Of a stretch of DNA of 64,000 nucleotides, positions 1 through 64,000 are shown one piece after another. The translations under genes and the position numbers were made by a program. The stretch is taken from NCBI RefSeq assembly GCF_003413745.1, contig NZ_QVID01000001.1:1426001-1490000 (forward strand), in the 5' to 3' direction. Source of the DNA: Marixanthomonas ophiurae. GTDB lineage: Bacteria; Bacteroidota; Bacteroidia; Flavobacteriales; Flavobacteriaceae. The notes under the pieces were generated by a model. The model was given only the letters and a program-made list of their open reading frames with translations. It was not told the origin of the DNA and searched no databases. Each line of letters opens with the position of its first letter. Positions within the stretch are counted from its first letter, which is position 1.

Positions 1-89
1 AACTGTTTTGCCTTATCTGAAGTTTCATATAAATCTTTTCCCATTTCTGGAAATTGAGCTCCCTGTCCGGGAAATACGTATGCTTTCAT
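1..89 (-). CDS. fabD: Malonyl-CoA:ACP transacylase, N-terminal fragment cut by the window edge
   Basis: The reverse strand starts with an ATG at 89 and reads MKAYVFPGQGAQFPEMGKDL and on to the left edge. The early GQGAQ motif followed by a PEMGKDLY-like stretch is the hallmark of FabD, the cytoplasmic enzyme that loads malonyl groups onto acyl carrier protein for fatty acid synthesis. Only about 29 codons are present, so the GHSLG nucleophile motif cannot be checked. The identification rests on the N-terminal motif alone; an acyltransferase domain of a larger synthase would start differently. Confidence 0.85.
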   Translation of the reverse strand, partial: MKAYVFPGQGAQFPEMGKDLYETSDKAKQ

Positions 90-165
90 AGTTGGTTGTT
101 TTATGCTGTAAAAGTAAAAATAAAAATCCCCGTTTCATAAACTGAAAGGGGATAGTGTAAGTTTA

Positions 166-666
166 TTATAAATCCATCTTACCAGATTTGCCAATGTCTT
201 TGTCATCTCCGGTTACGGCCGCAGCCTGTAACTTAAAAAATGTCACTAATTTGTTGCTGTCGTTGTTCCAGTAAGCGGCTTCTTTAGGATGGAATTTAAT
301 AGCGGTTAAATTAGGATCCTCCGCACCGTCAAACCAAGCGTTGTCTTTTTTGTTGTATAACTCATCTAAAACAGCTTGATCGGTAACAATTTCAGCATCT
401 CCGTATACACTCACAAACTTCATAGCATTGGGATCGCTGTACAATAACTGCGTTTTAGAATTTTTAAGCAAATCACTATTGTGGTCACTATTGTTTCCGC
501 TTAAAAACCAAATGTTCCCTTCTTTGTCTACTTCTTTTGTATGCATAGGCACCACACTCAAAGGTTGCTTGTTTAATCGTGTGGCGAACATGGCGACTTT
601 AATGTCTTCTACCATGTCTTTTAATCTTTTTTTTGCTTCGTCGTTGGTTAAATTTTCAGTGCTCAT
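166..666 (-). CDS. Pyridoxamine 5'-phosphate oxidase-like general stress protein
   Basis: A 166-residue protein with a helical N-terminus (MSTENLTNDEAKKRLKDMVE) followed by a split-barrel fold: KVAMFATRLNKQPLSVVPM, then GNIWFLSGNNSDHN and TQLLYSDPNAMKFVSVYGDAEI. This order matches the bacterial general-stress PNPOx-like family, which bind FMN or a related flavin and are of poorly defined function. The longer reading frame begins with a TTG at 687; I chose the ATG at 666 because family members begin with a short helix just before the barrel. It lies 76 bp downstream of the fabD start and appears to be monocistronic. The FMN-type family is likely; the substrate is unknown. Confidence 0.8.
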   Translation of the reverse strand: MSTENLTNDEAKKRLKDMVEDIKVAMFATRLNKQPLSVVPMHTKEVDKEGNIWFLSGNNSDHNSDLLKNSKTQLLYSDPNAMKFVSVYGDAEIVTDQAVLDELYNKKDNAWFDGAEDPNLTAIKFHPKEAAYWNNDSNKLVTFFKLQAAAVTGDDKDIGKSGKMDL

Positions 667-755
667 ATCTTTTGTTTTTCTTTTCAAGGTACGAGTTTTG
701 ACTCCTTTAAAGCGTCAATTTTTTATTAAAGTATGTCCAATTATTTGTTAATACA

Positions 756-1598
756 TTATCGATACTTTTTCGCAATGTTTTGTACACGAGATAAATAGCT
801 GCTTCCAAAAAGATTAAGGTGAACCAACAAATAATATAATTGCCATAAGGAAACACGTTGTTTCCAATTATTTTTGAGCGGAAAGATGGAATGATAGTGA
901 CTAAAAACTTCTTCTGAAAACCCACCGAAAAGTTGCATCATGGCCAGGTCCATCTCACGAGATGCAAACGAAACAGCGGGATCGATTAAAGTAGGATTTC
1001 CATCCTCTGAAACCAAATAATTCCCACCCCATAAGTCACCATGAAGTAGAGACGGCGGTTCATTTGGTATTTCTGAAAAAATGTTTTTATAAAATACGTC
1101 CAACTTTGAAAAATCGAAACCTTGTTCTTTTGCCATTTTAAACTGTGGCTCTAACCGCTGATTAATATAAAAATCGGCTGCTGAAGTTTGTGTTCCGTTA
1201 TACTGTGGAAGGCTGCCAATATAATTGTTGTGGTCTAGCCCGAAAGTAGGTTGGGTGGTTTTATGAAGTATTGCTAAGTTTTCAGCAAATTGCTGCCAAA
1301 AAATATGTGAAGCTGAACCCTCCAAAATATATTCTAACAACAAATATGAGGTGTTTTCAATAACTCCAAATTTGACTACCGAAGGAATTTTAAAACTGTT
1401 TGAACTTCTTAATAAATCTAAACCCTCTGCTTCTGCTTCAAACATTCCGGGAAATTTTGAAGCATCATTCGTTTTAACCACGTACTTTTTTGAAGCACAT
1501 TTCAGTAAAAACACATCGTTGATATCACCTCCGGAAAGAGGTGTTGATTCAAGTAAATTCAGATTGTTTTCTTCGGCTATTTTGGTAAGAATATTCAA
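756..1598 (-). CDS. Fructosamine/ketosamine-3-kinase family protein
   Basis: About 280 residues, the usual family length. It has a phosphotransferase fold related to aminoglycoside kinases: a glycine-rich start (LSGGDINDVF, residues 21-30), ATP-anchoring YVVKT (about 39-43), catalytic HGDLWGGN (186-193, Asp188 the likely base) and the metal-binding LIDPA (about 204-208). Known members phosphorylate sugar adducts on protein lysines so that the adduct falls off (deglycation); bacterial substrates are mostly untested. The start is a TTG at 1598, because the next in-frame ATG lies about 50 codons inside, past the glycine loop. The TTG lies only one base after the folA stop, which suggests translational coupling to folA. 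Confidence 0.85.
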   Translation of the reverse strand: MNILTKIAEENNLNLLESTPLSGGDINDVFLLKCASKKYVVKTNDASKFPGMFEAEAEGLDLLRSSNSFKIPSVVKFGVIENTSYLLLEYILEGSASHIFWQQFAENLAILHKTTQPTFGLDHNNYIGSLPQYNGTQTSAADFYINQRLEPQFKMAKEQGFDFSKLDVFYKNIFSEIPNEPPSLLHGDLWGGNYLVSEDGNPTLIDPAVSFASREMDLAMMQLFGGFSEEVFSHYHSIFPLKNNWKQRVSLWQLYYLLVHLNLFGSSYLSRVQNIAKKYR

Positions 1599-1599
1599 A

Positions 1600-2082
1600 C
1601 TACTTTCGTTCGTAAGTTAAATATGAAAACGAATAGTTATGCTTTTCATCTTTTTCGTGTTTCACTTCAGAAATTAATTGCCATTTATTCATATCAATTT
1701 CAGGAAAATAGGTGTCTGCTTCAAACCTTCCGTGAACTCGGGTTAGTTCAATTTTATCGGCAGTGTCTATGGCTAATTTATAAATTTCACCACCCCCAAT
1801 AACAAAAGGTTGTGGGTCATTGTGTGCCTTTAGCAAAGCTTCATCTAAGCTATGTACCACAACAGCACCTTCTTTTTTATAATCTTTATTTCGTGTAATG
1901 ACTAAATGCGTTCTGTTGGGAAGCGGTTTTGGGAATGACTCAAAAGTTTTCCGCCCCATAATAATATGATGCCCTGTAGTCAATTTTTTAAACCGTTTAA
2001 AATCATCGGGCAGATGCCAAACAAGATCATTGTCTTTACCTAATTCGTTGTTTTCACCAGCTGCAGCTATTAGAGTAATCAT
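1600..2082 (-). CDS. folA: Dihydrofolate reductase
   Basis: 160 residues, a standard DHFR length. Visible signatures are MITLIAAAGENNELGKDNDLVWHLPDDFKRF at the N-terminus (described here by its WHLPDDFKRF core, which holds the catalytic Asp), the NADPH-binding GRKTFESFP, and FVIGGGEIYKLAI. The enzyme reduces dihydrofolate to tetrahydrofolate in the cytoplasm. This partners thymidylate synthase (encoded 5 kb away at 7346-8170), which regenerates dihydrofolate. The start codon overlaps the stop of the upstream 2TM gene by 4 bp (ATGA), so the three genes 2TM-folA-fructosamine kinase look like one translationally coupled operon. Confidence 0.97.
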   Translation of the reverse strand: MITLIAAAGENNELGKDNDLVWHLPDDFKRFKKLTTGHHIIMGRKTFESFPKPLPNRTHLVITRNKDYKKEGAVVVHSLDEALLKAHNDPQPFVIGGGEIYKLAIDTADKIELTRVHGRFEADTYFPEIDMNKWQLISEVKHEKDEKHNYSFSYLTYERK

Positions 2083-2531
2083 TGTACGTCTGGCGGTAAG
2101 GGGTTGTTGTCCTTTTTTTCGGTCAATGGCTTCATGGGGTCTTGCACTTCCTTTTTTTTTGGTAATGGCAGCTCATCATCTACCTTTTTTTGTAGTTTAT
2201 TAATGCGTTCTGCTTGCTTGGCTTTTAGTTTTTCGAGTTGACGGTCTTCCCATTCTTTACCCATAAACTTGCTCATAACAAACACATTAAATACGTGTAT
2301 TAATAGTATAAAAGCCCAAATAAGTACCACCCAAACGGACCAGTTGGGGAAGAGAATATCGGCTCCTTTTTTAAGCACTAAGTCAACAACTAAAAGAAAA
2401 ATAGAGCCTAATAAAAAGAAGATAAAATGCCGCATTAAATTCTTTTTCTGCTTAATGCGTTTGCGAGCATATTCATATTGTTCGCGTTGTTCCGAATCAA
2501 TTCGTTCGGTTTTTTTAGATTTTGAAAACAT
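2079..2531 (-). CDS. 2TM domain-containing membrane protein
   Basis: 150 residues. A basic N-terminus (YEYARKRIKQKKNLMRHFIF) leads into two hydrophobic helices at about residues 34-55 and 66-88, separated by a short loop. A charged, lysine- and proline-rich cytoplasmic-looking tail follows. The arrangement matches the 2TM domain family (PF13239), common in Flavobacteriia and sometimes attached to histidine kinases; no function is established. It is the first gene of the operon with folA, and its own start lies 60 bp from the divergent aminotransferase gene, so the two share an intergenic promoter region. Confidence 0.8.
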   Translation of the reverse strand: MFSKSKKTERIDSEQREQYEYARKRIKQKKNLMRHFIFFLLGSIFLLVVDLVLKKGADILFPNWSVWVVLIWAFILLIHVFNVFVMSKFMGKEWEDRQLEKLKAKQAERINKLQKKVDDELPLPKKKEVQDPMKPLTEKKDNNPLPPDVQ

Positions 2532-2591
2532 AGTTGGTTACTTTTATGTCTAAAGTAAAAATACCTATTTTTAATTGTTTAATCCAACTAG

Positions 2592-3668
2592 ATGAAAGAT
2601 TTTAAAAAACACTTTCCGGCTTTACAAGGTCGCGTGTATTTAAACACACCCGCTTCTGGGCTGCTCTCAAAGCCTGTATATAATTGGCGCAAAGAACAAG
2701 AAGAAGGTTTTTTATTTAACGGGAATGATTATGGTGCTACTCTTGAAGCGCTTAAAAATGTACGTGAAACAATATCCAGTTTCTTCCATGCTTCGGAATC
2801 GAATGTTGCTTTGGTTCCTAACTTTTCATTTGGGTTAAATACCTTGCTGGAAGGATTACCTCAAAAACAAAAAGTATTGTTGTTGAAAGGCGATTATCCT
2901 TCTATTAATTGGCCAGTACAAATGCGTGATTTTGATGTCTGCTTTGCTGAAACAACTGGAAATATAGAGCAAAATATTGAAGCTGCCGTGACCAAACACC
3001 GCCCAACGGTCTTTGTTTTCAGTGTTGTACAGTGGCTTAGCGGAATAAAAATTGATTTCGATTTTTTAAAAGAATTAAAAGTCTATCACCCAGATTTATT
3101 ATTAATAGCAGACGGAACACAATATCTAGGCACAGAAAAATTTAACTTTGAAGAAAGCCCTTTGGATGTTATTGGGACAAGTACCTATAAGTGGTTGCTT
3201 TCAGGCTATGGCAACGGTTTCTTTTTGTTTAAAGAATCTGTAAAGGAGAAAATATTCCCAAATACCATTGGTTTTAACTCTGCCGCTAATTTTGATAGTT
3301 CGCCAGAAGAAATCACATTTACTAAACATTTTGAACCTGGGCATTTGGGTCTTTTTAATTATGGTAGCTTACGAAAATCACTTCAGTTTATGGAAGAGTT
3401 AGGGGTTGATATTATTCAAAATAAAATAAAGGTCTTATCAGAAAAAGCCAAATTAGCTTTTATGGACTTGGGATTGTTAAATGATACTATTGTGAATAGA
3501 GAAAACCATTCTCCTATTTTTAATATAAAAGGGGATGCTGTTTTGTTCCAGAAACTAAAAAAGAATAATATAATTTGTTCCCAACGGGGTGGTGGTATTA
3601 GGGTAGGGTTCCATTTTTACAATTCAGAAGAAGATTTGGAAGCCCTTTTAGAGATTTTAAAGCATTAA
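2592..3668 (+). CDS. Class V aminotransferase-fold PLP enzyme
   Basis: 358 residues of the cysteine desulfurase/kynureninase fold type. Key features: an N-terminal YLNTPASGLL, ADGTQ (Asp174, which would bind the PLP pyridine nitrogen), and STYKWLLSGYG with the Schiff-base lysine at 200. It lacks the active-site cysteine loop of NifS/SufS desulfurases, so it is not an obvious iron-sulfur cluster desulfurase. The substrate cannot be read from sequence. Because egtB and egtD lie about 1-3 kb away and their pathway needs a PLP-dependent C-S lyase of this fold (EgtE), it is a reasonable EgtE candidate, but it is on the opposite strand and not in that operon. Its stop codon abuts that of the convergent DUF427 gene with no gap. 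Confidence 0.8.
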   Translation: MKDFKKHFPALQGRVYLNTPASGLLSKPVYNWRKEQEEGFLFNGNDYGATLEALKNVRETISSFFHASESNVALVPNFSFGLNTLLEGLPQKQKVLLLKGDYPSINWPVQMRDFDVCFAETTGNIEQNIEAAVTKHRPTVFVFSVVQWLSGIKIDFDFLKELKVYHPDLLLIADGTQYLGTEKFNFEESPLDVIGTSTYKWLLSGYGNGFFLFKESVKEKIFPNTIGFNSAANFDSSPEEITFTKHFEPGHLGLFNYGSLRKSLQFMEELGVDIIQNKIKVLSEKAKLAFMDLGLLNDTIVNRENHSPIFNIKGDAVLFQKLKKNNIICSQRGGGIRVGFHFYNSEEDLEALLEILKH

Positions 3669-3950
3669 TTACTCAACTACTTCAACGCCTTTCCAGAAAG
3701 CAACATAGCCTTCTATAGACTTGGCAGCGTGAGAGGCTTCAGGATAAAACCAAGCAGCATCTGGATTTTTTTCGCCATTCACTTCAACCGTATAATAGGA
3801 AGCTTGTCCTTTCCACGGACAGTGGCTGTGTGATTCACTTTTTGTAAAATATTGTTCGTTTATAGTATTTGGCGGAAAGTAATGATTGTTTTCAATAACA
3901 ATCGTGTCATCACTTTCAGCTACTATTGTGTTATTCCAGATGGCTTTCAT
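3669..3950 (-). CDS. DUF427 domain-containing protein
   Basis: 93 residues, a full-length single DUF427 domain (PF04248). Characteristic motifs are MKAIWNNTIVAESDDT at the start, YFPPNTI, the SHCPWKGQASYYTV core with conserved Cys-Pro-Trp-Lys-Gly, and NPDAAWFYPEA. The family forms small cytoplasmic beta-barrel proteins whose activity is undefined. The gene converges on the aminotransferase without a gap and has its own upstream region (3951-4108), which contains two hairpins. Confidence 0.88.
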   Translation of the reverse strand: MKAIWNNTIVAESDDTIVIENNHYFPPNTINEQYFTKSESHSHCPWKGQASYYTVEVNGEKNPDAAWFYPEASHAAKSIEGYVAFWKGVEVVE

Positions 3951-4017
3951 AATGTGTTTTTTTTATTTCTTCTCGATCGGTTTCGGTACTATTTTAAGAT
4001 AACCTACGGTTACTTAA

Positions 4018-4080
4018 AATCACTCAATCGCCTAACTAAGACAAAGGTGATTGAGTGATTCCGAAAGCGAAGCGTTTCGG
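4018..4080. repeat. Two adjacent hairpins in the 3951-4108 intergenic gap
   Basis: A perfect 12-bp inverted repeat (AATCACTCAATC at 4018-4029 with GATTGAGTGATT at 4049-4060, 19-bp spacer) is followed directly by a second palindrome CCGAAA...TTTCGG at 4061-4080. No run of T follows on the plus strand. On the minus strand the second hairpin comes just after the end of the DUF3124 lipoprotein gene, so it may terminate that operon, or these may be copies of a dispersed flavobacterial hairpin element. The gap holds no credible gene. Confidence 0.6.
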
Positions 4081-4108
4081 GGTTGTATCGAAACCACCGA
4101 TTTGAATC

Positions 4109-4627
4109 TTACTTTTTTCGGACTCCCCGCGTGGTAAAAGAAAGACCTTGTTGCCCGGCAGTCGATATCATTACGGCTTCAAATAAAGGTTCTAATTTGT
4201 TTTTTTTCGTTGCCCAGTCAAAAACAAAGTTGGCACCAGTACCACCACCTTTATCTTCTTCATCAACTACAATTTCTATAGTTTCCATAGGCTGTACATA
4301 TACTGGATGATCTAAATATTGCATAATTCGAGTTCCATAAGTATCGTAATAATCGGCTTTATAAATGTAGATAGTATCTTTTAGACTGATATTTCGAATA
4401 CTAACAGTTGTTGTAAGATTGAATGTAAAGCTCTTGTTTTGTTGGTAAATTTCAGAGTAAACAGGTAGATACGTACTTCCTTTAGTTAGAAGGCTGTCAG
4501 GCATATTCGTGTTTAATTTTCTGTTCTCCCAATCGTGAGTAAGATCAACCGTTGCCAATTGTTTTTTCATCGGGTCTTCACAAGCAGATAATGACAATAA
4601 AAAGAAAAGGATGCTTAGGTACTTCAT
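4109..4627 (-). CDS. DUF3124 domain-containing lipoprotein
   Basis: 172 residues from the ATG at 4627. I chose this start because it gives a clean lipoprotein signal: MKYLSILFFLLSLSACEDP with a lipobox ending in Cys16. A longer frame open to 4714 would overlap egtD and bury the signal. The mature part contains VSIRNISLKDTIYIYKADYY, then DTYGTRIMQYLDHPVYVQPM and a GGGTGANFVFDW segment, matching DUF3124 (PF11322). The role is unknown; it is predicted to sit on the periplasmic face of a membrane. It lies 19 bp after egtD and is probably cotranscribed with egtB-egtD. Confidence 0.8.
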   Translation of the reverse strand: MKYLSILFFLLSLSACEDPMKKQLATVDLTHDWENRKLNTNMPDSLLTKGSTYLPVYSEIYQQNKSFTFNLTTTVSIRNISLKDTIYIYKADYYDTYGTRIMQYLDHPVYVQPMETIEIVVDEEDKGGGTGANFVFDWATKKNKLEPLFEAVMISTAGQQGLSFTTRGVRKK

Positions 4628-4646
4628 AAACTGATTTTGTTGAAAA

Positions 4647-5624
4647 TTACGCATTTTTTCGCTTAAATACATAATTTTTATAATACCCTTTGCTGTCAGT
4701 GAACGAGGTTTCAATTTCTAGTCCAGATTCATCGGCCAACCAATCTACCACTTTGTCGGTATATTTTTGCGATATTTCAGTATGTATGGTTTCCCAAGGA
4801 TCAAATTGAATAGTGAGATCCAGCTCATTAACGGTTACTTCCATTTGTTTTGTAGCAACTAAAAAACTTTTAGCAGTTCCGCTTTCAGGGTCATAGGTTT
4901 CCCAATGCTTAAAGCTCTCTACATCAAAATTGGCATCCAGTTCTCGATTAACACGCACCAAAATATTTTTGTTGAAAGCGGCTGTAATTCCAGTTTCATC
5001 ACTATAAGCATTTAGTATGGTTTCGGGTTTTTTCTTTTGGTCAAAACCCATAAAAAGCATATCATCTTCTTGCATGGTATCTTTCAATTTTGAAAGAAAA
5101 TCAATGGCGCGTGGATGTAATAAATTACCAATATTAGACCCCAAAACGACAATTACTTTTTTGCGGCTGTTATATTCCTTCAAACGTTCTAATACTTCAA
5201 AATACTCTCCTATTTCAGGGTCAACTTCCACGTTTGGCAATTCTTCTTCTAGTTTTTCTGAAAGACTATCAATCGCATTTTGACTGATATCGATAGGTTT
5301 ATAAACAAAGTTGAAGTTATTTTCTGAAAGGTGTTTTAGCAATATTTTTGTTTTTTTACCGTCGCCAGCCCCTAATTCAATGAGGTCGAAACCGTTTTCT
5401 TTTCCGCGGAAATATTCAGCAATAGGTTCTGTGTGGGTTTCTAAAATTTCAAACTCACAATCGGTTAAATAATATTCTGGCATTGCCATAATATCCTGAA
5501 AAAGCTTATCTCCAGCTTTATCATAGAAATATTTTGAAGAAAGGTATTTGGGGAACGTAGTTAGCCCTTCATACACTTCTTTTTTGAAAGAAGTGTCTAG
5601 TTTAGTTTGAGTTTTTGTTGTCAT
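4647..5624 (-). CDS. egtD: L-histidine N-alpha-methyltransferase
   Basis: 325 residues, typical for EgtD. The SAM-binding loop LIELGAGDGKKT lies at about residues 81-92. Other family motifs are YFYDKAGDKLFQDIMAMPEYY at about 32-52 (given here as its core LFQDIMAMPEYY) and VVLGSNIGNL at about 157-166. EgtD trimethylates the alpha-amino group of histidine to hercynine, the first committed step of ergothioneine synthesis, in the cytoplasm. It follows egtB by 16 bp on the same strand, and this pairing is what raises confidence above a generic methyltransferase. The stop lies 19 bp from the next gene, a lipoprotein. Confidence 0.92.
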   Translation of the reverse strand: MTTKTQTKLDTSFKKEVYEGLTTFPKYLSSKYFYDKAGDKLFQDIMAMPEYYLTDCEFEILETHTEPIAEYFRGKENGFDLIELGAGDGKKTKILLKHLSENNFNFVYKPIDISQNAIDSLSEKLEEELPNVEVDPEIGEYFEVLERLKEYNSRKKVIVVLGSNIGNLLHPRAIDFLSKLKDTMQEDDMLFMGFDQKKKPETILNAYSDETGITAAFNKNILVRVNRELDANFDVESFKHWETYDPESGTAKSFLVATKQMEVTVNELDLTIQFDPWETIHTEISQKYTDKVVDWLADESGLEIETSFTDSKGYYKNYVFKRKNA

Positions 5625-5640
5625 AGATGGATAGTCGGAA

Positions 5641-6807
5641 TTATTTGGCTAACCTTAACCCGGTAAATTGCCAACGTAGATTAGTTTGAAAAAAATTGCG
5701 GTAGGTGGCGCGGGTATGTTTTGGCGAAGTTGCCACCGAGCCTCCTCGTAGCACTTTTTGATTGACCATAAATTTCCCGTTGTATTCACCAATGGCTCCT
5801 GGAGCTTTTGTGTAGCCAGGATAGGGGAGATAGGCACTTTCGGTCCACTCCCAACGGCTGCCCCAATTAAATTGATTTTGAGCGATTTCCCACTCAAATT
5901 CTGTAGGTAACCGGCAACCTTTCCATTGTGCAAAAGCAAACGCTTCATAATATGAAATATGTGCTACCGGAGCTTTTAAATTCAGTTTTTGAAGTCCATT
6001 TAGGGTGTATTGATGCCATTCCCCATCAATATCGTGCCAATACTGCGGTTGTGAAATGTCGTTTTGGTTTACCCAATCCCAAGCTTCGGCATGCCAAATG
6101 TTATGGTCTTTATAGCCGCCAGCTTCAATAAAGTCTAAATATTCAGCATTGGTGATAAGTTTGTTTGAAATTTCAAAGTCGTGTAAATACACTTTATGTC
6201 TACCTAATTCATTATCGTAACAAAATTCTTCGGAATTATTGTGGCCAATTTCATACACACCTTCTGGAACAGCAATCCATTCCTGTTTAAACTCCTGACC
6301 TGGGTTTTCAAGAAACGAATCGTTGTATTTCGGAAGCAACGGATTATTTCCGAGGATATATTTTATATCGGTCAACAACAGTTCTTGGTGTTGTTTTTCG
6401 TGATGGATACCAATAAGAAGGATGTCTTCAATTTCTGAAGTAATATCGTCAGAATTTAAAAATTCTTTCAGTTCGTTGGTAACATAATGGCGATAATCAT
6501 ACACTTTCGCTACGCCTGGTCTTGTTAGGTTTCCTCTGTTATTTCTCACAACACGTTTACCAACGGCTTCGTAATAGCTGTTGAATACAAAAGCAAAGTC
6601 TTTATCAAATAATTGATAATTGGGTTTATGTGGTTTCAGAATAAATTCTTCAAAAAACCAAGAGGTATGACCCATATGCCATTTGGGAGGGGAAACATCG
6701 ACTATGGGTTGCACCACATAATCTTCAATTTCCAAGGGTTTACAAATAGATTCGGTATGTTCGCGGGTTTCCAGAAAAAAGGAAACGAGGTTTTTGGTTT
6801 TGATCAT
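5641..6807 (-). CDS. egtB: Ergothioneine biosynthesis sulfoxide synthase EgtB
   Basis: 388 residues with two domains. The N-terminal DinB-like domain carries the iron ligands: MGHTSWFFE (His47) and HX3HXE (His136, His140 in HHEKQHQE). The C-terminal formylglycine-generating-enzyme-like domain contains WIAVPEGVYEIG, GCRLPTEFEWE and a terminal VLRGGSVATSPKHTRATYRN plus GLRLAK. EgtB is a non-heme iron enzyme that joins hercynine to a sulfur donor with oxygen to give a sulfoxide. The donor (cysteine or gamma-glutamylcysteine) cannot be settled by eye; no egtA or egtC homologue is in the window, which leans to cysteine but does not prove it. OvoA is excluded because there is no fused methyltransferase domain. 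Confidence 0.93.
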   Translation of the reverse strand: MIKTKNLVSFFLETREHTESICKPLEIEDYVVQPIVDVSPPKWHMGHTSWFFEEFILKPHKPNYQLFDKDFAFVFNSYYEAVGKRVVRNNRGNLTRPGVAKVYDYRHYVTNELKEFLNSDDITSEIEDILLIGIHHEKQHQELLLTDIKYILGNNPLLPKYNDSFLENPGQEFKQEWIAVPEGVYEIGHNNSEEFCYDNELGRHKVYLHDFEISNKLITNAEYLDFIEAGGYKDHNIWHAEAWDWVNQNDISQPQYWHDIDGEWHQYTLNGLQKLNLKAPVAHISYYEAFAFAQWKGCRLPTEFEWEIAQNQFNWGSRWEWTESAYLPYPGYTKAPGAIGEYNGKFMVNQKVLRGGSVATSPKHTRATYRNFFQTNLRWQFTGLRLAK

Positions 6808-6897
6808 AATAATAAAGTGCCGGGTTTTGCCGACACTTTAAAGATACCAATTCTTTTTTGTGAAAGATGTTTAGGGTTTGTTAAAGGCTGTTTCTTT

Positions 6898-7332
6898 TTA
6901 CTTCCCAGTTTTATACGTTATTGGGACCGTAAAGTTAATTGGACGTGGCTTACCGCCCATCATCCCCGGTTTGCTCATTTTGGGCATGGCCAGGATATTA
7001 CGTTTGGCTTCTTTTTGAAGAGCAGCACTTCCGCCGGAAACATCTTTAATTTCAACCAAGCCTTCCTTATTAATTATGAATTTTACGACTACCCGGCCTT
7101 GATCGTTGTTTTTGTAGGCTTGTGGTGGATATTTAAAGTTTTTGGCAATGTGTTGCGCCAACATATTATTGAAACAAGCATCGCGTTTTGCAACGTTTCC
7201 TTTTTCACAACCAGGCCAAACTGGAGGTATTTCTTTAAGCGTTACTACATTTTTTTGTACATCGCCCCATTCTTCTTGGGCAAAAAGTGTTGTAGAGAAA
7301 ATAATACAGAGTATAATTAGTGCATTTTTCAT
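6898..7332 (-). CDS. Small secreted TonB C-terminal domain protein
   Basis: 144 residues with a signal peptide (MKNALIILCIIFSTTLFAQ, cleavage after the Ala-Gln boundary). A short linker leads to VWPGCEKG and a TonB_C fold: FKYPPQAYKNNDQGRVVVKF, then INKEGLVEIKDVSGG and NILAMPKMSKPG. There is no N-terminal TonB anchor or proline-rich spanner, so this is not a functional energy transducer. It belongs to the stand-alone periplasmic TonB_C proteins common in Flavobacteriia, of unknown partner. It starts 13 bp after thyA and precedes egtB by 90 bp. Confidence 0.85.
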   Translation of the reverse strand: MKNALIILCIIFSTTLFAQEEWGDVQKNVVTLKEIPPVWPGCEKGNVAKRDACFNNMLAQHIAKNFKYPPQAYKNNDQGRVVVKFIINKEGLVEIKDVSGGSAALQKEAKRNILAMPKMSKPGMMGGKPRPINFTVPITYKTGK

Positions 7333-7345
7333 GTAAGTAGGTTTT

Positions 7346-8170
7346 TTAAATGGCTACCGCTCCTTTAATATGCGGATGCGGGTTATAATCTTCTAAAGTA
7401 AAGTCATCAAATTTGAAGCCAAAGATGTCTTTCACCTCTGGATTCAATTTCATTTTTGGTAAGGGTCTTGGTTCTCGAGATAATTGTAATTCAACCTGTT
7501 CCATATGATTGCTGTAAATATGCGCATCGCCAAAGGTGTGTACAAAATCTCCTACTTGGTAGCCGCAAACTTGTGCGACCATCATAGTTAATAGTGCATA
7601 CGAAGCAATATTGAATGGAACACCCAAGAAAATATCAGCACTTCGTTGATACAGTTGGCATGATAATTTTCCGTCGGCTACATAAAACTGAAAAAATGCG
7701 TGACAAGGTGGAAGTGCTGCTTTCCCGTTTGCTACATTTTCAGAAAAAGGTTTGTTGGTGTTGGGCATAACACTAGGATTCCAAGCACTGACCAACATTC
7801 TACGACTATCTGGATTGTTTTTTAATGTTTCAATAATATCTGAAATTTGGTCGATTTCTTCATTGTTCCAGTTTCGCCATTGATGACCATAAACGGGACC
7901 AAGATCGCCCTTGTCGTCGGCCCATTCGTTCCAGATTCTAACGCCATTTTCCTGAAGGTACTGTATGTTGGTATCTCCATTTAGAAACCACAACAATTCA
8001 TAGACAATTGACTTTAAATGCACTTTTTTGGTGGTAACCATCGGGAATCCTTTGCTGAGGTCAAATCGCATCTGGTGGCCAAATACACTTTTGGTTCCGG
8101 TTCCGGTTCTATCGTGTTTTTCTGTTCCGTTTTCTAAAACGTGCTTTATAAGGTCGTGATATTGCTCCAT
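7346..8170 (-). CDS. thyA: Thymidylate synthase
   Basis: 274 residues from the ATG at 8170; an in-frame TTG two codons upstream is less likely. Diagnostic motifs: [12 protein letters not shown] near the N-terminus, VYGHQWRNW, the nucleophile in [12 protein letters not shown] (Cys156), [20 protein letters not shown], and HTFGDAHIY. It converts dUMP to dTMP using methylenetetrahydrofolate and yields dihydrofolate, the substrate of the nearby folA product. It heads a run of closely spaced minus-strand genes (TonB_C protein, egtB, egtD, DUF3124). Confidence 0.98.
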
Positions 8171-8342
8171 AGTCAAAAATATTTGTGGTTAAATGTAAAG
8201 AATACCACTTTTCTATTAAACTGAATCTATCGGGATTTATTATATAGTTATTAACGGAGTGTTTATTGTTGAGTTTTGGTTTCGGTAGTTTCGATAAATA
8301 TTCTTTCTTCCGTCGGAACACTCAGCTACTTTTTTTAACTAG

Positions 8343-10118
8343 TTATCCAATAATCATCCCTGCGATTGTTGCTGAAATTAAAGAAGCGATGGTTCCGCCA
8401 ATCAAAGCTTTCATCCCAAATCTAGATAACTGTTTGCGTTGTCCTGGCGCTAATGAGCCAATTCCTCCAATTTGTATTCCAATCGATGCAAAATTGGCAA
8501 AGCCACACAACATATAAGTGGCCATAATAATCGATTTTTCATATTTTAAATGAAGAACATTTGAAACATCTTTTAAGTCGGCCAATTGAATATAGCCAAC
8601 AAATTCACTAGCGGCGAGTTTAATACCTAATAACTGCCCCATTAACATCATATCTTCACTTGAAACTCCAATAAGCCACATTAGTGGTGCGAATAAATAC
8701 CCTAAAATAAACTCTAATGAGAGTTTCTGGTATGGAGTATAGGTTGCAATTATTTCATTTAAAGAAGTAAAATGCCAAGCTATGTTTAAGGATTCGATTG
8801 TAAAACCATCAAAACCAGCAATTCCACCTAAAATACCATTCACTAAAGCAATCATTGCTACAAATACTAATAGCATAGCTCCTACATTTACAGCTAAACG
8901 TAACCCTTCAGTAGTTCCGTTAGCAATAGAGTCTAATAGGTTGGATCCTATTTTTTCTGAAGAAACTTTCGCGTCTGTATCAACTATTTCGGTTTGAGGA
9001 TATAATATTTTTGAAATTACAATGGCTCCAGGGGCTGCCATTACAGAAGCAGCTAATAGGTGTTTGGCAAATGTAAGTCGTAAAAGTGGGTCATCTCCTC
9101 CTAAGAAGCCAATATATGCAGCAAGAACGGCTCCTGCTACAGTTGCCATACCGCCAATCATAACAAGTAATATTTCAGACTTGTTCATTTTTTCTAAATA
9201 GGCCTTTACTAAAAGAGGCGCTTCTGTTTGTCCTAAAAAGATGTTTCCGGCAACACTTAAACTTTCTGCACCTGATATTTTTAAAACTTTAGATAAAAGC
9301 CAGGCCAATGCCCGAACTACCTTTTGGATAATACCTAGGTAAAATAAAACGGATGTTAATGCCGAGAAGAATATAATGGTAGGTAGTACCTGAAAAGCAA
9401 AGATAAACCCGAAGGTATCCATATCTACCACTAGGCCTTCAAACAAGAACTTACTCCCTGCTTGCGTGTATTCGAGGATGTTAATGAAAACGTTCCCAAT
9501 GGCTTCGAAAATACTTTGTATAAACGAAACTTTTAATACTCCAATAGCAATTACAAGCTGAAAAGCTAAACCAATTCCTACTGTTTTCCAGTTAATTGCC
9601 CTGCGGTTAGAGCTAAATAAAAAAGCAATAAATATTAATGAAATCATACCTAAGATGCCACGCCATAAGCTATTAAAAGAGAAACCTTGTGCAGGGACTA
9701 TCTTATCGGTATTTTTAGTGATTGTTGGTGTTTCACTTGTTGTAGCAGTAATTACTTCGTCGTTTCGTTTATTTTTAAAGTTGTAGACTGCTTTATTTTT
9801 TGAGAAAACGAGTGAGGAGTCTGTCAAAGTTTCAACTCGATAGCGTTGTATAATGTTTTTTGGTGTGTCGTAAAAAAATACCAGAAGATTATTCTGATAA
9901 ATATAATCGCCTGAGGCTTTTATAGAATCTTTACTTTGTAGGCGGTATTCGAATCTACCGTTGTCTAAATTTAAATAATCTTGATAAGGGTCTAGGTTAA
10001 CTAAAGAAGTGTTTTTTGGGTTTTCAACTTTATGAAAGAGCCATTTTTTTTCAATTGTTTGAGAAAAAACAGTTGAACAGAAAAAACTCAAAAAAGCAAT
10101 CAATAAAAAATTCCGCAT
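8343..10118 (-). CDS. CNT-family nucleoside transporter with N-terminal periplasmic domain
   Basis: 591 residues, against about 400 for classical NupC. Residues 1-19 are a signal peptide (ending FCSTVFSQ) followed by a beta-rich domain of roughly 110 residues (KKWLFHKVENPKN, DYLNLDNGRFEYRLQSKDS, LVFFYDTPKNIIQRYRVETL), resembling small lipocalin-like folds. The rest is a concentrative nucleoside transporter: ALTSVLFYLGIIQKVVRALAW, SLSVAGNIFLGQTEAPLLV, GGMATVAGAVLAAYI, SSEDMMLMGQLLGIKLAASE and CGFANFASIGIQIGGIGSLAP. It would import nucleosides across the inner membrane with H+ or Na+. The added domain should face the periplasm. It is flanked by short non-coding gaps and appears monocistronic. 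Confidence 0.9.
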   Translation of the reverse strand: MRNFLLIAFLSFFCSTVFSQTIEKKWLFHKVENPKNTSLVNLDPYQDYLNLDNGRFEYRLQSKDSIKASGDYIYQNNLLVFFYDTPKNIIQRYRVETLTDSSLVFSKNKAVYNFKNKRNDEVITATTSETPTITKNTDKIVPAQGFSFNSLWRGILGMISLIFIAFLFSSNRRAINWKTVGIGLAFQLVIAIGVLKVSFIQSIFEAIGNVFINILEYTQAGSKFLFEGLVVDMDTFGFIFAFQVLPTIIFFSALTSVLFYLGIIQKVVRALAWLLSKVLKISGAESLSVAGNIFLGQTEAPLLVKAYLEKMNKSEILLVMIGGMATVAGAVLAAYIGFLGGDDPLLRLTFAKHLLAASVMAAPGAIVISKILYPQTEIVDTDAKVSSEKIGSNLLDSIANGTTEGLRLAVNVGAMLLVFVAMIALVNGILGGIAGFDGFTIESLNIAWHFTSLNEIIATYTPYQKLSLEFILGYLFAPLMWLIGVSSEDMMLMGQLLGIKLAASEFVGYIQLADLKDVSNVLHLKYEKSIIMATYMLCGFANFASIGIQIGGIGSLAPGQRKQLSRFGMKALIGGTIASLISATIAGMIIG

Positions 10119-10194
10119 AGAGTTTATAGATTAATTACTTCTTAAAATGATTAGGATACATAATAATACGTTTGCTGAAAGTCTTATTAAAAGC

Positions 10195-10824
10195 TTATTC
10201 TCGTTTTGAAATTTCATCTCGAATACTAGCTGCTCTCTCGTAGTCTTCATTAGCAACAGCTTCATCTAGCATTTCATTTAATTTCTTTAAAGAAAACTTA
10301 CTAAAGTTCTGTTTTGAAGGTGCAACTGATTCTTTATCTTCTCCACCAATTAACTCTTCTAAGACTGACTCTTCATCCTTTGAAATTTTATCTTTTTTCT
10401 TTTTAGGGGTTGTTTTTAAAAAGATTCCGGCCTTATCTAGAATAGCTTTATAGGTAAAAATAGGTGCATTAAACCGAAGTGCTAATGCAATAGCATCGCT
10501 TGTGCGAGCATCAACTATTTCTTCCAATCCGTCGCGTTCACATATAATGCTGGAGTAAAAAACACCATCGACCAACTTGTGAATAATCACTTGCTTGATT
10601 ACGATTTCAAACCGGTCTGCGAAATTTTTAAAAAGGTCGTGGGTGAGTGGGCGAGGGGGTTTTATTTCTTTTTCCAACGCAATAGCAATAGATTGCGCTT
10701 CAAAGGCTCCAATAACGATTGGTAATTTTCGTTCCCCATCCATTTCGCTTAATATTAAAGCGTATGCGCCATTTTGCGTTTGGCTATAGGAAATTCCTTT
10801 TATGTTTAGTCTTACAAGACTCAT
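10195..10824 (-). CDS. Bifunctional nuclease (DUF151) family protein with UVR motif
   Basis: 209 residues. The DUF151/BFN domain fills about residues 1-130: LVRLNIKGISYSQTQNGAYA, PIVIGAFEAQSIAIALE, RPLTHDLFKNFADRF and DARTSDAIALALRFNAPIFT. An acidic/lysine linker leads to a C-terminal UvrB/UvrC-like motif (KKLNEMLDEAVANEDYERAA, about 179-198). BFN proteins are described as nucleases in plants; in bacteria the role is unclear, and the UVR motif suggests a protein or DNA contact. The gene sits between the CNT transporter and etfA, with a terminator-like hairpin separating it from etfA. Confidence 0.9.
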   Translation of the reverse strand: MSLVRLNIKGISYSQTQNGAYALILSEMDGERKLPIVIGAFEAQSIAIALEKEIKPPRPLTHDLFKNFADRFEIVIKQVIIHKLVDGVFYSSIICERDGLEEIVDARTSDAIALALRFNAPIFTYKAILDKAGIFLKTTPKKKKDKISKDEESVLEELIGGEDKESVAPSKQNFSKFSLKKLNEMLDEAVANEDYERAASIRDEISKRE

Positions 10825-10877
10825 TAAAGAGGTATGATTTCAATGTTAAAGGACTTTTAAAAGTCCCCATAAAAATA

Positions 10878-10918
10878 AAGCTGTTTAAAAAAGGAAGTTT
10901 CCTTAATTAAACAGCCTT
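10878..10918 (-). terminator. Probable terminator after etfA
   Basis: On the minus strand an AGGCTGTTTAA arm pairs with TTAAACAGCTTT across a spacer that itself folds (AAGGAAAC/TTCCTT), followed by a T-rich stretch (TTTATTTTTAT). It lies between the etfA stop at 11023 and the BFN start at 10824. The remainder of the gap holds nothing I recognise. Confidence 0.6.
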
Positions 10919-11022
10919 TAATATCAGGCACAAAGTAACAAAAATTATGCTTTCCATGATTAGCTTCGATAAAATTTCTTTTATAGAAAAAGAAATCACG
11001 CTACTGCCAAATAATGGAAGGC

Positions 11023-11991
11023 TTATCCGTTTTGAGCCTTAAACTCTTTTAGTTTTTCATTCAGCTTAGGCACTACTTCAAAAGCATCGCCTACAATACC
11101 GTAATCTGCATTTTTAAAGAAAGGCGCTTCAGGATCGTTATTTATAACCACTTTAGTTTTTGAAGCGTTAATACCAGCTAAGTGCTGTATAGCTCCAGAA
11201 ATACCTATTGCAATGTATAAATTTGCAGCAACTGGCTTACCTGTTTGCCCTACGTGTTCACTATGAGGTCTCCACCCCATATCGCTTACGGGTTTAGAAC
11301 AAGCAGTCGCAGCTCCTAAAATATCGGCCATTTCTTCAATCATTTCCCAGTTTTCAGGACCTTTAAGACCACGACCACCAGAAACTACAATTTCAGCATC
11401 GGCTATAGTAACTTTATCTGTTGCCTTATCTACGGAAACCACATCTACTGAAAAATCTTCAGAAGAAAGTTCTGGTGCAAAATCTTCAGCAGTTCCTGCT
11501 GCTTCGTTTTCTTTTACTCCATATGCGTTTTTTGCTAATCCTATTACTTTTACATCCGTTTTAAACTCGGTAATCGAAAATGCTTTATTAGTGAAAACAC
11601 TGTGTTTTACCTTAAAGGGCTCTGTACTTTCAGGTAGTTCGGTTACGTTAGATACGTATCCTGCATCTAAATTTACAGCTAATAATGGTGCCATATATTT
11701 GCTGTTCGCACTGCTAGAAACCACAACTACTTTAGCGCCTTCCTTTTTTGCTGCTTGTGCTACGGCATCTGCATAGGCCTCAGCATTAAATTTACTTAAT
11801 TTGTCATTAGAAACATTCAATACTTTATCGGCACCATATTTTCCAAGTTCACTAGTATCACCTCCGTTTATAGCTACAGCGGTTACTGGCACGCCCATTT
11901 TGTCTGCTATTCCTTTAGCATAGGACACAGCTTCTTGAGCAATTTTTTTAAATGTTCCTTCTTCGGATTCTGTATATACTACTACTGACAT
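11023..11991 (-). CDS. etfA: Electron transfer flavoprotein subunit alpha
   Basis: 322 residues, normal length. The C-terminal FAD-binding domain is clear: VSGGRGLKGPENW, DMGWRPHSEHVGQTGKPVAA, ANLYIAIGISGAIQHLAGI (core GISGAIQHLAG), and INNDPEAPFFKNADYGIVGD. The N-terminal half has the ETF fold (VAINGGDTSELGKYGADKVL). With EtfB it forms a soluble heterodimer that passes electrons from acyl-CoA and other dehydrogenases to the quinone pool. The gene follows etfB on the same strand with a 98-bp gap. Confidence 0.96.
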   Translation of the reverse strand: MSVVVYTESEEGTFKKIAQEAVSYAKGIADKMGVPVTAVAINGGDTSELGKYGADKVLNVSNDKLSKFNAEAYADAVAQAAKKEGAKVVVVSSSANSKYMAPLLAVNLDAGYVSNVTELPESTEPFKVKHSVFTNKAFSITEFKTDVKVIGLAKNAYGVKENEAAGTAEDFAPELSSEDFSVDVVSVDKATDKVTIADAEIVVSGGRGLKGPENWEMIEEMADILGAATACSKPVSDMGWRPHSEHVGQTGKPVAANLYIAIGISGAIQHLAGINASKTKVVINNDPEAPFFKNADYGIVGDAFEVVPKLNEKLKEFKAQNG

Positions 11992-12089
11992 ATTTTATTT
12001 TTTTTGAATTCTGAAAAAATTCAGAATGTAATTTTAGTTTGCTTTAGATTTTAAATACTTCCGAAATACTCTTCGGAAACACAATGTCT

Positions 12090-12830
12090 TTAGATTACTT
12101 TAGCTTCGTTATGAAGTAAATCAACTAATTCATCAACGGTTTCAACCAATTTGATGTCACCTTTTGGAGCTGGTTTTTCAAATTGTGCCGTTTGTGTTTC
12201 AGCATTTGCATCTACAGCATCTTTTACTGTTAATGGTTTTTTACGAGCCTGCATGATACCACGCATATTTGGAATACGGAGATCACTCTCTTCTACAATC
12301 CCTTTTTGCCCACCAACTACCAATGGCAATTTTGCCTTTACGGTTTCTTTACCACCATCAATTTCACGGATGGCCGTTGCTGTGTCGCCTTCAATTTCAA
12401 GACCAATACAGGTATTAACAAAATTAGCACCGGTTAATTGTGCAATCATTCCGGGTACCATCCCACCATTATAATCAATAGATTCACGGCCTCCAAGTAC
12501 AAGATCATACCCACCTTCTTTAACTACATTGGCCAATTGCTTAGCAACTGAAAAACCATCAGTAGCTTCAGTGTCAATACGAATGGCTTCGTCTGCACCT
12601 ATAGCAAGAGCTTTTCTTAGCGTTGGTTCGGTTTCTGCACCGCCTACATTTATAACATGCACGCTAGCACCTTGTTTTTCTTTAAACCACATAGCGCGAG
12701 TAAGACCAAATTCATCATTAGGATTGATTACAAACTGTACCCCGTTTGTGTCAAATTTGGTGTCGTTATCGGTAAAATTAATTTTTGAAGTAGTGTCCGG
12801 TACGTGACTTATACACACTAAAATTTTCAT
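12090..12830 (-). CDS. etfB: Electron transfer flavoprotein subunit beta
   Basis: 246 residues from the ATG at 12830. An upstream in-frame ATG at 12875 would add 15 lysine/asparagine-rich residues that the family lacks; MKILVCISHVPDTTSKI is the standard EtfB N-terminus. Further signatures are FVINPNDEFGLTRAMWFKE, LGGRESIDYNGGMVPGMIAQ, and LPLVVGGQKGIVEESDLRIP with the family RIPNMRGIMQARKKPL signature. It binds AMP and pairs with EtfA. The start lies about 220 bp from the divergent pdhB start, so the region between them carries both promoters. Confidence 0.96.
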   Translation of the reverse strand: MKILVCISHVPDTTSKINFTDNDTKFDTNGVQFVINPNDEFGLTRAMWFKEKQGASVHVINVGGAETEPTLRKALAIGADEAIRIDTEATDGFSVAKQLANVVKEGGYDLVLGGRESIDYNGGMVPGMIAQLTGANFVNTCIGLEIEGDTATAIREIDGGKETVKAKLPLVVGGQKGIVEESDLRIPNMRGIMQARKKPLTVKDAVDANAETQTAQFEKPAPKGDIKLVETVDELVDLLHNEAKVI

Positions 12831-12998
12831 ATAATTTGTATCTTTTTGAGTATTATTTTTTTTAAGGTAATTCATTGCTAAATTTGCTTAGAATTACGTA
12901 GGCACGAAGATAAGTATATATTTCCAAAATATGCTATGCACGCATAATAAATTTCCGTTAAATGTTAATAAAAAATGCGTTCAACATTAAGAATATAC

Positions 12999-13006
12999 TA
13001 TTTTTG
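12999..13006 (+). promoter_or_regulatory. -7 box (TATTTTTG) of the pdhB promoter
   Basis: TATTTTTG fits the Bacteroidota -7 consensus TANNTTTG and lies 43 bp upstream of the pdhB ATG. A clear -33 TTG is not visible at the expected distance. This is a consensus match, not mapped data. Confidence 0.55.
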
Positions 13007-13048
13007 TCGTCTTGACAAATTTTTCAGAATAGAAAAGAAGTACTACAG

Positions 13049-14026
13049 ATGAAAACACTACAATTCCGTGAAGCGATACAGGAAGCCATGAGCGAAGAAA
13101 TGCGTCGCGATGATACTATATATTTAATGGGTGAAGAAGTGGCCGAATACAACGGCGCTTATAAAGCCAGTAAAGGAATGCTCGATGAATTTGGAGCAAA
13201 ACGAATTATCGATACTCCAATTTCTGAACTTGGATTTTCCGGTGTTGGTATCGGTTCTGCTATGAATGGCAACCGACCTATTATTGAGTTTATGACGTTT
13301 AATTTCTCGTTAGTAGGAATTGATCAGATTATCAATAATGCGGCTAAAATGCGCCAAATGAGCGGTGGACAATTTAATATTCCTATTGTTTTTAGGGGCC
13401 CAACAGCTTCCGCAGGACAATTGGGTGCAACACACTCTCAAGCTTTTGAAAGTTGGTATGCAAACTGTCCGGGATTAAAAGTGGTAGTGCCAAGTAATCC
13501 TAAAGATGCTAAAGGACTATTGAAAAGTGCCATTCGGGATGACGATCCAGTAATTTTTATGGAGAGTGAACAAATGTACGGCGATAAAGGCGAAGTGCCG
13601 GAAGGGGAGTATCTAATCCCGTTAGGAGTAGCAGAAATAAAACGTAAAGGAACCGATGTAACATTAGTTTCTTTCGGAAAAATTATTAAAGCTGCTTATA
13701 AAGCTGCCGAAGATCTTGCTGAAGAAGGTATTGAATGCGAAATTATCGACATGCGCACGGTGCGGCCTTTGGATCACGATACTATTTTGGAGTCTGTTAA
13801 AAAAACAAATAGATTAGTTATTCTGGAAGAAGCATGGCCTTTTGGTAACGTAGCGACCGAAATAACTTATCAAGTACAAAGCCAAGCTTTTGATTATTTG
13901 GATGCGCCAATCGTTAAAATAAATACGGGTGATACGCCAACGCCATACTCACCAGAGTTGCTAAAAGAATGGTTGCCTGGTCCTGAAGATGTGGTAAAAG
14001 CAGTTAAAAAAGTTATGTATAAATAA
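13049..14026 (+). CDS. pdhB: Pyruvate dehydrogenase E1 component, beta subunit
   Basis: 325 residues. The transketolase-like pyrimidine-binding half is visible in MSEEMRRDDTIYLMGEEVAE, GFSGVGIGSAMNGNRPIIEF and FRGPTASAGQLGATHSQAFE. The C-terminal domain follows with LVSFGKIIKAAYKAAEDLAE, EIIDMRTVRPLDHDTI and LEEAWPFGNVATEI. With the E1 alpha subunit (not in the window) it decarboxylates pyruvate using thiamine diphosphate and acetylates lipoyl-E2. The PLDHDTI and EAWPFG motifs favour pyruvate over branched-chain 2-oxoacids, but the specificity is by family resemblance. A hairpin terminator follows 45 bp downstream. Confidence 0.93.
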   Translation: MKTLQFREAIQEAMSEEMRRDDTIYLMGEEVAEYNGAYKASKGMLDEFGAKRIIDTPISELGFSGVGIGSAMNGNRPIIEFMTFNFSLVGIDQIINNAAKMRQMSGGQFNIPIVFRGPTASAGQLGATHSQAFESWYANCPGLKVVVPSNPKDAKGLLKSAIRDDDPVIFMESEQMYGDKGEVPEGEYLIPLGVAEIKRKGTDVTLVSFGKIIKAAYKAAEDLAEEGIECEIIDMRTVRPLDHDTILESVKKTNRLVILEEAWPFGNVATEITYQVQSQAFDYLDAPIVKINTGDTPTPYSPELLKEWLPGPEDVVKAVKKVMYK

Positions 14027-14070
14027 AAAACACAAAGTGTGCATCACTTTTGGTGTATACTTAATTTATA

Positions 14071-14107
14071 AAACCTTCATTACTTTTTTGTAATGCAAGG
14101 TTTTTTT
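14071..14107 (+). terminator. Rho-independent terminator after pdhB
   Basis: AACCTTCATTAC pairs with GTAATGCAAGGTT (one bulged C) around a T6 loop and is followed by a run of T. It lies 45 bp after the pdhB stop and 31 bp before the DUF5686 start. Confidence 0.8.
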
Positions 14108-14137
14108 ATCTACTAAGCGTAGCACATTTAAGCCTAT

Positions 14138-16615
14138 ATGAAGCAGTTACTTTTTCTAAGTTTTTTATTATTCACTTCCATTTTGGTGGCTCAAACCAAG
14201 GTAAGTGGACATATTAAGGATGCTTCTGGGGAGTCGTTGCCTTTTGTGAATGTTATTTTTAAGGATTCAAATGAAGGGACGATTTCCAACGAAGAGGGTC
14301 GCTTTTATCTAGAAAGCGATACTCGTTATGATGCGGTCGTGTTTTCATTTATAGGGTTTAAAACCAAAGAAGTTCCTTTAGGAGCCAAAAACACTTATAA
14401 AATGGAGGTGGTTTTAGAAGAAGAAGCCTCTGCTCTAGACGAAGTAGTTCTTATAAGTGGTAAACAGCCTAAAGAAAACAATCCGGCGATAGACATTCTT
14501 CGAAAAATATGGGAAAACCGTCGTGAAAACGGGGTTAAAAAGTTTAAGCAGTACAGCTACGATAAATATGAAAAGCTAGAGTTTGATTTAAATACCATCG
14601 ATAGTACACTCATAAAAAGCCGAATTTTTAAAGGAATGGAATTTATCTGGGACCAGATAGATACTTCAAACGTTACTGGAAATTCTTATCTCCCAATTTT
14701 CATAAATGAAGCTTATTCAAAAGTTTATGGGGATAACGTTTTAAATGAAGAAAAAGAAGTGTTGAAAGGAAACAAAAATTCCGGTTTTCAAAACAACCAA
14801 ACCCTTATTGCTTTTGTAAAAGACCTTTACAAAGAATACAACGTGTATGATAATTATCTGAAATTTTTCGATAAGGCCTTTACCAGTCCGCTATCCCGAA
14901 CAGGTATCGATGTTTATAATTATAAACTGTTAGACAGCGCGTATCGCGATAACAAATGGTGCTACAATATTGTGTATTACCCACGCAGACAAAACGAACT
15001 TACTTTTAAAGGTGATTTTTGGGTGAACGATAGTACGTGGGCCATAAAAGAAATAAACCTGCAGGCTTCTAAAAGTGCCAATATCAATTGGGTGCGTGAG
15101 ATATATATTGAACAGGAATTTGACGTATTAAACGATAGTACTTTCTTGATAACGCGTGATCATTTTTTAAGCGATTTCAGTCTTCGGAAAAAAGAAGAAG
15201 CACAAGGTGTTTACGGGAGAAGAACAACTTTGTACGATGATTATGAGTTCGATATAAAAAAGGATAAAAGCTTTTACGGCGAACAGACCGACCCTTATAA
15301 CGAAGAAATTTACAACCGTTCCGATAGCTTTTGGGATCAAAACCGAATGGAGACCTTAAATAAGGATGAAAAGGGGGTTTATAAAATGCTCGACACGCTA
15401 AAAACAGTTCCTCGTTTTAAAGCACTCTATAATATTGGTTCTACGTTGGCAAGTGGATATTATCAAGTGGATAATTATGATATTGGTCCCGTATTTTCCA
15501 TTTTTGGTTTTAATGAAGCAGAAGGACTCCGCATTCGTTTGGGTGGCCGAACCTATTTCAGTCAAAATGATCCTTGGCGAATTGAAACCTTTGGAGCTTA
15601 TGGCTTTAAAGATGAGCGATTTAAGTTTGGGGTTTCAGGAAAACTATTGTTAGACAGGAAATCACGGTTAACCGTTTTCAGTGGTTACCGAAAAGATGTA
15701 GAGCAAACAGGAGCAACATTAACCACTAGTAACGATGTATTAGGGCGTAGTTTAGCGTCTTCTTCCTTAATTTCAGTAGGAGCTAACGACAGGTTAACCC
15801 GTATAAAATTAGCAACAGCCGGATTTTCAGTAGAACCCGCTAAGAATTTTATGGTTAGAGTAACAGGATCGCATCGAAAATTGCGGTCTGCTACCGAAAC
15901 ATTTAGCCTCGATTATTTTGCTGAAGATGGAAGTGTAAAAAGCACTATTTCGCAACCTGAAATTGAATTAGGGCTCTTTTATACTCCTAAAAGAAAGACG
16001 TCTGGTTACGGTGTAGAACGAACCATTATTAACGACGGTGAGTATCCGAGTTTCTATTTAGGGTATACTTATGGTCTGAAAAACGTATTAGATGGCGATT
16101 TTGAATATAAAAAATTACAAGCATTATATACTCAACCGTGGGTTATTGGAGGTATAGGTCGTCTGACTTCTACCATTGAGGCAGGGAAAATTTTTGATCC
16201 AGTTCCGCTGGGCTTGTTGAGCCCTGTGCCTGGTAACCAAACCTACTTTAGTTTGTATAATGCGTTTACCAATTTAGATTATTACGAATTTGTTACCGAT
16301 ACCTATACATCCCTGCATTTGCAGCATAATTTTGGCGGTCGAATTTTTGGGCGTATTCCTGGCCTTCGTGATTTAGATCTTCGAGAAATTATTGGTTTTA
16401 GAGCTGTTTATGGCGAAATATCTGATGATAATATAGCACTAAATGCTTCAAATATTGTGTATCGCGCCCCAGAAGATATTTACTGGGAGTGGAGTGTAGG
16501 TGTTGGGAATATTTTCAGAATATTTAGAATTGACTTTAACTTTCGTGGAAATTACTTAGGGAATCCTGATGCTCGTTCGTTTGGAGTTACCGGTATTTTT
16601 GGCTTTTCTTTTTAA
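14138..16615 (+). CDS. DUF5686 outer-membrane protein with carboxypeptidase-like regulatory domain
   Basis: 825 residues. A signal peptide (MKQLLFLSFLLFTSILVAQ) is followed by a CarboxypepD_reg-like domain at about 20-105 (VSGHIKDASGESLPFVNVIF, GFKTKEVPLG). The DUF5686 region starts with ILRKIWENRRENGVKKFKQY and continues through NELTFKGDFWVNDSTWAIKE to a beta-rich C-terminus that ends in Phe (GVTGIFGFSF), as outer-membrane barrels do. This family is common in Bacteroidota; no function is assigned. It is predicted to be an outer-membrane protein, not a TonB-dependent receptor, since no plug domain is present. It is transcribed alone, with terminators on both sides. Confidence 0.87.
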   Translation: MKQLLFLSFLLFTSILVAQTKVSGHIKDASGESLPFVNVIFKDSNEGTISNEEGRFYLESDTRYDAVVFSFIGFKTKEVPLGAKNTYKMEVVLEEEASALDEVVLISGKQPKENNPAIDILRKIWENRRENGVKKFKQYSYDKYEKLEFDLNTIDSTLIKSRIFKGMEFIWDQIDTSNVTGNSYLPIFINEAYSKVYGDNVLNEEKEVLKGNKNSGFQNNQTLIAFVKDLYKEYNVYDNYLKFFDKAFTSPLSRTGIDVYNYKLLDSAYRDNKWCYNIVYYPRRQNELTFKGDFWVNDSTWAIKEINLQASKSANINWVREIYIEQEFDVLNDSTFLITRDHFLSDFSLRKKEEAQGVYGRRTTLYDDYEFDIKKDKSFYGEQTDPYNEEIYNRSDSFWDQNRMETLNKDEKGVYKMLDTLKTVPRFKALYNIGSTLASGYYQVDNYDIGPVFSIFGFNEAEGLRIRLGGRTYFSQNDPWRIETFGAYGFKDERFKFGVSGKLLLDRKSRLTVFSGYRKDVEQTGATLTTSNDVLGRSLASSSLISVGANDRLTRIKLATAGFSVEPAKNFMVRVTGSHRKLRSATETFSLDYFAEDGSVKSTISQPEIELGLFYTPKRKTSGYGVERTIINDGEYPSFYLGYTYGLKNVLDGDFEYKKLQALYTQPWVIGGIGRLTSTIEAGKIFDPVPLGLLSPVPGNQTYFSLYNAFTNLDYYEFVTDTYTSLHLQHNFGGRIFGRIPGLRDLDLREIIGFRAVYGEISDDNIALNASNIVYRAPEDIYWEWSVGVGNIFRIFRIDFNFRGNYLGNPDARSFGVTGIFGFSF

Positions 16616-16744
16616 AGGATGAATTGATGAGATGCTTTATTTTCATTTCGACTGTAAGGAGGAATCACATCTCACATTCACGCCTTACTTTTCAGTTTGA
16701 TAATAAAAATCACATGAAATTTTCCTCGTAATATTTCAGAAATA

Positions 16745-16776
16745 AAAAACTGCCACCTTACAAGATGACAGTTTTG
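16745..16776 (-). terminator. Terminator after the TonB-dependent receptor
   Basis: On the minus strand AAAACTGTCATCTT pairs with AAGGTGGCAGTTTT (G-U pairs allowed) around a short loop, followed by TTTTTTATT. It lies 24 bp past the receptor stop. The rest of 16616-16799 shows no gene. Confidence 0.75.
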
Positions 16777-16799
16777 TATACTTTAAATTATTTTATTTT

Positions 16800-19205
16800 T
16801 TAAAAATTAGCTCGTAGCGAAAGGATGAAATTTCTTCCAGCACCTGAAATACCAGAGCTATAAGGACGGTATCTTCGGTCTGTAATATTTTCAAGACCGC
16901 CCGTAACCGTGAACATATCGCTTAGACGGTAACTTGCTTTATAATTTAGCGTGTACCAACCTGCCGCGTATGGATTTCCGTTTTCATCAATGGCATATAT
17001 TTCTGTTTTGCCTTTTTCTCCTTCAGGAAGATCTTCAAAATCACGTTTACCACTGTAATTCATATATACTTGCATATTCAGGTTTTGAGCGCCATACGTT
17101 AATCTGGAAACACCAAACCATGGTGCGGCGTGACGAGAACGGCTAGTAGTACCATCATCTAATTCTTCTTCACCATATTGGTAATTAAAGTCTGATGAAA
17201 AACCAAAACCGTTTGAGAGTTTTACCTCCACACCAGCTTGTAAGCCATATACGTTTGCCTCAGCAGCATTTTGAATAGCTTGCACTTGACTTAATTCTCC
17301 ATCATAAACAATACTGTCTTGTCCGTTCAACTTAAAATCACGACGAACCAATGCATTCTTTAAATGTGTATAATATCCCGTCACATCTACTTTCACAACA
17401 TCACTAAACACTTTTGCTACGCCAATATCAATATTATAAGCATATTCAGAATCTAAATCTGGGTTAGGAATAACTACTGAACCAGGTTCTGAATCGAATA
17501 CTTTACCTACATCATCTACATTGGGCGCTCTAAAAGCTGTAGAGGCGTTAGAACTAATAACCCAATCATCAGCTGGTTTGTAAACTACTCCTAAACTTCC
17601 AGTTAAATTTCCATTTTCCAATGAAGCTGTTTCAAAAGGAAATGGATAGAAATTAGTGTCAAATTCAGCATCCAATTTTATAAAGTTATACCGAAGTCCA
17701 CCCTGCAAAAGTACTTGATCGTTTATAGTAAATTGATCTGAAACATAAGCCGCGTAAGAGGCCCAAGTTGCTTCGGGATATCGGCTTGGCCCCGGCTGGC
17801 TAACGCCTGTTTCAATATTAAGATCAGTTCCGGTAGAGTTTACATCATTACTTACAAACTCTAATCCATAATAAAGCTCATGTTTACTTCCTATGGCTTT
17901 TGTGAAATCAATATTAGCAGAATAAGCATCTACTTTTTCAACACGTGTTTCACGGTTTGCGTCATTAAAATTTCGACTGATACGGCTTTCTTCAAAATTT
18001 TGAACAGCTAAACGTACAGATAACTGATTGTACAGACTATTTTGCTTAGAATGTGTGAGGTTTAAATTATTCATCATCCATTTTTGAGGACCATATTTCC
18101 ATTCACCGTACCGTGGAGCTCCGTCACGCGTACGTTGATGGCGATCATATCTTCCATATTCAGATGTTTCGGAATAATGTAATCCATACTGAAAGTCCCA
18201 GTTGTCATTAGGTTTAAAGCGTACTTTTTGCATCAAATTAATTTGTGAATACGCTGAAGGGGTTTGTACGCGAGGATCTTCGTTAGTTACTACTACATCC
18301 ATACTATCTTGACGTTTTACGAAGTAAGGGCGTAAAAATTCATCGGGACCTTCGCTACCTTGCTTTAAATCTTCATAATCATATGAAGTAATACTGGTAG
18401 TAAACGCCCATTTTTTCCAACCTACATTAACATCTAAATGAGCTGTTTTTTCATTGTTTGCCGATGCATAACGCGTCACTGCTTTTCCGGTAATAAAAGG
18501 TTTATCATCTAGTGAAAATTGGGGGGTTAGCGTCTGAAAGCTCATCACACCACCAATGGCGTCACTTCCATAAACAACTGAGCCTGGACCAAAAAGTACT
18601 TCAGTGTGTTCAGTAGCAAAGGGGTCAAGAGAAATTATGTTCTGTAGGTTTCCACCTCTAAATATTGCCGTATTCATACGTACACCATCAATAGTGTAAA
18701 CCAGTCTGTTTGTCGCAAAACCTCGTATCATAGGGCTTCCGCCACCTTGTTGACTTTTTTGAATGAATACTTTTCCAGAAATTCCCAACAAGTCAGCTGC
18801 TGTTTGTGGGTTTTGTAATGCAATTTCCTTTGGAGAAATTGAAATAACTTTCGATGGAATATCTGATGAAGATTGGTTCCATCGTGTAGCTGAGACAACC
18901 ACTTCATCCATACTAATGTTAGATGGTTCCATTAATATTATAAAATTTGATGATTGAAGTTCATCGTAGCTTTTTATTTGTGTTTTATAGCCAAGTGTTC
19001 TTATTTCAATTTTTTCAGCATCTTTTAAAGCCGAAATATCTGCCTGTCCTTTAGAGTTTGTCGTGGAATAGGCATTCGTGCTTTTACTGATAAGAGTAAC
19101 CAGCTCCAGAGCTTGTTCTGTATCCTGATCTTGAATGGTGATTATTTGGGCGTTTGTAGTGTAAGCAAAGCCTAATAATACCATCAATAAAATAATTTTT
19201 TTCAT
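16800..19205 (-). CDS. TonB-dependent outer-membrane receptor, hemoglobin/heme-receptor-like
   Basis: 801 residues with signal peptide MKKIILLMVLLGFAYTTNAQ, a carboxypeptidase-like domain (about 21-95), a plug (about 105-225) and a 22-strand-type barrel ending in Phe (FILSLRANF). Plug motifs are VVVSATRWNQSSSDIPSKVI, SPMIRGFATNRLVYTIDGVR and LFGPGSVVYGSDAIGGVM. The MIRGF...DGVRMN pattern and spacing resemble the hemoglobin/heme/transferrin receptor subfamily, but the ligand is not provable; no HmuY, heme oxygenase or siderophore genes are nearby. The terminal PYSSGISGAGRNF is usual for this subgroup. A small unknown gene lies 103 bp upstream on the same strand and may belong to the same unit. 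Confidence 0.88.
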   Translation of the reverse strand: MKKIILLMVLLGFAYTTNAQIITIQDQDTEQALELVTLISKSTNAYSTTNSKGQADISALKDAEKIEIRTLGYKTQIKSYDELQSSNFIILMEPSNISMDEVVVSATRWNQSSSDIPSKVISISPKEIALQNPQTAADLLGISGKVFIQKSQQGGGSPMIRGFATNRLVYTIDGVRMNTAIFRGGNLQNIISLDPFATEHTEVLFGPGSVVYGSDAIGGVMSFQTLTPQFSLDDKPFITGKAVTRYASANNEKTAHLDVNVGWKKWAFTTSITSYDYEDLKQGSEGPDEFLRPYFVKRQDSMDVVVTNEDPRVQTPSAYSQINLMQKVRFKPNDNWDFQYGLHYSETSEYGRYDRHQRTRDGAPRYGEWKYGPQKWMMNNLNLTHSKQNSLYNQLSVRLAVQNFEESRISRNFNDANRETRVEKVDAYSANIDFTKAIGSKHELYYGLEFVSNDVNSTGTDLNIETGVSQPGPSRYPEATWASYAAYVSDQFTINDQVLLQGGLRYNFIKLDAEFDTNFYPFPFETASLENGNLTGSLGVVYKPADDWVISSNASTAFRAPNVDDVGKVFDSEPGSVVIPNPDLDSEYAYNIDIGVAKVFSDVVKVDVTGYYTHLKNALVRRDFKLNGQDSIVYDGELSQVQAIQNAAEANVYGLQAGVEVKLSNGFGFSSDFNYQYGEEELDDGTTSRSRHAAPWFGVSRLTYGAQNLNMQVYMNYSGKRDFEDLPEGEKGKTEIYAIDENGNPYAAGWYTLNYKASYRLSDMFTVTGGLENITDRRYRPYSSGISGAGRNFILSLRANF

Positions 19206-19308
19206 TGTAAAGTAATTAATTTTAAACTAAATATTTTTTAATACAGTTATGGATATAACTGCGTAAATCACCTAATAAAAGGTGAAAAGTAAAAAGTTGA
19301 ATATGTGC

Positions 19309-19845
19309 TTAAATTACTCGAGGAGGTGTTTCTGGTGGTGGAAAGGAAATTGATTGGTAATAAATAGTAGAATAAATAATTTTTTCTTTTAGAGTATCTG
19401 TATCTGCAGCATAAAACTGCCAAATAGGTTTGGTTTGGATAAATAGTGTGCGGTAAAAGCTTGTTAGTTTTTTATGCTTTTCATCGGTTTCTGTGTCAGC
19501 TTTTAAAACCCCCAAAAAGATTTTATTTAAATCTTTATTTAATTTTGTTTCTTCATAATCCCACCAACACCAATAGGCTATACTGTCTTTAGTGATATTA
19601 GTCTCAACAATATCATACATCTGTCCTTTATACTCAAATTCTTTAGCGTGTTCCCATCTTACTTTTTTATCAATTTCAGCTTTTGAAAATTTCAGTAGAA
19701 CAAGTTCTTCTTTGTCAATACCAGCGATTAGTTTCCACTTAACTTCTTTTTTAAGACTTTTTTTATGAAAAGTTAACCATATATAAGTGCCTGCTGAGGG
19801 TAGCAGTAAGCATAACAATAGAAATATGCCTATGTATTTCTTCAT
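19309..19845 (-). CDS. Uncharacterised membrane-anchored protein upstream of the TonB receptor
   Basis: 178 residues. A hydrophobic N-terminus (IGIFLLLCLLLPSAGTYIWL) acts as a signal anchor or signal peptide. The extracytoplasmic part is lysine- and tryptophan-rich with no motif I recognise (VKWKLIAGIDKEELVLLKFS, YWCWWDYEETKLNKDLNKIF). It ends in a proline cluster (ISFPPPETPPRVI). Flavobacteria often encode small proline-tailed proteins just before TonB-dependent receptors, and this layout fits, but membership in any named family is a guess. The gap of 103 bp to the receptor contains no terminator. It probably helps the receptor or senses its substrate; this is inference. Confidence 0.6.
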   Translation of the reverse strand: MKKYIGIFLLLCLLLPSAGTYIWLTFHKKSLKKEVKWKLIAGIDKEELVLLKFSKAEIDKKVRWEHAKEFEYKGQMYDIVETNITKDSIAYWCWWDYEETKLNKDLNKIFLGVLKADTETDEKHKKLTSFYRTLFIQTKPIWQFYAADTDTLKEKIIYSTIYYQSISFPPPETPPRVI

Positions 19846-19981
19846 TTAGGGTAAGGGTATTGCTAGCAAATGTAATTAATTTAATGCTTCTTCTACCTCT
19901 TGCTAGTTTGAGTTTTAAAAAAGCCCATCTTCTTAATATAAAATTAAACTTGTTTTTGCTGTATTAACCGTCTAAAAGAGT

Positions 19982-19989
19982 TATTTTTG
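19982..19989 (+). promoter_or_regulatory. -7 box (TATTTTTG) of the ppa promoter
   Basis: TATTTTTG matches TANNTTTG 60 bp before the pyrophosphatase ATG. It is a consensus-only assignment. Confidence 0.55.
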
Positions 19990-20048
19990 CACCCCCAAAG
20001 TAAGCTGGTTTTATCAGTTAAAAGGAAGATAATAATAAACTAAATAAA

Positions 20049-20576
20049 ATGACTGCAGACAAAGTACAGACTTTCGATGTATTGATCGAGATCCCGAAAG
20101 GAAGCCGAAACAAGTATGAGTACGATTTTGAATTAAAAAAAATACGGTATGACCGTATGATTTTTTCATCTATGATGTATCCGGCAGATTATGGTTTTAT
20201 GCCAGAAACCTTGGCATTAGACGGTGACCCGTTAGATGTTTTGGTGTTAGTGACCGAACCAACCTTCCCTGGTTGTGTAATTGAAGTAAAGCCTATTGGT
20301 GTGTTCCATATGGCAGATGAAAAAGGTCCAGATGAAAAAGTTATTTGCGTCCCTATAAGTGACCCAATTGCAAATAATGTGAATGACCTATCTGAGCTAA
20401 ACCCACACCTTATTAAAGAAATTGAACATTTTTTTCAAGTATATAAGGATTTAGAAGAAAAGAAAGTAGATGTTGGTGGTTGGGGTGATGTTGAAGCTGC
20501 AAAAGAAATTGTTGCTAAATGTATAGATCGTTTTAGAGAAAGCGATGTTCCTTTTAAGGAAGTAAGTATTCGTTAA
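20049..20576 (+). CDS. ppa: Soluble inorganic pyrophosphatase
   Basis: 175 residues, family I length. The substrate and metal-binding signatures are EIPKGSRNKYEYDFE, YPADYGFMPETLALDGDPLD (with the DGDPLDVL metal-binding aspartates) and VPISDPIANNV. It hydrolyses pyrophosphate to phosphate in the cytoplasm. It stands 1.4 kb from a membrane pyrophosphatase with an unrelated gene between on the opposite strand. A stem-loop terminator follows immediately. Confidence 0.97.
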   Translation: MTADKVQTFDVLIEIPKGSRNKYEYDFELKKIRYDRMIFSSMMYPADYGFMPETLALDGDPLDVLVLVTEPTFPGCVIEVKPIGVFHMADEKGPDEKVICVPISDPIANNVNDLSELNPHLIKEIEHFFQVYKDLEEKKVDVGGWGDVEAAKEIVAKCIDRFRESDVPFKEVSIR

Positions 20577-20611
20577 TTTTTTTTCTTTAAATAAGAAGAG
20601 AATCATATAAT

Positions 20612-20645
20612 AAAGGGCAATAACCAATTTGGTTGTTGCTTTTTT
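20612..20645 (+). terminator. Terminator after ppa
   Basis: GCAATAACCAA pairs with TTGGTTGTTGC (one G-U) across a tight loop and is followed by TTTTTTG. It sits 36 bp past the ppa stop and would also lie just beyond the end of the opposing ATP-grasp gene. Confidence 0.8.
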
Positions 20646-20664
20646 GTTTTGCCTAACATTGAAG

Positions 20665-21726
20665 TTATATGAATTTAAATTGAATTATTTTTTTATTCTG
20701 AAGAAAATGGGCCTGCATTTCCCGAATGCCAATTTGGTATTTTAAGTAAGGAGTACCTTTACTTTTATGGTTTATTTGGCTTATCTCAAACATATATTTT
20801 ATGTGTTTTGCCAACGTTTTCCATGCAAATAATAAGGAATGTTCTGGATCGTAAATATGGGTGGGCTCGCTTTTGGCGCCATTTAATTCTACAATCATCA
20901 GGTTTTTTCCCTGCTCTAATTCGTCAACTGTGTTGTACATAATGTCTAACCTTCCATAGTAAAATCCGTCAATTTGAAGACAGATTTTATTAATACTTTC
21001 CGTAAGCTGGGGCGTTATAATTGAGCTGAAGTCATTAAATTTTGCTCCTCGGGAGTGACTTCCGTAGGGCATTAAATTTAGTTTTTCACCTTTTGTGAGT
21101 ACTTTATTAAAAATGGCTCCGTGTTCTTTTTTAAGATTTTTTAATTGAATTTGAAACCGTGGAGTTTTGTTAAGCAGTTCTTCTATTGTTGAGGTGCCAT
21201 CACCTATGATTGCCAGAGTTTCTTTAAAAACAACTCCTGTGATTTTTCCTTTCTCTTTATTGGGATAACGCACATAAAACACACCAATTTCATTAGGATA
21301 TGGTATAAAATCTTGAATTAAATAGTCAAAATTTGCTTTTTGGTGATAGTCAAACAATTCTTTTTCTGAATGTATTTTTTGAACCGCACTCCCTCGAAGA
21401 CCTATATCAGGTTTAGCGATAAGCGGAAATGTTAGGCCTTTCTTTTTTAAGAATACTTTTATTCCTTCCGAAGTGGTTTTGGGATGTATTAAAACGGTTT
21501 TGGCGTAATATTTTTTAGGGATAAGATTGTACACCTTTTTTTTGGATTCCATCATAAGACCCCCATTTTTTATAGATGGATTCACGGCATTAAAAAAACA
21601 AATGGATTTCGCTTTAATTGAATAATAGCCATAGAGTAAATAGATAGGAAAATAAATAACGTGTAAAGGCCAGTATTCCCAATGTGTTAGTTTATGCCAA
21701 AATATTTGTAGTGCTCTAAGAGTCAT
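20665..21726 (-). CDS. ATP-grasp domain protein, membrane-proximal
   Basis: 353 residues. The N-terminus has a hydrophobic patch (YWPLHVIYFPIYLLYGYY) that could associate with the membrane. An ATP-grasp fold follows: FPLIAKPDIGLRGSAVQKIH (ATP-binding lysine), DYLIQDFIPYPNEIGVFYVR, and DGFYYGRLDIMYNTVDELEQ with the metal-binding MIVELNGAKSEPTHIYDPEH. These resemble D-Ala-D-Ala ligase-like and carboxylate-amine ligase-type enzymes, which join carboxylates to amines with ATP. The substrate is not identifiable. It stands alone between ppa and the membrane pyrophosphatase gene on the opposite strand. Confidence 0.75.
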   Translation of the reverse strand: MTLRALQIFWHKLTHWEYWPLHVIYFPIYLLYGYYSIKAKSICFFNAVNPSIKNGGLMMESKKKVYNLIPKKYYAKTVLIHPKTTSEGIKVFLKKKGLTFPLIAKPDIGLRGSAVQKIHSEKELFDYHQKANFDYLIQDFIPYPNEIGVFYVRYPNKEKGKITGVVFKETLAIIGDGTSTIEELLNKTPRFQIQLKNLKKEHGAIFNKVLTKGEKLNLMPYGSHSRGAKFNDFSSIITPQLTESINKICLQIDGFYYGRLDIMYNTVDELEQGKNLMIVELNGAKSEPTHIYDPEHSLLFAWKTLAKHIKYMFEISQINHKSKGTPYLKYQIGIREMQAHFLQNKKIIQFKFI

Positions 21727-21945
21727 AAATTTTCTGAATTTGTATTTTTTAAAATATTTACGGTACGTGATGGTTGAAATAAAACAAATGTAAAAACACT
21801 AGTTTGAAACCTGTTTTATAAAATAAATTATATTGATATAAGTTACATAATAATTAACTTAAGATAAATTTATTGGATATTTTTTTCAGAAAAATAGATT
21901 GCTAGGTATAAAATTTTAAATATTTCATATCCCAACCTATTTACT

Positions 21946-21953
21946 TACTTTTG
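21946..21953 (+). promoter_or_regulatory. -7 box (TACTTTTG) of the membrane pyrophosphatase promoter
   Basis: TACTTTTG fits TANNTTTG, 42 bp before the ATG at 21995. The rest of the gap 21727-21994 is AT-rich and shows no gene. Confidence 0.55.
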
Positions 21954-21994
21954 GTTTTTGAAAAATTAAAAACCAATCTAAAATTAATTATAAA

Positions 21995-24427
21995 ATGGAA
22001 CAGAATATTATCTTTATCCCTATCGTACTGGCCATTCTTGGCCTTCTTTTTATGCTTGTTAAAATGAGCTGGGTAAAAAAGCAGCCTGCTGGTAGCGATC
22101 GTATGCAATCTATTTCAAAAAGTATTAAAGAAGGTGCACTTGCCTTTCTAAGTGCAGAATATAGGCTGTTAGCCATCTTTGCAGTTATTGCAGCTGTCTT
22201 GTTATTTGTTGTTTCCACCTTGGTACCATCTACCAGTTGGATGATTGTACCTGCTTTTTTAATAGGAGCTGTTTTTTCTGCCTTGGCCGGAAATATAGGA
22301 ATGCGAATTGCTACCGATGCAAACGCCCGTACTGCCGAAGCCGCAAAAACAAGCTTACCACAAGCATTAAAAGTCTCTTTTGGTGGTGGTACTGTAATGG
22401 GGCTTGGCGTAGCCGGTCTTGCTGTGTTGGGTCTAAGTTTATTCTTTATGTTTTTTACCAGCCAGTTTATTGTCGAAGGCGGCGATTTTTATGGTGATAT
22501 GACTGTTGTACTTGAAGCCTTGGCAGGATTTTCTCTAGGTGCAGAAAGTATCGCACTTTTCGCCCGTGTAGGTGGTGGTATTTACACCAAAGCAGCCGAT
22601 GTAGGTGCCGATTTGGTAGGAAAAGTAGAAGCTGGTATTCCAGAAGACGATCCACGTAACCCTGCGACGATTGCTGATAACGTTGGGGACAATGTTGGGG
22701 ATGTTGCCGGTATGGGCGCCGATCTCTTTGGGAGTTATGTTGCAACCGTTTTAGCCGCCATGGTGTTGGGTAATTACGTAATTCGCGATATGAGCGTGGA
22801 TGGACAGTTTACAGATGCCTTCGGAAATATGGGGCCAATATTATTACCTATATTAATCGCCGGAGTAGGGATTTTAGCGTCTATTATTGGAACTTTTTTA
22901 GTTGGAATTAAAAATAACGATGCGAAAGAACCACAAGTTCAAAGAGCTCTAGATATGGGTAACTGGACGGCAATCGTTCTTACATTGATTGCCAGCTGGT
23001 TTTTAATAGATTGGATGTTACCAGAAACTATGACCATGGCATTCTTTGGCGAAGGGGTTAAAGAAATACCAAGTATTAACGTCTTTTGGGCCGCTTGTAT
23101 TGGGTTAGCTGTAGGAGCATTGATATCGTATGTAACCGCATATTACACAAGTTTAGGTAAAAAACCGGTAATGGATATTGTTCAAAATTCTTCAACAGGT
23201 GCTGGAACAAATATTATTGCAGGATTAGCTGTTGGTATGAAATCTACATTTTGGAGTGTATTGCTTTTTGCTGCGGCTATTTATGGTTCGTATGAATTCG
23301 CAGGGTTTTATGGAGTTGCCTTGGCGGCTTCAGCGATGATGGCCACAACAGCTATGCAGTTGGCAATCGATGCCTTTGGGCCTATTGCCGATAACGCCGG
23401 TGGAGTTGCCGAAATGAGCGAATTAGAACCTCACGTTCGTGAACGTACCGATATTTTAGATTCCGTAGGGAATACAACCGCAGCGGTCGGGAAAGGATTT
23501 GCTATTGCCTCAGCAGCATTAACTGCATTAGCATTATTTGCCGCCTATGTTACGTTTACAGGTATTGATGGAATTAATATTTTCCGTGCCGATGTATTGG
23601 CGATGTTATTTGTTGGAGGAATGATTCCAGTAGTATTTTCAGCAATGGCGATGAAATCCGTTGGTAAGGCCGCAATGAAAATGGTACAAGAAGTTCGCCG
23701 ACAGTTTAAAGAAATTCCAGGAATTATGGAAGGTACGGCCACCCCAGAATATGGGAAGTGTGTAGATATTTCAACAAAAGCTGCTTTACGGGAAATGATT
23801 CTTCCAGGTCTGTTGACTATTATAACACCTATTTTTATTGGGCTGGTATTTGGAGCAGAACCTCTTGGAGGTTATATGGCTGGTGTTTGTGTAAGCGGTG
23901 TAATGTGGGCGATCTTTCAGAATAACGCTGGAGGTGCTTGGGACAATGCTAAAAAATCGTTTGAAGCTGGAGTAATTATTAACGGTGAAATGACCTATAA
24001 GGGAAGCGAAGCCCATAAAGCGGCTGTTACAGGAGATACTGTTGGAGATCCTTTTAAAGATACTTCAGGACCTTCAATGAATATTTTGATTAAATTGACG
24101 TGTTTGGTAGCCTTGGTGATTGCGCCAATTTTAGGAGGTCACGGTGAGGAAACTGAAATGGAAGGCGATAATGTTTCACAAGAAATGTATATGATTGACG
24201 AAGACGGAAACCAAACATTATTAACCGATAACCAAGCGGGACAGGTAAAAGAAGTTTCGAAAGAAATTATGGTGAGCTTATCGTCAAATGATACGTTAAC
24301 TACGGCTGATGTTACTGTCAGGACTACCAAAGATGGTGAAACCACAACCGAAAAGAAAACCTTTTCTGGAACCGAAGAGGAAGTTAATATGCAAATTGAA
24401 GAACTTCGGGATCAATCTCAGAAATAG
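21995..24427 (+). CDS. hppA: Ion-translocating membrane pyrophosphatase
   Basis: 810 residues with about 16 membrane helices. Catalytic motifs are [20 protein letters not shown] (about 190-209), [19 protein letters not shown] and [16 protein letters not shown], plus [12 protein letters not shown] near the C-terminus. It pumps H+ or Na+ on hydrolysing PPi. The helix-6 glutamate used for ion selection in most relatives is absent ([12 protein letters not shown], Gly246). A glutamate appears instead in helix 5 ([10 protein letters not shown], Glu184), where a serine is common. [10 protein letters not shown], with Ala after TT-A, indicates K+-dependence. Residues 715-810 are a charged, extra C-terminal tail not found in the core family. 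Confidence 0.96.
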
Positions 24428-24450
24428 GACTTCTTTGTTAAAATAAATTT

Positions 24451-24479
24451 AAACCCTGCTGATTCAGCAGGGTTTTTTT
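24451..24479 (+). terminator. Terminator after hppA
   Basis: AAACCCTGCTG pairs perfectly with CAGCAGGGTTT around a three-base loop and runs into T7. It lies 24 bp past the stop. Confidence 0.9.
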
Positions 24480-24504
24480 ATGAGATTGTAGTATCTTTCA
24501 GATA

Positions 24505-25770
24505 ATGAACTACGACGATTTAATAACATTAGGAATTGCTTTTGGCTTAGGTATGTTAGTAGGTTTGCAACGACAGCGAACCGATAATAAAATGGCCGGA
24601 GTAAGAACATTCACGCTTATTTCTATTTTAGGAGTAGTAGCTGGTTTTTTAAGTAGGGATTATGAAAACCCCTACATACTTCCAGTAATGGGTTTGGCTC
24701 TAACAGGCTTATTGATTACCGCTAATATTATAAAGCTTAAAAAAATAAATGAAGCCGATATAGGTCAAACCACCGAAGTTGCTGCATTGCTCATGTTTGC
24801 AATCGGGGGTTATTTAGTGTTGGGAGATCAAATAATTGGTGTTGTTGTTGGTGGTGTTATGGCTGTATTGTTATACGTAAAGGAACATCTGCACGATTTT
24901 ATTGAAAAATTAAAAGACAAAGACTTAGCGGCAATCATGACATTTGCTGGAATCTCATTAGTTATTTTACCAATACTACCTGATAAAACCTATGGACCTT
25001 TAGATGTTTTAAACCCTAAAAATATATGGCTGATGGTTACACTTATTGTAGGCATAAGTGTAATAGGGTATTTTATTTACAAATTTGTAGGTAAAAAAGT
25101 AGGCGTTATTTCAAATGGGGTATTAGGAGGTTTAATCAGTAGTACTGCCACCACAGTAAGCTATGCGCGGAAAACAAAAGATGCCAAAAATATTGGAAAA
25201 ATGGCAGCTTTTGTTATAACTGCAGCTTCTGCCATTGCATTGGTCAGAGTGTTAATAGAAGTAGGAATTGTCATTCCTGAAAAGCTACCTCAGATAATGT
25301 TACCGATCATAGTTGAGCTTATAATTATGATATTGTTGTGTGTAGGCTTGTTTTATTTGTTTAACAATGACGGAAAAGATGATGAAATGCCTGAGCCTAA
25401 AAACCCTGCTCAATTTAAAAGTGCATTAATCTTCGGTCTTTTATATGGTCTTATTTTATTAGCTGTAGCATTCACAAAAGAAGAATTTGGTAACGAAGCA
25501 TTGTATGTAGTAGCAGTTATAAGTGGGTTGACCGATGTAGATGCGATTACACTTTCCTTATCGCAAACCATGAAAGGAGGAGGACTGAAAACTGAAACAG
25601 GGTGGCGTTTAATTTTATTAGCTTCCCTTTCAAACTTACTTTTTAAAGGAATTATGGCAGCCGTTTTAGGAACCAAAGAATTAACAAAATGGATTTCAAT
25701 TTCTTTCGGTATTTCAATAGCAGCGGGTTTACTATTAATGTGGTTGTGGCCGGAAAATTGGGTGCTATAA
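24505..25770 (+). CDS. MgtC/SapB and DUF4010 membrane protein
   Basis: 421 residues, almost wholly hydrophobic with roughly 11-12 helices. The N-terminal part matches MgtC/SapB (GIAFGLGMLVGLQRQRTDNK, AGVRTFTLISILGVVAGFLS). The C-terminal part matches DUF4010 (SNGVLGGLISSTATTVSYAR, SGLTDVDAITLSLSQTMKGG). MgtC-type proteins are linked to Mg2+ limitation and growth in host cells, but this longer form has no known substrate. Its stop directly abuts the GTG start of the next gene (TAAGTG), so the two are translated as a coupled pair. Confidence 0.85.
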   Translation: MNYDDLITLGIAFGLGMLVGLQRQRTDNKMAGVRTFTLISILGVVAGFLSRDYENPYILPVMGLALTGLLITANIIKLKKINEADIGQTTEVAALLMFAIGGYLVLGDQIIGVVVGGVMAVLLYVKEHLHDFIEKLKDKDLAAIMTFAGISLVILPILPDKTYGPLDVLNPKNIWLMVTLIVGISVIGYFIYKFVGKKVGVISNGVLGGLISSTATTVSYARKTKDAKNIGKMAAFVITAASAIALVRVLIEVGIVIPEKLPQIMLPIIVELIIMILLCVGLFYLFNNDGKDDEMPEPKNPAQFKSALIFGLLYGLILLAVAFTKEEFGNEALYVVAVISGLTDVDAITLSLSQTMKGGGLKTETGWRLILLASLSNLLFKGIMAAVLGTKELTKWISISFGISIAAGLLLMWLWPENWVL

Positions 25771-26775
25771 GTGGGGCTGTTCAAAAAAGATCCGCTACAG
25801 ATAATTACCTTCCACAGTTATGGAACTAACTCGCATTTGTATATACGTGGTAGGGCTTTGGAAGACGAAAACATCGACCTTTCCAAAAATGGAATTTTCA
25901 GCTTGATAAAAAACACTTATAAGCGGTTTGAAACCGACGAAATTCCTTTTACAAAACTTAAAATTACCCTGCCAGATGATTCAGTTTTCTATACAGAAAC
26001 TGATAAAAAAGGTTATTTTAAATTTAAAGAGAATATCCCTAACCTAGCTAAACTGACAAATGAAGAAGCATGGTTGCAATATGAAATCTCTTTTGAAGAG
26101 AAATTTTCTAATAGAATTATAAACAACCAAAACCGGTTTCCCGGTGAGATGCTTATTCCTTCAAGTAAAAGTGAATTCGGAGTAATTAGCGATATTGATG
26201 ATACTATAATCCATACCGGTGTTGCTTCTTTTTTAAAGTTGAAGCTTGTTTTTAATACTTTCTTCAGAAATGCGGAAAGCAGATCACCCTTGGAAGGTGC
26301 TTCAGAATTTTATCAGTTGTTACATCAAGGAAAAACGGGAAAGGAAGCCAACCCGTTATTTTATGTAAGCCATAGCCCTTGGAATTTATACAGATACTTA
26401 GAGTTATTTTTAAAAGCAAATACCTTTTCTAAAGGACCAATTTTATTGAGAAGTTTACCTAGACCTTTCCGAAGAAAAAAGGTAGAAGAGAAACCGCAAA
26501 AGCAAAAAGAAATTCTCAACATTCTAAAAACCTATCCAAATATGAGCTTTATTTTAATAGGGGACGGAGGCGAACACGATGCAGATATTTATATAGAAAT
26601 TGCGGAAAAATATCCAAAACAAGTGAAGGCAATTTATCTGCGAAGCGTAAAACACAAAAAGAAAATGAAGCGTATTAAAAGCTTATTTTCTAATTATGAC
26701 ACAACACCTGCATTATTAGTAGAAGATAGCAAAGAGGCTATTGAACACGCACGATCGCAAGGGTTTATAAGTTAA
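25771..26775 (+). CDS. APP1-like phosphatidate phosphatase domain protein (DUF2183)
   Basis: 334 residues from a GTG that touches the previous stop. The C-terminal half carries the HAD-like DXDXT motif in FGVISDIDDTIIHTG (Asp141 and Asp143 with Thr145), followed by SPWNLYRYLELFLKANTF and LIGDGGEHDADIYIEIAEKY, the signature of DUF2183/APP1. Eukaryotic APP1 removes phosphate from phosphatidate; bacterial members are uncharacterised. The first 120 residues form a beta-sheet-like domain. Downstream is convergent ppk1, whose stop overlaps this one by 4 bp. Confidence 0.85.
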   Translation: MGLFKKDPLQIITFHSYGTNSHLYIRGRALEDENIDLSKNGIFSLIKNTYKRFETDEIPFTKLKITLPDDSVFYTETDKKGYFKFKENIPNLAKLTNEEAWLQYEISFEEKFSNRIINNQNRFPGEMLIPSSKSEFGVISDIDDTIIHTGVASFLKLKLVFNTFFRNAESRSPLEGASEFYQLLHQGKTGKEANPLFYVSHSPWNLYRYLELFLKANTFSKGPILLRSLPRPFRRKKVEEKPQKQKEILNILKTYPNMSFILIGDGGEHDADIYIEIAEKYPKQVKAIYLRSVKHKKKMKRIKSLFSNYDTTPALLVEDSKEAIEHARSQGFIS

Positions 26776-28808
26776 TTAAGACAGTTTTTAAAATAGTCAT
26801 ACGTGTTATACTGCGACCGTACGGCAGGTTTTCCGTGTTTTACATATTCATTTTTCTGGTCGGGATCTATTATGCGTGCTTTTACATTATCGTTTAATTG
26901 AATCTCTATCAACTCCCTGATAGTATTGTGGTGTTCTTGATCTAAAATAGGGGTAACCACTTCAATACGGTGGCTTAAGTTGCGTTTCATCCAATCTGCG
27001 CTACCAATGTACATTTTTTCATCGCCATCATTTCCGAATATATATATACGGCCGTGTTCTAAAAAACGATCAAGAATACTGGTTATATATATGTTTTCAC
27101 TTTGATCTTTAATACCAGGTACGAGCGAACAAATACCACGCACTAATAATCTAATTTTTACCCCAGCATTACTAGCTTTGTAAAGCATTTTTATCATGCT
27201 TTTATCTTGTAGGCTGTTCATTTTAGCAATAATGTAGGCATCTTTCCCTGCTTTTGCCAATTCTATTTCATTCTCAATTAAATCTTCAAAAGTATCTCGT
27301 AATGTAAAAGGTGACACTAAGAGCTTATCAGGTTTTGGAATAATCATTTTACCTTCCAATACCAAAAACAATTTGTTGAGGTCTTGAGTAATTGTTTTAT
27401 TGGCAGTCATGATGCCAAAATCTGTATATAATTTAGCCGTATTCTCATTAAAATTACCTGTGGCAATATAGCAGTACCTTTTTGAAGATCCGCTTGTTTC
27501 ACGTTCAATGCACAATATTTTAGAATGGATTTTTATGGCCGGGAAGCTATAGATTACGTGCGCTCCGTTTTCTTCAAATATTTTACCCCATTTTAAATTG
27601 TTGTGCTCATCAAACCGGGCTTTTACTTCAATAAAAATCACAACTTCTTTCCCATTTTTGGCAGCCCGAGCAATTGCATCATTTAATTTCGATTCGCTAG
27701 CAGCACGGTAAATGGTCATTTTAATGGTAGTTACTTTCGGATCGTCTGCGGCTTCTTCTAATAATTTGATAACCGGTTCAAAGTTTTGGTAAGGATAATG
27801 TATGAGTTGATCTTTCTCATCGATGGCGTTAAAAACCGAATCGCAATCTGCCAACACGGGATGTGGTAACGGTGGCAATTCTTCAACAGATAATTTTTTT
27901 GAAGTTGGATTGGGAAACCCGAAAAAGTCTTTAAAGTTGTGGTAGGTTCCACCCTTAACAATATCAGTATTATAAACCTCTAAGGCATTCTTTAGTATTT
28001 CCTCAAATTGCTTAGGTGTTTTATTATCAATCAATAAACGGGTTGCTTGTCCTGTGCTTCGTTTAGGGAGCGACTTTTTAATCCGTTCCATTACATTGCC
28101 AGAAAATTCATCTTCAATATATAGCTCGGCATCTCTAGATTTTTTAATGGAATAAAAGGTAATATTCTCTTCTTTTTGTGGGGTTTGTTTTAGGCTGTAT
28201 TTTAAAACATCATCAATAAATGTAATAAAGTATTTCCCGTTGTGCTTCGGAAATGTAAAAAACCGAGGTTCATCGTCAGGGATTTTAACTAATTTAAACG
28301 TATCGTTTTCTAGTTGAGCAGCGAGATACAATGCTTCATTTTCAATAAAAACAGTGTCGCTATTTGAGCAGGGATTAAAACTTACTTCTAATTTGTCTTT
28401 TAAAGAATTTTCAAAATATGATTTGGCAATTTCTTTTTGTGTGGTAGAAAATTCTTTGTAATCAATTAAATGAATGTTTTCTTTTTTTAAATCTGGAATA
28501 ATCTGGTTCTTGAAAATGTCGCCAAATTCTTCTTGTTGCAGTTCAACCTGTTTTTTTATTTCTTTTAAAACCTTATTAGGCTTAGTGATTAGTTTTTTTC
28601 TGAAGGGTTTTTCAATCTCTTTAATTTGTCGAATGTCAGACACCCGAACCCTAAAAAACTCATCTAAGTTGGAAGAGAAAATTGCTAAAAACTTGATGCG
28701 CTCGTATAAAGGGTTTTTATCATCTGCAGCTTCTTGTAAAACTCGGTGATTGAAGCGTAACCACGAAAGGTCGCGGTGGTAATATTTTGTATTGTATAGT
28801 TTTGCCAT
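26772..28808 (-). CDS. ppk1: Polyphosphate kinase 1
   Basis: 678 residues. The N-terminal YYHRDLSWLRFNHRVL and FLAIFSSNLDEFFRVRV are typical of PPK1. The phosphorylated catalytic histidine is His428 in FPAIKIHSKILCIER; a second conserved His lies in KRNLSHRIEVVTP. It builds polyphosphate from ATP reversibly in the cytoplasm. It ends 4 bp inside the opposing APP1-like gene. With ppa and hppA nearby this makes a phosphate-anhydride neighbourhood. Confidence 0.96.
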   Translation of the reverse strand: MAKLYNTKYYHRDLSWLRFNHRVLQEAADDKNPLYERIKFLAIFSSNLDEFFRVRVSDIRQIKEIEKPFRKKLITKPNKVLKEIKKQVELQQEEFGDIFKNQIIPDLKKENIHLIDYKEFSTTQKEIAKSYFENSLKDKLEVSFNPCSNSDTVFIENEALYLAAQLENDTFKLVKIPDDEPRFFTFPKHNGKYFITFIDDVLKYSLKQTPQKEENITFYSIKKSRDAELYIEDEFSGNVMERIKKSLPKRSTGQATRLLIDNKTPKQFEEILKNALEVYNTDIVKGGTYHNFKDFFGFPNPTSKKLSVEELPPLPHPVLADCDSVFNAIDEKDQLIHYPYQNFEPVIKLLEEAADDPKVTTIKMTIYRAASESKLNDAIARAAKNGKEVVIFIEVKARFDEHNNLKWGKIFEENGAHVIYSFPAIKIHSKILCIERETSGSSKRYCYIATGNFNENTAKLYTDFGIMTANKTITQDLNKLFLVLEGKMIIPKPDKLLVSPFTLRDTFEDLIENEIELAKAGKDAYIIAKMNSLQDKSMIKMLYKASNAGVKIRLLVRGICSLVPGIKDQSENIYITSILDRFLEHGRIYIFGNDGDEKMYIGSADWMKRNLSHRIEVVTPILDQEHHNTIRELIEIQLNDNVKARIIDPDQKNEYVKHGKPAVRSQYNTYDYFKNCLN

Positions 28809-28814
28809 CCTGTG

Positions 28815-28828
28815 CCCGCGAAGGCGGG
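28815..28828. repeat. Short GC-rich hairpin (CCCGCGAAGGCGGG type)
   Basis: CCCGC (28815-28819) pairs with GCGGG (28824-28828) around a GAAG loop. Related CCCGCC/GGCGGG hairpins occur at 35746-35759 and, more loosely, at 48448-48467, so this looks like a dispersed element. It lies 6 bp upstream of the ppk1 ATG on the minus strand and may fold over the leader. Confidence 0.5.
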
Positions 28829-28990
28829 TACCTCTTTAATTAATTAAATCTAACCTATTCAAAGAAACGCAATTCCTTATAAAACGGGTGTTTTGGAAAT
28901 GTTAAGGTTTGGTCTTTATATAGAAAGAAGAAACTCCTTGTCTTGACAAGGTTTTAGAGCTTTTACTCTTTTAAAGGTAGCTTTATTGGA

Positions 28991-29022
28991 AAAAAATAGA
29001 CCTGCGTAAAACAGGTCTATTT
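28991..29022 (-). terminator. Terminator after the lipocalin-like lipoprotein gene
   Basis: On the minus strand AAATAGACCTG pairs perfectly with CAGGTCTATTT around a 7-base loop and is followed by a T run. It lies 23 bp past the lipoprotein stop. The rest of 28829-28990 is featureless. Confidence 0.85.
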
Positions 29023-29044
29023 AACAAAAATATGAAAATATCAA

Positions 29045-29569
29045 TTATTGTTTTGAAAAAGATAGTGTTTCAGTAACTTCAACAGTACTCGTAATTCCAG
29101 ACTGTGTTTGAGTTTGTGTCGTCGTTGAAGTGTAAGTAAGTTTAGAATTGGTTAATTCTGTAATAGTGGCTTCTCTTTCTTCATTGTTCTCAATTATACT
29201 AAGAGTGTTACCTTCTTTACTCCACGTTCCTGTCCCTGAATATTGAATTGGGATTTCTTGTATAATTGTGTCGCCAGAAGATTCTGTTGTAATTTCTAAA
29301 ACATAATCACTGTCAACTTCGTAGGTATTCGGGTCTTCAGAAAATTCGACCGTGATATCAAGTTCTTTAGCGATTCCAGTAGATTCAGATTCAATTGTTG
29401 TTCCTTGTCCTTCTGTTCTGCTGGTAGATTCATAAGAAAAATCTGTTGCTTTCCATGATCCTACTAAAGAAGATGAGGTGTCATTGGTTTCTTTAGAGTC
29501 ATCATCTTTACTACAAGATATAATTGAAAAAGTTAAAATAGTAAGAAAAAGTAATTTGGTAAGCTTCAT
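29045..29569 (-). CDS. Lipocalin-like lipoprotein
   Basis: 174 residues. A lipoprotein signal ends at Cys20 (LTILTFSIISCSKDDDSKET) and is followed by an acidic linker. The mature part, starting LVGSWKATDFSYESTS, resembles lipocalin-like domains of Bacteroidota: a GSW opening, repeated Ser/Thr-rich strands and GTGTWSKEGNTLSIIENNEE. Ligand unknown. The gene stands alone between ppk1 and the deoxynucleoside kinase. The SKDDD motif after the lipidated Cys is a typical surface-export hint in Flavobacteriia (lipoprotein export signal), inferred only. Confidence 0.78.
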   Translation of the reverse strand: MKLTKLLFLTILTFSIISCSKDDDSKETNDTSSSLVGSWKATDFSYESTSRTEGQGTTIESESTGIAKELDITVEFSEDPNTYEVDSDYVLEITTESSGDTIIQEIPIQYSGTGTWSKEGNTLSIIENNEEREATITELTNSKLTYTSTTTQTQTQSGITSTVEVTETLSFSKQ

Positions 29570-29686
29570 AAAATTTAATTTAGTTAATAATGCGGCTAAT
29601 ATACATTAATGTTAAAAAAATTAACAATAAAAATCTTACTTATTTTTAAGTTGAGAATTTAAGTATTTTGAAAATAGCGATGTAGG

Positions 29687-30301
29687 TTAAAACAAACCGT
29701 GCAGTTCTGCGTCAATTTTATTAACTACTTCACCTAGATGTTCAGGGTCATCAACAAAGTCAAGGTTATCTACGTCTAAAATTATGAGGTTGCCTTTATC
29801 ATAATCGTGTATCCAAGCTTCGTAGCGCTCGTTTAAACGGCTTAGGTAATCGATGCTTATGGAGTTTTCGTAATCACGGCCGCGTTTGTGTATTTGCTTT
29901 ACCAAATTAGGAATGGAACTACGTAAATAAATCAATAAATCAGGTCCTTCGGTTACGCTTTCCATCAAGTCGAAAAGCGAACGGTAATTTTCAAAATCGC
30001 GATTGGTCATCAAACCCATGGCGTGTAAATTGGGTGCAAAGATGTAGGCATCTTCATAAATGGTCCGGTCTTGAATAACATCCTTTCCTTTTTCACGAAT
30101 TTCGAGAATTTGACGAAACCGACTGTTCAAAAAGTAAATTTGCAAGTTAAAAGACCACCGTGCCATTTGATTGTAAAAATCATCCAGATAGGGGTTGTCT
30201 TCCACGTCTTCAAATTGAGGCTTCCACTTATAGTGTTTTGCCAATAAACGGGTTAAGGTTGTTTTTCCGGAGCCAATGTTTCCTGCAATTGCTACGTGCA
30301 T
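29687..30301 (-). CDS. Deoxynucleoside kinase
   Basis: 204 residues. The P-loop GNIGSGKTT is at residues 7-15. Other family motifs are FEDVEDNPYLDDFY, VIQDRTIYEDAYIFAPN (DRT/S-type motif) and the lid KQIHKRGRDYEN. It phosphorylates deoxynucleosides in the salvage route; the preferred base is not evident. Its start follows the beta-propeller-like gene stop by 5 bp, so the genes are co-transcribed, and three tightly packed minus-strand genes (31532 to 29687) form a unit. Confidence 0.93.
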   Translation of the reverse strand: MHVAIAGNIGSGKTTLTRLLAKHYKWKPQFEDVEDNPYLDDFYNQMARWSFNLQIYFLNSRFRQILEIREKGKDVIQDRTIYEDAYIFAPNLHAMGLMTNRDFENYRSLFDLMESVTEGPDLLIYLRSSIPNLVKQIHKRGRDYENSISIDYLSRLNERYEAWIHDYDKGNLIILDVDNLDFVDDPEHLGEVVNKIDAELHGLF

Positions 30302-30306
30302 AATCT

Positions 30307-31104
30307 TTACTTCTTAGGTTCGGTTAGTTTTAGGGTGTGGATGTTTTTTCCGTCATAAATATACAGGAATTCCTGCGTAAGGTGCAAGTCTTTTATGGTT
30401 ATTTCAGGTAATTGTATTTTTATGGCTTCGGGCAATTTTTTTGTTGAGCCTTCACTTATTTCAGCTAAATAATAAAGCGAATTTTCTTTTACGCCCATTA
30501 CTTTTTCATCTTGTTGAATTACTTTAGTATAGTCCTTCAAAGCTATTTCAGAAAGCAAACTTCCATAGACATTAAAAACGCGTATTTTATTTTCAGTAAG
30601 TAGGTAACAATAATTAAAATTACTAGTTTGAGAAACCAATGTGCCCGAAAAAGGTTGCGAAACAACGGTGTTGGTTAATGAGCGGTAGTTGAACAGTTCC
30701 AGTTGTTGTGTGTCTATGTTAAAAACCCAAAGCCTATTATTGCCGGCATTGGTTGCCGTGTTAATGTTTAAAAACTGAGGGAGGGTATTGAAATTGATGC
30801 GTTCAATTTTGTTTAGCTTATTATCAAGAAGAACTACGGTGTTGGTGTCTTCATAAAAAAGAACTATGTTCAATGGGTTGATTATGTCAACAGAGGTTAT
30901 GGGGCCTAACTGAAGATCGTTAAATACAAAATCGCCATCCACACCGGTTTTGTGCAATTCCATATTGGTAGTGAAATATACATTACTAAAGGCATCGACA
31001 CCTACAAACATATCTGCTTTTAAAGGTGCTTTTGCAATAGACTCTACTTGTTGCGCCAGTAAAACTGGGGTAAGTAATAAAAAAAGGAGGTACACGGCTT
31101 TCAT
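30307..31104 (-). CDS. Uncharacterised secreted protein, probably beta-propeller-like
   Basis: 265 residues from the ATG at 31104; the 6-residue longer frame is less consistent with a signal peptide. The N-terminus MKAVYLLFLLLTPVLLAQQ is a signal peptide. Repeated short segments with hydrophobic strand pairs (VYFTTNMELHKTG, ILVFYEDTNTVV-like stretches, RLWVFNIDTQQLELFNY, IRVFNVYGSLLSEI, FLYIYDGKNIHTLKL) suggest a propeller-like repeat protein. I cannot name a family. Function unknown; genomic company of a nucleoside kinase may be accidental. Confidence 0.6.
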   Translation of the reverse strand: MKAVYLLFLLLTPVLLAQQVESIAKAPLKADMFVGVDAFSNVYFTTNMELHKTGVDGDFVFNDLQLGPITSVDIINPLNIVLFYEDTNTVVLLDNKLNKIERINFNTLPQFLNINTATNAGNNRLWVFNIDTQQLELFNYRSLTNTVVSQPFSGTLVSQTSNFNYCYLLTENKIRVFNVYGSLLSEIALKDYTKVIQQDEKVMGVKENSLYYLAEISEGSTKKLPEAIKIQLPEITIKDLHLTQEFLYIYDGKNIHTLKLTEPKK

Positions 31105-31151
31105 AGGGAGTTCAAGATACAAAAAGCGTGCTATATATTGTGTGGTTTACT

Positions 31152-31532
31152 TTAAAGGCTTCGAGCCTCAGTATATTTTTGGCTAGCTTTTTTAGCTATT
31201 TTTTTATATTTATCATCAATCGCATTAGCTCTTATTTGTTGTTTTTCTTGAAGTGTAGCAATAACCCGAAAGGTGTTTAGATATTCTTCTTGAAGATCAT
31301 AAACAGTTTCAACGAGCGCATATAATTGATCACTTTCTGAAGTAGAAAGCCTTTCTTTTATACTTTTAGACAATACGAGCAGTTCATCACTAAGAGCATC
31401 ATATTTCTCTTGGTTTTTTAAAAACCTTGACAATATGCTTTCTATCTCTTTGTTTGTTTCATCAGCATGTGTCGCTAATTGTTTAGCTACTTTATTGGAT
31501 TGATCCTGTTGGTTAGTTGAAAAAAATCCCAT
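31152..31532 (-). CDS. Uncharacterised coiled-coil protein
   Basis: 126 residues, no signal peptide or membrane helix. It is rich in Lys, Glu, Gln and Leu with heptad-like spacing throughout (KQLATHADETNKEIESILSR, VETVYDLQEEYLNTFRVIAT), so a long helix or coiled coil is predicted. No family recognised. It lies 47 bp before the secreted propeller-like gene and may share its transcript. Confidence 0.5.
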   Translation of the reverse strand: MGFFSTNQQDQSNKVAKQLATHADETNKEIESILSRFLKNQEKYDALSDELLVLSKSIKERLSTSESDQLYALVETVYDLQEEYLNTFRVIATLQEKQQIRANAIDDKYKKIAKKASQKYTEARSL

Positions 31533-31661
31533 GATTAGTTTAGTTTGGTTGAAAGATACGTAAAAACCTCATTGTAACATAATTCCTACATAAATTTACG
31601 TGTTTTTACGTAGTATGTTAAGCAGCTATATAATTCCGTATCTTTAATGAAAAATTGAACT

Positions 31662-32276
31662 ATGCGAAAGATACTTTTTGGCGCTGTTATTACGCTTCTC
31701 ATTGTGTTTGGTTTACGGTATTGTGAACACAATAAAGACAAAAAAGAACAATTGGAAGCCAATACGGCATTGATTCAAAAAGAATTAAAAAATGTAGGAA
31801 AATTAATTGTTACTGAAGGAAGCTATGCCCAAGTTTTTACTTACGAAGATTGGAAAAAGTTCTACTTAGATGTTTTTTCGGCTCGCAAAAAAGCACTGAT
31901 TGTGGTAAACGCAAAAGCCACGATTGCCTACGATCTCAGTAAAATTAAAACGGAAGTTAATCAAGAAACTAAAACCGTTACCATAACCTATATTCCGGAA
32001 CCAGAACTAAATATTAATCCTAATATTGAATATTATGATGTAAAACAGGATTATTTGAACCAGTTTAAAGCGGAAGATTATAATAAAATAAAAAAGCAAG
32101 TAGAAATTTCGCTTCGAAAAAAAATAGAAGCTTCTGAATTGATAACCAATGCAGAAAACAGATTAATTTCTGAGCTACAGAAAATATATATTCTCACTAG
32201 CTCGATGGGGTGGACGCTACAATATCAAAATGAACCTATTGAAGATGAAGTAGATTTTGAGAAGATAAAGCTTTAA
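31662..32276 (+). CDS. DUF4230 domain-containing protein
   Basis: 204 residues with one N-terminal helix (ILFGAVITLLIVFGLRY) placing the rest outside the cytoplasm. The soluble region has a LIVTEGSYAQVFTYEDWKKF opening and a beta-rich core (ALIVVNAKATIAYDLSKIKT) followed by a long helix. This matches DUF4230 (PF14014), known in Bacteroidota and Firmicutes but without assigned activity. It stands alone and converges on the rhodanese gene. Confidence 0.8.
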   Translation: MRKILFGAVITLLIVFGLRYCEHNKDKKEQLEANTALIQKELKNVGKLIVTEGSYAQVFTYEDWKKFYLDVFSARKKALIVVNAKATIAYDLSKIKTEVNQETKTVTITYIPEPELNINPNIEYYDVKQDYLNQFKAEDYNKIKKQVEISLRKKIEASELITNAENRLISELQKIYILTSSMGWTLQYQNEPIEDEVDFEKIKL

Positions 32277-32311
32277 TTTTTTCCCCTCCTAAATTAAGAG
32301 GGGGAGAAAAA

Positions 32312-32617
32312 TTACAACTTTTTTTCTAGTGATTTCCAGCCACCTCCATTAATGGCTTCAATAGAGTTATTATTTAATGTTTTAGCAGCATTACCACTGC
32401 GAACACCACTGGCACAGCAGGTAATTACAGGCTTATTCCATTGCTTAATTTCTGATATTTTAGAGCTTACATCGTTTAGCGGAATATGTTTTGAACCTGA
32501 AATAGCACCGGCATCGTATTCTTTCTGCGTACGAACATCTAAAATTACAGCATCCCGCTTTTTAAAATCTTCGATTTTCTTAGTATTACTTCCGAATAAA
32601 AAATCTAATAGTCCCAT
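32312..32617 (-). CDS. Single-domain rhodanese-like sulfurtransferase
   Basis: 101 residues. The domain starts AVILDVRTQKEYDAGAISGS and has the active-site loop CASGVR (Cys68, preceded by Cys67) in the correct place; a family end GGWKSL is present. It transfers sulfane sulfur to an acceptor, but partners are unknown. It begins 4 bp after the aromatic hydroxylase stop and is likely cotranscribed with it. Confidence 0.9.
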   Translation of the reverse strand: MGLLDFLFGSNTKKIEDFKKRDAVILDVRTQKEYDAGAISGSKHIPLNDVSSKISEIKQWNKPVITCCASGVRSGNAAKTLNNNSIEAINGGGWKSLEKKL

Positions 32618-32621
32618 ACTT

Positions 32622-34409
32622 TTAATTACTTATTTGTTTTCTACTTTCTTCTACCAATGACAAACCATCTTTTATTAAATGAGCAACACTATGGCGTTCG
32701 TTTTTAAGTGCTAAAAGGTGTTTTAATACTTTTTCTGAAAACGAACTGTTTTCAGAAGCAATTAGCTCAAAGATTTCTAGCGAAAGTAACCAGTCTGCTG
32801 AGTATTCTTTTTTTATAGTTTCAAAAATAGATTTTAACTCAGGCAGGTTTTTGTCTAAAGAGCTGTTCTCTTCATTATTCCGAAGTAAACATACTTGTTT
32901 ATATAAATCATTCAACTTAATTTCTTTTTCAGAAAGGTTTGAACGATTGGTTTTTGTTTCACTTAATTTATGAAGCGAAATAGGAAAGGATAAATAATCT
33001 GCTGCACCTGCAAATGCAGAAACAATTTCTTTTCCAACTGCTAAATCAAAATCACCCATTTCTGGACTGAACAATACTTCATCTTTATACGTAACGGTAC
33101 AGTTTGTAAACTGAATAAGCATAAGCTCGCCGCGTAAGTTTCGCATTCCGGTTACGTTTAGGCCTTCAACGGTTATACCACTTTCAAATTCAAAAGCAAT
33201 AGGTTTACCATCGTAAAAATTATATGCTTGTAAATCGCGAGGTCCCATATTCTCTATGGCGAGATTAATTTTTTTCAACTTCCCCAGTGGTGATCTAAAA
33301 CCATCAGTATGGCGACTAATTCCGTGGCCGATTACTTCTTTTTCACGGTATGCAAGTGCTGTTTCGCCTTTGGTTTCAAAATAAACCACTTCATTATCCT
33401 CGTTTTGAATCATGCGGGTAAAATGACCGCTCACTTGTAAACCAGTACTCAATTCAATAGTACCAATTTGTTTAGAATTTATCAATTTGTTTAATCCACG
33501 CCAGCCGCCTTTACGCACGGCCATAGTGTTGGCAAATTCTTCTAATACTTCTTGTAAGTATGCAAAATCTGGCGTTACATATAATTGTGGTTGTGGTTTG
33601 GTGATATCAAACTCTTGATAAGCCGCATCAATGGAGTAGGGTGTTTTTTTTACTTCTTCTTTCATACACCACGTGCTTTCCCCAATAGAAGATAGCAAGC
33701 CAGCGCCATAAATTCTAGGGATTTCAATGGTGCCAATTAAACCATATTCAACCGTCCACCAATGCAAATTTCGAATAAGTGAAATTTCAGAAGGTTCTAC
33801 TTTTTTAAGCTGAAGGTTCTCTACTCGCTCTTCCGCATTTTGTATAATAGTTTCTGAAATTCCATCAGCTTCCTTTAAAATAGAAAGTTCTCGAACGGCT
33901 TCATACATTTCCATGTCATGCGCACTAGAAATCGCTTTCGCACCAATCTCGCCAAACCGGCGTAAGTATTCGGCATAATCGGGACTAGCAATAATAGGCG
34001 CATGCCCAGCACCTTCATGAATAATATCGGGCGCTGGAGTGTATTCAATATTTTCAAGTTGGCGAATATCGCTAGCAATTACCAACACCTTATACGCTTG
34101 AAATTCCATGAACGCATTAGGCGGAATAAAGCCATCAACCGCAACGGCTGCCCAGCCAATTTCCTTTAAAATACGGTTCATACCATACATAGAAGGAATG
34201 GTATCGATAGAAATCCCTGTTTTTTTAAGACCGTCCAAATAACTTTCATGAGCCACTTGGCTTAAATAATCTACATTTTTGCGCATTACGTACCGCCAAA
34301 CCGCTTGGTTTATAGGGGTGTATTGATCGTAATCTTGAGGTTTTATGTACTGCTTTAAATGCGGTGGCAACCTCTCTAATAACTCGTTTGTTTCAATGCG
34401 CTCTTCCAT
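32622..34409 (-). CDS. Aromatic amino acid hydroxylase with long C-terminal extension
   Basis: 595 residues from the ATG at 34409; the slightly longer frame begins with TTG. The biopterin-dependent hydroxylase core occupies about residues 25-290: YTPAPDIIHEGAGHAPIIA gives iron ligands His134 and His139, and HWWTVEYGL gives Glu224. The remaining roughly 300 residues are not in human or Pseudomonas phenylalanine hydroxylases. They hold a strand-rich part (GTIELSTGLQVSGHFTRMIQ) and a helical tail. Phenylalanine to tyrosine is the most likely reaction. It is divergent from a TetR gene, a hint of local control. Confidence 0.9.
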   Translation of the reverse strand: MEERIETNELLERLPPHLKQYIKPQDYDQYTPINQAVWRYVMRKNVDYLSQVAHESYLDGLKKTGISIDTIPSMYGMNRILKEIGWAAVAVDGFIPPNAFMEFQAYKVLVIASDIRQLENIEYTPAPDIIHEGAGHAPIIASPDYAEYLRRFGEIGAKAISSAHDMEMYEAVRELSILKEADGISETIIQNAEERVENLQLKKVEPSEISLIRNLHWWTVEYGLIGTIEIPRIYGAGLLSSIGESTWCMKEEVKKTPYSIDAAYQEFDITKPQPQLYVTPDFAYLQEVLEEFANTMAVRKGGWRGLNKLINSKQIGTIELSTGLQVSGHFTRMIQNEDNEVVYFETKGETALAYREKEVIGHGISRHTDGFRSPLGKLKKINLAIENMGPRDLQAYNFYDGKPIAFEFESGITVEGLNVTGMRNLRGELMLIQFTNCTVTYKDEVLFSPEMGDFDLAVGKEIVSAFAGAADYLSFPISLHKLSETKTNRSNLSEKEIKLNDLYKQVCLLRNNEENSSLDKNLPELKSIFETIKKEYSADWLLSLEIFELIASENSSFSEKVLKHLLALKNERHSVAHLIKDGLSLVEESRKQISN

Positions 34410-34512
34410 AGTGTCCAAAAATAATGAAATTAGAACTACTTAAGTCGTAATTAATAATACCTTATAACAGATTTATGAATGAGTTTGTAAAAACTGTATC
34501 TTGCAAGCTATT

Positions 34513-35082
34513 ATGAAACCCGCTTCCCGAAAAATCGAAATAATAACCACGGCTTCCCGCCTTTTTAAAGAAAAAGGCTACAATGCTGTTTCCATGCGAG
34601 ATATTGCACAAGCTATGGGAATTAAGGCTTCTAGCTTATACAATCATATTTCGGGGAAACAAGAAATTCTTTCAACCCTTATTTTAACAGTTGCTCGCGA
34701 GTTTACCAATGGAATGGAACAAGTGGTTTCAAAAAAGGGTACTTCCGTAGAGAAAATTGAAAAGATCATTGCCTTTCATATCGATATTACTGTTACCTAT
34801 TCTGAAGCGTTAGCAGCATTGAACAACGATTGGATGCATTTACAAGATGACGACCTAAAGCAGTTTGTAAACATGCGGGACGATTATGAGGATAACGTCC
34901 GGATTATTATAAAAGAAGGAATAAAAGCAGGTGAAATAGAAGCCAGACATCCTGAAGTTATTTTGTTTTCGATGCTTTCTACCTTGCGAACGTTGTATTT
35001 ATGGTATGAAAAAAGAGGGAAACTTGATGTAAACATTTTAAAAAGAGATATGGTCGCCGTTCTTTTAAAGGGGATTGTATAG
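34513..35082 (+). CDS. TetR/AcrR-family regulator
   Basis: 189 residues from the ATG at 34513 (a TTG-initiated frame starting four codons upstream is less likely). The HTH is typical: RKIEIITTASRLFKEKGYNA, VSMRDIAQAMGIKASSLYNH, ISGKQEILS. The C-terminal ligand-binding part is unlike any named subgroup. It is divergent from the aromatic amino acid hydroxylase, with 103 bp between the two starts, so it may control that gene; the ligand is unknown. A degenerate -7 box (TATCTTGC at 34497-34504) implies a very short leader. Confidence 0.85.
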   Translation: MKPASRKIEIITTASRLFKEKGYNAVSMRDIAQAMGIKASSLYNHISGKQEILSTLILTVAREFTNGMEQVVSKKGTSVEKIEKIIAFHIDITVTYSEALAALNNDWMHLQDDDLKQFVNMRDDYEDNVRIIIKEGIKAGEIEARHPEVILFSMLSTLRTLYLWYEKRGKLDVNILKRDMVAVLLKGIV

Positions 35083-35105
35083 TATTGCTATTATTAGAAG
35101 TTCTG

Positions 35106-35113
35106 TATTTTTG
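35106..35113 (+). promoter_or_regulatory. -7 box (TATTTTTG) directly before the TrmH-family gene
   Basis: A perfect TANNTTTG box ends only 5 bases before the ATG at 35119. Normal spacing from the box to the first transcribed base would place the RNA start on or within a base or two of the start codon, so the mRNA would be leaderless. Confidence 0.6.
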
Positions 35114-35118
35114 CAGCT

Positions 35119-35580
35119 ATGCAACCCAATAATTTCACTACAGAATTCTTTGGAATAGGAATCCAAAACGGTAAAACGCCCGAAAATTTAGGTGTGCTTT
35201 GGCGAACAGCCCAGAATATGGGTGCAAGTTTTATTTTTACCATCGGCAACCGCTACGCTAATCAGTCTAGCGATACGCATAATGCCGTAAAGTCGCTTCC
35301 ATATTTTCATTATGAAAAATTCGAAGACTTTTATAAACATTTACCAAAAGGCTGTCGCATTGTTGGCGTTGAAAAAACAGAGAAAGCCGTTCAATTAGAA
35401 AATTTTGAACACCCAAAACGTTGTGTGTATTTATTGGGGGCCGAAGATCATGGATTGTCTAACCAGGCTATTGATAAGTCACATTTTTTGGTTCAATTCC
35501 CTTCAGAAAAAAGTTTAAACGTTGCTGTTGCTGGCAGTATTATTTTATATGATCGAGGCCGTAATAAGCCAAAAGTTTAG
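35119..35580 (+). CDS. TrmH-family RNA 2'-O-methyltransferase
   Basis: 153 residues, a minimal SPOUT domain. Motifs: NPNNFTTEFFGIGIQNGKTPENLGVLWRTAQ (its core KTPENLGVLWRTA is motif 1), YLLGAEDHGLSN (motif 2, SAM-binding knot) and FPSEKSLNVAVAGSIILYDR (motif 3). It methylates ribose 2'-OH in tRNA or rRNA; the exact site cannot be told without homologues. The C-terminal NVAVAGSIILYDRGR is intact. The gene has a very short leader. Confidence 0.9.
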   Translation: MQPNNFTTEFFGIGIQNGKTPENLGVLWRTAQNMGASFIFTIGNRYANQSSDTHNAVKSLPYFHYEKFEDFYKHLPKGCRIVGVEKTEKAVQLENFEHPKRCVYLLGAEDHGLSNQAIDKSHFLVQFPSEKSLNVAVAGSIILYDRGRNKPKV

Positions 35581-35745
35581 TATATTCAAAAGTCGTGACC
35601 GACCTAGATATGAGAACGCTTCGCTGTTAGATATTAGATGTGAGAATTCATTATAAAATTTGAAACTCTCATTTTTCAAAAATTATTTAGCAATTAGACT
35701 GAAGAATAAAATTTCAAAATAAAGCAAGTATAATTTTAAAAGATA

Positions 35746-35759
35746 CCCGCCTGGGCGGG
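35746..35759. repeat. CCCGCC-TG-GGCGGG hairpin over the GreA/B leader
   Basis: A perfect 6-bp inverted repeat (CCCGCC 35746-35751, GGCGGG 35754-35759) ends 7 bp before the GreA/B ATG at 35767. The rest of 35581-35766 is AT-rich with a short imperfect direct repeat (AGATATGAGAA and TTAGATGTGAGAA, near 35608 and 35630), and no gene. A related hairpin is at 28815. Confidence 0.6.
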
Positions 35760-35766
35760 CAATACT

Positions 35767-36270
35767 ATGAGCAGAGGATTTGTAAGAGAAGGCGATCAAG
35801 AAGAACCACCTATGATTCCACCACGGGCAGCTTTGCCTGAAGGGGTGGTAAATTATGTTACGCCAAATGGTATGGAGCAGTTAGTAGAAGAAAGAGAAGC
35901 GTTGCAAACTGAAATTAAAGAACTGACCATTACCGATGAACGGGAACGAAGAAGAACGCTTGCCGTTATTGAAGGCAAACTCAAATTACTGAATGAGCGT
36001 ATTCATTCCGCTCGCGTACTTAATCCTAAAGAACAAGCTAAAGATGAGGTTCGTTTTGGGGCTACGGTACATATTCAAAACTTAAATAATAAAACCAAAC
36101 AGCAATTTACAATAGTTGGAGTAGATGAAGCCGATGTAACAAAAAGCAAGATTGCATTTGTCGCTCCAATTGCCAAAGCTGTTACGGGTGCAAAAATAGA
36201 CGAAACAGTAGATTTTAAGTTGGGAAATGAAGTTAGAAAGTTAAAAATACTTACTATTTCATATGAATAA
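35767..36270 (+). CDS. GreA/GreB-family transcription elongation factor
   Basis: 167 residues. A proline-rich lead (EEPPMIPPRAALPEGVVNYV) precedes a shortened coiled coil (MEQLVEEREALQTEIKEL, TDERERRRTLAVIEGKLKLL) and the C-terminal FKBP-like Gre domain (VRFGATVHIQNLNNKTKQQF, GVDEADVTKSKIAFVAPIAK, GAKIDETVDF). Gre factors trigger RNA cleavage in backtracked RNA polymerase. This short-coil variety may act differently from classical GreA. A terminator hairpin follows. Confidence 0.9.
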   Translation: MSRGFVREGDQEEPPMIPPRAALPEGVVNYVTPNGMEQLVEEREALQTEIKELTITDERERRRTLAVIEGKLKLLNERIHSARVLNPKEQAKDEVRFGATVHIQNLNNKTKQQFTIVGVDEADVTKSKIAFVAPIAKAVTGAKIDETVDFKLGNEVRKLKILTISYE

Positions 36271-36302
36271 ATAAGCCTTGTAGAGTCTACAAGGCTTATT
36301 TT
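36269..36302. terminator. Bidirectional terminator between GreA/B and the SYLF gene
   Basis: A 16-bp perfect inverted repeat (AAATAAGCCTTGTAGA with its complement 36286-36301) is flanked by A and T runs. It overlaps the GreA/B stop codon and lies 21 bp from the SYLF stop, so it can end both transcripts. Confidence 0.9.
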
Positions 36303-36322
36303 AGTTTCTCAATTTTTATTTA

Positions 36323-36853
36323 TTATTCAAAAGGAATAAATTCGAAGTTTTGTCCGCCAACAGATGCTTCTAAGCTCAATCCAGCTTTTGGCATAGTAAA
36401 TACGGCAACACCGTTTCTATAATCGGCATTTAGTGAAGCACCATCTTTAACCAATACAGCTGAAACTTTAGCTGAAAGTTCAAAATCATCGTCTTTAAAA
36501 CGTTCCAAAGATTCTTCACTATTAAATAAAATAGCTTCTCTGTACGCTTCACCACCAATTTGAGCGCCTACATCTACCTTTTTCATTTTAGCCATTCCAA
36601 TAAGTTGTCCGTTTTCATATACGGCTCCGTTACCAGATGCTCCACCAACTATAAAAGCACCTTCCCCTACATTTGGGAAGATTACGTATGCATCGGCATC
36701 AGCAAAATATTTTGCCATTGATTTATTCTTGGTAATAAACGCTTCTTTCGCTTTTTCAGCATCATTTATTACTTCGCGGTCTTTGTCATTTTGTGCAAAA
36801 AGCGTCAAGCTAAAGCACATCAGTAATACGAGTATTAAATTTTTCTTCTTCAT
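36323..36853 (-). CDS. SYLF-domain lipid-binding protein
   Basis: 176 residues. Signal peptide MKKKNLILVLLMCFSLTLFAQ, then a YSC84/SYLF domain: KSMAKYFADADAYVIFPNVG, GAFIVGGASGNGAVYENGQL, VDVGAQIGGEAYREAILFNS and GVAVFTMPKAGLSLEASVGG. SYLF domains bind phosphoinositide-like lipids in eukaryotes; bacterial versions are secreted proteins of unknown role. It stands alone between two terminators and faces away from era. Confidence 0.88.
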   Translation of the reverse strand: MKKKNLILVLLMCFSLTLFAQNDKDREVINDAEKAKEAFITKNKSMAKYFADADAYVIFPNVGEGAFIVGGASGNGAVYENGQLIGMAKMKKVDVGAQIGGEAYREAILFNSEESLERFKDDDFELSAKVSAVLVKDGASLNADYRNGVAVFTMPKAGLSLEASVGGQNFEFIPFE

Positions 36854-37034
36854 AATTAAGTTTTTTTGTTATTCACTAGCTAAGTTACTAATTGAATGTT
36901 GCCATATTAGTTAATGAGCTGTTATTGTTAATTAAAGGAAATCTTAACGTTTGTTAAAGAACCTTTTCTACCGTTAAAATTTTAATAATGATTATTGTAG
37001 GGATGAAAGTAGGTTAGAGTAATTCATTTTAAAG

Positions 37035-37042
37035 TATCTTTG
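37035..37042 (+). promoter_or_regulatory. -7 box (TATCTTTG) of the era promoter
   Basis: TATCTTTG matches TANNTTTG, 15 bp before the era ATG, so the leader is short. Consensus-only assignment. Confidence 0.6.
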
Positions 37043-37057
37043 TAGCAAATTAAAATT

Positions 37058-37939
37058 ATGGCACATAAAGCAGGATTTGTAAATATTATTGGTAATCCTA
37101 ACGTTGGTAAAAGCACACTAATGAATGCTTTTATAGGCGAGCGACTTTCTATTATAACGAGCAAAGCTCAAACCACCCGTCACCGTATTTTAGGAATTGT
37201 AAATGGAGAGGATTTTCAGGTAATTTTAAGTGATACACCTGGTATTATAAAACCAGCATATCAATTGCAGGAAAGTATGATGGATTTTGTAAAATCTGCT
37301 TTTGAAGATGCCGATATTTTACTATACTTGGTTGAATTAGGTGAAAAAGATCTTAAAGACGAGGCGTTTTTTGAAAAAATAAAAAATGCTAAAATCCCTG
37401 TTTTACTTCTTATCAATAAAATAGATAAAGGAAACGAAGAAAAATTGACCGAAGCCCTACAGATGTGGCAAGAAAAAGTTCCTAATGCAGAGATTTTTGC
37501 TATTTCAGCATTAGAAAATTTTGGTGTTTCTGAAGTGTTTAAACGTATTATAGAGGTGTTGCCAGAATCACCTGCTTTCTATCCAAAAGACCAATTAACC
37601 GACAAACCAGAACGTTTTTTTGTAAACGAAACCATTCGGGAAAAAATCCTGATGCACTACAAAAAAGAGATTCCCTATTCTGTAGAAATTGATACCGAAG
37701 AGTTTTTTGAAGATGATGATATTATCCGTATCCGAAGTGTGATTATGGTAGAACGCGAAACGCAAAAAGGAATTATCATCGGGCATAAAGGTTCGGCACT
37801 TAAACGGGTGGGAGTAGAGGCTCGTAAGGATTTAGAAAAATTCTTCGGAAAACAGATTCACCTAGAAACGTACGTAAAAGTGAATAAAAACTGGCGCAGT
37901 GATGATAGGCAGTTAAAACGCTTCGGATATAACAAGTAA
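37058..37939 (+). CDS. era: GTPase Era
   Basis: 293 residues. GTP-binding motifs: G1 GNPNVGKST, G3 DTPGI, G4 NKID, and a C-terminal KH domain with VMVERETQKGIIIGHKGSAL. Era binds 16S rRNA and helps 30S subunit maturation; it is cytoplasmic and essential in most bacteria. The next gene is der, another ribosome-assembly GTPase, separated by 124 bp with its own promoter box. Confidence 0.97.
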   Translation: MAHKAGFVNIIGNPNVGKSTLMNAFIGERLSIITSKAQTTRHRILGIVNGEDFQVILSDTPGIIKPAYQLQESMMDFVKSAFEDADILLYLVELGEKDLKDEAFFEKIKNAKIPVLLLINKIDKGNEEKLTEALQMWQEKVPNAEIFAISALENFGVSEVFKRIIEVLPESPAFYPKDQLTDKPERFFVNETIREKILMHYKKEIPYSVEIDTEEFFEDDDIIRIRSVIMVERETQKGIIIGHKGSALKRVGVEARKDLEKFFGKQIHLETYVKVNKNWRSDDRQLKRFGYNK

Positions 37940-38031
37940 TAATTTGTTGCTTTTTTTAACTTATAAAGAGTACTTGGAATTTGTATATTAGGCTATTTCA
38001 GAAAAATACATCAACTACTATTAAAATGCAG

Positions 38032-38039
38032 TACTTTTG
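38032..38039 (+). promoter_or_regulatory. -7 box (TACTTTTG) of the der promoter
   Basis: TACTTTTG fits TANNTTTG, 24 bp before the der ATG. Consensus-only assignment. Confidence 0.6.
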
Positions 38040-38063
38040 CATTTTTAAAATAAACAGAAAATC

Positions 38064-39365
38064 ATGAGCATAGTTGCTATCGTAGGAAGACCAAACGTAG
38101 GGAAATCTACATTTTTTAATAGATTGATACAACGCCGGGAAGCCATTACCGATGCGGTGAGTGGTGTTACCCGTGATCGTCATTACGGAAAAAGTGACTG
38201 GAACGGCAAAGAATTTTCATTAATTGATACCGGTGGATATGTAAAAGGAAGTGACGATGTTTTTGAAGAAGAAATAGATAAACAAGTTGTGTTAGCTATT
38301 GAAGAAGCAGATGCTATTATTTTTATGGTTGATGTTGAAAGCGGCTTGACCGGAATGGATGAAGAGGTTGCTACCTTGTTGAGGAAGTCTAAAAAACCAT
38401 TTTTTTTAGCTGTAAATAAAGTAGATAGTGCCACGCGCGAAAACGATGCAGTGGAATTTTATTCTTTAGGTGTTGAACAATATTACACGCTATCCTCTAT
38501 TAACGGAAGCGGAACAGGGGAGTTGCTTGATGATTTAGTAAAAGCCTTACCAGAAAAAGAAGAAGAGGAAGAAAGTGAATTACCACGTTTTGCTGTCGTA
38601 GGAAGACCAAACGCTGGAAAATCTTCCTTTATCAATACTCTAATTGGTGAGGAACGCTACATTGTTACCGACATTGCGGGGACTACCCGTGATAGTATGG
38701 ATACGCGCTACAATCGTTTTGGTTTTGAATTTAACTTAATTGATACCGCAGGTATTCGAAGAAAAACTAAAGTTAAAGAAGATATAGAATTTTATTCAGT
38801 AATGCGAAGCGTTCGCGCTATTGAGCATTGCGATGTGATGATCTTAATACTTGACGCCACTCGTGGTTTTGATGGACAAGTACAAAATATATTTTGGTTA
38901 GCACAACGCAACAACAAAGGCGTTGTGATTCTGGTAAACAAATGGGATTTAGTTGAAAAAGAAACCAACACGGTAAAAGAATTTGAAAAACATATTCGTC
39001 AAGAATGTGAACCATTTACCGATGTTCCAATCGTATTTATTTCCGTTTTGAATAAACAGCGTATTTTTAAAGCCATTGAAACAGCAGTTGAGGTTTATAA
39101 AAACCGAAGCAAACGGATTAAAACAAGTAAATTGAATGATGTATTATTGCCCATTATTCAAGCTACGCCACCACCACAATACAAAGGGAAATACGTAAAA
39201 ATAAAGTTTATAACGCAATTACCAATGCCTTACCCTACTTTTGCGTTTTTTGCCAACTTACCACAATATGTAAAAGACCCTTACAAACGGTTTTTGGAAA
39301 ATAAGCTTCGGGAAAACTTTGATTTTACAGGAGTTCCGGTTAAAATTTACCTTCGGAAGAAATAA
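38064..39365 (+). CDS. der: GTPase Der (EngA)
   Basis: 433 residues with the diagnostic two tandem GTP domains. Domain 1 begins [15 protein letters not shown] with DTGGY and NKVD. Domain 2 begins [15 protein letters not shown] with [14 protein letters not shown] and NKWD. A KH-like C-terminal domain ends KIYLRKK. It acts in 50S assembly. It follows era directly, a conserved flavobacterial pairing. The next 110 bp begin an accessory patch. Confidence 0.97.
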
Positions 39366-39479
39366 GCTGAATTTTTTTTTTACTAGGTTTTTCTATAGTT
39401 TTATGAATTTGGCAATGAGCTTATGAGATGAGTTCCTTAGATAATCATAGCCAAGTGAGATAATTATAGATTATATGTC

Positions 39480-40139
39480 ATGAGGACTTTAAACCTATTT
39501 TTTATTTTGAGTTCATTCTATGCTTTTTCCCAGTTAGAATATGACGCAACCCTTCCTTCAATTCAAAAGTGTTCTGAAAATATTTCTATTAACGATTCAG
39601 TTGCAAACATTAATTTCCCTGATAATGTGAGAAATATTGGGTTGCTTAACAATAAAATGAAGGTAGAAAAGATTGAACTAATACCCTCACCAGAAAATAA
39701 ACAGTTGTATGGGGTTGAGGCAGATCATTATTTTTACGGTAGTAGAGCTGTTTTTGGATATAAAATGATTTTATATTCTAATGAGTATTTGCCTTGGTTT
39801 TCAAATAATGAAAAGGTTTACACTACTACAGAAGCATATACGTTGATAGTAAATAAAAATTCTGTTGTTTTAGGGATACTTAAAACGTTCGATGATTTTT
39901 ATATGAAAGAAGAAGAGTATCTAAAATCATTCTTTTGCGATAATTATATACTTGTAGTAAAATCATTTGATAATTCTTACGACGTCAATATTCAAGGCAA
40001 AGATTCGGAAGTGAGCTATACTTATGCAGTGGTAGAACTTACAGAAAAAGGAAAATTAATTGTTTTATCTGAAGAGAAAGGCAAGAAAATAGGAGAAAAA
40101 TGTCTTTCTCAGTATGATGAATTTAAAGGAAAGTTTTAA
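39480..40139 (+). CDS. Uncharacterised secreted protein
   Basis: 219 residues. N-terminal signal peptide (MRTLNLFFILSSFYAFSQ). The rest is soluble, without a recognised family; visible segments are ECSENISINDSV-like starts and TYAVVELTEKGKLIVLSEEK, with two C-terminal cysteines. The codon and base composition is more AT-rich than in der or the TPM operon. It precedes a short membrane gene by 9 bp. The two genes look like an inserted accessory pair; no function can be proposed. Confidence 0.55.
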   Translation: MRTLNLFFILSSFYAFSQLEYDATLPSIQKCSENISINDSVANINFPDNVRNIGLLNNKMKVEKIELIPSPENKQLYGVEADHYFYGSRAVFGYKMILYSNEYLPWFSNNEKVYTTTEAYTLIVNKNSVVLGILKTFDDFYMKEEEYLKSFFCDNYILVVKSFDNSYDVNIQGKDSEVSYTYAVVELTEKGKLIVLSEEKGKKIGEKCLSQYDEFKGKF

Positions 40140-40148
40140 GAAATAAAT

Positions 40149-40478
40149 ATGAAGAATTTAAAAACTCCTCTTATTGTAGCTACTATCCTGTTCGCTTTAT
40201 TTTTATTCATAATTATTTTTCATAGATTAACCTCTGAAGATAAGACCTTAAAAAAAAGTTTAGAAATTAATCTCTATATAAATGATGTAGTAGATTATAG
40301 AGGATTTCTATGGTTAAATGATAGTATTGTTATTTCAAAAAATTGCCCTAACATTAAAATACCTAATAATACGATTGGAAATATAACAGCACCTTTTCAA
40401 ATAATAAAAAAAAGGAATAATGATACAATTAAAATAGTTCAAAATTATAATACATCTTATTTCTTATTAATAGAATAA
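40149..40478 (+). CDS. Uncharacterised small membrane-anchored protein
   Basis: 109 residues. One strong membrane helix (TPLIVATILFALFLFIIIFH) at about residues 6-25, then a beta-like periplasmic domain (DVVDYRGFLWLNDSIVISKN, IKIVQNYNTSYFLLIE). It shares no family signature I know. It is AT-rich and in step with the preceding secreted gene (9-bp gap). After it, 40479-40772 holds only gene debris. Confidence 0.5.
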   Translation: MKNLKTPLIVATILFALFLFIIIFHRLTSEDKTLKKSLEINLYINDVVDYRGFLWLNDSIVISKNCPNIKIPNNTIGNITAPFQIIKKRNNDTIKIVQNYNTSYFLLIE

Positions 40479-40551
40479 TAGTTTTAATAACACTCCAAAT
40501 TAGAACTTAAGGGAACCCCCGTTTAAAAATAACATGCGTATTATTCAATAA

Positions 40552-40718
40552 ATCGATACACTTAGGTTTAAGCTAATAGATAAAAATACTTATAACCCAA
40601 AGGATCCTACTGTTAAGAATTTTTTCTGTGATTTAATTATTAACAAAGAAGTGAAAGAATAAAAGATTTGCAGAAGATAGATCCTTTTGAATGGAGATTG
40701 ACAATTATATGTAGCTAA
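40552..40718 (+). pseudogene. Fragment of a decayed gene in two frames
   Basis: Two adjacent plus-strand stretches read protein-like without a start codon. At 40552-40662 the frame gives RFKLIDKNTYNPKDPTVKNF and on to KEVKE and a stop. At 40662-40718 the next frame gives KDLQKIDPFEWRLTIICS and a stop. Such composition in unlinked frames suggests a frameshifted remnant. No family is identifiable, and random AT-rich DNA could also look like this. Otherwise the 294-bp gap 40479-40772 is empty. Confidence 0.3.
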
Positions 40719-40772
40719 AATGATTAATAGTTATAACTTTTTTGGGCTGTTATAAATTTCTGCTAACTGAAT

Positions 40773-41585
40773 TTACCATCCCCCAGAAGCACCGCCACCG
40801 CCGAATCCACCGCCACCGAAGCCGCCACCAAATCCACCGCCGCCGCTAAAGCCGCCACCCGAACTTCCACCGCCAAATCCGCCGGTGCGTCCCATGCTAC
40901 TTAAGATAATTACATCTAACAAGCTACTACCACTTCTTCGGCCACCGCTACCACCACGACCGCCTTTTTTAGAACTTAGTGCGATAATAATAATGATGAA
41001 AATGATAACGATAAATACAAAATTTCCACCGCCACCACTAGATTTTTTGTTGAAGTCTCGATCCTCTTTAAATTCGCCGTTTAGGGCTGCAAAAATAGCA
41101 TCGGCTCCTTGGTCTAAACCCAAATAGAAATTTCCTTTTTTAAATTCGGGGACCATAATGCGATTAATGATGCGCTCAGCCATTAAATCGGTAATACGAT
41201 ATTCGATGCCGTAGCCTGTGTTTATGTCTATTTTACGATCATCTTTGGCGAGTATGATTAGAATCCCATTGTCTTCATCTTTTTGACCAATGCCCCATTT
41301 TTGTCCCCATTTGGCTCCTAAAAATGAAATGTCCTCTCCTTTTGTGGTGCCTATAACTGCTACTACAATCTGTGTTGATGTAGAATCGGCATACCGAAGT
41401 AATTTATTTTCAAGATTTTTCTTCTGAGAGGGATTCAGTAGATTAATATAATCATACACTGAAGTCTGATCTGATTGTTTGGTAGGTTTTGGAGGAATAT
41501 CATATTGCGCAATACTTGTTTCAGAAAAAAACAAGAATCCTATTAAAAGTAAAAGAAGATTATATTTCTGAAATAGTTTGGGCAT
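40773..41585 (-). CDS. TPM-domain protein with glycine-rich tail (YgcG-like)
   Basis: 270 residues. Signal peptide ending SETSIAQ, then a TPM domain: VYDYINLLNPSQKKNLENKL, QIVVAVIGTTKGEDISFLGA, KWGIGQKDEDNGILIILAKD and IEYRITDLMAERIINRIMVP. A membrane helix follows (FVFIVIIFIIIIIALSSKKG) and the tail is almost pure Gly/Ser/Phe. TPM domains are found in thylakoid and envelope repair proteins. The gene is the last of a conserved block with a second TPM gene and LemA. Confidence 0.88.
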   Translation of the reverse strand: MPKLFQKYNLLLLLIGFLFFSETSIAQYDIPPKPTKQSDQTSVYDYINLLNPSQKKNLENKLLRYADSTSTQIVVAVIGTTKGEDISFLGAKWGQKWGIGQKDEDNGILIILAKDDRKIDINTGYGIEYRITDLMAERIINRIMVPEFKKGNFYLGLDQGADAIFAALNGEFKEDRDFNKKSSGGGGNFVFIVIIFIIIIIALSSKKGGRGGSGGRRSGSSLLDVIILSSMGRTGGFGGGSSGGGFSGGGGFGGGFGGGGFGGGGASGGW

Positions 41586-41607
41586 ACACCTGAGTAAATT
41601 TATTAGT

Positions 41608-42045
41608 TTATCCTACTGAAATATCATCAGGCAATTCGTTTTTATCATCTTTTTGATAAGGAAAGTGTTTTTTAAGCTGCTCGCCGGCCATTAAAATACC
41701 GTCAACTAAGCCTTGTTCCATATTGCCTTCCTTAAATTGACTGATAATGGTGTCTTTGGTACTTTCCCAGAAATCGGGTGCCACAACATCATTTATACCA
41801 CTGTCGCCTAAAATTACAAGTGTGCGGTCTTCTACAGCAACATAAATAAGTACACCATTGCTTTGCTTGGTGTTGTTCATATGCAACATATCAAAAACTT
41901 CGGCAGCGCGTTCAAAAGGATCAATCTCGCTGTGTGCTTCTAAGTGAATACGAACTTCACCTGAGGTGTTTTTTTCGGCTGTGCGAATGGCTTCAATAAT
42001 ATCGCCTTCGGCATCGGCGGAAAGGAAATCTTCTACTTTAGACAT
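41608..42045 (-). CDS. Second TPM-domain protein, soluble type
   Basis: 145 residues and no signal peptide or membrane helix, which differs from the adjacent TPM gene. The domain shows ISAIRTAEKNTSGEVRIHLE-like start (IIEAIRTAEKNTSGEVRIHL), NTKQSNGVLIYVAVEDRTLV and ILGDSGINDVVAPDFW, then a basic/acidic tail. It is likely to be cytoplasmic or membrane-peripheral, tied to the neighbouring LemA and TPM membrane proteins. Gaps to its neighbours are 22 and 15 bp, so the operon is tight. Confidence 0.85.
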   Translation of the reverse strand: MSKVEDFLSADAEGDIIEAIRTAEKNTSGEVRIHLEAHSEIDPFERAAEVFDMLHMNNTKQSNGVLIYVAVEDRTLVILGDSGINDVVAPDFWESTKDTIISQFKEGNMEQGLVDGILMAGEQLKKHFPYQKDDKNELPDDISVG

Positions 42046-42060
42046 ATAAAAAAGGGATTG

Positions 42061-42663
42061 TTAGCTATTAAAATCAAATTCTACTTCGGGTGCATTTTCA
42101 CTTCCAGCGTCTGCTTCAAAATATATTTTGCGTTCAAAACCTAAGATGCTTGCTGCAATAGTTGTGGGAAATTGTCGCACTTCCGAATTAAAAATACGAG
42201 CCTGATCATTAAAACGATTCCGTTCTACGTTTATTCGATTTTCGGTACGTTCCAGCTCGTTGATGAGTTCTTTAAAGTTTTCATTTGCTTTTAGGTCTGG
42301 GTATCGTTCAAACGTAGCCAATAATCTGGAAAGGGCAGAAGTTAAACCGGACTGAGCTTGTTGAAATTGTGCCAATTGTTCTGGCGTAATATTGGAAGGA
42401 TCGATAGTAACCGAAGTTGCTTTGCTTCTAGCTTCAATAACCTGCGTTAATGTTTGTTGTTCAAACTCTGCGTAGCCTTTTGCGGTTTTTACAATATTAG
42501 GAATCAAGTCTGCTCGGCGTTGGTATGAGCTTTCTACGTTTGCCCATTGTGCTGTAACGTTTTCATCCATAGGCACAAGCCTATTGTTAACGTTTACAAA
42601 CCAAAATCCACCAATTGCCACAAGGGCAACGATTATTATTACGGGGATGAGCCATTTTTTCAT
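42061..42663 (-). CDS. lemA: LemA family protein
   Basis: 200 residues. One N-terminal helix (WLIPVIIIVALVAIGGFWFV) and a long helical domain with LemA signatures (NRLVPMDENVTAQWANVESS, QRRADLIPNIVKTAKGYAEF, RYPDLKANENFKELINELER). LemA proteins sit in the inner membrane and are found beside TPM-domain genes in Bacteroidota. Exact role unknown. The neighbours form an envelope gene set: TPM, TPM, LemA, MerR, M23. Confidence 0.92.
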   Translation of the reverse strand: MKKWLIPVIIIVALVAIGGFWFVNVNNRLVPMDENVTAQWANVESSYQRRADLIPNIVKTAKGYAEFEQQTLTQVIEARSKATSVTIDPSNITPEQLAQFQQAQSGLTSALSRLLATFERYPDLKANENFKELINELERTENRINVERNRFNDQARIFNSEVRQFPTTIAASILGFERKIYFEADAGSENAPEVEFDFNS

Positions 42664-42673
42664 AATTTATATT

Positions 42674-43003
42674 TTAAAGTTGGTCTTTTATTTTAAGCAA
42701 TTCTGCTTTTACTGTTTCTAATTTACGGATAATTTCGAAACGGCTTAATGTTTTTTGTTTGTTCTCTTTTAGATGGGTTTTGGCACCTTCGAGAGTAAAT
42801 CCGCGCTCTTTAACCAAATGATAGATAAACTCTAAGTTTTTTATATCTTCTTGAGTAAATTTACGGTTTCCTTTTGCGTTTTTTTTTGGTTTTAAAACAT
42901 CAAATTCCTTTTCCCAAAAACGAATAAGAGAAGTATTTACGTCAAAAGCTTCGGCGACTTCACCTATGCTATAATATCTTTTTTCAGGTAAGTCAATGTG
43001 CAT
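42674..43003 (-). CDS. MerR-family transcriptional regulator
   Basis: 109 residues. It begins YYSIGEVAEAFDVNTSLIRF and WEKEFDVLKPKKNAKGNRKF, the MerR winged HTH, then a short helix (LVKERGFTLEGAKTHLKENK). There is no C-terminal ligand-binding domain and no cysteine cluster, so it is a stand-alone DNA-binding type. It lies 10 bp before lemA and 60 bp after the M23 peptidase on the same strand, so it may control the operon. Confidence 0.9.
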   Translation of the reverse strand: MHIDLPEKRYYSIGEVAEAFDVNTSLIRFWEKEFDVLKPKKNAKGNRKFTQEDIKNLEFIYHLVKERGFTLEGAKTHLKENKQKTLSRFEIIRKLETVKAELLKIKDQL

Positions 43004-43063
43004 AGTTGCCTAATAATCTAATTTAAATCCGTTGAAATATTAAAGGTATAAAATTACTACTTC

Positions 43064-44041
43064 TTAATCTAATGATTGGTTTTCTTGCTGTGCTTGTTTT
43101 TGCATTTCTGCAAATTCTTCAGGTGTCAAGTTTCCGTAGTAAAAGTTAATAGGGTTAATACGTTCGTCATCTTTAAAAACTTCGTAATGAAGGTGTGGAG
43201 CTTCAGAGCGCCCCGTGCTTCCTACAAAACCTATTAAATCACCTCTTTGTACTTTCTGTCCTTTTCTAACATTGTATTTATAAAGATGGGCATACAGACT
43301 TACGTAGCCATAACCATGATCTATTCGAATGTGATTACCATAACCAGTGGCAGTGTTATCGGCACGACTTATTACTCCATCACCAGATGCATAGACAGGT
43401 GTGCCTCTAGGCGAGGTAAAGTCCATTCCGTAATGAAACTTTCGGGCTTTGGTAAAGGGGTCGGTACGGTACCCATAACCTGAAGCCATACGGGTAAGAT
43501 CCTCATTTTTTACAGGTTGAATGGCAGGAATAGCAGCCAGTAACTTTTCTTTTTCTTCGGCAAGTTGGGATACTTCGTCCAAAGATCGGGATTGAACCAC
43601 AATTTGTTTGGTCAATATATCTAGTCGTTCGCTGGTATTGACTATTAATTTTGAATTGTCAAACCCTTCTAAGTTTTTATAGCGGTTTATTCCACCAAAT
43701 CCAGCTTTTCGCTGCTCTTCTGGAATCGGGTTAGCTTCAAAATAAACACGATAGAGATTGTTGTCACGTTCGGCAACTTCAGAAAGTACATTCTCTGCTT
43801 CGGACATTTTTTTGTTCAGCAGCTCGTATTGCAACTCCATATTAGCCAACTCTCGCTTTAAAGTTTTCTCTTTGGGTGTTTCTACATACGGTAAATTTAT
43901 ATACACCAAAAACACCAAAAAACCCGCCAATAAAGTGCCAAGAAGGCTTAGTAGTACTATACCAAGCTTACGGCCTTTCTTTTTTTCAATTTTACGATAG
44001 GAGAGTGTTTCACTATCGTAGTAATATTTAACCTTAGACAT
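43064..44041 (-). CDS. M23-family metallopeptidase, membrane-anchored
   Basis: 325 residues. A single N-terminal helix (LGIVLLSLLGTLLAGFLVFLV) and a coiled coil (ELANMELQYELLNKKMSEAE) precede the peptidase. Zinc-binding residues sit in FHYGMDFTSPRG (first His and Asp) and HLHYEVFKDD (last His), with GYGNHIRIDHGYGYVSLYAH between. This architecture belongs to LytM-like murein hydrolases or their regulators (as in EnvC/NlpD). The active-site residues are present, so it may be catalytic. It is divergent from alaS, with 120 bp between starts. Confidence 0.93.
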   Translation of the reverse strand: MSKVKYYYDSETLSYRKIEKKKGRKLGIVLLSLLGTLLAGFLVFLVYINLPYVETPKEKTLKRELANMELQYELLNKKMSEAENVLSEVAERDNNLYRVYFEANPIPEEQRKAGFGGINRYKNLEGFDNSKLIVNTSERLDILTKQIVVQSRSLDEVSQLAEEKEKLLAAIPAIQPVKNEDLTRMASGYGYRTDPFTKARKFHYGMDFTSPRGTPVYASGDGVISRADNTATGYGNHIRIDHGYGYVSLYAHLYKYNVRKGQKVQRGDLIGFVGSTGRSEAPHLHYEVFKDDERINPINFYYGNLTPEEFAEMQKQAQQENQSLD

Positions 44042-44055
44042 ACGTTAAAAAATCC

Positions 44056-44063
44056 TATTTTTG
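44056..44063 (+). promoter_or_regulatory. -7 box (TATTTTTG) of the alaS promoter
   Basis: TATTTTTG matches TANNTTTG, about 98 bp upstream of the alaS ATG. The M23 gene is transcribed the other way. A long leader of about 90 nt is implied; the gap shows no regulatory RNA that I recognise. Confidence 0.45.
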
Positions 44064-44161
44064 CGGTTGATGGGCAGCGCTAACCATTGGATAACGATTT
44101 ACAAATATAGAAATTGTTTTGCGTTTTGCCTTAATCACTAATTTTGAATAAAATATAACGC

Positions 44162-46771
44162 ATGAAATCTAAGGAAATACGATCCGCATTTTTTGAATTC
44201 TTTAAATCGAAACAACACATAGTTGTTCCTTCAGCCCCTATGGTTATTAAGGATGACCCAACTTTGATGTTTACGAATGCGGGAATGAACCAATTTAAAG
44301 AATTTTTCCTCGGAAACAGTGAACCTAAAAATACACGTGTTACCGATACTCAAAAATGCCTTCGCGTAAGCGGGAAGCACAATGACCTGGAAGAAGTGGG
44401 GATGGATACCTATCACCATACTATGTTTGAAATGGTTGGGAATTGGAGCTTTGGCGATTATTTTAAAGAAGAAGCTATTGCTTGGTCTTGGGAATTATTA
44501 ACGGATGTTTTTAAAATAGATAAGGACAAACTCTACGTAACTATTTTTGAAGGTGACAAATCTGAAGGATTAGATAGAGATACTGAAGCCTACAACTTTT
44601 GGAAACAACATATAGCGGAAGACCGTATTTTAAACGGAAATAAGAATGATAATTTCTGGGAAATGGGCGAGCAAGGTCCATGTGGTCCTTGTAGTGAAAT
44701 ACACGTTGATATTCGTTCTGATGAAGAAAAAGCGAAAGTATCTGGAGCCGAGTTAGTGAATGCAGATCACCCGCAAGTGGTAGAAATCTGGAACTTGGTT
44801 TTTATGCAATATAACCGAAAAGCTAATGGTAGTCTTGAAAAACTACCTGCTCAGCACGTAGATACAGGAATGGGTTTTGAGCGCTTATGTATGGTGCTTC
44901 AAGAAAAACAGAGTAATTACGACACCGATGTGTTTACACCGTTAATTCGCGAAATAGAAGCCATTACTAACACCAAATATGGTAAAGATGAAGAAAAAGA
45001 TATAGCCATTCGAGTTATTTCAGATCACGTTCGTGCCGTTGCTTTTTCTATTGCAGACGGGCAATTACCTTCCAATACAGGAGCAGGCTATGTGATACGT
45101 CGTATTTTGAGGCGTGCCATTCGGTATGGCTTTACGTTTTTAGATAAAAAAGAACCGTTTATCTATAAATTAACAGATACATTGGTGAAACAAATGGGCG
45201 ACACATTCCCAGAGCTCGTTTCAGAAAAAAACTTAATAATCAATGTAATTCGTGAAGAAGAACAATCTTTTCTACGTACGCTAGATCAAGGATTAGTCTT
45301 ACTAGAGAATGTAATTTCAAGTGCTTCTAGTAAAACCATTTCAGGTAAAAAAGCTTTCGAATTATATGACACCTACGGTTTTCCTATCGATTTAACTGCC
45401 TTAATTTTAAGAGAGCGTGGGTACAATTTAAATGAAAAAGAGTTCGAATCTGAATTGAAAAAACAAAAAGATCGTTCTAGAGCTGCTACAAAAGTGGAAA
45501 CTGGCGATTGGGTGGTTTTACATGAAGATGATGTAGAAGAGTTTGTAGGCTATGACACCTTGGAAACACAAGTGAAAATAACACGCTACCGAAAGGTGGA
45601 AAGTAAAAAAGAAGGCGAATTGTATCAATTGGTTTTCAACTTGACACCTTTCTACGCAGAAGGCGGTGGCCAAATAGGAGACAAAGGTTACTTGGAAGCG
45701 TCTGACGGTGAAGTTGTTTATATTATTGATACTAAGAAAGAAAACAATTTGATTATCCATTTTGCTAAAAACTTGCCTCGAAATCCTGAGTCAAGCTTTA
45801 AAGCAGTGGTAAATACACAACATCGATCTAATACTGCTTCTAACCATACCGCAACGCACTTATTGCATCAAGGACTGCGTAATGTATTAGGAGATCACGT
45901 AGCACAAAAGGGTTCTTTGGTGCACAATAAATACCTTCGTTTTGATTTTTCACATTTCAGTAAAGTAAGTGACGAAGAGCTGAAGCAAGTAGAAGACTTT
46001 GTAAATGCACGCATTCACGAAAATCTTGCTTTACAAGAACAACGAGGAATACCGTATCAGCAAGCCATAGATGAAGGGGCAGTAGCCTTGTTTGGTGAAA
46101 AGTATGGTGATGCGGTACGTACCATCCGTTTTGGAAACTCCATGGAACTTTGTGGTGGAACGCACGTACCTAACACGGGAAATATTTGGCATTTTATCAT
46201 TACTTCGGAAAGTTCTGTTGCTAGTGGAATTAGAAGAATAGAAGCCATTACGGGCGAATTTGCTAAAAATTATTTCATCGACAGAAGTAATGAATATGCG
46301 GAGATAAAGAAGACATTGAACGCTCAAAACCCTGTTAAGGCAGTAAGTAATTTACAAGAAGAAAATGCTACGCTGCAAAAACAGATTCAGGAGTTGTTAA
46401 AAGATAAAGCCAAAAATTTAAAAGGCGAACTAAAAAACGAACTTGAAACCGTAAATGGTATTAATTTTTTAGCCAAAGAAGTAGATTTAGATGCTTCCGG
46501 AATGAAAGATTTAGCCTTTGAAATGGGTGGCGAGATAGATAACCTCTTTATTTTATTTGGATCCAAACAAAACGGAAAAGCGTTGCTTACGTGTTACATT
46601 TCAAAAGAATTAGCAGCTGATAAAGACTTAAACGCAGGACAAATAGTACGCGAACTTGGAAAACACATTCAAGGTGGCGGTGGTGGACAGCCGTTTTTCG
46701 CAACTGCTGGCGGTAAAAATCCTGAAGGTATAAACGAAGCAATAAGCAAAGCAAAAGGCTATATTTCTTAA
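44162..46771 (+). CDS. alaS: Alanyl-tRNA synthetase
   Basis: 869 residues. Class II motifs are intact: the N-terminal [20 protein letters not shown] and [20 protein letters not shown], with [12 protein letters not shown]. The editing domain has [16 protein letters not shown] (HXXXH) and the SXCGGTHV-like [14 protein letters not shown]-terminal coiled/DHHA1 region ends [20 protein letters not shown]. Full length, no insertions. The next gene begins 2 bp past the stop. Confidence 0.98.
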
Positions 46772-46773
46772 TC

Positions 46774-47721
46774 TTGAAATTACAAACGCAAATAACATTA
46801 ACCTCACAACAGAATCAGATAGATTACGAGTCTAAAATTCTGTTGATGGGGTCTTGTTTTACGGAGAACATTGGAGGTAAACTTGACTATTTTAAATTTC
46901 AAAATCTTCAAAATCCATTTGGGATTGTATTTCATCCGGTTGCGATTGAAAAGTTAGTGACACGAGCTATTAATGAAGACTTTTTTACCGAAGCAGATGT
47001 GTTTCAGCATAATGAGCAGTGGCATTGTTTTGAGGTGCATTCAAAACTTTCAACGAGTGATAAAGATGCTTTTATTTCGAATTTGAATGATAGCTTAAAG
47101 AATCTAAAAACCTACCTTGAGCAAGCTTCCCATATCATTTTAACCTTCGGGACAGCTTGGGTCTACCGTTTTATAGAAACTGATACCATTGTAGCCAATT
47201 GCCATAAAATTCCGCAGAAAAAGTTTTTAAAAGAACTGCTTTCAGTTGAAGACGTTTCCGCAGCGATTGATAACGCTAGTACGCTCATTAAAACGGTAAA
47301 CTCAAATGTTACAATTGTTACAACGGTTTCACCTGTGCGGCACATCAAAGATGGTTTTGTAGAAAATATGCAGAGCAAAGCACATTTGCTTTCGGGTTTA
47401 CACGAAGCTATTTCTGGACAAAAACAAGCTTTTTATTTTCCTTCTTTTGAAATTATGATGGACGAACTGCGCGATTATCGTTTTTATGAAGAAGATATGA
47501 TTCACCCAAACAATCTCGCAACTTCCATTATTTGGGATCGGTTCAAAGAAGTTTGGATTACTTCAGAAACAGAAACGCTTCAAAAAGAAATTGAAACCAT
47601 TCACAATGGGCTAAAGCATAGACCTTTTAATCCTTCTAGTGAGGCGCACCAGAAATTTCAGATTAATCTTCAGAAGAAAATAGATACACTTCAAAAGAAA
47701 TTCCCCTTCATTAAATTTTAG
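46774..47721 (+). CDS. GSCFA domain-containing protein
   Basis: 315 residues. The namesake motif appears as KILLMGSCFTENIGGKLDYF (GSCF). FGIVFHPVAI, LTFGTAWVYR and TVSPVRHIKDGFVENMQS also match the GSCFA family (PF08885), a Bacteroidota group related to SGNH-type hydrolases. The start is a TTG at 46774 because translation from it gives the typical N-terminus and no in-frame ATG occurs before MGSCF. It is 2 bp from alaS and may be translationally coupled. Confidence 0.87.
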   Translation: MKLQTQITLTSQQNQIDYESKILLMGSCFTENIGGKLDYFKFQNLQNPFGIVFHPVAIEKLVTRAINEDFFTEADVFQHNEQWHCFEVHSKLSTSDKDAFISNLNDSLKNLKTYLEQASHIILTFGTAWVYRFIETDTIVANCHKIPQKKFLKELLSVEDVSAAIDNASTLIKTVNSNVTIVTTVSPVRHIKDGFVENMQSKAHLLSGLHEAISGQKQAFYFPSFEIMMDELRDYRFYEEDMIHPNNLATSIIWDRFKEVWITSETETLQKEIETIHNGLKHRPFNPSSEAHQKFQINLQKKIDTLQKKFPFIKF

Positions 47722-47767
47722 GTAAAAAACACCAATCTAAAATTCTAAATCACTGTAAAATATAAGA

Positions 47768-47785
47768 ATAGGGCATTTGCCGTAT
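47768..47785. promoter_or_regulatory. Palindromic operator 1 (regulon motif)
   Basis: ATAGGGCATTTGCCGTAT differs at one position from the consensus ATAGGGCAATTGCCGTAT. The motif ends 22 bp before the -7 box CACCTTTG (47808-47815) and lies 60 bp before the lipoprotein ATG. Three similar sites with identical spacing occur at 48544, 50598 and 54661. Confidence 0.75.
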
Positions 47786-47807
47786 TGATTAAAGTTGGGG
47801 TATGCAA

Positions 47808-47815
47808 CACCTTTG
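47808..47815 (+). promoter_or_regulatory. -7 box (CACCTTTG) under operator 1
   Basis: CACCTTTG matches TANNTTTG at six of eight positions, 30 bp before the ATG at 47846. It is placed 22 bp after the palindrome, the same as in the other three sites. Confidence 0.6.
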
Positions 47816-47845
47816 TAGCATACAATAACCAAAAACCCAACAATT

Positions 47846-48367
47846 ATGAAAACGTTAAAAACTATTTCTTTAATTCTATTTGTAAGCTTATCATTATTGG
47901 CGTGTAAAAGCGATGACGACGGCGGAAGTGACCCTCAAGGTGGTGAAGGCGACTTTACAGCGAAAGTTGACGGCAGTTCTTTTGAAGGTTTAACAGGAAC
48001 TGTCAAGGCTGTTGTTACCGATAATGGAGCTGGCCAGTCACTTGCAGTTAGTGGCGGAACTAGTAAGTCTGAAAATCTACAGATGATTATTCAAGGTTTT
48101 GATGGTGAAGGCACCTACCAATTAAACTTTACGAGCATAGGCACCTATAGTTACCTGCCAGATCCAAATAACCCAGATCCTAATACCGTAGTTGTTTTTA
48201 CTACAGTTGGGGATGCTCAAGGTAATTATGGTGAGTTAAAAGTGTCAAGTTTTGACGGCGAAACAATAAAAGGGACCTTCAACTTTACAGGTTACAATTT
48301 GGATGATATTAATGACACTGTTGGTGTAAGCGATGGAGCTTTTAACATAAAAGTTTCGGATCAATAA
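47846..48367 (+). CDS. Uncharacterised lipoprotein (DUF6252-like)
   Basis: 173 residues. Signal with lipobox ending at Cys20 (LILFVSLSLLACKSDDDGGS), followed by an acidic, glycine-rich export-type spacer (SDDDGG). The mature domain, FTAKVDGSSFEGLTGTVKAV through QMIIQGFDGEGTYQLNFTSI, resembles the small beta-sandwich DUF6252 family of Bacteroidota, but I assign this only by eye. It is likely at the cell surface. It carries operator 1 and is the first gene of the regulon. Confidence 0.65.
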   Translation: MKTLKTISLILFVSLSLLACKSDDDGGSDPQGGEGDFTAKVDGSSFEGLTGTVKAVVTDNGAGQSLAVSGGTSKSENLQMIIQGFDGEGTYQLNFTSIGTYSYLPDPNNPDPNTVVVFTTVGDAQGNYGELKVSSFDGETIKGTFNFTGYNLDDINDTVGVSDGAFNIKVSDQ

Positions 48368-48409
48368 AAAAGGAGTTAGAAAATCTCAGATGTTGAGGTT
48401 TTTACGTGG

Positions 48410-48447
48410 AGCCGGGAGCGAGACAACAGTCTTACTTCCGGTTTTTT
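48410..48447 (+). terminator. Terminator after the regulon lipoprotein
   Basis: An imperfect GCCGGGAG/CTTCCGG stem with a long loop is followed by TTTTTTA, 43 bp past the stop. A second hairpin sits directly behind it. Confidence 0.6.
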
Positions 48448-48473
48448 ATTCCCGCTAAGACGGGAATCTTTTT
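48448..48473 (+). terminator. Second terminator hairpin, tandem
   Basis: ATTCCCG pairs with CGGGAAT around a 6-base loop, then CTTTTTTG. Tandem with the previous stem, it strongly isolates the lipoprotein gene from the PQQ-type gene. It resembles the CCCG-rich repeats at 28815 and 35746. Confidence 0.7.
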
Positions 48474-48543
48474 TGAATTTCATTTCACCTCGGAAAATCT
48501 AATACAATAGAATAACAAGATTCCTGCCTTCTAAGGAGATTAA

Positions 48544-48561
48544 ATACGACAATTGCCCTAT
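48544..48561. promoter_or_regulatory. Palindromic operator 2 (regulon motif)
   Basis: ATACGACAATTGCCCTAT, read on the reverse strand as ATAGGGCAATTGTCGTAT, matches the consensus at 17 of 18 positions. It ends 22 bp before the -7 box CATCTTTG (48584-48591) and 58 bp before the ATG at 48620. Confidence 0.75.
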
Positions 48562-48583
48562 TGAAAACAAAGTAGTTACGTAG

Positions 48584-48591
48584 CATCTTTG
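48584..48591 (+). promoter_or_regulatory. -7 box (CATCTTTG) under operator 2
   Basis: CATCTTTG matches TANNTTTG at seven of eight positions. It is 28 bp before the ATG of the PQQ-type protein and has the conserved 22-bp separation from the palindrome. Confidence 0.65.
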
Positions 48592-48619
48592 ATGTATTCA
48601 ATTAATTAAAACCACGATT

Positions 48620-50494
48620 ATGAAAACTTCAAAAAAATTAAAGCTACTCTTATCTATCTATTTGTTAGGTGCAGTAGTAGTAACTGCGCAACGTGCAGAA
48701 GCACCAGATTTTAGATACGATACTGGAGCAAAAATCAACGAAATGACCCTCACGCAAGGTGGAACTATGGTTGTAGCTACTAATGAGGGCTTAGTAGGAA
48801 TAAAACCAGGTAGTAATGAACTGTTGTTCAACTTTACTAATTATGGAAGAGTAAAGCCGGAGGAATTAACCTACGTGCCAAACGCACCTTATGTGATTGT
48901 TGCCCAAGGAGGGTTTGCTAATCTAACTTCAAAAAAATCGGTGATTGATTATATGTCGGGTAAAACATTGTTCAACACCGAAGATAATGGTTGGAAATTA
49001 GCCTACACTTGTGATGTTATGATGCCACAAAATAAATTAGTAGTAAGTGGCCAACGTTCTTCTAAAGAAAAATACGCATTGCAAGTAGCAGTATATGATC
49101 TTAACACAGGAAAAGAAGATTATAGATTTAATTTAACCGATCCTAATCGAGTTGGAATTGCTAAAGACTTCAGCGTAACGGGACGTCCATTATTGTTAAA
49201 AGACCATTTAATTATTCCTACAGCTCAAGGTTTAGTGGCAAAAAAAGCTAAAACCGGAAAAACGCTTTGGGAAAATAAAATGAAACGTATCAATTGGATG
49301 GTTGCCGATGAGTCTGAAAAAGAAATCTACGCTTTTGAGAGTGTGAATAATGGTAGCAACACCAAAATTCATAAAGTAGGAAGTAACGGTGCTCAACTTT
49401 GGGAAGATGAACAAAAGGTAAAAGGCAATATAGCTAATTTTGAAATATTACCTAACGGACTTGCTGTAGTTAGCAATAAAAGTGATGGTGGTAACTCTAG
49501 TATTTTTTCTGCTAAAAACGAGTCGGAAATAGCCTTTTTAAGCGCTGCCAACGGTGAAGATCTTTGGGACAAAGCACCAAAAACAAAAGGGTATGTTCAG
49601 CATTTCTACATTATGGATGATGGAATTCTTTTCGGAATTTATGAAGGCGGTATCAACAAAATTTCATTTGATGGAAAAACACTTTTCAAAAAACCATTGA
49701 AGACTGGGGAGAATATTCTAACCATGGCCGACACACCACAGGGATTGATTTATATCACTTCAGAGGACGCTAATATTGTTAATTTGAAAACAGGAGAACA
49801 AATTTGGAAAAAACCATTGAAATATAGACGGGCCGATGCCGTAAGTTCAACTTACGACAGTAAAAACTCTCGTTATTTAATAAGCGCCGATGATGAGCTG
49901 TTTGCTGTCGATGCCAACTCTGGCGAAGTTTCAACCTTAGCAGAATCTAAATTTGACGGTAAAGAAGACCCAACTCACGTTGAGGTGCGTGACGGTGGAA
50001 TTTTATTGACAAGTGACCAAAACATGATGTTATTAGATTGGCAAGGCGGTAAAAGCTGGCACGAGTATTACCGAGCACCAGGAAAAAGTGCTTTTGGGGC
50101 AATCATTGCTGGTGTAACTGCAGTAGCAACGGCTACAACCGCAGTAGCGGCTTACAATGCAGCCAATCAAAATCGTAATAAATTGGGCAGATATACTGAC
50201 AGAGGTGAGCGTTATGCAGATTTAGGCGGTGGAATGGCCATGGCAAGTGGTGCTTCAGTAGCTGAAATGTTGAAGCGTTTTAAAGCAACAGCCGCCACTA
50301 AAAACAATCAATTTGTATTAACAAAACTTGATGATGGGGTTGGGTTAGTGAAACTAAACAAGGACTCTGGGTCTAAGGAAAAAGAAATTGTTTTAAAAGA
50401 TAAAAAACCAGAATACCAAGTAGATGATATTGCGGGGATATTGTATTACAAAGCTGATAATAATAGCATTTTCGCTTACGATTTGACCAAATAA
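48620..50494 (+). CDS. Secreted PQQ-type beta-propeller protein
   Basis: 624 residues with a signal peptide (LLLSIYLLGAVVVTAQ). The body is a PQQ-like beta-propeller (about 40-480): repeats such as LVAKKAKTGKTLWENKMKRI and IFSAKNESEIAFLSAANGED LWDKAP, ending NLKTGEQIWKKPLKYRRADA. After it comes a helical, Ala-rich segment (AIIAGVTAVATATTAVAAYN) that may be a membrane or oligomer helix. No catalytic motif or PQQ-binding residue set is evident, so binding or scaffolding is likelier than oxidation. It carries operator 2 and is a target of the regulon. A terminator follows. Confidence 0.82.
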   Translation: MKTSKKLKLLLSIYLLGAVVVTAQRAEAPDFRYDTGAKINEMTLTQGGTMVVATNEGLVGIKPGSNELLFNFTNYGRVKPEELTYVPNAPYVIVAQGGFANLTSKKSVIDYMSGKTLFNTEDNGWKLAYTCDVMMPQNKLVVSGQRSSKEKYALQVAVYDLNTGKEDYRFNLTDPNRVGIAKDFSVTGRPLLLKDHLIIPTAQGLVAKKAKTGKTLWENKMKRINWMVADESEKEIYAFESVNNGSNTKIHKVGSNGAQLWEDEQKVKGNIANFEILPNGLAVVSNKSDGGNSSIFSAKNESEIAFLSAANGEDLWDKAPKTKGYVQHFYIMDDGILFGIYEGGINKISFDGKTLFKKPLKTGENILTMADTPQGLIYITSEDANIVNLKTGEQIWKKPLKYRRADAVSSTYDSKNSRYLISADDELFAVDANSGEVSTLAESKFDGKEDPTHVEVRDGGILLTSDQNMMLLDWQGGKSWHEYYRAPGKSAFGAIIAGVTAVATATTAVAAYNAANQNRNKLGRYTDRGERYADLGGGMAMASGASVAEMLKRFKATAATKNNQFVLTKLDDGVGLVKLNKDSGSKEKEIVLKDKKPEYQVDDIAGILYYKADNNSIFAYDLTK

Positions 50495-50555
50495 ATCAAT
50501 TAGCCGAGTTAGTTTCAGGCCTAACCTGAATGAGGAGCAGGTAAAGCCAATTATG

Positions 50556-50590
50556 AAACCCCATCTTTTTTAGATTGGGGTTTTGTTTTT
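50556..50590 (+). terminator. Terminator after the PQQ-type gene
   Basis: AAACCCCATC pairs with GATTGGGGTTT around a T-rich loop and is followed by TTGTTTTTT. It precedes operator 3 by 8 bp. An additional small TTCAGG/CCTGAA palindrome lies at 50514-50530. Confidence 0.85.
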
Positions 50591-50597
50591 TATTGAA

Positions 50598-50615
50598 ATA
50601 GGGCAATTGCCGTAT
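50598..50615. promoter_or_regulatory. Palindromic operator 3 (exact consensus)
   Basis: ATAGGGCAATTGCCGTAT is the site closest to the consensus, symmetrical over nine bases on each side with one C/G difference. It ends 22 bp before TAACTTTA (50638-50645) and 48 bp before the ATG at 50663, which starts the small ORF/sensor kinase unit. Confidence 0.8.
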
Positions 50616-50637
50616 GGTTTCAGAAATACCTTCTATA

Positions 50638-50645
50638 TAACTTTA
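50638..50645 (+). promoter_or_regulatory. -7 box (TAACTTTA) under operator 3
   Basis: TAACTTTA matches TANNTTTG at seven of eight positions and has the 22-bp separation from the palindrome. It is 17 bp before the small ORF. Confidence 0.6.
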
Positions 50646-50662
50646 TAAAAATCAAAATCTAC

Positions 50663-50917
50663 ATGCTTTCAGTTGCTTTCATATTGGCTTTTACCGTTTT
50701 ATTGATAGGTATTGTACTTGTGTTCTATTTCAGAAACAAACAACTTAAAAGTGTACAGCAAGAATATGTAACGCAATTAGAAAATAGGATTGAAAAAAAT
50801 AAACAACAAATTACTATTCGGCATAAAAACTTGGAAACATATAATTTTTTAATCTACAACTTGGATGACGCATTAATAGTTCAAGAAGATATAAATGTAT
50901 GTGGTTTCAAACTATAA
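50663..50917 (+). CDS. Small membrane/coiled-coil ORF before the sensor kinase
   Basis: 84 residues. One membrane helix (VAFILAFTVLLIGIVLVFYF) at the N-terminus, then a charged coiled coil (NKQLKSVQQEYVTQLENRIE, KNKQQITIRHKNLETYNFLI). The pattern resembles the stretch between the membrane helix and catalytic part of a sensor kinase, so it may be a truncated duplicate of the kinase or a short regulatory partner. It lies 23 bp after the -7 box of operator 3 and 84 bp before the kinase. No family recognised. Position under its own operator is the main support for it being real. Confidence 0.5.
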   Translation: MLSVAFILAFTVLLIGIVLVFYFRNKQLKSVQQEYVTQLENRIEKNKQQITIRHKNLETYNFLIYNLDDALIVQEDINVCGFKL

Positions 50918-51001
50918 ATTTCGGTAATGCGGCTTCAATATATAAGTGTTTCTATTTCATTTACTTAAAATTAATATCTTTAATTGAGAAAAATTTCGAA
51001 T

Positions 51002-52765
51002 ATGAAAAAAGCATTGATTCTTATATTTTTGGTTTCTTCAGTACTGTTTTCACAAAACAAGAAAAGTATAGACTCTATTAATAGTATATACACGCAGGGG
51101 CTTAATATTCCTGAAGATTCTATTTTACAGTTATATAAGGATAATGCTGAAAACGCCCGGAAAATTTCCTATGAAAAAGGCATTGCTGGAGCGTACTCAA
51201 AACTTTCGTTGGCATACTCCTATCAAGGTATTTACGATAAAAGTACCCAATATGGGCTTGAGGCTGTTAAGTTATATGAAAAATTAGGTTTAAATGATCA
51301 GGTAGCTTATCGTTATGCTGAAATGGGCTATAGCATGAAATATTCTAATATGGAAAAAGCTCAGGCCTATATGCAAAAAGGAAAATCTGTAGCTGAAGCA
51401 AAAAAGCTTGACTCAGTTTTAAAAGACATTTACAATAATTATGGTGTTTTAAAGGAAATTCAAAAACAATTGGATAGTGCACTTTACTTTTATAACAAAG
51501 GATTAAAAATTAAAAAAGAACAAAATGATTCTATCGGGATTCCATACAGCATAAGCAATTTGGCAGGTGTCTATGGTTTGCAGAAAAAGTATGGAAAAGC
51601 AAAAGAATATTTTAACCAGTCACTTCAAACCCGTTTAAAAATGGAAGATTCCATCGGGGTTGCCGAAAATTATACGCAAATAGGCGAAGTTTTTATGGCG
51701 GAAGAAAAATATGACGAAGCCATTCAATATATAAAAAAATCGTTGCCCATTTCAGTTGAAAAAGAGTACCGAAACCTTACTCAATACAATTATAAAACCC
51801 TTTCCGACATTTTTAAAAACCAAAATAAAGCAGATTCTGCTTTGTTTTATTTTGAAAAATACCTAGCTGTAAAGGATAGTATTCATAATACAGAAATTCA
51901 AAAAAAGATAGCAGAACTATCCATAGAATTTGAAACCGAAAAAAAAGAAAAAGAATTAGCAGAACGTGAACTTGAAATAAAACAAAAAAACACCCTTCTT
52001 TATGGAAGTCTCGGTCTTGCTTTTCTATTAGGACTTTTAGGTTATTTGTTTTATAACCAACAGAAACTAAAAAACAGACAACTAAAAAAAGAGAGCGAAT
52101 TAAAAACTGCCTTGGCAAAAATCGAGACCCAAAATAGGTTGCAAGAACAACGACTTAGAATTTCGCGAGATCTACACGATAACATAGGTGCCCAGCTCAC
52201 TTTCATTATTTCATCGATAGACAATTTAAAATATGGGCTGAAAGGCGCTACATTAAAAACAAAAGAAAAATTATCATCAATTAGTGCATTTACGTCACAG
52301 ACCATCTACGAATTACGTGATACTATATGGGCAATGAACAAAGAATCCATCACTTTTGAAGATTTGCAAGCCCGTATTACCAATTTTATTAATAAGGCAA
52401 GCAATGCTTCAAATAACGTTGAATTTACATTTTATGTTTCAGAAAACATCCCAGCCAATTATATGTTTACTTCAGTTGTGGGGATGAATATTTACCGCAT
52501 TATACAAGAAGCGGTGAACAATGCCTTAAAATATGCTGATAGTTCGTCTATTTATGTGGAAATTTCAGAAGAAAGAGATAATTTTTTCATTGAAATTTCA
52601 GACGATGGCAAAGGTTTCAACATAACTGAAACAGAACAAGGAAACGGACTCAATAATATGAAAAAACGAGCTCGGGAAATTGATGGTATTCTGGAAATTG
52701 TTTCAAAGAAAAATATTGGTTCTAGTGTTATTTTGAAAATTTCTATAAAGCCAACCAGACCATAA
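51002..52765 (+). CDS. TPR-type sensor histidine kinase (HisKA_3)
   Basis: 587 residues from the ATG at 51002, whose product has a signal peptide (MKKALILIFLVSSVLFSQ); an upstream ATG would destroy it. Residues 20-330 are about seven TPR repeats predicted to lie outside the membrane (AGAYSKLSLAYSYQGIYDKS, DSALYFYNKGLKIKKEQNDS). A coiled coil and helix (YGSLGLAFLLGLLGYLFYNQ, about 334-353) follow. The kinase core has HisKA_3 histidine His392 in RISRDLHDNIGAQL, then HATPase motifs NIYRIIQEAVNNALKYA and DDGKGF. It should phosphorylate the NarL-type regulator at 54735. The two are separated by a T9SS gene. Confidence 0.93.
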   Translation: MKKALILIFLVSSVLFSQNKKSIDSINSIYTQGLNIPEDSILQLYKDNAENARKISYEKGIAGAYSKLSLAYSYQGIYDKSTQYGLEAVKLYEKLGLNDQVAYRYAEMGYSMKYSNMEKAQAYMQKGKSVAEAKKLDSVLKDIYNNYGVLKEIQKQLDSALYFYNKGLKIKKEQNDSIGIPYSISNLAGVYGLQKKYGKAKEYFNQSLQTRLKMEDSIGVAENYTQIGEVFMAEEKYDEAIQYIKKSLPISVEKEYRNLTQYNYKTLSDIFKNQNKADSALFYFEKYLAVKDSIHNTEIQKKIAELSIEFETEKKEKELAERELEIKQKNTLLYGSLGLAFLLGLLGYLFYNQQKLKNRQLKKESELKTALAKIETQNRLQEQRLRISRDLHDNIGAQLTFIISSIDNLKYGLKGATLKTKEKLSSISAFTSQTIYELRDTIWAMNKESITFEDLQARITNFINKASNASNNVEFTFYVSENIPANYMFTSVVGMNIYRIIQEAVNNALKYADSSSIYVEISEERDNFFIEISDDGKGFNITETEQGNGLNNMKKRAREIDGILEIVSKKNIGSSVILKISIKPTRP

Positions 52766-52971
52766 TAATCAACAGCATTATTATCATTTTATCCGTCACA
52801 GTATATCTAGATATATTATTATTTAGGTAAAAAAATCGAATTTAATATTGGCTTTTTTTAAAAGAACAGTAATCCCCCAAAAGAATAAGTTAAACTTCAG
52901 CGATTCATCCCTTAGCTCCTTGTTTATCGGTAATTTTGTATTTGAAAAAATTACTCAATTAAAAAAATAAA

Positions 52972-54516
52972 ATGAAAAAGACAATTACTCTATTTTTTAC
53001 GCTTGTATTTATAATTCAGGCCAATTCCCAAATTTTTAATTCAGGTTTTGAGAATAACAATGGCACTCCTTTATCCGATTTTACAACAATTAATAATGAT
53101 GGTCTATCCGTGCCCTCTTTCGCACCAGTCCAAGATTTTAATACAGAAGCTTGGATACAGTTTTATGACGGTTACGATAATAAAATTGCATTTAGCACTT
53201 CTTGGTACGATCCCGCTGGACAATCTGATGATTGGCTCATTACGCCAGCCATAGAAATTCCAAATGCTGGAGATCCTACGCTGTATTGGAAAGCAAAATC
53301 TTATGATTTTGAATTGTTGGAGGACTATGAAGTTCGTGTCTCGACAACAGACAACGAAATGTCAAGCTTTACAGATGTACTTTTGAATGTAGATGGAGAG
53401 CAGCCCTTTGACTATAACTCTAGATCTTTAGATCTATCTGCGTACAAAGGACAAACTATTTATGTAGCATATGTAAATACCACTTTTGATGGTTTTTATT
53501 TAGCGTTGGATGATTTGTATATAAGTGAATCTGCAAATTGTGCTTTACCAGATGTAACTGGGGTTACAAGTAGTGATCTTACTGAAAACAGTTTTACAGT
53601 TTCTTGGACAGCAACTGCAGATATAACAATGTATGATACAGGACTTACAACATTTACAGAGTCTGTTTCATCTACAGGAATACAAACCGAACTTACTAAA
53701 AGCTATAGTGATTTAACACCAGGAACTCGGTATCAGTTTTTCTTGAAGAATGCTGACTGTGGTTCAGGTTGGGCTACCCCAACTTCAATTTGGACCGCTG
53801 CTATTCCGCCGTATTCTTATGATTTTGAATATACCGAAGAAAATTATGGCGAATATGATTCTGATGGATGGTCGTCAAACACATGGATTAACGGAAGCGG
53901 TGAAAATGCACAAAATGGTTCGGGTTATGTATATAATAATACGAGTAGCTCTTTTGAAAAGGATGATTGGATTTACTCGTACCCCATTAAATTGGATGAA
54001 GGAGAAAAATTAGCGATTCAATATTATTTGCAATTAGGTTCAGAGACTGCCGATCCTGCAACTTTAAAAATTGCAGCTGCTACTGCGCCTGACAAAGATT
54101 CTAATATAGCCGAGCTGAACAGTCATACCATTGCTGGCGGAGACTATATAGAATATACCTCAGAGTTTACTGCTTCTGAAGCGGGAGTATATTATTTCGG
54201 ATTTGGAAACGTAACGCCAATTGTTACTGAAAGTTCAGCATTGCGTTTGGATAATGTGCGTTTTACTTCTGAGCCGCTTTCAGTAGGTGATGCTTCAATT
54301 TCAGAAATAACTATTTATCCAAATCCCGTAAAAAATCGCTTGATGATTAATACTGAAAAACCTGTTAATGACATTCAGTTATACACCATTAATGGAAAAT
54401 TGATAGCAGAACTTGCGAATACAAATGAAATTGACTTTGCTTCATATCCTAAAGGCATGTACTTTGTTAAAGTAAGTACCGAAAATGGAACATCAGTAAA
54501 AAAGGTGATTAAATAA
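52972..54516 (+). CDS. T9SS cargo with choice-of-anchor J and fibronectin-like domains
   Basis: 514 residues. Signal peptide ending NSQ. A choice-of-anchor J-like domain (DWLITPAIEIPNAGDPTLYW, GYSAYKGQTIYVAYVNTTFDG-type core LDDLYISES) is followed by a fibronectin III-like domain (LTENSFTVSWTATADITMYD) and a second jelly-roll-like domain (SYPIKLDEGEKLAIQYYLQL). The end is a type A sorting domain: ISEITIYPNPVKNRLMINTE, then IQLYTINGKLIAEL and YPKGMYFVKVST ending VKKVIK. This directs secretion through the type IX system to the surface. It lacks the palindrome, has an ordinary promoter region, and lies between kinase and regulator. Confidence 0.88.
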   Translation: MKKTITLFFTLVFIIQANSQIFNSGFENNNGTPLSDFTTINNDGLSVPSFAPVQDFNTEAWIQFYDGYDNKIAFSTSWYDPAGQSDDWLITPAIEIPNAGDPTLYWKAKSYDFELLEDYEVRVSTTDNEMSSFTDVLLNVDGEQPFDYNSRSLDLSAYKGQTIYVAYVNTTFDGFYLALDDLYISESANCALPDVTGVTSSDLTENSFTVSWTATADITMYDTGLTTFTESVSSTGIQTELTKSYSDLTPGTRYQFFLKNADCGSGWATPTSIWTAAIPPYSYDFEYTEENYGEYDSDGWSSNTWINGSGENAQNGSGYVYNNTSSSFEKDDWIYSYPIKLDEGEKLAIQYYLQLGSETADPATLKIAAATAPDKDSNIAELNSHTIAGGDYIEYTSEFTASEAGVYYFGFGNVTPIVTESSALRLDNVRFTSEPLSVGDASISEITIYPNPVKNRLMINTEKPVNDIQLYTINGKLIAELANTNEIDFASYPKGMYFVKVSTENGTSVKKVIK

Positions 54517-54560
54517 TTTATCTCAAATTAGTATAGCCTGACTATATCTTAAATTCTTTT

Positions 54561-54607
54561 AACCTCCAAGGAATATGCTTAAAAGCTATTGTTTGAAGGT
54601 TTTTTTA
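54561..54607 (+). terminator. Terminator after the T9SS cargo gene
   Basis: AACCTCCAA pairs (one mismatch) with TTTGAAGGTT, enclosing an AAGC/GCTT-containing loop and followed by TTTTTTA. It lies 44 bp past the stop. Confidence 0.65.
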
Positions 54608-54638
54608 TGATACATAAAAAAGTAGACAAGGTTTTACC

Positions 54639-54659
54639 CACTAACCACTAACCACTAAC
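54639..54659. repeat. Three tandem CACTAAC repeats beside operator 4
   Basis: CACTAAC is repeated three times without interruption and ends one base before the palindrome at 54661. It might be a second binding platform or a slippage tract. Confidence 0.7.
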
Positions 54660-54660
54660 A

Positions 54661-54678
54661 ATAGGTCAATTGCCCTAT
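54661..54678. promoter_or_regulatory. Palindromic operator 4 (regulon motif)
   Basis: ATAGGTCAATTGCCCTAT, reverse-read as ATAGGGCAATTGACCTAT, matches the consensus at 16 of 18 positions. It lies 56 bp before the response-regulator ATG. At the usual 22-bp distance is TACTTTTC (54701-54708), and ten bases further a second, TATCTTTA (54711-54718). Confidence 0.75.
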
Positions 54679-54700
54679 TTTATTGATTAAAATAATTACA

Positions 54701-54718
54701 TACTTTTCAGTATCTTTA
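54701..54718 (+). promoter_or_regulatory. Overlapping -7 boxes under operator 4
   Basis: TACTTTTC at 54701-54708 sits at the conserved distance from the palindrome and matches TANNTTTG at seven of eight positions. TATCTTTA at 54711-54718 also matches seven of eight, one helical turn further. Which one is used cannot be told. The ATG is 16 bp past the second. Confidence 0.55.
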
Positions 54719-54734
54719 GTACAACTAACTACCT

Positions 54735-55385
54735 ATGAACATTAAAGTTTCTATCGTTGATGATAATTCGTTTTTAATTCACGCCATTAAAGAAAAGCTC
54801 TCTTTTTTTGATGATATTGAAATTAAACACACCTCTCTTAACGGGAGTGAGTTACTTACTAAGTTGGAAGAAAATCATAATCTCGATATCATTTTAATGG
54901 ATATTGAAATGCCCGTTTTAAATGGTATAGAAACCACTCAATTGGTCAAACAGAAGTATCCGCAGATTAAAATAATCATGTTAACAGCTTTTGACAATGA
55001 TGAACATATTTTTAATGCCATTAAAGCTGGAGCTGACGGGTATCTTTTAAAAGAAATAAACCCTGAGGAACTCTATAAAGGGATCAAAGAAACCCTAAGT
55101 GGTGGTGCAGCCATGAACCCTTCCATAGCATTAAAGACTCTAAAACTTTTACGTAATCCTATCGATATTGATAATTTTAAAGACAAAGAAGAAATTTCTT
55201 TATCTAAACGAGAAGTTGAAGTTTTAGAACAATTAAGCAAAGGCTTAAGCTATACAGCTATTGCAGATAATCTTTTTCTGTCACCAAGTACCGTTCGTAA
55301 ACACATTGAAAACAGCTATAAAAAACTACAAGTGCACAGTAAAATTGAAGCCGTACAAAAAGCAAAACGACATAATATTATTTAA
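54735..55385 (+). CDS. NarL/LuxR-type response regulator
   Basis: 216 residues. Receiver domain with phosphoacceptor Asp56 in DIILMDIEMPVLNG and the other acidic pair (VDD) at residues 8-10. The C-terminal LuxR HTH has LSKREVEVLEQLSKGLSYTA and IADNLFLSPSTVRKHIENSY. It should act as the DNA-binding partner of the kinase at 51002. Palindromes of this kind are usual for NarL-type dimers, and the gene itself carries operator 4, so it likely controls itself and the other three units. The assignment of the operator to this protein is inference. Confidence 0.94.
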   Translation: MNIKVSIVDDNSFLIHAIKEKLSFFDDIEIKHTSLNGSELLTKLEENHNLDIILMDIEMPVLNGIETTQLVKQKYPQIKIIMLTAFDNDEHIFNAIKAGADGYLLKEINPEELYKGIKETLSGGAAMNPSIALKTLKLLRNPIDIDNFKDKEEISLSKREVEVLEQLSKGLSYTAIADNLFLSPSTVRKHIENSYKKLQVHSKIEAVQKAKRHNII

Positions 55386-55433
55386 GTTTTCAATAAATAC
55401 TTAGTTTTTCACGTTATCTATGTAGTGATAAAT

Positions 55434-55466
55434 TCTTGTTAAGGGTAGACATATATCTTAACAAGA
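55434..55466. repeat. Ten-bp inverted repeat between the regulator and the DUF302 gene
   Basis: TCTTGTTAAG (55434-55443) and CTTAACAAGA (55457-55466) are perfect complements around a 13-bp spacer. There is no T tract. It lies close to the -7-like ATTTTTGTA (about 55474) of the DUF302 gene, so it may be an operator or a weak transcript end. Confidence 0.6.
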
Positions 55467-55513
55467 TTGTTCATTTTTGTATTTTAACCCCAATAACAAA
55501 TTAAAACTTAAAT

Positions 55514-56422
55514 ATGAAAAAGCTTTTAATACTTGCTTTAGCGATTACAACTTTCGCGTGCAGTAATGATGACAACAATGCACAGGTGATTAATAACCCA
55601 CAAACTCCGGGGCTGGCTTACGCTGTAAGTGACTCTGACTTCACTACAACTTATAGTTTACTGCGTAGCGAATTACAGGCAAATCCCAATATATCAATTA
55701 TAGCCGAAGTAAATCACACGGCCAATGCAGAAAGTATCGACAAAGATTTACGAAACACACGGGTTATCTTCTTCGGAAACCCGGCTTTGGGAACTCCTTT
55801 AATGCAGCAAAATCAATTAGCAGGTCTTGATTTACCACAAAAAATGTTAGTGTATCAAGATTCAGACAACAATGTTTTTGTTTCATATAATGGAACGGAG
55901 TATTTAGCTGCAAGACACTCGGGTGTTGGCGGGGCTCAAACATTACAACAAATAAAAAGCGCCTTGGCTAATTTTACTGAAAGTGCAACCAATGGCAATG
56001 TTTCAGAAAATTCTAGTAGTGGAATTACCAATAAGCAAGGAATTATAACGTTAGTAAGTAATAATGATTTTAATTCTACATATAATAACCTAAGAAATGC
56101 AGTTGTAGATAATGCTGCTCTTACTCTTTTTGCAGAATTAAACCATCAAGAAAATGCACCCAATGAAGAGGATTTAAACCCTACACGGGTAATTATCTTC
56201 GGAAATCCAGAGCTAGGAACTCCTTTAATGCAAAATGCACAAACTACGGCAATTGACTTACCTCAAAAAATGCTGGTTTGGCAAGAAGAAGATGGTCAAG
56301 TTAATATTTCTTATAACGATCCTATTTTCTTTAAAGAAAGACACGGAATTACTAATAACGATGAACGTTTAGGACAAATTAAAAGTGCCCTAAATAATTT
56401 AGCGATAGACGCAGCAAATTAA
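55514..56422 (+). CDS. Tandem DUF302 lipoprotein
   Basis: 302 residues. Lipoprotein signal ending ITTFACSNDDNN (Cys16). Two similar DUF302 domains follow at about residues 36-135 and 178-290. The first reads TTYSLLRSELQANPNISIIA, then RVIFFGNPALGTPLMQQNQL and LDLPQKMLVYQD. The second reads STYNNLRNAVVDNAALTLFA, then RVIIFGNPELGTPLMQNAQT and IDLPQKMLVWQE. DUF302 proteins (PF03625) are small periplasmic-type proteins of unknown ligand. The pair arose by duplication. The gene lies 128 bp after the response regulator and lacks the regulon palindrome. Confidence 0.88.
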   Translation: MKKLLILALAITTFACSNDDNNAQVINNPQTPGLAYAVSDSDFTTTYSLLRSELQANPNISIIAEVNHTANAESIDKDLRNTRVIFFGNPALGTPLMQQNQLAGLDLPQKMLVYQDSDNNVFVSYNGTEYLAARHSGVGGAQTLQQIKSALANFTESATNGNVSENSSSGITNKQGIITLVSNNDFNSTYNNLRNAVVDNAALTLFAELNHQENAPNEEDLNPTRVIIFGNPELGTPLMQNAQTTAIDLPQKMLVWQEEDGQVNISYNDPIFFKERHGITNNDERLGQIKSALNNLAIDAAN

Positions 56423-56442
56423 TTTAAATAGAATAATAAAAT

Positions 56443-56473
56443 AAAAGCGGCTTCATAATGAAGCCGCTTTTTT
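56443..56473. terminator. Bidirectional terminator between DUF302 gene and metK
   Basis: AAAAGCGGCTTCAT pairs perfectly with ATGAAGCCGCTTTT around a single base, with T tracts on both strands. It ends both convergent genes. Confidence 0.95.
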
Positions 56474-56477
56474 AGTT

Positions 56478-57731
56478 TTAAAGGTTAAATGCTTTTCTCA
56501 CTGTATCTACATAATCTAGTTTTTCCCAAGTAAAAAGCTCTACTTCTTTTTTAATAGTCCCTTTGTAAGGGCTTTCAAAAATTTTGGTTACCTTTTCTGG
56601 AATACGCCCCATATGACCATAAGCAGCAGTTTCCACATAAATTGGATTCCGTAATTTCAATCGTTTTTCAATTGCGGCAGGACGCATATCGAAAATTTCA
56701 GCTACTTTTTTAGCAATTTCACCATCGGTTAAATCAACTTTAGAAGTACCGTGTGTATTGACTAAAATAGAAGTGGGTTCTACAACGCCAATGGCATAAC
56801 TTACTTGAATTAATACTTCTTCAGCAACACCAGCAGCTACCAAGTTTTTAGCAATATGTCTTGCTGCGTAAGCAGCACTTCTATCAACTTTACTAGGGTC
56901 TTTTCCACTAAAAGCACCACCACCGTGTGCACCTTTTCCGCCGTAAGTATCAACAATTATTTTTCTACCAGTTAAGCCGGTGTCTCCGTGAGGACCACCA
57001 ATTACAAACTTTCCAGTTGGGTTTATATGGTAAACAATATCATCATTAAACAATTCTTGAACATACTCCGGTAATTTTGCTTTTACCTTCGGAATTAAAA
57101 TTTCAATAATATCTTTTTTAATTTTGTTCAACATCGCTTCATCCTCGTCAAAATCATCATGCTGCGTTGATAAAACAATAGAAACTATTTTTTGCGGAAC
57201 ATTATCATCACTATATTCAATAGTTACTTGACTTTTTGAATCAGGACGTAAATAAGGAATCTCTTTCCCATCCCGACGCAATTTTGCCAACTCAATAAGG
57301 ATGGTGTGCGAAATTTCAAGTGCTAACGGCATATAGTGCTCCGTTTCGTTGGTAGCATAACCAAACATCATACCTTGGTCACCAGCACCTTGCTCTTCTT
57401 TGTCTTCGCGGTCAACACCTTGATTAATATCTTGTGATTGTTCGTGAATCAATGAAATTACTCCACAAGAATCACCGCTAAATTGATAGGCACCTTTTGT
57501 GTAACCAATTTTATTAATTATATCCCTTGCAATATGTTGTACATCTAGGTAGGTGTCGCTTTTCACTTCTCCGGCAAGGACTACTTGTCCTGTTGTTACC
57601 AAGGTTTCGCAGGCTACTTTCGATTCGGGATCGAAGGCTAAGAAATGATCTAATAATGCGTCGCTAATTTGATCTGCAACTTTATCTGGGTGTCCTTCAG
57701 AAACACTTTCTGAAGTAAATAAGTACGCCAT
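56478..57731 (-). CDS. metK: S-adenosylmethionine synthetase
   Basis: 417 residues. The typical start [20 protein letters not shown], the ATP-binding [20 protein letters not shown], and [20 protein letters not shown] are all present; [20 protein letters not shown] is the end of the core. It makes SAM from methionine and ATP in the cytoplasm. It faces away from metY, which carries the SAM riboswitch; I see no riboswitch in the metK leader (57732-57960). Its product is the ligand that would turn metY down. Confidence 0.98.
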
Positions 57732-57982
57732 AAAGGTCTTTTTAAATTTTTATATACTGAAGATTTGACGAACGCGTCGAAGGAAGTTTACACTGCCTTT
57801 AGCATTTTTTAATCTGAAATGTTCTAAGCAAAAATAGTATTCAGAAAAACATTCAGAAGAGGTTGCAATCAGTCAAATCTTTCCTCTTTCAGCGGACAAA
57901 GATAAGTATTAAAAATAGAATTTTAAAAAAGGAATTTTTTAGAAAAATCGAAATAAATTTGGAATATCAAAAAATGTTTAGC

Positions 57983-57990
57983 AATCTTTG
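57983..57990 (+). promoter_or_regulatory. -7 box (AATCTTTG) ahead of the SAM riboswitch
   Basis: AATCTTTG matches TANNTTTG at seven of eight positions. A -33 TTG occurs at 57959-57961, with the usual 21-bp spacing. Transcription would start near 57997, before the aptamer at 58021. The intergenic part 57732-57960 holds nothing else I can support. Confidence 0.6.
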
Positions 57991-58020
57991 TACTCACAAA
58001 GTTCAAATCTTTATTGAAAT

Positions 58021-58138
58021 GTTATCAAGAAAGGCTGAGGGAATAGACCCTATGAAGCCTTAGCAACCCTTTCACTTGAAAGAAGGTGCTACATTCTACA
58101 AAAGTTTTCAAAATACTGGAAATTTTTTGATAGATAAC
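58021..58138 (+). promoter_or_regulatory. SAM-I (S-box) riboswitch upstream of metY
   Basis: The leader reads GTTATCAAGAAAGG at the 5' end of P1 and closes with GATAAC (58133-58138). Its core, GAGGGAATAGACCCTATGAAG, then CCTTAGCAACCC and AAGGTGCTACATTCTAC, is the S-box signature (kink-turn, P2 and P3 stems and J3/4). The aptamer senses SAM. Downstream, 58139-58257 contains a 9-bp AT-only hairpin (58145-58163) and a small CGCC/GGCG hairpin, neither with a convincing terminator T-run, so the switching mechanism is unclear. Confidence 0.92.
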
Positions 58139-58257
58139 GACAAGACAATTTTTAAAAAATTGTTTACTCACTTCTTAATAACATTTTTCTTATAAAGTAC
58201 GCCAATAGGCGCATTTTGACTTTTGGTTTAATTTATTATTAATTCAAAAAAAGAAAA

Positions 58258-59550
58258 ATGAGTACACAAAAATTAGCAACACAATCGTTGCACGCAGGAC
58301 ACGACGTAACAGCAAATGGAGGAACCCGAGCGGTGCCTATTTACCAATCTACTAGTTACGTTTTTAATGACAGCGACCACGCTGCAAATTTGTTCAACCT
58401 TTCGGAACCCGGATTTATTTACACCCGTATCAACAATCCCACAAACGACATTCTGGAACAGCGTTTGGCGGCATTGGAAGGAGGAATTGCAGCCGTAACA
58501 ACCGCTTCGGGAACTTCGGCAATTGCTACAACATTGCTCACGTTATTGCGGGCTGGAGACCATATTGTAGCATCTAGTAGTTTGTATGGCGGAACGTATA
58601 ATTTACTGAATGTTACACTGCCAAGATTGGGTATTACTACCACCTTTGTAGATGCAAATGATACTGAAAACTTTAATAGAGCGGTTCAAGAAAATACCCG
58701 AGCGATTTTTGTTGAATCGTTAGGAAACCCAAAATTGGATGTATTGGATATTGAAGCGATTTCTGAAATTTCAAAAGCGAATAAAATTCCGCTGTTAGTT
58801 GATAATACAGTTGCTACCCCGGCTTTATTAAATCCAATTAAGTACGGAGCCAATATTATTATTCATTCACTAACCAAATACATTAACGGAAACGGAACGG
58901 CTTTAGGAGGCGCTATAATTGATGCAGGAACGTTTGACTGGACCAACGGAAAATTCCCTGAATTTACTGAACCATCACCTGGTTATCATGGTTTAGTTTA
59001 TTCCGAAGCATTAGAGGAGGCTGCTTTTATTGCGAAAGTTAGAATTGAAGGATTACGAGATTTTGGTGCGGCGTTGAGTCCGTATAACGCGTTTCAAATT
59101 TTGCAAGGTCTGGAAACGTTGAAAATCCGAATTAAAAAACATAGCGAAAATGCCCTAGAACTTGCCAAGTGGTTACAAAATAGAAGTGAAGTTGCTTGGG
59201 TAAATTACCCCGGACTTTCAGATAGTAATTACTTTAATTTGGCTAAAAAATATCTACCAAACGGTCAAAGCGGCGTGCTTACTTTCGGTTTAAAAGGTGG
59301 GTTTGGCGCTGCTAAAAAGTTTGTCGATGCTACTGAATTATTTTCTTTACTGGCGAATATTGGTGACACAAAATCATTGATAATTCATCCAGCAAGTACG
59401 ACCCACCAACAGTTGAGTGATGAACAACAGGAAACAGCGGGTGTTACAAAAGATTTAATTCGGTTATCAGTAGGATTGGAAGCAATTGAGGATCTCACCG
59501 ATGCTTTAGAACAAGCCTTTAAAGCTATCAACAAAACAGTCTTGGTTTAA
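58258..59550 (+). CDS. metY: O-acetylhomoserine aminocarboxypropyltransferase/sulfhydrylase
   Basis: 430 residues of the Cys/Met-metabolism PLP family. The N-terminal LATQSLHAGHDVTANGGTRA, RINNPTNDILEQRLAALEGG and the PLP lysine in IIHSLTKYINGNGTALGG identify the family. TLLRAGDHIVASSSLYGGTY and LIIHPASTTHQQLSDEQQ also fit. It makes homocysteine from O-acetylhomoserine and sulfide (direct sulfhydrylation). It is controlled by the upstream S-box, and metX follows. Cystathionine gamma-synthase is the main alternative; the length (430) and TTHQQ favour MetY. Confidence 0.94.
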   Translation: MSTQKLATQSLHAGHDVTANGGTRAVPIYQSTSYVFNDSDHAANLFNLSEPGFIYTRINNPTNDILEQRLAALEGGIAAVTTASGTSAIATTLLTLLRAGDHIVASSSLYGGTYNLLNVTLPRLGITTTFVDANDTENFNRAVQENTRAIFVESLGNPKLDVLDIEAISEISKANKIPLLVDNTVATPALLNPIKYGANIIIHSLTKYINGNGTALGGAIIDAGTFDWTNGKFPEFTEPSPGYHGLVYSEALEEAAFIAKVRIEGLRDFGAALSPYNAFQILQGLETLKIRIKKHSENALELAKWLQNRSEVAWVNYPGLSDSNYFNLAKKYLPNGQSGVLTFGLKGGFGAAKKFVDATELFSLLANIGDTKSLIIHPASTTHQQLSDEQQETAGVTKDLIRLSVGLEAIEDLTDALEQAFKAINKTVLV

Positions 59551-59562
59551 TTTTAGTTGTAG

Positions 59563-59600
59563 AAAACGGCAGTGCGTTATGCCATTCCGCTGCCGTTTTT
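59563..59600 (+). terminator. Terminator-like hairpin between metY and metX
   Basis: AAAACGGCAG pairs perfectly with CTGCCGTTTT around a 17-base loop and is followed by a T run. It lies between the metY stop and the metX ATG, 12 bp before it, so metX must be expressed by read-through or from RNA processing at this stem. Confidence 0.75.
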
Positions 59601-59611
59601 AAAAGGATATT

Positions 59612-60637
59612 ATGAAATTACAAACGGTACATATACCATACACAACACAAAACGAGAATTTTTCGGATACCATTCCGCTAAGCTTCGAGGTTTTTGGACC
59701 TACTTTATGTGAAGCACCTATTGTTTTGGTAAACCATGCGTTGACTGGAAACAGTTCAGTTACGGGAGAAAACGGCTGGTGGGACCAACTTATTGGTGAT
59801 GAAAAATGTATTGATACTAAACACTACACGGTACTTGCTTTTAATATTCCCGGAAATGGCTACGATGGATTTCTACTTGAAAACCCCGAAGCATTTTCAT
59901 TATACGATGTTGCAAAGCTATTTCTATTAGCAATCAATCAATTGCAAATTAAAAAGATTCATGTTGCTATTGGCGGTTCACTGGGGGGGAGTATTGCTTG
60001 GCAAATGGCAGTATTACGTCCTAATCTGTTTGAAAATGTTATCCCGATAGCGACCGATTGGAAAGCGACGGATTGGCTGTTGGCAAATTGCCGAGTACAA
60101 AAACAAATTTTAGATAACTCTGAAAATCCTGTTCATGATGCTCGTATTCATGCGATGACTTTGTACCGCACTCCAGAATCGTTTAAGCAGAAATTCAACC
60201 GAAGCATAAATGAGAAACTACATGTTTTTAATGTGGAAAGCTGGTTATTACATCATGGCAAAAAGTTACAAACCCGATTTCAATTAAAAGCCTATAAAAT
60301 GATGACTCATCTTTTAACGACTGTCAACATTGCAAAAGAAACGGGGAATTTCCTTTCTGCAGTAAGAAATATACAAGGCAATGTCCATTTAGTAGGCGTT
60401 GACACAGACCTCTTTTTTACAAATAAAGAAATTAAAGACACGTATCAAATCTATAAAACCATAAAAAATAATGTCTATTATCACGAAATACATTCGATAC
60501 ACGGCCACGATGCTTTTTTAATAGAATTTGAGCAGTTACAAACCATTTTACAACCCATATTTCAGAAAAAAAATACAAATTATGAGCACCATAACCATAG
60601 ACAAAAGAATACAAGAGAAACCACTTCAGTTAATTGA
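59612..60637 (+). CDS. metX: Homoserine O-acetyltransferase
   Basis: 341 residues, alpha/beta hydrolase fold. Motifs: NHALTGNSSVTGENGWWDQL, NIPGNGYDGF and the nucleophile elbow GGSLGG (Ser123), then GVDTDLFF (catalytic Asp region) and HSIHGHDAFLIEF (catalytic His). It acetylates homoserine with acetyl-CoA to supply MetY. The reading frame runs 56 bp into thrA; the last 19 residues (from about NTNYEHHNHRQ) lie in the overlap and are rich in His, Asn and Lys, unlike the rest of the fold. The real stop is presumably as given. The gene sits in an operon with thrA. Confidence 0.9.
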   Translation: MKLQTVHIPYTTQNENFSDTIPLSFEVFGPTLCEAPIVLVNHALTGNSSVTGENGWWDQLIGDEKCIDTKHYTVLAFNIPGNGYDGFLLENPEAFSLYDVAKLFLLAINQLQIKKIHVAIGGSLGGSIAWQMAVLRPNLFENVIPIATDWKATDWLLANCRVQKQILDNSENPVHDARIHAMTLYRTPESFKQKFNRSINEKLHVFNVESWLLHHGKKLQTRFQLKAYKMMTHLLTTVNIAKETGNFLSAVRNIQGNVHLVGVDTDLFFTNKEIKDTYQIYKTIKNNVYYHEIHSIHGHDAFLIEFEQLQTILQPIFQKKNTNYEHHNHRQKNTRETTSVN

Positions 60638-61739
60638 TTTGGAGAATATTAAAAAGAAAAAAGTAAATGTAGTGATCTTCGGTCACGGCAACGTGGGAGC
60701 ACGTTTGGTAGATCAAATTATTACGTCTCAAAAAGAAATTTCACGAAGGCGCGATTTAGACTTAACCATTTTTGCTGTGGCAAACTCCAAAACGGTTTTG
60801 TTTAATGAAAAAGGAGTAAAAGCAAATTGGCAAGAAGAAAAAAACAAAGATGGAGAACCTTATACCATAACGGATGTGATAAAATTTTCAGAAGAGCATA
60901 ATCTGGAAAACTTGATTGCTATTGATAATACAGCCGATTCAAACTTTGTTTTTAATTACAAAACATTGGTCGAAGCTGGTTTCAGTTTGGTTTCTTCCAA
61001 TAAAATAGGAAATACAATCGATCTAGATTTTTATAAAAATTTGCGAAAAACCCTTTCAGAAAAAAAGAAAGAGTATTTATACGAAACCAATGTAGGCGCA
61101 GGACTTCCGTTAATAGATACAATAAAATTACTGCACCTTTCTGGAGAGAATATTACTCGGATTAAAGGCGTTTTTTCAGGATCCTTAAGTTATATTTTTA
61201 ATGAATTTTCTGAAGGGGAGAAAACTTTTAGCGACGTATTAAACCAAGCTATAAACAACGGGTTTACCGAACCAGACCCAAGAGAAGACTTATGTGGAAA
61301 TGACGTAGGCCGGAAACTCCTAATTTTAGCCCGAGAACTCGATTTGCACAACGAATTAGATGATATTTCGATTCAAAATTTAATTCCGAAGCACTTACGA
61401 AGTGTTTCAAAACAAGAATTTTTTAATCAACTTTACGAATTGGATGTTCCGTTTCATATTAAACGAAAAAATTTGGCAAAAGACCATGTTTTAAGGTACA
61501 TTGGGGACTTACACGGAGATCTATCAAAAGAAGATGGAGCTATTTTGAATGTTAACCTAGTGCCTGTGTCAAAAAACAGTGTATTAGGGCAATTAAAAGG
61601 AAGCGATTCCATTTTTGAAATCTATACAGAGAGTTATGGCAAAAATCCAATTGTAATTCAAGGGGCAGGAGCTGGAGCGGCTGTTACGGCCAGAGGTGTG
61701 TTTGGTGATATTCTTCGTTTAAGCGATAAATTAAACTAA
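60582..61739 (+). CDS. thrA: Homoserine dehydrogenase
   Basis: 385 residues from the ATG at 60582. A longer in-frame start at 60528 would add 18 residues and overlap metX more deeply, so I prefer the later one. The NAD-binding GHGNVG is at the N-terminus (VVIFGHGNVGARLVDQI). Catalytic region: YETNVGAGLPLIDTI, GVFSGSLSYIFNEFSEGEKT and ADPREDLCGNDVGRKLLILA (with the conserved PDPREDLCG core). It makes homoserine from aspartate semialdehyde with NAD(P)H. There is no aspartokinase fusion, so the thrA name is provisional; hom is an equal choice. It feeds metX. Confidence 0.92.
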   Translation: MSTITIDKRIQEKPLQLIDLENIKKKKVNVVIFGHGNVGARLVDQIITSQKEISRRRDLDLTIFAVANSKTVLFNEKGVKANWQEEKNKDGEPYTITDVIKFSEEHNLENLIAIDNTADSNFVFNYKTLVEAGFSLVSSNKIGNTIDLDFYKNLRKTLSEKKKEYLYETNVGAGLPLIDTIKLLHLSGENITRIKGVFSGSLSYIFNEFSEGEKTFSDVLNQAINNGFTEPDPREDLCGNDVGRKLLILARELDLHNELDDISIQNLIPKHLRSVSKQEFFNQLYELDVPFHIKRKNLAKDHVLRYIGDLHGDLSKEDGAILNVNLVPVSKNSVLGQLKGSDSIFEIYTESYGKNPIVIQGAGAGAAVTARGVFGDILRLSDKLN

Positions 61740-61751
61740 TAAACGAAAACC

Positions 61752-62174
61752 ATGAAAGTAACACTGAACAGAGTAAACGACAATTATCATTTTGAAGCTA
61801 AAGGAGCATCAGGACTTCCTGTACATATTGACAATAAAACAGGCGACGAAGTTCATGGTTCCAGTCCCATGGAATTATTATTAATGGGCGTGGGCGGATG
61901 TAGTGCGATTGACATTGTTTTAATTTTGAAAAAACAACGACAAGAAATAACGTCATATAAAATGGAAGTGGAAGGAAAGCGAAAAGATTTAAAAAGCGCG
62001 AAACCTTTTGAAGCCATTCATACCACTATTCATTTAGAAGGTGCCATTGACGAAGAGAAAGCTATACGTGCGGCGGCTTTAAGCTTTGAGAAATACTGTT
62101 CTGTTTCCTTAACATTGGAAGGAAATGTAGCCATTACGTACGATATAATCTTGAACGGAAAAAAAATATCTTAA
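61752..62174 (+). CDS. OsmC-family peroxiredoxin-like protein
   Basis: 140 residues. The conserved cysteines of the OsmC/Ohr fold are present: MGVGGCSAIDIVLILKKQRQ (first Cys, with GGCS) and FEKYCSVSLTLEGN (second Cys, YCSV). Family members reduce organic hydroperoxides or act as thiol enzymes. It starts 12 bp after the thrA stop, so it is cotranscribed with the methionine genes. A role in sulfur or redox homeostasis is inferred from context. Confidence 0.9.
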   Translation: MKVTLNRVNDNYHFEAKGASGLPVHIDNKTGDEVHGSSPMELLLMGVGGCSAIDIVLILKKQRQEITSYKMEVEGKRKDLKSAKPFEAIHTTIHLEGAIDEEKAIRAAALSFEKYCSVSLTLEGNVAITYDIILNGKKIS

Positions 62175-62278
62175 AACCTTCATTTTTACAATCATATTGG
62201 TAGATGTTTTTTGAAAAAGTAATAAGTTTGCTTGGGAATTATTGAAATAAGCTAAAATTTTTATACTTTTCAAATAGT

Positions 62279-62695
62279 ATGCTATCTAGAAAAACCAAAT
62301 ACGGAATTAAAGCTCTTACCTTTCTTGCAAAGCGTGAGGAAGATGAACCTGTACCTATCTCTGTAATTGCTGAATCTGAAAATATTTCACAAAAATTTCT
62401 GGAAAGTATATTACTTAGTATGCGTAAGGCTGGTTTTTTAGGTTCTAAAAAAGGAAAAGGTGGCGGTTATTACCTACTAAAAGAAGCAGCTGAAATAAAA
62501 GTTGCAGAAGTTTATAGAATATTGGAAGGCCCAATCGCAATGGTGCCTTGTGTGAGTTTAAATTTTTATGAAAAGTGTGATGACTGCCCTGATGAGGATA
62601 CATGTTCGGTACATAAATTAATGATTCAAGTACGAGACAACACCCTGAAAATTTTCGAAAACACCACTGTTGAGGATATTATTATAAGAGAATAA
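62279..62695 (+). CDS. Rrf2-family regulator with cysteine cluster
   Basis: 138 residues. The HTH is at the N-terminus (LSRKTKYGIKALTFLAKREE, VPISVIAESENISQKFLESI) with the Rrf2 wing (GSKKGKGGGYYLLKEAAE). Four cysteines (Cys91, Cys100, Cys103, Cys109; spacing C-x8-C-x2-C-x5-C) lie where IscR and NsrR hold an Fe-S cluster. It could sense Fe-S status, sulfide or cysteine. A -7-like TACTTTTC ends 8 bases before its ATG and an ATACT/AGTAT inverted repeat spans the start region (62263-62280). It lies directly before cysH, its likely target. Confidence 0.92.
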   Translation: MLSRKTKYGIKALTFLAKREEDEPVPISVIAESENISQKFLESILLSMRKAGFLGSKKGKGGGYYLLKEAAEIKVAEVYRILEGPIAMVPCVSLNFYEKCDDCPDEDTCSVHKLMIQVRDNTLKIFENTTVEDIIIRE

Positions 62696-62723
62696 TGGTG
62701 CTTGATTGTAAAGTAAAAAGCTT

Positions 62724-62753
62724 TATATTTGTAAAATCTACTAATCCTATAGG
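62724..62753 (+). promoter_or_regulatory. Promoter and possible operator of cysH
   Basis: The -7 box TATATTTG (62724-62731) is followed by CTACTAATCCTATAGGGT, in which CCTATAGG (62746-62753) is a perfect 8-bp palindrome. It lies about 8-15 bases after the predicted RNA start and before the ATG at 62765. This is a plausible binding site for the Rrf2 regulator encoded just upstream. Binding is untested. Confidence 0.5.
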
Positions 62754-62764
62754 GTAAAGAGGTT

Positions 62765-63397
62765 ATGAAAAATATTTCTTCAAAAAAGATGCAACTTTTA
62801 AATCAAAGTTTACGGTATGAAGCCCCTTCAGAAATTATAAAATTTGCTTTGCAATTTTCTGAAAAACCTTGGCTTACTACTAGTTTTGGTCCTTATTCTG
62901 CAGCATTATTATATGCTGCAACACAACAAAAAAAAGACTTGCAAGTAGTTTGGTGCGATACCGGTTATAACACCAATGCAACGTATAGTCACGCACAAAT
63001 TTTAATTGAAAAATTACAATTAAACATCGATATTTTTACACCTAATTATACAACCGCTTATATAGAGAGTATGATTGGTGAGCCTACCATTGATAACCCA
63101 AAGCACGAATTTTTTTCAGAAAAAGTTAAATTAGAACCTTTTCAAGAAGCTCTAAAAAAATACACTCCAGATGTTTGGTTTACCAACCTTAGAAAGCACC
63201 AAACACATTACCGGAAATCGATTGATATTTTAAGCTTTACTGAAGATGGTATTTTAAAAGTCTGCCCTTTTTACCATTTCACAGATGCACAGATCATAGC
63301 GTATATGCAAACGAATAATCTACCAGCAGAATTTGATTATTACGATCCCGTAAAAGCACTCGAAAACAGAGAGTGTGGTATTCATTTTCAAGGCTAA
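62765..63397 (+). CDS. cysH: PAPS reductase family enzyme (CysH type)
   Basis: 210 residues. The PP-loop-type ATP/PAPS-binding region reads LTTSFGPYSAALLYAAT, with VVWCDTGYNTNATY following. The catalytic ENRECGIH motif (Cys204) is at the end. The CC...CXXC cluster ligands of APS reductases are absent, which indicates the PAPS-using, iron-sulfur-free type. It reduces PAPS to sulfite with thioredoxin in assimilatory sulfate reduction. The rest of that pathway (cysDN, cysIJ) is not in the window. A plausible operator lies in its leader. Confidence 0.85.
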   Translation: MKNISSKKMQLLNQSLRYEAPSEIIKFALQFSEKPWLTTSFGPYSAALLYAATQQKKDLQVVWCDTGYNTNATYSHAQILIEKLQLNIDIFTPNYTTAYIESMIGEPTIDNPKHEFFSEKVKLEPFQEALKKYTPDVWFTNLRKHQTHYRKSIDILSFTEDGILKVCPFYHFTDAQIIAYMQTNNLPAEFDYYDPVKALENRECGIHFQG

Positions 63398-63465
63398 TTT
63401 CAAAATAATTTCTTAATTTTTTCTGAAATATTTATGGTATTTTTCCTTTTCAGAAAAAATACTAT

Positions 63466-64000
63466 ATGATTCCAACTAAAGAAGAGGTTGTTGCTACTTA
63501 CAATCGAGTTAAACCTTTTGTGCATCAAACTCCAGTAATTACTTCAAGTTTGCTAAATAGTTTAGCTGGTGCTGACTTGTATTTTAAGTGTGAAAATTTT
63601 CAGAAAATGGGCGCTTTTAAAATGCGGGGTGCCATTAATGCGATTCAGCAATTATCTGATGACCAAAAAAATACAGGAGTAGTAACACATTCCTCCGGAA
63701 ATTTTGCCCAAGCGTTATCTTTAGCTGCCAAAAATTTAGGAGTTAAGGCATATATTGTAATGCCTTCAAATACACCACAAGTTAAAAAAGATGCGGTGCT
63801 TGGGTATGGAGGAATTATCACAGAATCCCAACCCACCCTTGCCGCTCGTGAAAAAGAAGCAAATCGAATTCAATCTGAAACACGAGCTACCTTTATTCAT
63901 CCTTCCAATAATACAGATGTAATTTTAGGTCAAGGAACTGCAGCGATTGAATTGTTACAAAAGCATCCAGATTTAGATTGCATACTTACACCCGTTGGAG
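63466..64000 (+). CDS. Serine/threonine dehydratase-like PLP enzyme, N-terminal part
   Basis: About 178 codons to the right edge; the gene continues. Fold type II PLP enzyme: LYFKCENFQKMGAFKMRGAI carries the PLP lysine Lys52 (GAFKMRG), followed by VTHSSGNFAQALSLAAKNLG and IVMPSNTPQVKKDAVLGYGG, and IHPSNNTDVILGQGTAAIEL. Length and the SSGNFAQ motif suggest threonine dehydratase (degradative type) or serine racemase; which one cannot be decided without the C-terminal part. It is 68 bp after cysH, same strand. Confidence 0.88.
   Translation, partial: MIPTKEEVVATYNRVKPFVHQTPVITSSLLNSLAGADLYFKCENFQKMGAFKMRGAINAIQQLSDDQKNTGVVTHSSGNFAQALSLAAKNLGVKAYIVMPSNTPQVKKDAVLGYGGIITESQPTLAAREKEANRIQSETRATFIHPSNNTDVILGQGTAAIELLQKHPDLDCILTPVG

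Follow-up and report, generated by a model that had tools for sequence, protein, structure and literature searches.

Feedback and sensing partners of envelope systems include NlpE or CpxP for Cpx and RcsF for Rcs. The closest characterized system to the locus described here is FimS/FimR of Porphyromonas gingivalis, to which the predicted mode of action of the locus is similar. In P. gingivalis, the promoter bound by FimR is that of the gene leading the fimA cluster (PMC1974823).

We analyzed a stretch of 64,000 nucleotides (referred to as the window; all coordinates given without a locus name refer to it) that forms part of the 3.3-Mb genome of Marixanthomonas ophiurae, a member of the Flavobacteriaceae. 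Within the genome collection, the records most closely related to it bear the names Marixanthomonas, Zunongwangia, Altibacter, Ulvibacter, and Aequorivita. The genes at the locus are ordered as follows: alaS, GSCFA, DUF6252 lipoprotein, PQQ_2 propeller, 84-amino-acid ORF, TPR kinase, T9SS-type secreted protein, NarL-type regulator, DUF302 lipoprotein, and metK. An earlier note on this DNA had proposed that the lipoprotein and the propeller are exported, independent outputs of a two-component module. Taking together the features collected in Table 1 and their conservation among relatives, we estimate a probability of roughly three in four that a self-contained two-component switch with positive autoregulation has both proteins as its outputs.

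Table 1. Coordinates of the predicted genes, operators, and terminators of the module in the window
Feature	Position	Strand	Basis and remarks
Operator 1, ATAGGGCATTTGCCGTAT	47768..47785	+	Before lipoprotein; -7-like box CACCTTTG at 47808-47815
DUF6252 lipoprotein, 173 aa	47846..48367	+	Lipobox; Pfam DUF6252; model all-beta
Terminator hairpins behind lipoprotein gene	48405..48475	+	Folding energy; T run
Operator 2, ATACGACAATTGCCCTAT	48544..48561	+	Before propeller; -7-like box CATCTTTG at 48584-48591
Exported tandem beta-propeller, PQQ_2 repeats, 624 aa	48620..50494	+	Pfam; model; hydrophobic insert at about residues 488-555
Terminator hairpin behind propeller gene	50552..50592	+	-15.4 kcal/mol, then TTTTGTTTTTT
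Operator 3, ATAGGGCAATTGCCGTAT	50598..50615	+	Before small ORF and kinase; -7-like box TAACTTTA at 50638-50645
Small membrane ORF, 84 aa	50663..50917	+	One TM segment, then coiled-coil-like region; kept in many relatives
TPR sensor kinase	51002..52765	+	Signal peptide; TPRs; TM at about 332-350; HisKA_3; HATPase_c
Operator 4, ATAGGTCAATTGCCCTAT	54661..54678	+	Before regulator; -7-like box TACTTTTC at 54701-54708
NarL-type response regulator	54735..55385	+	Receiver and LuxR/GerE HTH; recognition helix SPSTVRKHIEN

The ORFs of the lipoprotein and the propeller were as first described, and both products carry predicted export signals, a lipobox in the former and an N-terminal signal sequence devoid of a lipobox in the latter. 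As the note had stated, a regulon operator stands before each gene (two of the four palindrome copies precede them) and a strong terminator behind each, with hairpins of -21.5 kcal/mol for the lipoprotein gene and -15.4 kcal/mol for the propeller gene. The former hairpin, within 48405-48450, ends in a T run, and a second one comes after it at 48448-48467. Because each gene has its own operator upstream and a hairpin-T terminator downstream, the two are predicted to be separate transcription units that share the same type of operator.

The gap between the kinase and regulator genes holds a secreted protein (52972-54516) with Cleaved_Adhesin and fn3 domains and a T9SS sorting domain (Por_Secre_tail). 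It was rejected as a member of the module, as it has no operator and gave one weak match, of 28%, among 80 related loci; it looks like a lineage-specific insertion. A lipoprotein with two DUF302 domains is encoded at 55514-56422, and it follows the regulator in several relatives as well (10 or so loci). Inside its gene, an operator-like sequence (TACGGCAATTGACTTA at 56245) lacks a -7 box and probably occurs by chance.

The operator pattern, defined as ATAGGGCAATTGCCCTAT with at most 3 mismatches, matched four times in the window, compared with a mean of 0.03 in shuffled sequence. Exactly four sites exist in the 3.3-Mb genome, all of them at the module, and the reversed control gave none. When operator and promoter were combined into a 46-bp cassette, TAVGNCANNTGNCBTA-N23-YANYTTT, four matches were again obtained in the window versus none in 100 shuffles. 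The spacing is fixed: at each of the four sites, the palindrome center lies exactly 31.5 bp upstream of the start of the -7-like box. The same arrangement was seen in relatives. A relaxed operator, TAVGNCANNTGNCBTA, had 203 sites in 80 related loci versus 0 for a scrambled control, and the genes that these sites precede nearly always encode a regulator, lipoprotein, propeller, small ORF, or MORN protein. At the fixed offset, 143 of the 203 sites had the box [CT]A.[CT]TTT; any other offset had it 1.2 times on average, and the reverse orientation was encountered once. A sigma-70-type promoter scan was disregarded, being unsuited to Bacteroidota. Flavobacterial sigma-A boxes are positioned at -12 to -5 (PMC9723704), which places the operator center near -43.5, adjoining the -33 element. 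Such a geometry fits a class-II activator, and we infer that the regulator binds these sites and activates, rather than represses, the promoters next to them.

The recognition helix of the regulator offers a further clue. All 42 loci whose regulator has a PS-type helix (SPSTVRKHIEN) carry a GGCA-type operator. For regulators with helices of the TG or SG type, the corresponding position is mostly taken by a shifted palindrome, TACGNAATTCNTCGTA, and SPST-helix regulators of another family of the order, with about 50% identity overall, have the same operator before their own gene. Operator type thus appears to track the recognition helix, a correspondence that is confounded by clade. No better indication is available that the sites are read by the neighboring regulator.

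The distribution of the cassette was determined in a survey of 151 Flavobacteriaceae genomes, nearly all representing different genera, of which 44 contain a regulator orthologue and 107 do not. Perfect matches to the cassette were present in 23 of the 44 regulator-bearing genomes and in none of the 107 others. Most copies (52 of 58) are situated at the module locus, and there were two control matches. The remaining six copies, located elsewhere in the genomes of relatives, speak for an alternative in which the regulator represses the promoters, or the palindromes are read by another regulator of the genome, and the genes are not outputs of the pair. We regard either possibility as very improbable, given that the cassette is limited to regulator-bearing genomes, that the operator type follows the recognition helix in a second family too, and that the operator lies immediately upstream of the -33 element, as would befit an activator.

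The module is shared by many marine flavobacteria, and its genes were found to travel together. A propeller orthologue was present in 35 of the 151 genomes, with a remnant in one more, and all 36 possess the regulator, whereas the propeller was found in 0 of the 107 genomes without it. Since the locus occupies a fixed place beside alaS, vertical inheritance explains part of this linkage; joint absence is the stronger evidence. In all 63 loci that hold the GSCFA and regulator flanks, the kinase, propeller, and regulator are present on one strand, the presence of the propeller being given by construction because it served as the query; the genome survey represents the independent test. The lipoprotein occurs in 58 of these 63 loci, and 42 have a small membrane ORF located somewhere from propeller to regulator. 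Homologues were not found widely without the kinase. The exceptions are a locus from a metagenome-assembled genome (L033), in which operators are present and the regulator comes immediately after the propeller, with no kinase at the locus, and two propellers (L104 and L105) of 24% identity that were set aside as a separate family lacking linkage. The view that the two genes are outputs of the two-component module gained support, as they are separately promoted, are predicted targets, and travel with it, the propeller being confined to regulator-bearing genomes (36/36 versus 0/107).

Eight genomes contain the regulator and lack the propeller. The lipoprotein is retained in seven of them, and in place of the propeller there is either nothing or another exported protein, in one instance an FG-GAP propeller. 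One further genome has a remnant of the propeller next to an exported protein unrelated to it. Because the lipoprotein is retained while the propeller slot is emptied or refilled, the lipoprotein appears to be nearly core and the propeller to be one exchangeable output among several. The earlier description of two independent outputs, each with its own promoter and terminator, is amended in this respect. Relatives add DUF6498 membrane proteins and MORN-repeat proteins, often with their own operator. In many relatives, the MORN-repeat proteins are exported and encoded between propeller and kinase (L009:12783-15014, L064, L066, and L046).

The losses of the propeller also bear on a possible role in sensing. 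The propeller could bind the TPR region of the kinase, and/or the lipoprotein could relay the status of the surface, each generating feedback as do the partners of Cpx and Rcs. Both proteins are predicted to reside in the compartment of the kinase and are co-inherited with it, and retention of the lipoprotein in seven of the eight propeller-less genomes would agree with such a role. However, the propeller is absent, decayed, or replaced while kinase and regulator persist, so it is not needed for signaling in general. We consider this co-sensor function unlikely and continue to favor the interpretation of both proteins as outputs.

The module combines a HisKA_3 kinase with a NarL-type regulator, as is characteristic of a two-component system. 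All four Pfam domains scored over the cut-off (HisKA_3, 40.2 bits; HATPase_c, 41.3 bits; Response_reg, 87 bits; GerE, 65.2 bits). The kinase has a single transmembrane segment, and its TPR region is predicted to be periplasmic. It is the least conserved part of the module, with 35 to 46% identity in many related loci, so the pairing of kinase and regulator rests on their adjacency. Small membrane/coiled-coil ORFs of about 80 to 95 amino acids occupy the same place in relatives and fall into two unrelated-looking families, smORF and c21 (e.g., L068:12114-12398); they are possibly partners of the kinase.

The lipoprotein was assigned to DUF6252 by its match to PF19765 (36.8 bits versus a cut-off of 27.2; E, 5.3e-9) together with its lipobox, LSLLAC. 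The lipobox cysteine, C20, is invariant and is directly followed by KSDDD. At least two acidic residues are found in positions +2 to +6 in 64 of 64 homologues. An acidic signal behind the cysteine of surface-exported lipoproteins (LES) has been described (PMC5080379), and the CKSDDD start has the form of such a signal. By this acidic start, the protein resembles the surface-exported type and is predicted to belong to it. Structure prediction yielded a confident all-beta domain (pLDDT, 85), for which Foldseek returned no match at an E value of 0.001 or less; the best match, LpqH, had a TM-score below 0.5 and was not used as a structural relative. The Mfa1 model gave 15.3 bits where 130 are needed.

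For the propeller, the PQQ_2 match was strong (E, 3.5e-15), and the structural model (pLDDT, 78.5) displays a tandem beta-propeller interrupted by an insert that is hydrophobic, rich in Ala, and modeled with low confidence. Residues 321 to 400 form a nearly invariant stretch. Foldseek retrieved many tandem WD propellers with TM-scores of 0.2 to 0.3, which supports the fold class only, and BamB structures were among the matches; a PDB sequence search with the propeller profile gave no match. A PQQ-dependent dehydrogenase was rejected, as the score for PF01011 (24.1 bits) was under the cut-off of 26.7. The lack of an enzyme motif noted earlier was borne out, with no enzyme family found in either protein. 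Given the signal peptide and the fact that Pfam detected no T9SS C-terminal domain, a periplasmic location is plausible, and the hydrophobic insert, at about residues 490 to 516, could serve for membrane attachment.

The PQQ_2 repeats, shared with BamB, and the BamB structures among the fold matches raise another explanation, in which the switch detects envelope damage and its outputs, with a BamB-like propeller among them, build or repair the outer membrane. This seems quite unlikely to us: the propeller misses the BamB equivalog cut-off by far (TIGR03300, 40.5 versus 285.2 bits), the genome-wide operator set includes no folding or assembly factor, and the outputs differ between genera, unlike assembly machinery.

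In the output model that we prefer, the predicted periplasmic TPR region of the kinase would sense an envelope or extracytoplasmic cue, upon which the kinase would phosphorylate the NarL-type regulator. A dimer of the regulator would bind the palindrome TASGNCANNTGNCSTA, centered at about -43.5 and adjoining the -33 element, and would activate the sigma-A promoter of its own gene together with those in front of the lipoprotein, the propeller, and the small ORF with the kinase. Levels of kinase and regulator would rise along with those of the outputs, resulting in auto-amplification. The exported products, a lipoprotein at the surface and a propeller that is periplasmic or attached to a membrane, would change the cell surface or the periplasm. 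They are most likely not enzymes but proteins for binding or recognition, and may serve in adhesion, recognition, or envelope surveillance.

A wider hypothesis can be put forward tentatively, at clearly less than even odds. TPR-kinase/NarL switches throughout the Flavobacteriales, defined by the SPST helix and the TASGNCANNTGNCSTA-(-7 box) cassette, may repeatedly recruit exported beta-propellers of unrelated types as their working parts; together with the lipoprotein, such propellers would make up an exchangeable surface-recognition device that is sensed and amplified by the kinase. Propellers at such switches are of the PQQ type here, FG-GAP in L109, sortilin/BNR with a T9SS signal in L086 and L092, PD40-OmpA in L085, and WD40-caspase in L119, examples that are not set against a background rate of propellers. 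In other families of the order (L086 and L091 to L093), the cassette is located before solitary proteins of the sortilin/BNR type that carry a T9SS sorting domain. The cassette-led operon in L119 (439-5315) lies away from the module; its gene for a papain-like protease comes first, and the WD40-caspase (Peptidase_C14) gene comes after it.

These results tie two protein families of unknown function to one regulator, and the precise, genome-unique DNA signature makes the whole regulon testable with one mutant. If our interpretation is true, a self-amplifying, nearly locus-confined regulon whose exported outputs are swapped from genus to genus would lend itself well as a model of surface tailoring in Bacteroidota. 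In this phylum, where few regulators have been mapped, the combination of the SPST helix with TASGNCANNTGNCSTA beside a sigma-A promoter would provide one class of them with a rule for site recognition. The regulon appears to be undescribed as far as we could find, the kind of regulator being ordinary; the literature on DUF6252, flavobacterial PQQ propellers, and TPR-kinase/LuxR systems yielded no paper on the locus, and DUF6252 was named in no paper found.

As the earlier note had supposed, no named system was found to match the combination of lipoprotein, propeller, and TPR kinase. The lipoprotein passes the Pfam cut-off of the DUF6252/Riean_0653 family and narrowly misses that of NCBIfam Riean_0653 (54.8 versus 57); the family is without a described function, and to our knowledge it had not been linked to a two-component regulon before. 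Similarly to BamB (YfgL), the propeller is exported, contains PQQ_2 repeats, and adopts a propeller fold. In contrast to BamB, it is a tandem propeller of 624 amino acids with a hydrophobic helical insert, is not a lipoprotein, and has no related PDB chain by sequence; with its score under the equivalog cut-off, membership was rejected. The resemblance to FimS/FimR extends further. Both systems comprise a TPR-type sensor kinase and a LuxR-type regulator that acts, or is predicted to act, on the promoter of exported surface proteins (PMC1974823), and the match of the kinase to the FimS model spans almost its full length (E, 6.7e-23). However, its score of 80.8 bits for NF053520 is below the cut-off of 600 and no better than that for UhpB. 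Pfam and model searches detected no fimbrial families at the module locus; with the kinase under the FimS cut-off and no fimbrial genes among the targets, the module was not assigned to FimS/FimR. It differs from that system in that the predicted regulon includes the kinase and the regulator themselves and is confined to the locus.
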